Positions 1 through 32,605 of a stretch of DNA of 32,605 nt are shown piece after piece. Each line of letters begins with the position of its first letter. Position 1 is the stretch's first letter. This DNA is from Candidatus Gastranaerophilales bacterium (GTDB lineage Bacteria; Cyanobacteriota; Vampirovibrionia; Gastranaerophilales; Gastranaerophilaceae). Under the pieces are notes generated by a model. That model was not told the DNA's origin. It ran no database searches and was given only the letters and a program-made list of their open reading frames with translations. The translations under genes and the position numbers were made by a program. Location of the stretch: positions 1 to 32,605 of the forward strand of contig CALVEO010000020.1 of the NCBI GenBank assembly GCA_944326615.1, in the 5' to 3' direction.

Positions 1-161
1 TTATCAACAACAACCATTTCGGAATTTTTATATCCGAGTCTTTGCAAAGCATCATAACAGCCTTTGCCTGATCTCATTGAAACCTCGGCTTCCGAAGACA
101 TTCCGCCGCATAAAACCGCAATTTTTGAATTTTTATCTATAACAGATTTAATTTCCTGCAT
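1..161 (-). CDS. ddl: D-alanine--D-alanine ligase, N-terminal fragment
   Basis: Only the first 53 codons lie in the window; the gene runs off the left edge. The translation begins MQEIKSVIDKNSKIAVLCGG and continues MSSEAEVSMRSGKG, the glycine-rich N-terminal ATP-grasp signature of Ddl, which joins two D-alanines for the peptidoglycan stem peptide. The ATG (159-161) lies inside the 3' end of murB, a 25-nt overlap, so translation is probably coupled. The order murC-murB-ddl on one strand supports the call. Confidence is limited only by truncation. Confidence 0.85.
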   Translation of the reverse strand, partial: MQEIKSVIDKNSKIAVLCGGMSSEAEVSMRSGKGCYDALQRLGYKNSEMVVVD

Positions 162-1051
162 AATTCAACCTCTTTTTCATTTTTACCGCCGAGATACCTG
201 ACCTCGGGTTTTAATTCTACATTAAACTTTTCTTTAACACGCGAACACATTTCATACATTAATTCTAAAATATCTAAAGATGTTGCATTACCGTCATTTA
301 TAATAAAGTTTGCGTGATTTTCCCAAACATGAGCACCACCGATTTTAAGTCCTTTAACACCGGCCTCATCCAAAAGACGCCCCGCAGAATCACCTTCGGG
401 GTTTCTAAATGTGCTGCCGCAGTTTGGCAAAGTCAAAGACGGCTGCTTATTATGCCTGAAAGACAAATTTTCATCCATTTTTTCCTGAATTTTATCTTTT
501 GTACAAGGCTTTAAAACAAATTCAGCCTCTAACACAGAATAAGGCATCTTCTGGCAGATTGATGTTCTGTAACTAAACTGCATATCTTGATTTGTAAGTG
601 TTATGACACCATTTTCAGGGCTATAAAGTTTAACTGATTTCAACACATCAGCGATTGTCTGTCCATGGGCACCTGCGTTCATAAAAACTTCACCGCCGAC
701 AGAGCCAGGGAAAGCTATCATAAATTCAAGACCGCTCAAACCGTTTTCTAAAGCAATTTTTGATAATTTTGTACCTCTTACACCTGCCCCGGCAAAAACA
801 GTATTGCCTTCAATCCTTATCCCGTCAATTTTTTTGGTACAGATAACAGCACCGTCATAACCATCGGATGACACAAGAATATTGGAAAAATTTCCCGCAA
901 CAAATGCATCAGGTTCTTTTTCTTTTATTTCGACAAATTCTTCAACCGATTCAGGGAAATACATTCTTGCTATTTTCCCTCCGATTTTAAAAGATGTCAT
1001 TTTTTTTATATCATAATCAGTTTGCAGCACCGACAGCCTCTTTTCTGGCAT
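137..1051 (-). CDS. murB: UDP-N-acetylenolpyruvoylglucosamine reductase
   Basis: MurB is the cytoplasmic FAD enzyme that reduces UDP-GlcNAc-enolpyruvate to UDP-MurNAc with NADPH. The 304-residue product has the FAD-binding stretch TSFKIGG (19-25), the FPGSVGG segment (114-120), YRTS (161-164, family arginine R162), GSTFRNP (212-218, with the serine thought to protonate the intermediate, S213) and the C-terminal PEVR (E283). Length is normal. The gene overlaps the end of murC by 35 nt and the start of ddl by 25 nt. A GTG at 1030 preceded by GAGG six bases upstream is an alternative start; it would remove seven residues and shorten the murC overlap to 14 nt. Nothing looks damaged. Confidence 0.95.
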   Translation of the reverse strand: MPEKRLSVLQTDYDIKKMTSFKIGGKIARMYFPESVEEFVEIKEKEPDAFVAGNFSNILVSSDGYDGAVICTKKIDGIRIEGNTVFAGAGVRGTKLSKIALENGLSGLEFMIAFPGSVGGEVFMNAGAHGQTIADVLKSVKLYSPENGVITLTNQDMQFSYRTSICQKMPYSVLEAEFVLKPCTKDKIQEKMDENLSFRHNKQPSLTLPNCGSTFRNPEGDSAGRLLDEAGVKGLKIGGAHVWENHANFIINDGNATSLDILELMYEMCSRVKEKFNVELKPEVRYLGGKNEKEVELCRKLNLL

Positions 1052-2396
1052 TCAAAAGCTCTTTTGACAAATTTGTTATAGTTCCGGCACCAAGACCGAT
1101 TACAACATCATCTTTTTTAAGTTCGGGATAAAGTTTCTTTGCAACATCTGCAATCGAGCCTTTTATATATTCACATGGAATATCAACATGACCTGACAAA
1201 TCTTTCGCAAAATTTTCGGAATTTATACCGTCAATTGCATCTTCTGATGCGGCATAAACATCTGTTACAACAACTTTATCGACATTTGAAAATGCATCCA
1301 GAAATTCATCCCAAAGATTTTTCAACCGGCTAAATCTGTGCGGCTGAAAAACTGCGATAATACGTTTGTCCAGCATTCCTTCGGCAGATGAAAGAGTCGC
1401 CTTAATTTCTGTCGGATGATGCGCATAATCATCATAAATAGTTACCCCGTCAAATTCTCCGACTTTCTGAAATCTTCTTCCCATGCCTGAAAAAGTCGCA
1501 AAATGCGGTTTAACAACACTAATATCAACCCCTGCCTGATGAAGACTTGCAAGAACTGATAAAGCATTATAAACATTATGCTTCCCGCGCAGGATAATTT
1601 TTAAATCAGTTAAAAATTCACCTTTGTAATAAATATCAAATGTAGTGCACTCCGGCATAAATTCAATATTTTTAGCTGTGTAATCAGCATCCGAAAGACC
1701 GAATGTCAAAGTTTTATGACTGTGAAGGCTCATTGTTGCAGAGCAATCCTTGTTTACAAGAACAACTGAACTTTCAGGAATATTTGAAATAAATTTTTCA
1801 AATGTATCAAGAATTGATTTTAAGCCGTCTTTATAAAAGTCAAGATGATCAGGCTCAAGATTATTGATAACACAAACGTTAGGGCAATATTTAACAATTG
1901 TACCGTCGCTTTCATCCAACTCGGCACAGAAAAATTTTCCGTCCTGAGAATGCGCATTAACACCGAGTTCCGGAATAATTCCGCCTACAACATAAGAAGG
2001 CTTAAGTCCAGCTTTTTCTAAAACATAAGATGAAAGTCCGCTTGTTGTTGTTTTCCCATGTGTTCCCGAATATCCTAAGAAAAACTTACCCCATCTTGAA
2101 ATTTCGGCTAAAATATCCGATCTGTGATAAACAGTTAATCCGAGCTCTCTTGCTCTAATCATTTCGGGGTTATTTTCGCGGATTGCAGTGCTTGCAACAA
2201 CAACGGCATCTGATGGCACATTTTCAGCCTTTTGCCCTATATGAACCTTTGCACCTAAATCTCTTAATTTTTGAATATATTTACTATCAACTATATCCGA
2301 GCCTGAAACATCGCATCCGTTTTCCAGAAGATACTTTGCGAGTCCGCTCATTCCTACACCGCCTATTGCGATAAAATAATACTTTTTACTTTTCAA
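1017..2396 (-). CDS. murC: UDP-N-acetylmuramate--L-alanine ligase
   Basis: MurC adds L-alanine to UDP-MurNAc, the first amino-acid step of peptidoglycan synthesis. Visible are the N-terminal FIAIGGVGMSGLA nucleotide-fold motif, the ATP loop GTHGKTTTS (about residues 111-119), NLEPDHLDFY and the C-terminal domain with YDDYAHHPTEI. I chose the TTG at 2396 because AAGGGA lies about eight bases before it and a TATAAT box (2430-2435) lies upstream. The longer version from ATG 2441 would begin upstream of that box and add 15 residues before the family's usual start. The resulting 459 residues fit the family. First gene of the murC-murB-ddl operon. Confidence 0.93.
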   Translation of the reverse strand: MKSKKYYFIAIGGVGMSGLAKYLLENGCDVSGSDIVDSKYIQKLRDLGAKVHIGQKAENVPSDAVVVASTAIRENNPEMIRARELGLTVYHRSDILAEISRWGKFFLGYSGTHGKTTTSGLSSYVLEKAGLKPSYVVGGIIPELGVNAHSQDGKFFCAELDESDGTIVKYCPNVCVINNLEPDHLDFYKDGLKSILDTFEKFISNIPESSVVLVNKDCSATMSLHSHKTLTFGLSDADYTAKNIEFMPECTTFDIYYKGEFLTDLKIILRGKHNVYNALSVLASLHQAGVDISVVKPHFATFSGMGRRFQKVGEFDGVTIYDDYAHHPTEIKATLSSAEGMLDKRIIAVFQPHRFSRLKNLWDEFLDAFSNVDKVVVTDVYAASEDAIDGINSENFAKDLSGHVDIPCEYIKGSIADVAKKLYPELKKDDVVIGLGAGTITNLSKELLNARKEAVGAAN

Positions 2397-2419
2397 AACT
2401 CTATCCCTTATCTGTAATT

Positions 2420-2441
2420 TACATATTCTATTATAATACAT
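2420..2441 (-). promoter_or_regulatory. murC operon promoter (-10 box)
   Basis: Reading the minus strand, TATAAT sits at 2430-2435, about 35 nt before the TTG start of murC, with AAGGGA between them. No good -35 hexamer is seen 16-18 nt upstream. The leuS terminator lies just upstream, so the operon needs its own promoter. The box overlaps the ATG at 2441, which argues against that ATG as the start. Confidence 0.5.
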
Positions 2442-2495
2442 AAATCCTGATACGGGGCGGAATTTTACTATTTGTAAATATTTTATTTTAAATTA

Positions 2496-2523
2496 TAAAA
2501 AGGCGGGAAATCATCCCCGCCTT
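2496..2523 (-). terminator. leuS rho-independent terminator
   Basis: The arms AAGGCGGG (2500-2507) and CCCGCCTT (2516-2523) form an eight-pair stem, followed on the minus strand by TTTAT. It begins 4 nt after the leuS stop and separates leuS from murC. Confidence 0.8.
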
Positions 2524-2526
2524 AAA

Positions 2527-5004
2527 TTATTTAACAACTATATTTACAAGTTTTTTAGGTACAACAATTGTTTTTACAATTGTCTTGCCTGCTGTAAGTT
2601 CTTTGATTTTTTCGCTATTCAGAGCAAGAGCTTTCAGCTCATCTTCCGATAAAGCTTCATCAGCCTCTATTTTATCCTTGAGTTTTCCGTTAATCTGAAC
2701 AACGAGCGTGATTGAACTTGCCTTTGCAAGGTTTTCATCCCACTTCGGCCATTCAACATCATGAATTGACCCTTCTCCACCCAGTTCATGCCATGCTTCT
2801 TCTGTCAGGTGAACCGCTACAGGAGACATCAATTTGATTAATGTAATAATTGCAAAGCTCAAAATCGCCTTGTCCTCATCATCAAGCTCAGATTTTTTGC
2901 CTCTCCAATCGTAAATTGCATTAACAAGTTCTCTGTATTTTGAAATTACAGTATTGAACTGAAAGTCATTTGAAATATCATTGGTAATTCCCTTGATTGC
3001 AATATGGACAAGACGAAGGAGATTGTCATTGTCTTTTTTGAGTGAAGAGTGAAGGGTGAAGGGTGAAACGTTAATATAATCAGCATTTGAAGAAATCAAT
3101 CTCCAAACTCTGTTGAGGAATTTGTAACATCCTTCAACACCAGCATCTGACCAGTCAAAATCACGCGCCGGAGGTGAATCTGACAGAATAAACAATCTTG
3201 CAGTATCCGCGCCGTAATTTTCAAATATTTCATCTGGATCAACCGTATTGCCTTTTGACTTAGACATTTTTGATCCGTCTTTTAAAACCATCCCTTGAGT
3301 TAAAAGATTTTTAAAAGGTTCGTCAAAATCCAAAAGTCCCATATCTCTTAATGCTTTTGTAAAAAATCTTGAATACAAAAGATGTAAAATTGCGTGTTCA
3401 ATCCCGCCTACATACTGATCAACAGGAAGCCATTTATTTACTTTATCTTTAGCAAACGGCATTTTGTCATTTCTTGCATCGGAATACCTGAGATAATACC
3501 AGCTTGAGCAGACAAATGTATCCATTGTATCGGTTTCACGTCTTGCAGGTCCGCCGCAGCATGGGCAGGTAGTATTAACAAATGTTTTAGAAGTCGTAAT
3601 AGGAGATTTACCGACTACGCTGAAATCTACATCTTTTGGCAATAATACCGGCAATTGTTCTTCCGGAACCGGCTGAATTCCGCATTTGTCGCAATATACA
3701 ACAGGGATAGGAGCCCCCCAGTATCTCTGTCTTGAAACAAGCCAGTCGCGAAGTCTGTACTGAGTCTTAAATTCACCAAAACCTTTATCAATAGCCTTTT
3801 GAGTAATCGCTTTTTTAGCTTCCTCATTACTCATTCCGTCAAATTCGTTTGAATTTACAAGAACTCCCGGTTCTGTGTAAGCTTCTGTAAGTTCCCTCGC
3901 TCCTTGTGGGTGAGGGGTTATAACAACCTTAATCGGGAGATTATACTTTTTAGCAAAATCAAAGTCTCTTGTATCATGTGCAGGAACAGCCATAACAGCG
4001 CCTGTACCGTATTCTGCCAGTGCGTAATCTGCCGTCCACAGAGGAAATTTTTCTCCCGTAAAAGGATTTATACAGTGAGTTCCCAAAGGCACGCCGGTTT
4101 TAACTCTGTCCGTTGAAAGTCTTTCAATTTCTGTCATTTTGCGGGCATTAGCGCGGTAAGCTTCAACAGCCTCTTTATTTTCAGGAGTTGTTAATTTTTC
4201 AATATCTTTATATTCAGGAGCGACAACAAGATAAGTTATACCATGAACCGTATCCGGTCTTGTTGTATAAACAGGAACTTCTAAATCATTTTCAACAACT
4301 TTAAACTTGAAAATTGCACCTTCTGATTTACCAATCCAGTTTGCCTGCATTGTTTTAACGTTTTCGCCCCAGCCTGCCAGTTTATCCAAATCTTCAAGAA
4401 GAACTTCTGCATAATCAGTAATTTTCAAAAACCACTGGGATAAATATTTTTTCTCAACAATATGGTCGCATCTCCAGCATTTACCATCGATTACCTGCTC
4501 GTTTGCAAGCACTGTTCCACATTCTTCACACCAGTTTACGGCGGCTTCTTTTTTGTATGCAAGACCTTTTTTATATAATTGAAGGAACAGCCACTGCGTC
4601 CATTTGTAATAATCAGGCTTGCAGGTTGTAACTTCTCTATCCCAATCGTAAGAAAGTCCGAGCATTTTCAACTGTTTTGTCATATATGCTATATTTTCAT
4701 CAGTCCAAGTTTCAGGGTTAGCTCCATGTTTCATTGCAGCGTTTTCTGCAGGCAGACCAAAACTATCCCAGCCCATAGGATGAAGGACATTATAGCCATT
4801 CATTTTTTTAAATCGAGCAATAACATCAGTTATGGTGTAATTTCTGACATGCCCCATGTGAAGCTTGCCTGACGGGTAAGGGAACATGGATAAAGCGTAA
4901 TACTTTGGTTTATCACTTGTATCAGGGGTTTTAAATACTCCTTTTTCCTCCCAGATTTTCTGCCATTTTTTTTCTATTTCCTGCGGAAAATATGCATCTT
5001 TCAT
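2527..5004 (-). CDS. leuS: Leucyl-tRNA synthetase
   Basis: Class I synthetase that charges tRNA-Leu. The 825-residue product has HMGH (residues 49-52, the HIGH motif), a CEEC...CWRC cysteine module near residue 160, the editing domain with TTRPDTVHG, and KMSKS (579-583). The start is the ATG at 5004: AGAGGA lies seven bases upstream and MKDAYFPQEIEKKWQ matches the usual N-terminus; a TTG at 5031 would add nine unneeded residues. At 3040-3070 an 8-9 nt GTGAAG-rich repeat encodes PFTLHSSLKKD in the loop after the conserved FLNRVWRL segment, apparently an in-frame repeat insertion. The frame is otherwise intact, so the enzyme should be functional. Confidence 0.96.
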   Translation of the reverse strand: MKDAYFPQEIEKKWQKIWEEKGVFKTPDTSDKPKYYALSMFPYPSGKLHMGHVRNYTITDVIARFKKMNGYNVLHPMGWDSFGLPAENAAMKHGANPETWTDENIAYMTKQLKMLGLSYDWDREVTTCKPDYYKWTQWLFLQLYKKGLAYKKEAAVNWCEECGTVLANEQVIDGKCWRCDHIVEKKYLSQWFLKITDYAEVLLEDLDKLAGWGENVKTMQANWIGKSEGAIFKFKVVENDLEVPVYTTRPDTVHGITYLVVAPEYKDIEKLTTPENKEAVEAYRANARKMTEIERLSTDRVKTGVPLGTHCINPFTGEKFPLWTADYALAEYGTGAVMAVPAHDTRDFDFAKKYNLPIKVVITPHPQGARELTEAYTEPGVLVNSNEFDGMSNEEAKKAITQKAIDKGFGEFKTQYRLRDWLVSRQRYWGAPIPVVYCDKCGIQPVPEEQLPVLLPKDVDFSVVGKSPITTSKTFVNTTCPCCGGPARRETDTMDTFVCSSWYYLRYSDARNDKMPFAKDKVNKWLPVDQYVGGIEHAILHLLYSRFFTKALRDMGLLDFDEPFKNLLTQGMVLKDGSKMSKSKGNTVDPDEIFENYGADTARLFILSDSPPARDFDWSDAGVEGCYKFLNRVWRLISSNADYINVSPFTLHSSLKKDNDNLLRLVHIAIKGITNDISNDFQFNTVISKYRELVNAIYDWRGKKSELDDEDKAILSFAIITLIKLMSPVAVHLTEEAWHELGGEGSIHDVEWPKWDENLAKASSITLVVQINGKLKDKIEADEALSEDELKALALNSEKIKELTAGKTIVKTIVVPKKLVNIVVK

Positions 5005-5070
5005 TCTTTTATCCTCTTTGACTAAAACCAATTTGTATATTACGGTAAGTCGCTTCTTTATAAAATTTAC

Positions 5071-5112
5071 AGTTTATTAATTATTATAATAAACTCTGGC
5101 TCCTATAATCTT
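5071..5112 (-). promoter_or_regulatory. leuS promoter region with inverted repeat
   Basis: A TATAAT box (minus strand, 5083-5088) lies 78 nt before the leuS ATG, inside a perfect inverted repeat, AGTTTATTA / TAATAAACT (5071-5079 and 5087-5095, 7-nt loop). The dyad covers the -10 box, so it could be an operator or simply an AT-rich hairpin at the 5' end of the mRNA. No T-box features are seen in the roughly 80-nt leader. Confidence 0.4.
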
Positions 5113-5166
5113 TCCAGCCTATAGCAATATTAGCATGAATAAAAAATATAATCAAATCAAAAAATA

Positions 5167-5224
5167 TTGACAAATAACAAAAAATCGTAAATAATAAATT
5201 TATAGTTTTTTAATTTTTAGGAGG
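5167..5224 (+). promoter_or_regulatory. Promoter and Shine-Dalgarno of the first pilin locus
   Basis: TTGACA (5167-5172), a 17-nt spacer and AATAAT (5190-5195) form a near-consensus promoter. It is followed by a strong AGGAGG (5219-5224) eight bases before the ATG at 5233. This start region is well built, yet the ATG opens only a 16-codon ORF in the present sequence, which is why the C tract downstream matters. Confidence 0.75.
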
Positions 5225-5232
5225 CAAAAGTT

Positions 5233-6494
5233 ATGAAAAGAATTGAGCTGAGAATCGCCCCCCCCCCGAAAAGTCAGGTATAGCAAGGGATTGCGATTTT
5301 GGACTATTTAAAAAGATACTAACATACTGCAGCTCCAGGGCAGTAAGACTTTATTTGGAAGGTAAGCTATTTGGCCGACGGAGGAACGGAGGTCAGGTGG
5401 CCAAGCTATTATCGGTGCTATGCACAAAAATAACTTCTGTAACCAGCCTGCCTTCCTGCCATCAGAATTTCTGTTCTTCTGATTGTTACCCACCCAAGCC
5501 CTCCCTGATCAGGGAGGGAGGATGTTCTCGTAAATCCGATCTACAAGCTAATAACTGTCATTGCGAGCGACAGAATGGAGCGTCGCAATCTCATAATTTA
5601 TGTAATATTAATGAGATTACTACGTCGAATGCTTCGCATTCTCCTCGTAATGACATAGAAAGTTTATGCAGAACTCAGATGGCGGGTGCAGCGGCAACGC
5701 TGCCGCAAAGGGGAGAAGGAATAAGTAAAAAGCTCCTGAAACACAGAGGTCAATCTGACGTTCGTAAGATCCTGAAACAAGTTCAGGATGACAGAAATAT
5801 TTCCCTGAAACCGACTGATTCACTTATTAACCTATTCTCTTATTCACCTCGTAAACGCTGCGCGTTTACGTTGGCAGAGGTCTTGATTACCTTAGGAATT
5901 ATCGGCGTGGTGGCTGCGATGACTATGCCGGTACTTATTGCAAACCATCAAAAAAAACAGGTAGGAGTAAAATTAGCAAAATTTTATTCTGTAATGAATC
6001 AGGCATTAATCCGTTGGGAAAATGAGAACGGAATAATCACAGAAGATATTAAATTCAGTGATCGAACTTCTGATACACTAGCTGCTTGGTATGATGAAGC
6101 TATTGGTAAATATGTACAAACAGTAAAAAAAGAACAAGACAGGCAATATTTAAAAGTCGCATTTAATGACGGTTCAGGATTTGTTGCATATATTCAAAGC
6201 TCTCTGGCTGGTATTTACTTCTTTTACTGCACTGAATATAAATACTGCAAAGAAGAATCTTTTGATGGTAAACGAACTTTTGTATTCTCACTACATAAAG
6301 GCAGATTAGAACCATACGGCAGCCAATATAATTATAGCAGAGAGCAAGTCCTAGAAGCTTGCAAATATGGAAACACAGATGATCCTGAAATAAGCTCTAA
6401 AGGCAGGCGCCATTTTTGCGCCAGACTCATACAAATGGACGGATGGGAAATAAAAGATGATTATCCCTGGAATCAAATTATACTTGAAAATTAA
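5233..6494 (+). CDS. Pilin-like (prepilin N-terminal domain) protein, probably phase-variable, OFF as assembled
   Basis: The ATG at 5233, behind AGGAGG, runs into a ten-C tract (5258-5267) and stops at TAG 5281-5283 (product MKRIELRIAPPPKSQV). The pilin frame is open without a stop from the tract to TAA 6492-6494; one added C (or two removed) would join them into 420 residues. The pilin part starts at about 5865 with RKRCA then FTLAEVLITLGIIGVV, the prepilin cleavage and hydrophobic helix of type IV pilins or type II secretion pseudopilins, with about 209 residues after the predicted cleavage. The 211-codon leader is very long for a prepilin and consists of repeat-derived sequence (for example ILKQVQDD from a palindromic repeat). 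Internal starts such as TTG 5355 or ATG 5679 are possible but lack a Shine-Dalgarno. Substrate and pilus type are unknown. Confidence 0.75.
5258..5267 (+). repeat. Homopolymeric C10 tract after the pilin start codon
   Basis: Ten consecutive C, beginning 25 nt after the first base of the ATG at 5233. Such runs are extremely unlikely by chance in DNA this AT-rich, and the window has only one other of this length, at the second pilin locus. It is a plausible slipped-strand mispairing site. Confidence 0.9.
5340..5850 (+). repeat. Mosaic of dispersed repeats inside the pilin leader frame
   Basis: Pieces of several repeat families seen in the intergenic regions are joined here. They are the GGAAGGTAAGC / GCTATTTGGC element (5358-5405, compare 19276-19297), a perfect palindrome CCCTCCCTGATCAGGGAGGG (about 5500-5519), TCATTGCGAG...CGTCGCAATCTC (5558-5592), ATGGCGGGTGCAGCGGC (5679-5695) and CCTGAAACAAGTTCAGG (5771-5787). 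A palindrome, CGTAAACGC TGC GCGTTTACG, ends the mosaic right at the prepilin cleavage site (about 5850-5870). The pilin frame has no stop across the whole region. Confidence 0.7.
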
Positions 6495-6497
6495 TAT

Positions 6498-6526
6498 TTT
6501 ACATTATTTAATTTTTAAAGTATAAT
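6498..6526 (+). promoter_or_regulatory. Promoter for the 6534 gene, likely leaderless
   Basis: TTTACA (6498-6503), a 17-nt spacer and a perfect TATAAT (6521-6526). The ATG begins seven nucleotides after the box, so transcription should start at or next to the start codon. There is no Shine-Dalgarno. Confidence 0.75.
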
Positions 6527-6533
6527 AATCAGT

Positions 6534-7448
6534 ATGAAAAAGATATCCGTTTTATTAAGTTTAGCTTTATTAGTCTGTGCTGTGGCACAAACACCATCGC
6601 AGGCAGGATTTTTTGCACAACAAAGAGCCAAAATAGAACAAAACAGATTATACAAATCAACATATAACGATATCAAAAATGTTATTGAACAACAAAATAT
6701 CTACGCAAATAAATACGATTTAAAAGGATTATCAGCTCTTTATGCTAATGATTTTGTAAACTCGGACGGTTTTAACAAGGATATTTATTTTAAACTTATT
6801 GAAGAAACATGGAAAACTTATCCGGATATTTCATACGTCACAGATATAAAAAATATCGAATTCAGTGACAATTATGCAACAGTATTCGTAAACGAAACGG
6901 CTGTGGCTACATCAAAAGAAGATATAGGTGATTTTACGGCGGTAGGGGAGTTATACTCGGTGTCTCAATGCGTTTATCACCTTGAAAAACAGGGAGCAAA
7001 GTGGCTTATTAATTCCGAAAAAATTATAGAAGAAACTTCTACTTTGAAATACGGAGATGCCAGATACACTAATATCCAGCTTAATACGCCAAAACAAATC
7101 GGTGCAGGGAAAGAATACACAACAACTCTAAAAGTAGACGCCCCGCAAGACACTGTAGTAATTGCATCTATTAACAAAGAAAATATTATTTATCCACAGA
7201 AAAAATCTGATGATGCTTTCAGAAAAATGCCGGATGATAATATTTTAGAGCGAATTTTTACATCAAACACTGATAACGTAAACGAATATGCTGTTGCTTC
7301 CATCGGAATTACAAGAGCAGAAAATTATACAGATAATCAAATAAGAATTTATATGGGAGGACTTGCATTTATTATGACAAGAATAAATATCATTCCTGAA
7401 AATAAATTCATAAAGTTTGATGAAAAAGAGGCAAATACTGATAAATAA
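6534..7448 (+). CDS. Exported protein with NTF2/SnoaL-like domain, function unknown
   Basis: The product has 304 residues. Residues 1-24 form a typical signal peptide (MKKISVLLSLALLVCAVA, probable cleavage after SQA). Residues 35-150 look like an NTF2-like cone fold: a helix with NIYANKYDLKGLSALYANDF, then strands FSDNYATVFVNETAV and VYHLEKQGAKWLINSEKI, the pattern seen in SnoaL/DUF4440 proteins. The C-terminal half is beta-rich and not recognised. No catalytic motif is evident, so an enzymatic role cannot be assigned. The gene is transcribed from a promoter abutting its ATG and is followed nine bases later by lspA, suggesting co-transcription. The envelope location fits its signal peptide. 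Confidence 0.75.
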   Translation: MKKISVLLSLALLVCAVAQTPSQAGFFAQQRAKIEQNRLYKSTYNDIKNVIEQQNIYANKYDLKGLSALYANDFVNSDGFNKDIYFKLIEETWKTYPDISYVTDIKNIEFSDNYATVFVNETAVATSKEDIGDFTAVGELYSVSQCVYHLEKQGAKWLINSEKIIEETSTLKYGDARYTNIQLNTPKQIGAGKEYTTTLKVDAPQDTVVIASINKENIIYPQKKSDDAFRKMPDDNILERIFTSNTDNVNEYAVASIGITRAENYTDNQIRIYMGGLAFIMTRINIIPENKFIKFDEKEANTDK

Positions 7449-7457
7449 GGCAAAAAG

Positions 7458-7919
7458 ATGGAGAAAACAGGTAAGTTTATATATTTTGCAATCTGTTATG
7501 TATTTTTTATATTTACGGATTTGTACCTTTCAAACATAATGGTTGAAAATCTTACAGGAGGTTTGAAATATTCAAATCCTGTATTTTCACTTAATTACAT
7601 AAAAAATACAGGCGCAGCATTCAGCATTCTGCAGGATTCCAGAGAACTTTTGATAATTCTTTCTATGATAGCACTTGTTCTTCTGGCTTTATATGTTATT
7701 AAACATCTTAAATCAATTTCATTAAAAAGCTGTTTTTTCATAGCACTTTTATCAGCCGGAATAGCCGGAAATCTCCACGAAAGAATTGTATATGGTTACG
7801 TGAGAGATTATTTCCAGCTCAATTTTATAAACTTTCCGGTTTTTAATATCTCTGATATATTTATTAATATTGGTGTAATCGTGCTGATTATATTAATATT
7901 AATTAAAAAGAAAAAATGA
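7458..7919 (+). CDS. lspA: Lipoprotein signal peptidase (signal peptidase II)
   Basis: LspA is the integral-membrane aspartyl protease that removes the signal peptide from diacylglyceryl-modified prolipoproteins. The 153-residue product has four hydrophobic segments, NTGAAF (50-55), GNLHER (104-109, usually GNLIDR) and the two catalytic aspartates, one in YVRDYF (D117) and one in FNISDIF (D133). Length is normal. It lies 9 nt after the exported-protein gene and probably shares its mRNA; only a weak AAGG precedes the ATG. It ends two bases before the convergent stop of the second pilin locus. Confidence 0.92.
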   Translation: MEKTGKFIYFAICYVFFIFTDLYLSNIMVENLTGGLKYSNPVFSLNYIKNTGAAFSILQDSRELLIILSMIALVLLALYVIKHLKSISLKSCFFIALLSAGIAGNLHERIVYGYVRDYFQLNFINFPVFNISDIFINIGVIVLIILILIKKKK

Positions 7920-7921
7920 TA

Positions 7922-9012
7922 TTATTTACATTGCCTTTTGCCTGTCCAGCTCAGATCATCACAATGAAGATAATCCATATTTTCATTATACAAAACCCAC
8001 GCAGTGCAATTATAACCAGTACCGGCGGTACTGCATCCGGTAGAACTCAAAGGTTTATCGGTATTATTATAACCGTATGGAAGAATTCTGTCTTTTTTAT
8101 ACAAAAATAAAAACAAATCTTTGCCGACTTTATTAGGAAACTTTTTGCCGTTTGTATCAACCCATATTTCACCGTACGCTCTGTCTTCGACTCCGTCAAA
8201 CACATCTTTCTGCGGTTCATAACCCTCTAATGCAAGCATTGTACCATCAGACAGCACTATTTTATAATATCTGCTTAAATTTTCAAAATCTCTTTCTGCT
8301 GCACCGTTTAATGCTTTATACTCTGCAGCCGGGAAACAGCCGTTTGATGTAAACCCGCAGTCTTTTGCAACTTTTAATTGCTTTACAAGATTAACAGGAG
8401 TGAAGCGTGTAACAGACTCTTCACTATCTCCATCATTTTCAGATTGATAAGCATCCCACATATCAGCCGTACCGTTTTCATTTACTGCCATAAGCATAGC
8501 CTGTGAAAGAACGCTATATGTCTTTTTTAACTGTGTAACAGTCACTTTTTCACGATGATTTTGAATTAAAACAGGCATCGTCATTGCGGCCACAACACCA
8601 ATAATTCCTAAGGTAATCAAAACTTCTGCCAACGTAAACGCGGCTCGACGAATGTCGTCAAAGTGGACTACGTGCGTAGCACCTTCTGCCAGAGTGAACG
8701 CTGCGCGTTTTAGTGAAGTGTGAAGAGTGAAACGTGAAGTGGATTTTACGATACGTCCTACTGCATTACTGCAATAGTATCCTAGCATCCGAATAAAAAA
8801 ATGCCATATAATGACATCATATTCAAAAAGAGAAAGAAATTGAATATTAAGACCTGTCATCACGCATATGGTGCGCGATCTTTTTAGGACAAATTCCAGA
8901 TTGCGCAATAAATGCGCAATGACATTACTGTAAACGACTTGATTCCCTGACTTCTTGCTCTCAACTAGCTGGGAGTGCCCCCCCCCCGATTAACATTGTG
9001 TAATAATTTCAT
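7922..9012 (-). CDS. Pilin-like (prepilin N-terminal domain) protein, probably phase-variable, OFF as assembled
   Basis: The ATG (9010-9012) follows AAAAGGAGGA by four bases and reads MKLLHNVNRGGGTPS before TAG (8965-8967), because ten G (coding strand) at 8978-8987 put it out of frame. The other frame is open from the tract to the stop at 7922, so one added G would give 363 residues. The pilin domain starts at 8638 with RRAA then FTLAEVLITLGIIGVV, with about 238 residues after cleavage. A second copy of AAFTLAE lies 20 residues earlier, 60 nt upstream in DNA. The leader of 125 codons is repeat-rich, including FTLHTSLK as in LeuRS. A TTG at 8908 or internal ATGs could serve as starts but have no clear Shine-Dalgarno. 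Role in a type IV pilus or type II secretion system is inferred from the N-terminus only. Confidence 0.75.
8711..8742 (-). repeat. GTGAAG-type short repeat in pilin leader
   Basis: The plus strand carries GTGAAG-like units including GTGAAGAGTGAA and GTGAAACG, both also found inside leuS (3040-3070). The minus-strand translation is FTLHTSLK here and FTLHSSLK in LeuRS, so both copies are read in the same frame. Confidence 0.6.
8978..8987 (-). repeat. Homopolymeric G10 tract (C10 on plus strand) after the pilin start codon
   Basis: Ten G on the coding strand, beginning 25 nt after the first base of the ATG at 9012. Length and distance from the ATG match the tract at the first pilin locus, and the sign of the frame error (+1 needed) is the same. 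Confidence 0.9.
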
Positions 9013-9054
9013 AAATCCTCCTTTTAATCTTTTTTTTAATTATATACCATTATA
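9013..9054 (-). promoter_or_regulatory. Promoter and Shine-Dalgarno of the second pilin locus
   Basis: On the minus strand an extended -10, TGTTATAAT (TATAAT at 9049-9054), is followed about 35 nt later by AAAAGGAGGA and the ATG at 9012. The promoter lies 19 nt after the stop of the upstream nucleotidyltransferase gene, and there is no clear terminator between them. Confidence 0.65.
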
Positions 9055-9072
9055 ACATATTTTTTATGAAAA

Positions 9073-9729
9073 TTAAATATATCTGCGGGCCCAATTTATA
9101 AGTTTTTCATAATAAAAATCAGTATTTTCTGCAATATCTAAAGAGTCCCAGTTCAAATTAACAAGCAAAATTTCCTTTTCCTCACCATCCAAAACTCTCA
9201 AAAGTTCTTTCTTAGTACCTATAAATTCGGTATTCCTTGAATAATAAACTGCCTGCAATATAAAAAATGCACTTTTATAACCTTCATACAAAACATCAAT
9301 ATCCCTGTTTTCAAACAAGTAACCATGACAAACCCTATGATATAAGTTTGCCGAATTAATTTTTATAGAATCAAGAATATCACCGCGTTTTAATATAGGA
9401 ATAAAGTCAAAAAGATTACCCTGCAGCGAAACTGTGTCATTAGCAAGCTGAAAAAGATCGTATTTTGGCCAGTTATAAATTTCCTTTTCTCCGCATATAA
9501 AACCGCAGACCTTTTCATAAAAAGGCATAGAGTGCACTATATTTTTATAGGCAGTTAAATCTTCAAAAGTCAATTTATCCAAAATTATAACGATATCAAC
9601 ATCACTGTTTTCATCAGCCTCGCCGCGTCTATAGCTTCCCTGAAGCCCCACAAACTTTATACGCCTGTTAAACTGATCAAATAATTTTTTTGTAAATTCC
9701 TGAAGCCAAGATTCAATATTAAATTCCAT
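9073..9729 (-). CDS. Nucleotidyltransferase-fold protein with helical C-terminal domain
   Basis: The 218-residue product starts with the polymerase-beta-type nucleotidyltransferase core: GSYRRGE (31-37) followed by SDVDIVI, with two metal-ligand aspartates (D43, D45). The rest is largely helical, as in MNT/HEPN or aminoglycoside nucleotidyltransferase-like proteins (YHRVCHGYLFENRDIDVLYEGYK is split here as YHRVCHGYLF and DVLYEGYKSAFFILQA). Substrate is unknown; it could modify a small molecule, a protein or RNA. I chose the ATG at 9729 because a TTGATA-17-TATAAT promoter ends six bases before it, while the TTG at 9753 lies inside the promoter spacer. No separate HEPN toxin gene sits next to it, so a toxin-antitoxin role is not supported. 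Confidence 0.75.
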   Translation of the reverse strand: MEFNIESWLQEFTKKLFDQFNRRIKFVGLQGSYRRGEADENSDVDIVIILDKLTFEDLTAYKNIVHSMPFYEKVCGFICGEKEIYNWPKYDLFQLANDTVSLQGNLFDFIPILKRGDILDSIKINSANLYHRVCHGYLFENRDIDVLYEGYKSAFFILQAVYYSRNTEFIGTKKELLRVLDGEEKEILLVNLNWDSLDIAENTDFYYEKLINWARRYI

Positions 9730-9735
9730 AAAAAA

Positions 9736-9764
9736 ATTATAATAACTATTCAATAAAATATCAA
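9736..9764 (-). promoter_or_regulatory. Promoter for the nucleotidyltransferase gene, likely leaderless
   Basis: Minus strand: TTGATA, a 17-nt spacer and TATAAT (9736-9741). The ATG at 9729 starts six bases after the box, and no Shine-Dalgarno precedes it. Confidence 0.75.
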
Positions 9765-9818
9765 GAAATTTTTAATAAAAATTTCTCCGCACAATTTTTA
9801 TTTTTGCTAAAATTTATT

Positions 9819-9851
9819 ATGAAAATAATTATAGTAAAGAAAGCTGATTAA
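9819..9851 (+). CDS. Possible 10-residue leader peptide MKIIIVKKAD
   Basis: An ATG at 9819 lies five bases after an extended -10 (TGC TAAAAT, TAAAAT at 9808-9813). It opens ten codons ending in TAA (9849-9851), which directly abuts the ATG of the EamA gene (9852). Translation could be coupled, which might explain why the EamA gene has only a weak AAAG as ribosome site. The short length means it may be chance. Confidence 0.35.
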   Translation: MKIIIVKKAD

Positions 9852-10730
9852 ATGAACCGTCATACAAAAGGGATATTAAACGGCGCAATAGCCTCATCAA
9901 GCTATGGAACAAACCCTTTATTTGCCCTGCCTTTGTACGCAGGCGGAATAGGTGTTAATTCCGTACTTTTTTACAGATACTTTATTGCCGTAATTATTTA
10001 CTGGCTTTGGTTGAAATTTTACAAAAAAATTTCTCTCAAAATATCTGTAAAAGAACTCTTCCCGCTGTTTATTATGGGAATATTCTTTTCTTTTTCCTCA
10101 CTTACACTTTTTGAAGCATTCAAATATATTGAGCCGGGCATAGCCTGCACAATACTTTTTATTTATCCTGTAATCGTTGCGGTTATAATGACATTATTTT
10201 TCAAAGAAAAAATAACTAAAACCGTAATTTTTGCAATAATTCTCACATCTGCAGGTATACTTCTTTTGTATAAAGGCAAGCCTGATGCTGATTTAAACCT
10301 GCATGGAGTAGCAGTAGTTTTGCTTTCCGCGCTTTTATACGCTCTTTATATTGTCGGGGTCAAAAATATCAAAATAATAAAAAATATTGAAAGTGCCAAA
10401 TTAAGCTTTTACGTAATGCTTTTTGGGCTTCTGGTATACATAGTTAACCTCAAGTTTTGTACACAGCTTCAAATTCTTCATAATCCCGTATCATGGCTTC
10501 TTGTAACAGGGCTTGCGCTGTTTCCGACAATAATTTCACTTGAGACGCTTACAGTTTCGATAAAACTTATCGGCTCAACAAATACTGCAATCTTAGGTGC
10601 ACTGGAGCCGCTCACCGCAATATTTTTTGGAATCTTATTTTTTAACGAACAGCTTACCTTAAGAATATCAATAGGCGTCATATTGATTTTGTTCGGAGTT
10701 TTTCTTATAATCTCAAAGAAATTTAAGTAA
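9852..10730 (+). CDS. EamA-family (DMT superfamily) permease
   Basis: The 292-residue protein has ten hydrophobic segments arranged as two repeated halves, as in EamA/RhaT drug/metabolite transporters. Signatures include the first-half SYGTNPLFALPLYAGG and FRYF-like LFYRYFIAV, the EPGIACTILFIYP segment and the second-half GSTNTAILGALEPLTAIFFG. The substrate cannot be told from sequence; relatives export metabolites or amino acids. The stop abuts the convergent SGNH hydrolase gene with an 18-nt overlap. Codon use is like that of the neighbours. Confidence 0.88.
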   Translation: MNRHTKGILNGAIASSSYGTNPLFALPLYAGGIGVNSVLFYRYFIAVIIYWLWLKFYKKISLKISVKELFPLFIMGIFFSFSSLTLFEAFKYIEPGIACTILFIYPVIVAVIMTLFFKEKITKTVIFAIILTSAGILLLYKGKPDADLNLHGVAVVLLSALLYALYIVGVKNIKIIKNIESAKLSFYVMLFGLLVYIVNLKFCTQLQILHNPVSWLLVTGLALFPTIISLETLTVSIKLIGSTNTAILGALEPLTAIFFGILFFNEQLTLRISIGVILILFGVFLIISKKFK

Positions 10731-11327
10731 ATATTTCATTACAGCACAAAATATTTCTCTGTGCTGTTCTTTTGTATAATGAAGCCCGTCAATGTCTGAT
10801 GTTTCTGCGACATCATTCAAATTCAAAATTTCACATCCGCACTCTTGCGCGATTTCTTTATAAATTTCATCAAGCTTTAATGACTTCTCTATTGAAATTT
10901 CATCAAATAACTGCCCGAAATATCCATTTAAAATACATTTTTTCAATTTAGAAGGAGCCAATAACAAAATTTTAGACTCTTGTGCATTAGCTTTTACAAA
11001 TCTCACAAATCTTTCAAGTCCGTTTTTAAAATCTTCAAGAGAAACATTATAAAATTTCTGCAAATCATTTATGCCTGCCGCAAGAATAATAATATCGTAA
11101 CGGCTGGATAAATAAGGCTGAACAGCTTTATATCCCGTAAATATATCACCCTGCGGATTATCAGAAAATGCGGTGCGGTTGTTGCCCCCGGCTTCTGTAA
11201 TTTCAACCCTATCTGCAAAAAACTTTTTCAATCTGCCTGTCCAGCGGATATCTTCAGAAAATCTGCTTCCATCAGCCGGATTAAAACCAAAAGTGTTACT
11301 GTCACCGAAACACAAAACTTTTTTCAT
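10713..11327 (-). CDS. SGNH/GDSL-family hydrolase
   Basis: The 204-residue product has FGDSN (catalytic serine S10), GGNNRTAF (block II), AAGIND (block III asparagine) and DGLHYT near the end (D180 and H183 completing the triad). These are the four blocks of SGNH esterases/lipases. There is no signal peptide, so it is probably cytoplasmic; the ester substrate is unknown. The ATG at 11327 places FGDSN at residue 7, as usual in the family; longer forms up to 11384 add atypical residues. A TATAAT box (11332-11337, minus strand) ends only four bases before this ATG, consistent with a leaderless or nearly leaderless mRNA. Confidence 0.85.
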   Translation of the reverse strand: MKKVLCFGDSNTFGFNPADGSRFSEDIRWTGRLKKFFADRVEITEAGGNNRTAFSDNPQGDIFTGYKAVQPYLSSRYDIIILAAGINDLQKFYNVSLEDFKNGLERFVRFVKANAQESKILLLAPSKLKKCILNGYFGQLFDEISIEKSLKLDEIYKEIAQECGCEILNLNDVAETSDIDGLHYTKEQHREIFCAVMKYLLKFL

Positions 11328-11363
11328 ATAAATTATAATAACACAAATTTCTTTTTTACCCTC

Positions 11364-11394
11364 TTGACTGATAGTAGCTATCAAATTTTATAAT
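11364..11394 (+). promoter_or_regulatory. MerR-type promoter with 19-bp spacer and operator dyad
   Basis: TTGACT (11364-11369) and TATAAT (11389-11394) are separated by 19 bp, too long for good unassisted initiation. The dyad TGATAG TAG CTATCA (11369-11383) starts at the edge of the -35, the same placement as in the mer operator. This is the established architecture of MerR-family activated promoters. No merR-type gene is in the window. Confidence 0.55.
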
Positions 11395-11422
11395 ATTTTA
11401 TTATTAATTAATGAGGTATTTT

Positions 11423-11997
11423 ATGCATAAAATATTGATTTTGACAGGTTTAATTATAGCACTATTTTCAGCAGCAGCCTACAGTATTGTACTAAATAAA
11501 ATTAATATAGGAAAGGAGATTGATATGGGTGATAAAAAAGTTTTAATAGCGTACTATTCTTATTCAGGAAACACAGAAAATGTTGCAAAAAAAATTCAAG
11601 TAGTAACAAAAGGAAACATTTTTGAAATAGTTCCTAAAAAAGCATATTCAAAAAATTATGATGAAGTTGTAGCACTTGCACAGGAAGAAAAGCAGAAAAA
11701 TCTAAGACCTGAACTTGTCGACAACGGAAACGTAAAAGATTAGACATTATATTTGTCGGAACTCCTGTATGGTGGTATACTATGGCAAGTCCTGTAAAAA
11801 CTTTTTTAACTGCAAACGATTTTACAGGAAAAACAATTGTTCCTTTCTGCACCCATGGCGGAGGCGGAGCATCATCAACTTACACAGATATGCAAAAATT
11901 AACACCGGGTGCAAAAGTAACAGAAGGATATACATCTTACGAAAATTCCGCAAAAGATTCTGAAATAACAGAATGGATAAACAAATTAAAATTATAA
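11423..11997 (+). pseudogene. Flavodoxin-like protein with N-terminal membrane anchor, frameshifted
   Basis: The first part (to TAG 11741-11743) has a hydrophobic anchor (ILILTGLIIALFSAAAYS) and the flavodoxin FMN loop YYSYSGNTENVAKKI. The second part (frame of 11782-11997) supplies GTPVWWYTMASPVKTFL and FCTHGGGG. Inserting one base at 11742/11743 gives GNVKDYDIIFVGTPVWW, a continuous flavodoxin of about 191 residues, so a single-base deletion (or a sequencing error) splits it. An ATG at 11525 with AAGGAG six bases upstream could start a soluble form without the anchor. The ATG at 11423 follows GAGGT by five bases; ATG 11411 is the alternative. Relatives are FMN electron carriers or quinone-reductase-like proteins. 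Confidence 0.75.
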
Positions 11998-12043
11998 TTG
12001 CGAATAGTTTCTGCAATAAAATAAACTTCTCTATAGAAATTAT

Positions 12044-12083
12044 AAAAAGCTAAAGTATTTTAGTCAATACTTCAGCTTTTTAT
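12044..12083. terminator. Rho-independent terminator between convergent genes
   Basis: AAAAAGCTAAAGTATT pairs with AATACTTCAGCTTTTT across a six-base loop with one mismatch. A-rich and T-rich flanks suit termination in both directions, for the flavodoxin locus (plus) and the 12164 gene (minus). Confidence 0.75.
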
Positions 12084-12163
12084 ATATTTTTTACCTTTTT
12101 CTTTCAATATCAGATGTGTCATTTACTCCAATAACGCACACAATCCCATTACTTATTTCAAAT

Positions 12164-12811
12164 TTACCTTATTGCAGGGAAATAATATTTTACCCCGCTG
12201 TCAGAGCGCCATCTTACATAGCCTGTTTTCGGGGTTCTGTCAATATCCATAACACTTACTAGCGCCCAGTTCCCGCGGATTACATTAAGATTAATTTTTT
12301 GCGGCATATTAATTGTTGCCACAATCTGAGATTTATCATCCGTTGAAACATGGAGATCTTTTGCTTCTGCAGGTGCTTCTTTTAACAAACTTAAACCGTA
12401 TTTTCTTCCGTACATGTTATAAAACATCACCCAGGTCGAAAATCTGTAAGGGTCATCTTTTTTTATCCAGCCCACTGCACCTGTTGAATTGTTATATATT
12501 ACCTGAACCCAATCTTCTGTTTCATCGGTTACGGCAAGAAGTCCCAGATTTTTTGACGGAATAAAAACGACAAATAAATCTTCTGCTTTCACGCTTTCAG
12601 GAAAAATTTTATCGCCTATCCAGCTTATGCTGTGAACAATATTTGAGGTTTCTAAAGGTTCCTTATACAGTACGATTTCACTCGGTGCCTGATAAAGCCC
12701 TAATGTATTTGTCTGTCCAACACTCACGTATTGTGGAACTATGTTTTCTGAGCAAAATCCCTGAAAAGATGTCAGTAATATTATTGCTATTGTCAAAAAG
12801 AATTTTTTCAT
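12164..12811 (-). CDS. Exported protein, possibly with SH3-like domains, function unknown
   Basis: The 215-residue product starts with a signal peptide (MKKFFLTIAIILLTSFQGFC, with the cysteine followed by SENI). The cysteine has no clear lipobox, so secretion is more likely than lipidation. The body is beta-rich with two stretches that look like bacterial SH3: DWVQVIYNNSTGAVGWIKK (about 105-123) and IRGNWALVSVMD with GYVRW (about 180-200). Such domains often bind cell-wall peptides, but this is inference. The Shine-Dalgarno GGAGGG, eight bases before the ATG, lies inside the dispersed repeat just upstream. The gene stands alone between a bidirectional terminator and pheT. Confidence 0.7.
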   Translation of the reverse strand: MKKFFLTIAIILLTSFQGFCSENIVPQYVSVGQTNTLGLYQAPSEIVLYKEPLETSNIVHSISWIGDKIFPESVKAEDLFVVFIPSKNLGLLAVTDETEDWVQVIYNNSTGAVGWIKKDDPYRFSTWVMFYNMYGRKYGLSLLKEAPAEAKDLHVSTDDKSQIVATINMPQKINLNVIRGNWALVSVMDIDRTPKTGYVRWRSDSGVKYYFPAIR

Positions 12812-12819
12812 TTTAAAAT

Positions 12820-12907
12820 CCCTCCACCGCTTACGCGGTCCCCCTCCCTTTTCAAGGGAGGTTATGTTTCATTTTTATTTTATAATTACCTCCACCGCTT
12901 GCGCGGT
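12820..12907 (-). repeat. Two copies of a CCTCCACCGCTT-CGCGGT repeat
   Basis: CCTCCACCGCTTACGCGGT (12821-12839) and CCTCCACCGCTTGCGCGGT (12889-12907) differ at one loop base. Each holds a small hairpin with ACCGC and GCGGT arms. Between them CCTCCCTT TTC AAGGGAGG forms another hairpin (about 12843-12861). On the minus strand the first copy supplies the GGAGGG ribosome site of the 12164-12811 gene. Confidence 0.7.
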
Positions 12908-12977
12908 TACCATCCCTTACAAAAGTTAGGCAATATTTATGTTTTTTATTTTTGAAACCTTACCGTTTGAATAAACA

Positions 12978-15443
12978 TCATTCTCTAAATGATATTTCAG
13001 CATAAGTTTTTTGAAGCTTCGCGCGTACGTTGTTCATCTGATGTTCTATAACTTCATCTGTCAATGTAGCGCTTTCATCCTGCATTTTTATACGAAATGC
13101 AACACTCTTAAATCCTTTTTCAATATTATCACCCTGATAAACATCGAAAACTTCACTGCCTTTAAAGATATTTTGCTGAACAGCGCCTTTTATAACACGC
13201 TGTATATCCTCAAAACTTACTTCCTCATTGATTATAAATGCGATATCGCGGCGAACTTCAGGGAATTGAGGGAGTTTTTTATATCTTACAGTGTGTTCTT
13301 TAATAATTGAGATAATTTCATCAAGGTCAATTTCAAAAATGAATACATCCTGACCTTTAATTTTCATTTTATCTTTCAGCAATGGATGGATTTGTCCGAA
13401 ATAACCTATATTAGTAAGATTTTTACCCAGAATATTAACTTTTGCGCTCCTGTAAGGGTGCAAGTAATCAATATCTTCGCATGGAGTTAATTTAATTCTT
13501 TTTGCAATACCCAGTTCATCAAACAATTGTTCAATAATACCTTTAAGCGAGTAAAAATCAGTATGGGATTTAACCTGCCATTTTGAATTTTCAACCTCGC
13601 CTGTTAAAACACCTGCAAGAACTCTAGTTTCTTTAACACCGGTATTTTTCTCATCTGAAGGAGCAGTAATCTTGTATGTTTTACCAATTTCATAAGCCCA
13701 GAGAGTTTTCTGGCCGTTGTCGTAATTGTATTTCAGACAATTTAGAACACTTCCTGCCATATTTTGTCTGAGCATTGTACTTTCATCGCTTGCTGAATTT
13801 AAAACTTTAACCGCTTTTGTATCATCATAAGTTTGCATATATTTATCCAGCATTGGTTTGCCGATTAAAGATGTTGTAATAATTTCGTCCAAACCTGCTG
13901 AAAGCATCAATTCATTTACTTTTTTAACAATTTTTTCTTCAAGAGAAATGTCAGGTGTGCTGTTTTTATTCGGCAAAGTAGTGGTAATTTTATCATAACC
14001 GTTAATTCTTGCAATTTCTTCAATCAAATCAATTTCTCTTGTAACATCACCTGCTCTGAAAGAAGGAACAAGAAATTTTGCGGCAAGCTCATTTCCACCG
14101 AGTTTTTTAAATCCCAGTTTTTCAAGAATAGTAATACATTTGGCGGGGGCAATTTCACAGCCCAAAATTCTTTTGATTTGAGCATATCTGAGAGTTATTT
14201 CGATTGGTTCAAGTTTATTTTTACCGGCTTCTACAACTCCTTCAATTTCGGCATCCGCAAGTTCTGTAAAAAGCTGCATTGCACGCATTAAAGCAGGTTT
14301 GACAGCTTCAATATCAACACCGCGTTCAAATCTGGCGGAAGCTTCCGAGCGGTAGCCGACACTTCTTGAAGATTTTCTTGTAGTTACAGAAGGAAAAAAT
14401 GCAGCTTCAAGCGCGACATTTTTTGTATTTTCATCAATTTCTGAATTTTCGCCCCCGAAAACACCGGCAAGACAAACACCTTTTTCTTTATCGGCAATTA
14501 AAACGCTGTCATGCATTAATTCTCTTTCGGTACCGTCCAAAGTAACTATTTTTTCGCCTTCTTTGGCACGTCTTATGCAGATATACCCGTTTAGTTTGTC
14601 CATATCGAATGCGTGGAAAGGTGTTCCGTATTCAAGCATTACATAATTTGTAATATCAACGGCATTGTTTATTGCACGAACCCCTGATGCAATAAGTCTT
14701 TTTTGCATCCAGTCAGGAGACGGCTTAATTTTTATATTCTTTAGAATGCCGAGAGAATAGTATTTGCAAACATCATTATCAATAATTTCAACCTTGAATT
14801 CATCAGTTGACAAATCTCTTGTACATTCAAGAGGTGAAAATTTTAAAGGTTTATCGAAAATTGCGCTTAATTCTCTCGCAATTCCGATAACAGACATCTG
14901 ATCTCCTCTGTTTGCTGTCGGGGCGACATCAAGGATATAATCTTTTTCAAAGCCGAGAACTTTTTCAACATCTTCACCGATTTTCACATCAGGGAAAATA
15001 CTATTCAAAATCAAAATTCCGTCTTCTTCCTGATATCCGCGTTCAGAAACACCGAGTTCATCGTCAGAACATAACATTCCCTGAGATTCCACCCCTCTTA
15101 TAACTGCCGGCGTTAAAGTAAACATTTCACCGGATTTTCTATCTAAGACTTTAGAACCTACCGAAGCATAAGGAACAATCTGACCTTCTTTGATATTTTG
15201 AGCACCGCAAACAACAGTTTTCAAACCTTCTCCTGTGTTTACCGTTACAAGGTGAAGATGATCGGAATTCGGGTGATTGTCTATTTTTTCAATTTTTACT
15301 GTTTTTATATTTGTAAATTTAGGTTTTACCTCTTCAACAGCTTCAACTTCCAAACCGCTCATAGTAAGTTCATGAGCAATTTGTTCAACTTCTATATCCG
15401 ATAAATCAACAAATTCGTTTAACCAGTTTAATGATACCTGCAT
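12978..15443 (-). CDS. pheT: Phenylalanyl-tRNA synthetase beta subunit
   Basis: The 821-residue product has the full PheT layout: an N-terminal domain, a tRNA-binding EMAP/OB domain with NHPNSDHLHLVTV, the B3/B4 editing region (ALEAAFFPS, ASARFERGVD), B5, the class II-like core (RRDIAFI) and the C-terminal ferredoxin-like anticodon domain (GFKSVAFRIKMQ). It forms an alpha2beta2 enzyme with PheS. The start ATG is preceded by GAGAGGGA about nine bases upstream. pheS is not adjacent: upstream there are only repeats and a divergent glycan gene. Separate pheS and pheT also occur in Cyanobacteria. Confidence 0.96.
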   Translation of the reverse strand: MQVSLNWLNEFVDLSDIEVEQIAHELTMSGLEVEAVEEVKPKFTNIKTVKIEKIDNHPNSDHLHLVTVNTGEGLKTVVCGAQNIKEGQIVPYASVGSKVLDRKSGEMFTLTPAVIRGVESQGMLCSDDELGVSERGYQEEDGILILNSIFPDVKIGEDVEKVLGFEKDYILDVAPTANRGDQMSVIGIARELSAIFDKPLKFSPLECTRDLSTDEFKVEIIDNDVCKYYSLGILKNIKIKPSPDWMQKRLIASGVRAINNAVDITNYVMLEYGTPFHAFDMDKLNGYICIRRAKEGEKIVTLDGTERELMHDSVLIADKEKGVCLAGVFGGENSEIDENTKNVALEAAFFPSVTTRKSSRSVGYRSEASARFERGVDIEAVKPALMRAMQLFTELADAEIEGVVEAGKNKLEPIEITLRYAQIKRILGCEIAPAKCITILEKLGFKKLGGNELAAKFLVPSFRAGDVTREIDLIEEIARINGYDKITTTLPNKNSTPDISLEEKIVKKVNELMLSAGLDEIITTSLIGKPMLDKYMQTYDDTKAVKVLNSASDESTMLRQNMAGSVLNCLKYNYDNGQKTLWAYEIGKTYKITAPSDEKNTGVKETRVLAGVLTGEVENSKWQVKSHTDFYSLKGIIEQLFDELGIAKRIKLTPCEDIDYLHPYRSAKVNILGKNLTNIGYFGQIHPLLKDKMKIKGQDVFIFEIDLDEIISIIKEHTVRYKKLPQFPEVRRDIAFIINEEVSFEDIQRVIKGAVQQNIFKGSEVFDVYQGDNIEKGFKSVAFRIKMQDESATLTDEVIEHQMNNVRAKLQKTYAEISFRE

Positions 15444-15539
15444 TTCTTTAATTCCCTCTCATTTTAATATTCTATACCCGAATAATACTACAAAACAGGT
15501 TGAAATACAAATACGGATTTTAAAAACTTATTTACAAGT

Positions 15540-15905
15540 TTACGCCAGATGTGGACAAAACTGTCATGCTGAACTTGTTTCAGCATCTCTTAAACATGAA
15601 ACAATGAAACGAACTAAGGGCTTGTTCATTCCCTCCCCGAATTGCGAGGGGGGAACGTAGCCGTTCCATCCATCACATTGGGTGTTGCATAATTTTTTTA
15701 AGTCATTGTATGATAACGTAGCCGTTCCATCCGTCACATACTCCCTCCCTTGGGGGAGGGCTGGGGAGAGGGTTAGCAGAAGCTAAGAGGGTAAGAGGAT
15801 AGGAAGATAAGCTTTTTACTGTAAATGGCCTACCCTCCTATCTTCCTACCTTCTTATCCTCTAAATACGCTTGCCTTCGGGCCCTCCGGTCCTCCGGTCC
15901 TCTAA
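15540..15905. repeat. Intergenic block of dispersed palindromic repeats, copy A of the hairpin element
   Basis: This fills most of the gap between pheT and the 15963 gene. It contains the palindrome GTCATGCTGAACTTGTTTCAG (about 15563-15587), two GTAGCCGTTCCATCC units (15652-15666 and 15718-15732) and copy A of a long hairpin element (15757-15863). The hairpin reads GGGCTGGGGAGAGGGTTAGC, AGAAGCTAAGAGGGTAAGAG, GATAGGAAGATAAGC, then TTTTTACTGTAAATGG and the return arm CCTATCTTCCTACCTTCTTA. A GCTTGCCTTCGGGCCCTCC tail follows. No gene is seen. Confidence 0.75.
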
Positions 15906-15947
15906 ATAATCCTTCTCCCAAGAGAGGGAAAAATTAACAATATTTTA

Positions 15948-15956
15948 TGTTATAAT
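15948..15956 (+). promoter_or_regulatory. Extended -10 promoter for the 15963 gene, likely leaderless
   Basis: TGTTATAAT (TATAAT at 15951-15956) is an extended -10 element. The ATG at 15963 begins six bases later and no Shine-Dalgarno precedes it. Confidence 0.65.
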
Positions 15957-15962
15957 TACTTT

Positions 15963-16856
15963 ATGAAAAGAGCTGTTGTATTTGCACACTATGATAAAAA
16001 TTCAATAATAGATGATTATGTTATCTACTATTTAAAGGAGTTAAAAAAAATCGCAGATACGATAGTTTTCGTCTCCTGCTGTAATCTTGCGGATAAAGAA
16101 ATTGAAAAATTAAACGGTATTGCATCACACGTTATTGTTCAATTTCATGATGAATACGATTTTGGCTCATATAAAAGAGGTTTTTTATATCTTCAAAATA
16201 GATTTAACGAATTTGATGAACTAATTTTTGCAAATGACAGCTGTTACGGACCTTTATATCCGCTTGAAAAAGTTTTCTCTAAAATGGAAAATGAAACTTG
16301 TGATTTCTGGGGAATTACTAAAAATAATTACGGTTACAAAAAAAATTTAGACCGTTTTTTTGTCAAACGTCCGCATGTTCAAAGTTATTTTATTGTTTTT
16401 AAACAGAAAATTTTTACGCAAGACTTTTTTGCTGATTTTATGCAATCCATAGAACATCAACAAACAAAAAAACAAATTATTTCAAACTATGAAATCGGCC
16501 TGACAGAATTGCTTAAGGAAAAAGGATTTAAATTCAAGACATTTATAAATGCATACGAAAATATTAATAATATAACAATTCTCAAATGGAGACAGATTAT
16601 TGAAAAATATCAGATGCCGTTTGTGAAAAAATCTCTGTTTGATTTGAAAAATACTGATGTAACAACAATTGAAGGCTATGAAAACTTACCCGGAAATTAC
16701 CCTACAAATTTAATCAAACTGCCACGCCAAATCAATAAAAAAATTCCGTTTACAATGAAAAGAATAATATTTGATACACTTGCAAATTTTCCTTTCGCGA
16801 TAAGAAAAATTTTTGCAATAATGATTAATAAACTATTTCCATATGTTAAGGATTAA
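15963..16856 (+). CDS. RgpF-like rhamnan/polysaccharide synthesis protein
   Basis: The 297-residue product resembles the rhamnan synthesis protein F (RgpF) family. It has an N-terminal Rossmann-like segment (AVVFAHYDKN), then YDFGSYKRGF, the acidic ANDSCYGP, CDFWGIT and HVQSYFIVFKQKIF, all characteristic of the family. RgpF-type proteins act in cell-surface rhamnose glycan assembly, probably as glycosyltransferases. There is no signal peptide; a basic C-terminus with hydrophobic helices (FPFAIRKIFAIMI) may sit on the membrane. It overlaps the convergent glycosyltransferase gene by 24 nt, so both probably build a surface polysaccharide. The acceptor and sugar are unknown. Confidence 0.85.
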   Translation: MKRAVVFAHYDKNSIIDDYVIYYLKELKKIADTIVFVSCCNLADKEIEKLNGIASHVIVQFHDEYDFGSYKRGFLYLQNRFNEFDELIFANDSCYGPLYPLEKVFSKMENETCDFWGITKNNYGYKKNLDRFFVKRPHVQSYFIVFKQKIFTQDFFADFMQSIEHQQTKKQIISNYEIGLTELLKEKGFKFKTFINAYENINNITILKWRQIIEKYQMPFVKKSLFDLKNTDVTTIEGYENLPGNYPTNLIKLPRQINKKIPFTMKRIIFDTLANFPFAIRKIFAIMINKLFPYVKD

Positions 16857-17657
16857 TTTTTTAGTATTTTTCTTAATCTGCTGCAAATCCCAAACAAATT
16901 GCGCACAGGGAATAAATAAAAGTATTAAAAAATTTTTAGATTTTTTAAAAATTTTAAAATAAATTTTCATCTGCAATTGTGAAGGAGAACTATATTCAGA
17001 ACAATTAATATAGCTTTGTTTATGCAAACGCCAGCATGTTAAAGCTTCAGGAATATAATAAAATTCTCCGATGTACGACATTTGAATCCAAAGCCACCAA
17101 TCCAAAAGATAATCCATAGGAGGATTAAAACTAATGTTTAACAAATCATTACGTTTCGCCATTACAGATGAAAATGTAAAAATTTTATTACTTAAATAAA
17201 AGTTATAAAACATTTTTCTAGGATATTTTTTAGTTTTTAATATTTTCCTTGTCTTTTTTAAATCGTTTGTAACTTTTTTAATACGTTCTTTATCTCCAAA
17301 AAATTCGCAGTCGTTAAATATCAAATTTACATCATGGTATTTTTTAGCGATTTCAACCTTTTTTTCTATATAGTCAGGCGTCAAAATATCATCGCTTTCC
17401 AAAAATACAATCCATTCACCTGCTGCATTTTCTATCCCGCGCTTAACAGTTTCTTTAAGCCCCAGATTTTTTTCATTTATAAATAGTTTTATTCTTTCAT
17501 CTTTAAAAGATTTTATAACTTCAACGGAATTATCTGTTGAACAATCATCAACAATTATAAGCTCCCAGTCCTTATAAGTCTGGTCTAAAACGGATTGTAC
17601 AGCCTCTTTTATGTAATCCTGATAATTGTAACTTGCCGTAACAACAGAAATTTTCAT
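16833..17657 (-). CDS. Family 2 glycosyltransferase
   Basis: The 274-residue product is a GT-A fold enzyme. It begins ISVVTASYNYQDYIKEAV, has VDDCSTDNS (36-44) for nucleotide-sugar binding and ESDD (87-90) as the metal-binding DxD-like motif. DYLLDWWLWIQM later in the chain resembles the acceptor-side (D/E)DW(D)LW motif of the family. The hydrophobic C-terminus (NFLILLFIPCAQFVW) suggests membrane association. It converges on the RgpF-like gene with a 24-nt overlap. A TATAAT box (17667-17672, minus strand) ends nine bases before the ATG, so the 5' UTR is at most a few bases. Confidence 0.9.
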   Translation of the reverse strand: MKISVVTASYNYQDYIKEAVQSVLDQTYKDWELIIVDDCSTDNSVEVIKSFKDERIKLFINEKNLGLKETVKRGIENAAGEWIVFLESDDILTPDYIEKKVEIAKKYHDVNLIFNDCEFFGDKERIKKVTNDLKKTRKILKTKKYPRKMFYNFYLSNKIFTFSSVMAKRNDLLNISFNPPMDYLLDWWLWIQMSYIGEFYYIPEALTCWRLHKQSYINCSEYSSPSQLQMKIYFKIFKKSKNFLILLFIPCAQFVWDLQQIKKNTKKLILNIWK

Positions 17658-17666
17658 AACATAAGT

Positions 17667-17672
17667 ATTATA
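17667..17672 (-). promoter_or_regulatory. -10 box of the glycosyltransferase gene
   Basis: TATAAT on the minus strand, nine bases before the ATG at 17657. No Shine-Dalgarno fits between them. The -35 is weak. Confidence 0.5.
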
Positions 17673-17699
17673 GTATAAATATTATAGAATATAAAATTT

Positions 17700-18020
17700 A
17701 CATTACCCTCTACCGCATCTCTAATGACTCGCAGGCTCGTCAAGAGCTGCTCCCTCTCACAAAGAGAGAGGGAAGAACGTAGCCGTTCCATCCGCCACCT
17801 GAGTCTTGCATGAACTTTGGATGTCATTGCGAGGAGGGAATGTAGCCGCTGCACCCGCCACAGACTCCCTCCCTCGGGCTGGGGAGAGGGTTAGCAGAAG
17901 CTAAGAGGGTAAAAGGATAGGAAGATAAGCTTTTTACTGTAAATGGCCTACCCTCCTATCTTCTTACCTTCTTACCCTCTAGTTAAACCATCTCCCTTTA
18001 TCCCTCTCCCAAGAGAGGGA
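17700..18020. repeat. Intergenic block of dispersed repeats, copy B of the hairpin element
   Basis: The gap between the glycosyltransferase and the 18112 gene holds two GTAGCCG(T/C) units: GTAGCCGTTCCATCCGCCAC (about 17779-17798) with GAGTCTTGCATGAACTTTGG, and GTAGCCGCTGCACCCGCCAC (about 17842-17861). A TCATTGCGAGGAGGGAATG unit and copy B of the hairpin element (about 17876-17981) follow. Copy B is nearly identical to copy A through the return arm and then diverges. The palindrome CCCTCTCCCAAGAGAGGG ends the block. No gene is seen. Confidence 0.75.
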
Positions 18021-18045
18021 AACAGAAAGTTAAAAAAAAATTAAC

Positions 18046-18084
18046 AAAAAAATCACTCCTCAAATATGAAGGAGTGATTTTTTT
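18046..18084 (-). terminator. Rho-independent terminator of the 18112 gene
   Basis: AAATCACTCCT and AGGAGTGATTT form a strong stem around a nine-base loop. On the minus strand it is followed by a T tract, 28 nt after the stop codon. Confidence 0.88.
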
Positions 18085-18111
18085 TATTATGTGTAAATTT
18101 TTGAATTATCT

Positions 18112-19077
18112 TTATAATTTATAAGTTGCATATAGTTTTGCAAATTCTTCATCTATTTCCGGACATTCTTTATCGATTTTTGCAAACTTAGCCTCAATTG
18201 CATTCGTATATCTACGGCAAGATTCTTGATCCTGTATCCACTTCGGAAGAATTTCTTTTTGCTCTTTTGTTAATTTTACATTGTCTGCAGAGTTTGCATA
18301 TTCTTTAACAACGGCATATTGCTTTCTTGTTAAGTAGAATTTTTCAAGGATTTTTGACTCCTCTTCACGCATTTTTGACTCTTTTTTCAATTTAATAGGA
18401 TCTTTAACAGGATCGAAATCAGCAAATACACTATTTAACTCTTTTTCTCTGGCAGCCAAATCACTGTATGACTGATTTTTAATCTTTTCTACATATTTGA
18501 TATGAGCATCTGCCATTTTAGCACTTGTTTCGTTTTTAAGATTTAAAGTTTCTTTGCTTGTCAATCTTGCGTTCAAATCATTAGAAGTTGCATTTGCTGT
18601 TGTTTCTCCATTAAATATTGTTTGTGCGTTATCAGATTTAGCTTTATTACCTGTTACTTTATCTTTCAATTTAGCAGCTTTTCCTGTTAAGACTTTCCAC
18701 AAATCTACACCGCTTTCGCCGATTGAAACAAAGACATTTTTAACCTTTGACATAAAGCCTAATTCTTTACCTGCTTCTGCAACAGATTTAGTCAATTTAC
18801 CTTTACCTACAGCAATACCTAAACCGATATATGCTGCGCCAAGAAGCCCTGCAACACCGGCAGCGGCTTTTGCATTTTTATTATCTTTTTTGAATTCAAA
18901 ATCCTGTTCTGCTTTAATTTTGTCTTTGTTCTGAACTAACTGTTTTTTGAACTCATCCTGAGATAATGTTTTTACTTTGCCTTGAGGATTTGTAATCTTA
19001 ACTTTTCCTTTTTGAGTCATCTCGATCTTGTTGCCGCCGATTACTAATGCGGGTCCGATTGTCATGTTGTCTGCCAT
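18112..19077 (-). CDS. Unrecognised protein with one glycine/alanine-rich membrane segment
   Basis: The 321-residue product is not assigned to a family. Residues 1-50 contain MTIGPALVIGGNKIEMTQ and a lysine-rich stretch ending in KTLSQDEFKKQLVQ. Residues 70-90 form a small-residue hydrophobic segment (AAAGVAGLLGAAYIGLGIAV), probably a membrane or membrane-active helix. The rest is charged and helical, with long lysine/glutamate stretches (KESKMREEESKILEKFY) suggesting coiled coil. There is no cleavable signal peptide. AAAGGT lies eight bases before the ATG. The gene has its own terminator, and an upstream terminator at 19181-19215 isolates it from nrdJ, so it is a single-gene unit. It may be lineage-specific. 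Confidence 0.7.
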   Translation of the reverse strand: MADNMTIGPALVIGGNKIEMTQKGKVKITNPQGKVKTLSQDEFKKQLVQNKDKIKAEQDFEFKKDNKNAKAAAGVAGLLGAAYIGLGIAVGKGKLTKSVAEAGKELGFMSKVKNVFVSIGESGVDLWKVLTGKAAKLKDKVTGNKAKSDNAQTIFNGETTANATSNDLNARLTSKETLNLKNETSAKMADAHIKYVEKIKNQSYSDLAAREKELNSVFADFDPVKDPIKLKKESKMREEESKILEKFYLTRKQYAVVKEYANSADNVKLTKEQKEILPKWIQDQESCRRYTNAIEAKFAKIDKECPEIDEEFAKLYATYKL

Positions 19078-19180
19078 ACACTTTTACCTTTCAAAATTTA
19101 CACACATTGCTTTGTATCCATGAAAACACGTAAAGGAAATTAAATGCTAATTTTTAATCAAATGTTAACAAATATTTACA

Positions 19181-19215
19181 AAAAATACTACCCCTGTTTA
19201 TAGGAGTAGTATTTT
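19181..19215 (-). terminator. Terminator downstream of nrdJ and its repeat block
   Basis: AAAATACTACCCCT pairs with AGGAGTAGTATTTT (one mismatch). On the minus strand it is followed by TTTTTTG-type sequence. It lies about 370 bp after the nrdJ stop and upstream of the 18112-19077 gene. Confidence 0.7.
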
Positions 19216-19254
19216 GTTCTCAATCTTATTTTTAGGATAAGGCCTTTTTAGATG

Positions 19255-19583
19255 ATAGGAAAAGGTTTAAGAAGTTAGGAAGATAGGCTATTTGGCAGAT
19301 GGAGGGCCGGATGGCAGGATGGCAAGCGTATTTAGAGGATAAGAAGGTAGGAAGATAGGAGGGTAGGCCATTTACAGTAAAAAGCTTATCTTCCTATCCT
19401 CTTACCCTCTTAGCTTCTGCTAACCCTCTCCCCAGCCCGAGGGAGGGAGTATGTAGCGGCTGGAGCGGCTACGCTCCGTCTTGGATTTGCTCTGCGCTCA
19501 CAGAGTTTCGCATTTAAAACTACGTTTTAGTATGCTCAATCTGTTCGCTATCCGGACTTTGCTTTGCTCCGTCCGCAAATCCG
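19255..19583 (-). repeat. Intergenic repeat block, copy C of the hairpin element in reverse
   Basis: Copy C (about 19332-19444) is the reverse complement of copy A. It keeps the same outer tail, read on the minus strand as GCTTGCCATCCTGCC then ATCCGGCCCTCC (19296-19328). GTAGCGGCTGGAGCGGCTAC follows at about 19453-19472. From 19476 to 19583 there is GC-rich sequence with palindromes (AAAAC TAC GTTTT at about 19517-19529; CGGAC / GTCCG at about 19553-19575) directly after the nrdJ stop. No gene is seen. Confidence 0.7.
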
Positions 19584-21566
19584 TTATGAGCAGCCGGAAT
19601 ATCCGCATTTCAGACAGATGAAACATCCTTCTGCCATTTGAATTTCATTTCCGCATTCAGGACATTTTACTGTTTTAATTTCACCTGTCGGGTTGTATTC
19701 TGCTTTAGTTTCTTCAATAGCAGGTTCTTCAGCCTTTGCTGCTTCAGTTTTCTTCTTATCATCCAAATTCATCGGCTGGAACTGACGCGAATTGTTTCTG
19801 TAAACAGTTATGCCTTTAAGGTTGTTTTCATAAGCCAATATATAAGCTTCTTCGATATCTTTGCGTGTTGCATTTTCTTCAAAGTTAACTGTTTTTGAAA
19901 CAGCGTTATCTGTATGAAGCTGGAATGCAGCCTGCATTTTTACATGCCAGTAAGGTGAAACATCATGAGCCGTTACAAAAATACGTTTCGCATCTTCAGG
20001 AACACCTGCAACGTGGGCGACAGAACCTGTTTTTGCAATTTCTTTCATCAAATCTTCTGAATAGAAACCATGCTCCACCGCATAATCTTTGAATATCGGG
20101 TTAACTTCAAGCATTTCAGTTCCGTCCATGATTAATCTTGAGAATACAAGACCAAACAGAGGTTCTACACCCCCTGAAGCTGATGCAATCATAGAAATAG
20201 TACCAGTTGGTGCAATACATGTTGTTGTTGCGTTTCTAATACCGTATTTTGCAATTTCTGCATCAAGTTCTTTCCATTGTTCATCAGAGATTTTACCTGC
20301 TGATTTGCCTTTGTATTTGTTATATAAATAGTTAGGGCTGTCATATACACTGCCTTTGAAGTTATTAAATCTTCCTCTTTCTTTGGAAAGTTCTATTGAT
20401 TCGCATTTTGATTCGTAATCAATAAATTCCATAACCTGACCGGCAAGTTTTGTACCTTCTTCTGATGCATAAGAAATACCGAGTTTCATAAGCATATCAG
20501 CCCAGCCCATTACACCTAAGCCGATTTTTCTGTTATTTTGAACCATTTCAGAAATTTGCGGAAGCGGGTAATTATTCACTGCAATTACATTATCCAAGAA
20601 TCTGATGGCAGTTCTTGTTGTTTTTGCAAGTAAATCCCAGTTGACAGCCCCGTTTTCAACCATACGGCCTAAATTAATAGAGCCTAAGTTACATGCTTCG
20701 TAAGCAAGCAGAGGAACTTCACCGCAGGGATTTGTTGATTCTATTTCACCGATTAAAGGCGTCGGGTTATCGGAATTCATTTTGTCAATAAAGATAATGC
20801 CCGGTTCACCGTTTCTCCATGCGCCGTCAACAATCATGTCAAACACTTTTTTAGCGCTCATTCTGCCTGCTACGGTATTGTTTTGCGGGTTGATAAGCTC
20901 GTAATCAGTGCCGTTTTTCAATGCTTCCATAAACTTATCAGTAATAGCAACCGAAATATTAAAGTTATTTAATTTATTGTTATCGCTTTTGCATTCGATA
21001 AAGTCTAAAATATCAGGGTGATCGACTCTTAAGATCCCCATATTTGCACCGCGTCTTGTACCGCCCTGTTTAACAGCTTCCGTTGCAGCGTTAAATACTT
21101 CCATAAATGACACAGGCCCTGAAGATACGCCCATTGTTGATCTTACAACACTGTTTTTCGGTCTCAATCTGGAGAATGAAAAACCTGTACCACCGCCTGA
21201 TTTGTGAATTAGTGCTGTATTTTTAACCGTCTCAAAAATTCCTTCAAGAGAATCTTCTACAGGAAGTACAAAACATGCAGCCAATTGTCCGAGTTCTCTT
21301 CCTGCATTCATCAATGTTGGTGAGTTCGGCATAAAATATCTATTTGTAATAGCTTCATAAAATCTGTCAGACAATTTGCCAACATCTGCCTGAGATTTGC
21401 CGAATTTTAAATCTCCTGAAGCAATGGTATCTGCTACACGTCTGAACATATCAGCCGGAGTTTCAACACATTTTCCCTCTTTATCTCTTTTCAAATATCT
21501 TTTTTCAAGAACCTTAACGGCATTTTCGGATAAATCCAATTTATCCATACATGTGGTATCTGTCAC
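19584..21566 (-). CDS. nrdJ: Adenosylcobalamin-dependent (class II) ribonucleotide reductase
   Basis: NrdJ reduces ribonucleotides to deoxyribonucleotides using a B12-derived radical, with or without oxygen. The 660-residue product has QLAACFVLP (C98), STNPCGE (279-285 region, thiyl cysteine C281 and E283) and EACNLGSI (C292). C98 and C292 are the expected redox pair and the 11-residue C281-C292 spacing fits the family. [16 protein letters not shown] provides the phosphate-binding loop. The C-terminus is a zinc-ribbon-like CPEC...CLKC that carries exchange cysteines. There is no ATP-cone at the N-terminus. The start is a GTG at 21566 behind GGGGAGG with a five-base gap; the ATG two bases upstream reads ATG-TGA. 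It is divergent from the symporter gene. Confidence 0.95.
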
Positions 21567-21731
21567 ATTAACCTCCCCTTTATAATTTAATTTTCAATTT
21601 AACATGCCTGTTCTATTATTTTACATCAACAAAATAAAAGCATGGTAAAATCTGTTACAAAACTTTTACGAAACGTTACAGGAAATATGCATAAGTATAT
21701 GTTTATAATATAATGTTCATGAGGTAACCAA

Positions 21732-23036
21732 TTGAAACATTCAAAACTTACAGCCCTGATATTCTTAGCATTAATTTTAGGCGTTATTGTTGGTCATTTT
21801 GCCCCTGACTTTGCAGTAAGAATGCGTCCATTTGCCGTTATATTTTTAAGAATGGTAAAAATGATTATTGCACCTTTACTTTTCGCAACTCTTGTTGTCG
21901 GAATTGCAGGACATGGAGATGCAAAAAGTCTGGGGAAAATCGGGCTTAAAACCATTATATATTTTGAAATTGTAACAACTCTTGCACTTATAATCGGGCT
22001 TACCATGGCAAATATTTTTCAGCCCGGAGTCGGATTTGTGACAAGAAACACGCCTCATGCTATCCAGATGCAGGAAGCCGGACTTATGGCTGCAACACAT
22101 GCGCACACATCTATCAGTGAAATGGTTACGAGTATTTTTCCGACAAGTATTATTGATGCAATGGCTCAGGGTAATTTATTGCAGATTGTAGTTTTTTCAA
22201 TATTCTTTGCGCTTGCAATGGTTGCTGTCGGGAAAGCTGCCAAACCTGTTATTGATGTATTAAATTCTGTTTCACAAATAATGTTTAAATTTACCGAATA
22301 TGTTATGTATTTTGCGCCTTTAGGGATATTCGGGGCAATTGCATCAACAATCGGGGCAAACGGCTTATCTGTATTAAAAAGTTATTTTAAAGTAATCGGT
22401 GCAATGTACTTTGCACTTGCTGTATTTGTGCTGCTGGTTTTATTTATTGCCTGCAAAATAGTCAGAATTTCATTCAGAAATTTATTAAGAGCTGTCCAGG
22501 AACCTGCCCTTTTAGCATTTACAACCGCAAGTTCCGAGGCGGCTTTCCCTAAAGCAATGGAAATTATGGAACGCTTCGGTGTACCTAAAAACATTGTAGG
22601 ATTTGTAATGCCGACAGGTTACACATTTAACCTTGACGGAAGTACGATTTATCTTGCAATGGGTGTTATATTTTCTTCCCAGATTGTTGGAATTCATCTT
22701 GATTTAAACCAGCAGATAATAATAATGCTTGCATTAATGCTTACAAGCAAGGGAATTGCAGGTGCTCCGCGCGTTGCATTAATTGTCCTTGCCGGAACTT
22801 TAGCAAGCTTTAATATCCCTATACTCGGTGTTGCAATACTTTTAGGGATTGATCAGATATTAGATATGGGCAGAACAGCAATCAACCTTGTCGGCAACTG
22901 TGTGGCAACCGTTGTTATTGCACGCTGGGAAAATGCTTTTGATTACGATAAAATGAAAGAATTTGTACAACAATCCAAAGAAGAAAGTATTGGAAACGAT
23001 ATTCATAAAACATTAGAACAATTTAAAGAAGGATAA
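21732..23036 (+). CDS. Dicarboxylate/amino acid:cation symporter (DAACS family)
   Basis: The 434-residue polytopic membrane protein matches the GltP/DctA family. It has the serine-rich hairpin TASSEAAFPKAMEIMERFG, the MPTGYTFNLDGSTIY motif of TM7, ALMLTSKGIAGAPR in hairpin 2 and DMGRTAINLVGNCVAT in TM8. These form the substrate and cation sites of glutamate/aspartate or C4-dicarboxylate carriers. Which substrate is used is not certain. The start is a TTG at 21732 preceded by GAGG with a seven-base gap; the nearby ATG (21719) hits a stop at once. It ends six bases before ileS, so the two are probably co-transcribed. Confidence 0.92.
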   Translation: MKHSKLTALIFLALILGVIVGHFAPDFAVRMRPFAVIFLRMVKMIIAPLLFATLVVGIAGHGDAKSLGKIGLKTIIYFEIVTTLALIIGLTMANIFQPGVGFVTRNTPHAIQMQEAGLMAATHAHTSISEMVTSIFPTSIIDAMAQGNLLQIVVFSIFFALAMVAVGKAAKPVIDVLNSVSQIMFKFTEYVMYFAPLGIFGAIASTIGANGLSVLKSYFKVIGAMYFALAVFVLLVLFIACKIVRISFRNLLRAVQEPALLAFTTASSEAAFPKAMEIMERFGVPKNIVGFVMPTGYTFNLDGSTIYLAMGVIFSSQIVGIHLDLNQQIIIMLALMLTSKGIAGAPRVALIVLAGTLASFNIPILGVAILLGIDQILDMGRTAINLVGNCVATVVIARWENAFDYDKMKEFVQQSKEESIGNDIHKTLEQFKEG

Positions 23037-23042
23037 TTTATT

Positions 23043-25871
23043 ATGGCTAACGAAACAACTACTGCAAAAAAAGAGTACAAAGATACTTTAAATCTTCCAC
23101 AGACCTCTCTTGCTATGAGAGCAAATGCGACTGTCAGAGAACTTGAAATTCAAAAGTTCTGGGAAGAACAGGATATTTATAACAAAATTATCAATCAGCG
23201 TGATAAAGAAAATAAATTTATCTTACATGACGGACCTCCTTATTTAAGTTCCGAAAAAATTCACGTTGGTACAGCTCTTAATAAAATCCTTAAAGATATT
23301 TTATTGAAATACAAAGCCCAGGCGGGGTATTATACTCCTTATGTTCCTGGATATGACGGACATGGACTTCCGATAGAAAATAAGGTTGTGAAAAATATCA
23401 AAGGCGGAAGAAGTGCTTTAACGCCTTATGAATTAAGACAAAAATGCAGAGAATTTGCACATAAAAATTTAAAAGGACAGGAAAATGAATTTAAACGCCT
23501 CGGGGTTCTGGGTGACTGGGAGCATCCTTATTTGACAATTAATCCCGATTTTGAAGCAGAGCAGGTAAGAGTTTTCGGTGAAATGTACAAAAAAGGATAT
23601 ATCGAAAAAGGCTTGAAACCTGTTTACTGGTGCGCCTCATGCGAAACTGCCCTTGCAGAAGCTGAAGTTGAATATGCCGATCATACATCAGCTTCAATTT
23701 ATGTAAGATTTAAGTTTGATGAAGAAAGCACTACTAAACTGCGTAATAAGCTTGCCTTCTTGCCTTCCTGCCCTCCGGACATCTATTGTGTCATCTGGAC
23801 AACAACTCCATGGACAATTCCTTCAAACATGGCAATAAGCATGCACCCGAAATTTGAATATACATTTTTCGAATATAAAGGCGATATTTATGTCGTTGCA
23901 CAGGGACTTCTTGCAAACTTCCTTGCAGACGTTGAATGGGATGAAAAAGATATAAAAGTGCTAGGTTCTTGCACAGGAGCAGATTTAGAACTTTTAAACA
24001 CACAACATCCGCTTGCAGACAGAAAATCCCCGATAATTTTAGGGGAACACGTTACACTTGATGCAGGTACAGGTTCTGTACATACTGCCCCCGGACATGG
24101 TTTAGAGGACTATGAAGTCGGATGCAAATATGGTATTGAAGTATTTTCACCGCTTGACAGCAAAGGCGTTTGGACTGATGCGGTTAAGGATAAAGACCTT
24201 GAAGGAGTTCCATATTACAAAGGAAACGCAATTGTTATAGAAAAATTAAAAAATTGCGGAGCACTTTTAAAAGCACAGGACATAAACCACAGCTACCCGC
24301 ATTGCTGGAGATGTAAAAATCCTGTTATTTACAGAGCTACTCCCCAGTGGTTTGTAAAAGTCGACAGATTTAGAGACAAAGCACTTGAAGAAATTAAAAA
24401 AGTAAAATGGATTCCATCAGGCGGCGAAGCTAGAATTTCAAATATGGTTGCAGGACGTACCGATTGGTGTATTTCAAGACAAAGAGCCTGGGGGGTTCCT
24501 ATTCCTGTTTTCTACTGCGAAGAGTGCGGTGAAGTTATCGTAACAGATGAAACAATTGAAAATGTTGCTAAAATTTTTGAGAAAGAAAGTTCTGATGCAT
24601 GGGTTAAATATTCGGCAGAAGAATTGTTGCCGCAAGGCTTTAAATGCCCGAAATGCGGTAAAACTCACTGCTTTAAAAAAGAAAACGACATTATGGATGT
24701 CTGGTTTGATTCAGGAATTACATGGCGTGCGGTTGTAAACAAACGTTCAGAAGTCTTGGGCACAACGCCTGTTGAAATGTATCTTGAAGGTTCGGATCAG
24801 CACAGAGGCTGGTTCCAGTCATCACTTTTAACTTCTGTTGCCACTGACGGCATTGCACCTTACAAATCCGTTCTTACGCATGGATTTGTTTTCGGCGAAG
24901 ATGGCAGAAAAATGTCTAAGTCTCTGGGCAATTACATCAGACCTGACGAAATCATAAATACATACGGCGCTGATATTTTGAGACTTTGGGCAGCATCTGT
25001 TGATTACAGAAACGATACAAAAATCGGTAATAATATAATTAAACAGCTTGCTGAAATATTTAAGAAAACAAGAAACACTTCAAGATTTTTAGTCGGAAAC
25101 CTGTTTGATTTTGACCCGAAAACAGACTATGTAAATTATGAAGATTTGAAAGAAATTGATAAATTTGCGCTTCATAAATTAAATCACCTAATTGAAACTG
25201 TGAGCGAAGCATTTGATAAATATGAATTTTATAAATACTTCCAGCAGCTTCAAAACTTTGCGGCAGTCGATTTGAGTTCTTTTTACCTTGATATTGTAAA
25301 AGACAGACTTTATACAGCAGGCAAAAAGTCATTGTCGCGTCGTGCATGCCAGACTGTATTGTATGAAACATTGCAGACTCTGGTTAGAATGCTTGTACCT
25401 GTAATGCCTCATCAGGCAGAAGATATCTGGATGAGCGTTCCTGAATGTCAGAAGGGCGGACTTGAAAGTATCTTACTTTCTGATTGGGCAAAACCAAATC
25501 CGAAATGGACTAATGAAAAACTAGAAGAAGATTTTTCGAAAATTCTTAAAACACGTGAAGTTGTTACACGAGCAATTGAGCCTTTGCGTGCTGACAAAAA
25601 AGTCGGAAGCTCTTTAGAAGTTGCAGTTTATGTAAAAGCAGATGATGACGCTGTATTAAAAGCTAATGAAGATGAACTTTGCAATATATTTATTACTTCA
25701 CAGGCCTATGTAACAGATGAAAAACCTGACAATGTGTTAAATGAATATACAGAAGAAGGTTATACAATATGGGTTACAAAGGCTGAAGGCGAAAAATGCG
25801 CACGCTGCTGGAAATACAGAAAGCTAAATTCCGATGGCATCTGCTGCGAATGCGAAGAAGCTGTAAAATAA
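23043..25871 (+). CDS. ileS: Isoleucyl-tRNA synthetase
   Basis: Class I synthetase, 942 residues, charging tRNA-Ile. It opens YKDTLNLPQTSLAMRANA as bacterial IleRS do. The HIGH motif is changed to HVGT (74-77), with the last histidine replaced by threonine, and PGYDGHGLPIE replaces the usual PGWDCHGLPIE. The editing domain (WTTTPWTIPSNMAIS), KMSKS (623-627) and a C-terminal zinc finger (CARCWK...CCEC) are present. At 23751-23779 the coding DNA matches the tail of the dispersed hairpin element and encodes KLAFLPSCPPD just before WTTTPWT, an apparent in-frame repeat insertion. AAGAAGGA precedes the ATG. It follows the symporter gene by six bases. Confidence 0.95.
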   Translation: MANETTTAKKEYKDTLNLPQTSLAMRANATVRELEIQKFWEEQDIYNKIINQRDKENKFILHDGPPYLSSEKIHVGTALNKILKDILLKYKAQAGYYTPYVPGYDGHGLPIENKVVKNIKGGRSALTPYELRQKCREFAHKNLKGQENEFKRLGVLGDWEHPYLTINPDFEAEQVRVFGEMYKKGYIEKGLKPVYWCASCETALAEAEVEYADHTSASIYVRFKFDEESTTKLRNKLAFLPSCPPDIYCVIWTTTPWTIPSNMAISMHPKFEYTFFEYKGDIYVVAQGLLANFLADVEWDEKDIKVLGSCTGADLELLNTQHPLADRKSPIILGEHVTLDAGTGSVHTAPGHGLEDYEVGCKYGIEVFSPLDSKGVWTDAVKDKDLEGVPYYKGNAIVIEKLKNCGALLKAQDINHSYPHCWRCKNPVIYRATPQWFVKVDRFRDKALEEIKKVKWIPSGGEARISNMVAGRTDWCISRQRAWGVPIPVFYCEECGEVIVTDETIENVAKIFEKESSDAWVKYSAEELLPQGFKCPKCGKTHCFKKENDIMDVWFDSGITWRAVVNKRSEVLGTTPVEMYLEGSDQHRGWFQSSLLTSVATDGIAPYKSVLTHGFVFGEDGRKMSKSLGNYIRPDEIINTYGADILRLWAASVDYRNDTKIGNNIIKQLAEIFKKTRNTSRFLVGNLFDFDPKTDYVNYEDLKEIDKFALHKLNHLIETVSEAFDKYEFYKYFQQLQNFAAVDLSSFYLDIVKDRLYTAGKKSLSRRACQTVLYETLQTLVRMLVPVMPHQAEDIWMSVPECQKGGLESILLSDWAKPNPKWTNEKLEEDFSKILKTREVVTRAIEPLRADKKVGSSLEVAVYVKADDDAVLKANEDELCNIFITSQAYVTDEKPDNVLNEYTEEGYTIWVTKAEGEKCARCWKYRKLNSDGICCECEEAVK

Positions 25872-25914
25872 TCAGCCCTTATAAACCATTGGAAGAATAA
25901 TGTAACACCTGATT

Positions 25915-26064
25915 GGCGGGTGGAGTTGCACGCTCCTTCTTTAGCTCAGTCCAGCCAAGTTTATGCAAAAATTATGTGGCGGGTGGAGTTGCACGCTCCT
26001 TCTTTAGCTCAGTCCAGCCAAGTTTATGCAAAAACTATGTGGCGGGTGGAGCGGCACGCTCCCT
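25915..26064 (+). repeat. Tandem 63-bp repeat, two full units plus a partial third
   Basis: Units start at 25915, 25978 and 26041. Each begins GGCGGGTGGAG and continues with TGCACGCTCCTTC, TTAGCTCAGTCCAGCC and AAGTTTATGCAAAAA. Units 1 and 2 are nearly identical (one difference near the end). The third breaks off after the CACGCTCC section and runs into CCCTCCCCTGTGGGGGAGG (about 26062-26080). 63 is a multiple of three, and the plus-strand frame stays open as a 21-residue repeat. The surrounding 25872-26256 gap holds nothing else except a possible -10 (TATAAT 26187-26192) for the next gene. Confidence 0.85.
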
Positions 26065-26256
26065 CCCCTGTGGGGGAGGATTAAGGTGGGGGCTAATGTA
26101 AACAAAAATGTAAATATTCGTAACATTTTCTGTATACTATTTAAAGATTTACCCTATATAAGCCGTAATCATGATTAAAAGTACTATATAATGAAATCAG
26201 CTTACAATTACAAGTTAAAAGCTAAAAAACAAAACCTGCGGAAAGGGTAAAAAAAT

Positions 26257-27759
26257 ATGGGAATGGCAGCATCACAAGCAAGATTACTAAGTATAACAGC
26301 CAGACTGACCAATAACGAAAATACCGGTCAGAGTATTTCCTATTCAAAACAAAGATTAGCTGATCAAACACAACAAATCACTAATGAATATAATGAAGCC
26401 TTGTCTGCTACCAAATTGACGGTTTTAACAGGTTTTAACGGTGCAGAAGCTACATATTCAGATATTTCATACAACCTTATGACAGGGCTGCAAATGGCAG
26501 AAAATACCAAACAGTATATAGTAACCGATACCAAAGGAAGAATTCTGGTAACAGAAGAACTTGCAGATGCATATAAAAAATCCAGCGGAAACTACAATCA
26601 GTTTTTGACAAATCTTGGATATTCTCAATCAGATATGAAAGTGCAAAATACTGCGACTCTTTCTGCTGAAGAAAAAGAAAATGCTGCTCAAAAAATTCAT
26701 GAAGCTTGGGATAAATATTTCGCTACTATCGGGATTAATCTCGGAGATATTGAACATGACGGATTTTTAGAAGAATTCAAATGGAATAATACCTGGAGTA
26801 CAAATGAACAGGGCCAATATCTGGATAAAAATGGCAATGTAATAAATACTGAAGGTATGACAGCAGATGAAATAGCTGCAATTTTAGAAGAAAAAGGTTA
26901 TTCATTTGTCGGAAGCGGTTATGCAAGTTCTATTCAGTTTGAAAGAAATGATGATGGCAGTATAAAATATGAACAGGCCGTTGATGAAGACGGTACTCTT
27001 ATTTATGAAAAACAGAATGAAGATGGGGAATATGATACTAATAGTAATCCGGTATACGATTACAGCAAACCGATTATAAAGAAGGATCAAAACGGAAATC
27101 CTATTTATGCTCCTATAAACTATGAAGGCACAACACAGGAATCACGCGAATTATACGACTATGCAATGGCTATAACAGAAGCATTCATGAGAACTGAAGA
27201 AAGCCTCACAGATGAACAAAAGGGACATAACGAATATTACGATTTAAGCGAATACAAATCAGCAGCAAATAATGAAAATACATCTGCATTAAATTATTAC
27301 AAAAATATTTTCACGAAAATGCAGTCTTGCGGTTACTTTACTTATACAACGACTGCAGCAGATGCTGCAAGAGATCCTGAACATTATATCTATGCCTCAA
27401 TCGGTACAGGCACTGCCGGAAATGTTCAAAAATCTCCGCTAAAAGATAATGTAACTTTTGAAAATGCATTGAGAGACGGTACTTTAAGATTAGAATACTA
27501 TTCAACAACAGATAAAGGATTTGTTTCAACAACAATTTCTGAAGATAACTGTATTCAGGAAGTAGCTGATGAAAGAGCAATAGCTGCTGCTGAATCAAAA
27601 TACAATCAGGATATGACTGATCTTGAAAATAAAGACAAAAAACTGGATCTTGAATTGAAAAAACTTGATACAGAGCATTCTGCACTGCAGACAGAATATG
27701 ATTCCGTCAAAAACGTAGTTGATAAAAACGTTGAAGCTTCTTTCAAGACATTTGGATAA
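26257..27759 (+). CDS. Unrecognised protein with helical ends and a repetitive acidic centre
   Basis: The 500-residue product is not assigned. The N-terminal 90 residues (MGMAASQARLLSITARLT, then QSISYSKQRLADQTQQI) and the C-terminal 60 (LENKDKKLDLELKKLD, LQTEYDSVKNVV) are heptad-like helices that could pair, a layout seen in flagellin/hook-associated and other self-assembling secreted proteins. The centre has imperfect DG-x-x-x-Y repeats (DGSIKYEQ, DGTLIYEK, NGNPIYAP). No signal peptide is present. GGAAAGGG precedes the ATG by about seven bases; TATAAT (26187-26192) is a candidate promoter box. It ends upstream of a terminator shared with fusA. A structural or secreted role is a guess from shape only. 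Confidence 0.75.
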   Translation: MGMAASQARLLSITARLTNNENTGQSISYSKQRLADQTQQITNEYNEALSATKLTVLTGFNGAEATYSDISYNLMTGLQMAENTKQYIVTDTKGRILVTEELADAYKKSSGNYNQFLTNLGYSQSDMKVQNTATLSAEEKENAAQKIHEAWDKYFATIGINLGDIEHDGFLEEFKWNNTWSTNEQGQYLDKNGNVINTEGMTADEIAAILEEKGYSFVGSGYASSIQFERNDDGSIKYEQAVDEDGTLIYEKQNEDGEYDTNSNPVYDYSKPIIKKDQNGNPIYAPINYEGTTQESRELYDYAMAITEAFMRTEESLTDEQKGHNEYYDLSEYKSAANNENTSALNYYKNIFTKMQSCGYFTYTTTAADAARDPEHYIYASIGTGTAGNVQKSPLKDNVTFENALRDGTLRLEYYSTTDKGFVSTTISEDNCIQEVADERAIAAAESKYNQDMTDLENKDKKLDLELKKLDTEHSALQTEYDSVKNVVDKNVEASFKTFG

Positions 27760-27785
27760 TTTTAAAACGGAAACTTTGTTGCTTT

Positions 27786-27866
27786 TTCCTCTCCCCTGTG
27801 CAGGAGAGGGATTAAGGATTAGAGGTAAAAAACAGACCCCTGAAATTTTCAAAGGCCTGTTTTTAT
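27786..27866. terminator. Hairpins and bidirectional terminator between convergent genes
   Basis: CCTCTCC CCTGTGCA GGAGAGG (about 27788-27809) is a repeat-type hairpin. It is followed by AAAACAG ... CTGTTTTT (27828-27864), a terminator stem with A and T flanks on the two sides, suited to ending both the 26257 gene and fusA. Confidence 0.7.
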
Positions 27867-27887
27867 TATTTAGTTTAATTTATCCGC

Positions 27888-29978
27888 TTATTTTGCAGAA
27901 GCGCCTGATTTTTCGATAATTTCTTTTTCTATATTAGCAGGTACTTGTTCGTAGTGGTTAAATTCCATAGAGAATGTACCGCGTCCCTGTGTATTAGATC
28001 TCAAATCAGTAGCGTAACCGAACATATTAGCAAGAGGTACAATTGCTCTTACAATAACATTTCCGGTGTTTCCAACAGGTTCTTGACCTTCAACACGTCC
28101 GCGTCTTCTTGAGATGTCGCCGATAATTGTTCCTGTAAATTCATCAGGAATTTCAATTTCGACTTTCATCATCGGTTCAAGAATACATGGCTGAGCTTTG
28201 CGGCAGCCTTCTTTTATTGCCATAGATCCTGCAATTTTGAACGCCATTTCAGAAGAGTCAACTTCGTGGTAAGAACCGTCATAAAGTTCAACTTTAACAT
28301 CAATCATCGGGAAACCTGCTAAGATACCGCCTTCTAAAGCTTCTTCCATACCTTTTCTTGCAGGTTCAATGTATTCTCTGGGGATAGCACCACCGACAAT
28401 TTTGTTTTCAAACACAAATCCGGCATTTTCTTCTGCAGGAGAAATTCTAACTTTAACGTGTCCGTATTGACCTTTACCGCCTGACTGACGAATAAATTTA
28501 GAATCCTGATCAGCAGTACCTCTGATTGTTTCTCTATATGCAACCTGAGGTTTGCCGATATTAGCTTCTACTTTGAATTCTCTAAGCATACGGTCAACAA
28601 TAATATCAAGGTGAAGTTCTCCCATACCGGAAATAATTGTCTGCCCTGTTTCTGTGTCTGATTTAACCCTGAATGACGGATCTTCTTCTGCAAGTTTTTG
28701 AAGAGCAACACCCATTTTATCCTGATCTGCTTTTGTTTTCGGTTCAATCGCAACAGAAATAACAGGTTCAGGGAAAGTCATTCTTTCTAAGATAATCGGA
28801 GCTTTTTCATCACACAGAGTGTCACCTGTTGTAGTATCTTTCAAACCAACAGCAGCACAGATATCGCCTGCATAAACTTCCTGTTCTTCAAGACGTTGAT
28901 CGGCATACATACGAACAAGTCTTGCGATACGTTCTTTTTTACCGTTTGTAGCATTAAGAACATAAGATCCGGAAGTGATTACACCTGAATAAACTCTCAA
29001 GAAAGTTAAACGTCCTACATAAGGGTCAGTCATAACTTTAAAAGCAAGAGCTGAGAAAGGTTCAGAATCAGATGAATGTCTTTCTGTTTTTGTACCGTCT
29101 TCAAGTTCGCCTTCTATTGCTTTAACATCAACAGGTGAAGGCATATAGTCAACTACATTGTTCAACAATAACTGAACACCTTTGTTTTTGAAAGCAGTAC
29201 CGCAGCAAACAGGAACTATTTTGTTTTCGCAAACAGCTTTTCTCAAACCTTTTTTCAATTCTTCTACAGTAATTGAATCAGGATCTTCAAAATATTTTTC
29301 CATCAATGCATCGTCTTCACTTGCAATAGCTTCAACCATAGCATCTCTGTATTCTTTTGCTTTATCAGCCATATCAGCAGGAATATCTTCTTCTCTGATA
29401 TCAGTTCCAAGATCATTTGTATAAATTTCGGCTTTCATTGTCATAAGGTCAATCAAGCCTGTAAATTTATCTTCAGCGCCTATAGGAAGCTGGATAGGAA
29501 CAGCGTTAGCGCCTAATCTGTTTTTAATCTGATCAACAACTCTATAGAAGTCTGCACCTGTTCTGTCCATTTTGTTAACGAAAACCATTCTCGGTACTTC
29601 ATATCTGTTAGCCTGTCTCCAAACAGTTTCTGATTGAGATTGAACACCGCCTACAGCGCAAAATACTGCAACAACACCGTCCAATACACGAAGAGATCTT
29701 TCAACTTCGATTGTAAAGTCAACGTGGCCCGGGGTGTCAATAATGTTAATCTGGTGTCCTTTCCATTCAGCAGTAACTGCAGCTGACTGAATTGTAATAC
29801 CTCTTTCACGTTCCTGCTCCATAAAGTCTGTTACGGCAGCACCATCGTGAACTTCACCGATTTTATGAGTTTTACCTGTATAAAACAAAATACGTTCGGT
29901 AGTGGTGGTTTTACCGGCATCAATGTGAGCGGCAATACCAATGTTTCTGATTTTTTCCAATGGAGTTTTTCTAGCCAT
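27888..29978 (-). CDS. fusA: Translation elongation factor G
   Basis: EF-G is the GTPase that drives ribosome translocation and helps recycling. The 696-residue product has G1 AHIDAGKT (17-24), G2 RGITI, G3 DTPGHVDF, G4 NKMD and domains II-V (for example [16 protein letters not shown] in domain IV and [17 protein letters not shown] in domain V). Length and motifs are canonical. AAGGAA precedes the ATG by about eight bases, with TATAAT (30013-30018, minus strand) upstream. It is not in an rpsL-rpsG-tuf cluster here. It is divergent from uppS. Confidence 0.97.
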
Positions 29979-30072
29979 TTTTTGTTTCCTTTTTTATATT
30001 GTGTACATCGCTATTATATTTTTAGCCTCATTAAAATTATCACACAAAAAAATATTTTTACAAACGGATTTA

Positions 30073-30100
30073 TTGATATTTTACATATTTGCAATATAAT
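30073..30100 (+). promoter_or_regulatory. uppS promoter, likely leaderless
   Basis: TTGATA (30073-30078), a 16-nt spacer and TATAAT (30095-30100). The ATG at 30108 begins seven bases after the box. AGGA lies within that gap but only two bases from the ATG, too close to act. Confidence 0.7.
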
Positions 30101-30107
30101 TAGGATT

Positions 30108-30836
30108 ATGGAAACTTTAGAAAAAGATTTAATTACCTCACAGACAGTAAAAGAAACAAATTTACAGCATATTGCAATAATAATGGACGGCAACAGAAGG
30201 TGGGCAAAAGAAAAGAATTTACCTTCCGCTATGGGGCACAAAAAAGGTGTTGACGCTTTGAAAAAAACTTTGCGAGCCTGCAATGATTTCGGGATAAAAT
30301 ATTTAACTGTCTACGCATTTTCAACGGAAAACTGGAACAGAAAAAAGGAAGAAGTTGATTTTTTAATGGAACTTCTTGCAATTACTCTTACAAATGAGCT
30401 TGCGGAAATGCACGCAGAAGGTGTTGTAATTTCATTTATCGGCGACACAACAAAATTAAGCGAGAAATTACAAAAAATTCTTCAAAATTCTGTTGAAACC
30501 ACAAAAAATAACACAGGTGTTCATTTACAGATTGCTTTTAATTACGGAGCGAGAGATGAAATTGTTCATGCCGTAAAAAATATTGCAGCAAAAGGGATTA
30601 AACCCGAAGATATAACTGAAGATTTGATATCGGAAAATTTATACACAAAAAATATTCCCGATCCTGATTTATTAATAAGAACAGGCGGTGAGATGAGAAT
30701 TTCAAATTATCTTTTGTGGCAGATTGCGTATTCGGAGATTTATATTACAAAACAATACTGGCCTGAATTTGATAAAAATTCGCTTGTTATTGCGATAGAA
30801 GAATTCCACAACAGACAGAGAAGGTTTGGAAAATAA
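30108..30836 (+). CDS. uppS: Isoprenyl transferase (undecaprenyl diphosphate synthase)
   Basis: UppS makes the C55 lipid carrier for peptidoglycan and surface glycans by adding isopentenyl diphosphate units in the cis configuration. The 242-residue product has IAIIMDGNRRWA (catalytic D27), YAFSTENWNR, and RTGGEMRISNYLLWQIAYSE (split: RTGGEMRISN, YLLWQIAYSE), the family's substrate-binding signature, where RTSGE is more common. The open frame extends upstream to 29847 but that part overlaps fusA; the promoter and the usual N-terminus set the start at 30108. It supplies the lipid needed by the mur and glycan genes of the window. Confidence 0.95.
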   Translation: METLEKDLITSQTVKETNLQHIAIIMDGNRRWAKEKNLPSAMGHKKGVDALKKTLRACNDFGIKYLTVYAFSTENWNRKKEEVDFLMELLAITLTNELAEMHAEGVVISFIGDTTKLSEKLQKILQNSVETTKNNTGVHLQIAFNYGARDEIVHAVKNIAAKGIKPEDITEDLISENLYTKNIPDPDLLIRTGGEMRISNYLLWQIAYSEIYITKQYWPEFDKNSLVIAIEEFHNRQRRFGK

Positions 30837-30920
30837 GATAGAAGATAAGAAGATAGGAGGGTAAGAAGGTAAGCCTGTTTCGTAAATATTAGTCATTCTG
30901 AACTTATTTCAAAATCTATA
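30837..30920 (+). repeat. Fragments of two dispersed repeats between uppS and rdgB
   Basis: GATAAGAAGATAGGAGGGTAA (split GATAAGAAGATAGG, AGGGTAAGAAGGTAAGC) matches an arm of the hairpin element. GTCATTCTGAACTTATTTCA (from 30892) is a degenerate copy of the palindrome found at 5768 and 15561. Confidence 0.6.
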
Positions 30921-30963
30921 AATGAGCCTATCTCTTATCTTCAAAAAATAACAGGACACTAAT

Positions 30964-31599
30964 ATGAAACAAACAATCGTATTTGCAACAGGCAACGCTC
31001 ATAAATTACAGGAAATAAACGAAATCGCTCAAGGGTCAGATATCGAATTTATCCTGCCTCCTGAAGGTTTTAATCCGATAGAAGACGGTAAAACATTTGA
31101 AGAAAATTCTTTGATAAAAGCACGTGAAGCCGCGCGTGTGAGCGGGATTATGTCATTGGCAGATGATTCAGGATTATGCGTGGAGGTTCTGGGCGGTGCC
31201 CCCGGGATCCATTCCGCAAGATACGCCCAAACAGCCCAGGCACGGATTGATAAATTATTAAATGTTTTAAAAGATGAAAAAAACAGAAAAGCAAAATTTG
31301 TTTGCGCAATGACACTTGTAGATAAAGACGGAAATATTTTGTTCCAAACCCGCGGAGAATGCTACGGGGAAATTGCATATTCACAATCCGGTACAAACGG
31401 CTTCGGTTATGATCCGATTTTTCTGGTTGAAGAGGGTAAAAACGGGAGCGCAGCGACTGACGATAATTTAACAAGTCGGACGGTTGTCAGCGCAGAGGGT
31501 AAAAAAACTATGGCAGATATGTCTGAACAAGAAAAAAATGAAATTTCACACAGAGGCAAAGCATTGAGGAAAGTGCTTGAGTATTTGAATAACAATTAA
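30964..31599 (+). CDS. rdgB: Non-canonical purine NTP pyrophosphatase (XTP/dITP diphosphatase)
   Basis: RdgB/HAM1 hydrolyses dITP and XTP to keep them out of DNA. The 211-residue product has FATGNAHK (7-14), SLADDSGL (64-71), GAPGIHSARYA and NGFGYDPIF, plus the SHRGKAL motif (195-201). It is longer than usual because of 21 extra residues at about 157-177 between FLVEEGK and KTMADMS. In the DNA this is 63 nt bounded by a 12-bp direct repeat, AGAGGGTAAAAA (31431-31442 and 31494-31505). Removing one unit restores a normal family sequence. AGGA precedes the ATG by seven bases. Confidence 0.94.
   Translation: MKQTIVFATGNAHKLQEINEIAQGSDIEFILPPEGFNPIEDGKTFEENSLIKAREAARVSGIMSLADDSGLCVEVLGGAPGIHSARYAQTAQARIDKLLNVLKDEKNRKAKFVCAMTLVDKDGNILFQTRGECYGEIAYSQSGTNGFGYDPIFLVEEGKNGSAATDDNLTSRTVVSAEGKKTMADMSEQEKNEISHRGKALRKVLEYLNNN
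31431..31505 (+). repeat. In-frame 63-bp insertion with 12-bp flanking direct repeats in rdgB
   Basis: AGAGGGTAAAAA occurs at 31431-31442 and 31494-31505. The 51 bases between have inverted pieces (CGACT / AGTCG, CTGAC / GTCAG) suggesting a folded element. The added residues fall in the loop before the SHRGKAL motif. Confidence 0.75.
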
Positions 31600-31600
31600 T

Positions 31601-31800
31601 TTACCCTCTCCCCCAGCCCCTCCCCCGAGGGAGGGGAATTAAGCTCCTTCCCTTAATAGGGGGGATGGGTTTCAAGTTTTTTTAGATTGATAAACTTTTT
31701 GTTACCCACCCCTATCCCCTCCCTAATCAGGGAGGGGAATTGTCAAGTGTTCTCTTTCAAGAGGAGAGAGGAACCTGAGTGGCGGGTAGAGCGGCACGCT
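31601..31800. repeat. GC-rich palindromic repeats between rdgB and the third pilin gene
   Basis: Three CCCTCCC/GGGAGGG palindromes occur, one with CTCCCCCGAGGGAGG at about 31621-31635 and one with CCCTCCCTAATCAGGGAGGG at about 31717-31736. A GTGGCGGGTAGAGCGGCAC unit (31780-31798) of the same family as the tandem repeat at 25915 follows. No gene is supported here. Confidence 0.65.
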
Positions 31801-31802
31801 GC

Positions 31803-31836
31803 AAAAAAAAGACCGGCGTGAAAAGATTTCCGGTCT
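31803..31836 (-). terminator. Rho-independent terminator of the third pilin gene
   Basis: AGACCGG (31810-31816) and CCGGTCT (31830-31836) form a seven-pair stem. On the minus strand it is followed by a run of T, 50 nt after the stop. Confidence 0.85.
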
Positions 31837-31885
31837 ACAAAAAGATTCGATTTTTTCATATACAAAAATTCTTGAACAAATGCTA

Positions 31886-32587
31886 TTACTTACTGTACAA
31901 TACTGCTCTGGCAGCAACAGAGTTAGGCATGATTGTCTGATCATAGAAGATTACAGGATAAATATCTGTAGGACTCTTGATTTCACAATTGCCATCAGTT
32001 CCATCGCCTCCGTCGCATGCTACAACTTTGTTTGGAGCCTTGATACCGTTTACATCAATAAAACCTCTACAAGAAGTATCAATGGCTGTTATAGCTTTAG
32101 TACCATCAGCCCCTCTTGTACAATTTTCAATTTGATCCCCTTGGAAAGTGAACATAATACCATCGTTAAAAAATAATGTTACATTACCTTCAGCAATCTC
32201 AACGTTATCTGTTAAATTTGTGGTGCCTAGTTTATTTGTTACTCTTGCTTCATAATCAGCATCTTTGGCATCTTTAAATCCCCCTGTTTCAGCTCTAACA
32301 ACATTCATTCTGCTTGTCAACATTTTTTCCAATGTATAATCACTTTCGTCATCATCAGTACTTTTAGATAAATCAGCAAAATTCCATTCATCAAGTGCCA
32401 TATTTAATGTTACAGCCTGTGACAATGCTGATAAAGCTTTTTTGTAAGCGGCTTTATATTGTGCACCTTGAGTCGAATTCATCAATGTTGGCATTGTCAT
32501 TGCAGCTACAACACCGATAATACCTAATGTAATCAATACTTCCGCAAGCGTAAAACCGCCTCTCACTCTCATGTTTGATAATCTCAT
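31886..32587 (-). CDS. Pilin-like (prepilin N-terminal domain) protein, short leader
   Basis: The 233-residue product has an 11-residue basic leader, MRLSNMRVRGG, then FTLAEVLITLGIIGVV, a textbook prepilin with the conserved glycine before the cleavage site and glutamate at mature position 5. The remainder is a helix (YKKALSALSQAVTLNMAL) and a beta-rich C-terminal domain with cysteines (CTRG, CRGF, CDGG, CEIK) likely to pair. It is probably a pilus or type II secretion pseudopilin; which cannot be told. The start at 32587 has GGTGG eight bases upstream; ATG 32593 and GTG 32599 are in the same frame. It has no homopolymeric tract, unlike the other two pilin loci. Confidence 0.88.
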   Translation of the reverse strand: MRLSNMRVRGGFTLAEVLITLGIIGVVAAMTMPTLMNSTQGAQYKAAYKKALSALSQAVTLNMALDEWNFADLSKSTDDDESDYTLEKMLTSRMNVVRAETGGFKDAKDADYEARVTNKLGTTNLTDNVEIAEGNVTLFFNDGIMFTFQGDQIENCTRGADGTKAITAIDTSCRGFIDVNGIKAPNKVVACDGGDGTDGNCEIKSPTDIYPVIFYDQTIMPNSVAARAVLYSK

Positions 32588-32605
32588 AATCATTTCCACC
32601 TTTCT

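Follow-up and report, generated by a model that had tools for sequence, protein, structure and literature searches.

Results

An in-frame insert in rdgB

The window analysed here is the whole of a 32,605-bp contig (C20) of a Candidatus Gastranaerophilales genome of 1.96 Mb (G000), and it carries an rdgB gene whose product has E. coli RdgB as its best PDB relatives (1k7k and 2pyu, E 5.4e-34 and 6.8e-33). Within this gene two 12-bp copies of AGAGGGTAAAAA, offset by 63 bp, bracket 21 extra codons that leave the reading frame intact (Table 1). The earlier note on this DNA had described such an insert and had seen inverted segments in it, and both observations were borne out, the direct repeats enclosing a core of 51 bp and the inverted segments being the arms of a hairpin. 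Folding of the whole window unit gave -17.7 kcal/mol (z -2.4), with 5 of 200 shuffles folding equally well. The insert is positioned after GFGYDPIFLV, where E. coli RdgB reads FFVPSEGKTAAEL. In an AlphaFold2 model of the window RdgB (22 sequences, mean pLDDT 85.8) residues 160-177 alone have a pLDDT below 50, and these sit between strands 153-156 and 180-182; the model suggests that the insert forms an extra disordered, floppy loop, the effect of which on RdgB is probably near neutral.

Table 1. Positions of rdgB, its insert and other repeats in the window
Feature	Position	Strand	Remarks
rdgB (non-canonical purine NTP pyrophosphatase) with insert	30964..31599	+	open reading frame, 211 aa
Left AGAGGGTAAAAA	31431..31442	+	codes for E-G-K; corresponds to native loop motif AEGK of the G015 empty allele
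51-bp core, short form of the element	31443..31493	+	match to model R1 at 31446-31505, E 1.9e-14
Hairpin CGGGAGC - GCA - GCGACTG	31443..31459	+	GNA triloop, tandem G.A in stem; from folds and family stem covariation
Right AGAGGGTAAAAA, ribosome-binding-site-like unit end	31494..31505	+	adjoins the start codon in leader copies
63-bp tandem repeat	25914-26062		contains TGGCGGGTgGAGttGCACGCT-like repeats
Single TGGCGGGTgGAGttGCACGCT-like repeat	31778-31800		near pilin-like gene (31780)
CCCTCCCC...GAGGGAGGGGAATT inverted repeats	31603-31745		behind rdgB
Palindrome TGTCATCCTGAACTTGTTTCAGGATCT	about 5755-5793	-	related palindrome
Degenerate copy of the TGTCATCCTGAACTTGTTTCAGGATCT palindrome	30889-30925	+	in rdgB leader, near 30891

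A survey of 39 genomes found rdgB in 33, and 30 of these loci were read, followed later by a further three (G040, G042 and G047). The 21 residues are missing from 28 of the 30 RdgB sequences, being present only in the window genome and in G012, and conservation of the loop across the order is thus rejected; among the three loci read later, that of G042 has the insert and those of G040 and G047 are without it. The best empty allele is that of G015 (L006), which reads CTGGTTGCAGAGGGTAAAAGAACTATGG where the window has CTGGTTGAAGAGGGTAAAAA[...]GCAGAGGGTAAAAAAACTATGG. Where the two match, this allele is 91% identical to the window sequence; it reads GCAGAGGGTAAAAGAAC at the insert site and is preceded by an rdgB leader very similar to that of the window.

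Anatomy of the repeat unit

The rdgB insert represents a single unit of a repeat family that is dispersed, and amplifies in tandem, in one Gastranaerophilales genus. Units are composed, in order, of (A-run), CGGGAGC, a loop, GCGACTG AC, about 30 A-rich bases and then GAGGGTAAAAA or GAAAGGGTAAAAA, an end that resembles a ribosome-binding site, and they range in size from 63 to about 117 bp. The loops fall into classes of 3 bases (GNA in 13 of 20), 4 bases (GAAA, GTAA, GTGA and once TTAG), about 12 bases and 44 to 52 bases, with a few others, and some of the long loops (L129, L151, L156 and L167) contain a second palindrome, ATCCTGAAACAAGTTCAGGAT. The hairpin was examined for covariation in 68 distinct elements at base 6 of the left arm and base 2 of the right arm, both of which had been left free in the search: the pair was G-C in 50 elements, A-T in 13, G-T in three and A-C in two (Fisher p 1.7e-9, a value that ignores the relatedness of the copies). 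The double change is also evident between leaders of apparent orthologues, L114 having G-C and L159 A-T, and the lpxA leaders are filled by a third arm type, GGAGGC-GAA-GCCTCT. RNAalifold returned no pairs for the aligned core A1, which is without the left arm, no clear second helix emerged when the core was scanned for covarying columns, and in single folds of five units z was above -1.1 in three. A search of Rfam with seven loci (19126 bases) gave nothing at gathering level, the best E being 0.063. L074, L076, L096, L125, L107 and L087 were left out of the unit alignment. A related palindrome and a degenerate copy of it, the latter in the rdgB leader, were also observed in the window (Table 1).

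Distribution of the repeat family

The core occurs elsewhere in the genome: the 15-mer AGCGCAGCGACTGAC has five exact matches in the 1.96-Mb sequence and one with two mismatches, while its reversed control pattern has no match in the same genome. Within the genus GAGCGCAGCGACTGAC was found, at two mismatches or fewer, in 20 of 33 genomes, its control pattern in none of the 33. A sequence-only family model built from 36 cores matched 27 of the 33 genus genomes at E 0.01, at 1 to 43 places each and at 20 in G000. At E 0.001 the core model matched 25 of 146 genomes across the order, namely 16 of the genus, eight other members of the family, in which the matches are weaker (six of these belong to genus g23), and one genome of another family. 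A scan of a species collection for the 21-letter form gave 14 stretches, of which 12 were attributed to this genus and two are without the rest of the unit; matches to the short pattern in a Tannerellaceae record, a Humidesulfovibrio record and one viral contig are without the rest of the unit and were taken as chance.

Across the window the family profile matches only 31446-31505. The tandem repeat upstream, the 63-bp unit of which had been noted as equal in length to the insert, possibly by coincidence, has no profile match; kinship was therefore ruled out and the equal length is a coincidence. The TGGCGGGTgGAGttGCACGCT-like repeats found in that tandem and near the pilin-like gene are another dispersed repeat, separate from the hairpin family. 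Contigs C7 and C73 of the window genome have the same tandem units at their ends, in front of a GGDEF-type gene, and therefore probably join there.

Units in front of genes

The usual place of the units is immediately before a start codon, each unit with its own site, in 1 to 5 repeats. The in-frame coding insertion from which this analysis started recurs in several genes (see below), but leaders directly in front of start codons are where the family mainly resides, frequently as tandem arrays. A census of 97 sources comprised 100 arrays, two of which are counted twice as L130 and L176 overlap, with 145 units in all; L074, L076, L096 and L125, which match the pattern but lack the remainder of the unit, and L107, at a contig end, were left out. 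In 77 of the 100 the array ran up to the start codon of the following gene, made up of 74 leader arrays, each with an open frame behind the start codon, and three of the four cases classed as both. The other arrays were 12 in sense orientation in open frames, one antisense inside a gene, one before a terminator-like hairpin, and nine unassigned ones, which lay at contig ends, were model fragments or had a start codon within the unit. From our reading of the translations we take the genes with units in their leaders to include mraY, lpxA, ssb, rpsR, flgB, secF and pth-like genes, and the genes behind units showed no shared functional theme.

The lpxA leader is laid out as promoter, native site, 0 to 5 units and then ATG. 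Counted by eye in 30 genomes, it contains no unit in 15, one in six, at least one in a further genome in which the contig ends, two in three, three in four and five in the window genome. At the 5′ end of an AMP-ligase-like gene L109 (G016) has one unit and L100 (G007) three, and the start codon that is probably used now falls within the unit, so that the protein begins with a new N-terminus; both empty and filled alleles of this start exist. The leaders of ssb, flgB, rpsR and a GGDEF gene hinted at target duplication of a whole leader of 35-45 nt; this was abandoned as a general rule, since neither the rdgB nor the lpxA leaders show it. It is predicted that leader units probably alter translation start.

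Units inside genes

Eight independent sense sites inside genes were read, all in one frame: the rdgB inserts, in one loop but in three lineages (G000, G042 and G012), site A (G020 and G044) and site B (G007 and G016) of a gene that we take, from its sequence, to be priA, and copies in ddl (G042), a beta-carbonic anhydrase gene (G010 and G046) and a gene for a hydrogenase-like protein (G009). The insert peptide is xGS/xxATD-like, in frame 0, at all eight. Relatives free of the insert were shown for rdgB and priA and are supported by PDB relatives for ddl and the hydrogenase; neither priA site holds anything in 24 of the 29 loci read (29 of 30 loci, G023 being left out). A gene that we presume, again from reading of the sequence, to be TupA-like has the antisense copy: it is empty in G010 and G046, holds one partial unit in G004, and has one further unit in G042, which is joined at TTTTACCCTCTG, the complement of the unit end. 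At site A the priA gene of G009 (L190) has a different in-frame palindrome, GGAGATTCCGGATCTAGTCCGGAATGACGAA, the other strand of which starts with CGTC.

Among 20 short units located outside genes, the frame used inside genes is free of stops in 13, the other two sense frames in none and two, and the antisense frames, three in number, in between 13 and 17. In the window genes the sense strand carries target-like motifs at about three times the density of the other strand. Taken together, motif density and stop-free frames predict about half of the intragenic units to be in sense orientation, and the eight of nine seen represent a modest excess.

Movement of the units

By sequence, the window copy belongs with the unit that precedes rdgB in related species. 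It has 33 of 34 variable bases in common with the rdgB leader unit of G040, whose core recurs in G020, and 32 with the corresponding unit of G047, as compared to 20 for the next best copy and a median of 15, and units therefore move. Over the 60 bases of core plus end the window copy matches 59 in the G040 leader unit and 57 in that of G047. The rdgB leader of the window genome itself has no unit, and this, together with the match to leader units, indicates that a unit of leader type reached the gene body, about half a kb downstream, in the window lineage. In a tree of 27 genomes, constructed from PriA and LpxA, each of the three rdgB inserts belongs to a different clade and has insert-free close relatives, which indicates separate gains of the loop in G000, G042 and G012. 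Site A of priA is filled in G020 and G044 and empty in G040, the nearest neighbour of G020 in the tree, and this patchiness requires clean loss or exchange. Inverted repeats are located behind rdgB in the window (Table 1), and the rdgB leader of G020 has a piece similar to them immediately ahead of its unit.

Discussion

The leader repeat is also found inside genes as 21 extra amino acids, and DNA of the translation start thus seems able to spread through the genome. On the whole we lean towards copying between short matching ends as the best explanation of the family. A nascent DNA strand would switch between the end of a unit and some other short sequence resembling it (such as GAGGGTAAAA or GATAAAAAA), copy one or more units and then switch back. 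Copying at such ends would lead to most copies being located at ribosome-binding sites, with the orientation of the copy fixed by that of the target; it would build tandem arrays and now and then place a 63-nt unit free of stops in a gene loop encoding E-G-K. The main result against end-matching copying is that the native priA sequence at site B is without such an end motif; at this site and in ddl the right end is GGTGATG[A/T]AAA and not GAGGGTAAAA, and short matching ends cannot therefore explain everything. The ratio of 8 sense to 1 antisense intragenic sites, being somewhat more one-sided than the predicted half, is also counted against the mechanism, as is the patchy filling of priA site A; on the side of the hairpin, the empty RNAalifold result and the three weak single folds weigh against the explanation. 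We tentatively suggest, as a possible extension, that the repeat is a self-spreading translation-start module, in which a hairpin with a ribosome-binding site would insert at ribosome-binding sites, supply its own so that the gene stays on, pile up into translation-tuning arrays and spill into genes as stop-free 21-codon units.

A non-autonomous transposable element (MITE or REP-like), mobilised in trans into A-rich sites by a hairpin-recognising transposase such as a single-strand Y1 enzyme, would agree with the hairpin and its compact loops, the clean filled and empty alleles, the recurrent use of the same rdgB loop and the occurrence of both orientations relative to genes. We nevertheless consider it unlikely, as neither terminal inverted repeats nor a constant target duplication was seen: the units begin with CGGGAGC... 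and end with ...GGGTAAAAA, which are not inverted repeats, and the 12-mers are direct repeats. The window rdgB looks like a 12-bp target-site duplication, the other sites do not, and the 12-bp repeat, which does bracket the insert as the earlier note stated, is the element's own ribosome-binding-site-like end and not a plain target duplication. Y1_Tnp (PF01797), the sole transposase family examined, is present in six of the 33 genomes, the window genome among them, and absent from the copy-rich G009, G010, G046, G047, G020 and G012; with no correlation between PF01797 presence and copies across the 33 genomes, a Y1 transposase was rejected as the mobiliser.

A cis-acting RNA leader regulating translation, propagated by descent and tandem duplication with the intragenic copies as by-products, would fit the constant spacing to the start codon, the covarying hairpin, the ordered variation of the arrays and the position before mraY, lpxA, ssb, rpsR, flgB, secF and pth-like genes. 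It is, however, absent from half of the lpxA leaders, has neither a common function theme nor an Rfam family at gathering score, and explains function and not spread; we hold it to be quite improbable as an account of the whole, and as far as it goes it is compatible with end-matching copying. A local event in rdgB with no tie to other loci, either an ordinary duplication or a random insertion, for which the direct repeats at the insert ends might speak, is refuted by the tens of related copies in the genus, the empty alleles and the near identity to leader units of other species, and can be dismissed.

A close parallel, which had been drawn from the outset, is with the Rickettsia palindromic elements (RPEs), small repeats present in frame in many unrelated protein genes, with a conserved peptide and tolerated in metabolic genes (PMC10969869). 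The parallel holds in that the hairpin family is also found in frame inside unrelated genes (rdgB, priA at two sites, ddl, carbonic anhydrase and hydrogenase), with one reading frame in every host gene at the eight sense sites and one antisense site besides. It does not extend to membership of the Rickettsia family by the features tested: RPEs are given there as about 150 bp (PMC10969869), whereas the unit found here measures 63 bp and has a single hairpin, at one of its ends; CGTC is the terminal sequence of R. conorii RPEs (PMC3733652) and not that of the hairpin units, in which the base next to TGAC is variable; and the family, unlike RPEs, mainly occupies ribosome-binding sites, frequently as tandem arrays. 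As far as tested, and against the published descriptions, the hairpin repeat therefore behaves like an RPE without being one.

The arrays before genes are somewhat reminiscent of the TAACTGA heptamer repeats of Beggiatoaceae and Cyanobacteria, described as direct repeats that precede start codons, those of essential genes among them, by a few bases, with some copies inside ORFs and a proposed translational role (PMC4679880). That repeat is a seven-base unit without predicted structure, whereas units of the hairpin family measure from 63 to about 117 bp, contain a covarying hairpin and bring a site of their own, and the family lacks the full set of tested features of either TAACTGA repeats or RPEs. 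REPs with a RAYT transposase, tagged GTAG or CGTC, are likewise dispersed hairpins with some copies inside ORFs (PMC3733652); the hairpin family has no tag, and no link to a Y1 transposase was seen. The CGTC start of the G009 priA palindrome is like that of tagged REPs, and the results of the same source list CGTC repeats for five phyla, Cyanobacteria not among them (PMC3733652). MITEs of the BOX, RUP and ERIC type are described, in part in PMC10969869, as intergenic repeats near genes that fold as RNA; for the hairpin family no terminal inverted repeats were found and the units adjoin the start codon. A search by title, mostly without subscription journals, of the literature on repeats in Gastranaerophilales or Melainabacteria, on RNA motifs in the former, on small palindromes at ribosome-binding sites and on in-frame insertion with template switching found no report of such a repeat.

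If the findings hold, the family represents another protein-editing in-frame repeat outside Rickettsia, here tied to a translation-start signal. The existence of empty and filled alleles makes the mode of spread testable, and the series of 0 to 5 lpxA leader units in related species is a natural experiment on leader arrays and expression. Should the self-spreading module prove true, a single repeat would edit proteins as well as expression levels throughout a genus of gut bacteria.
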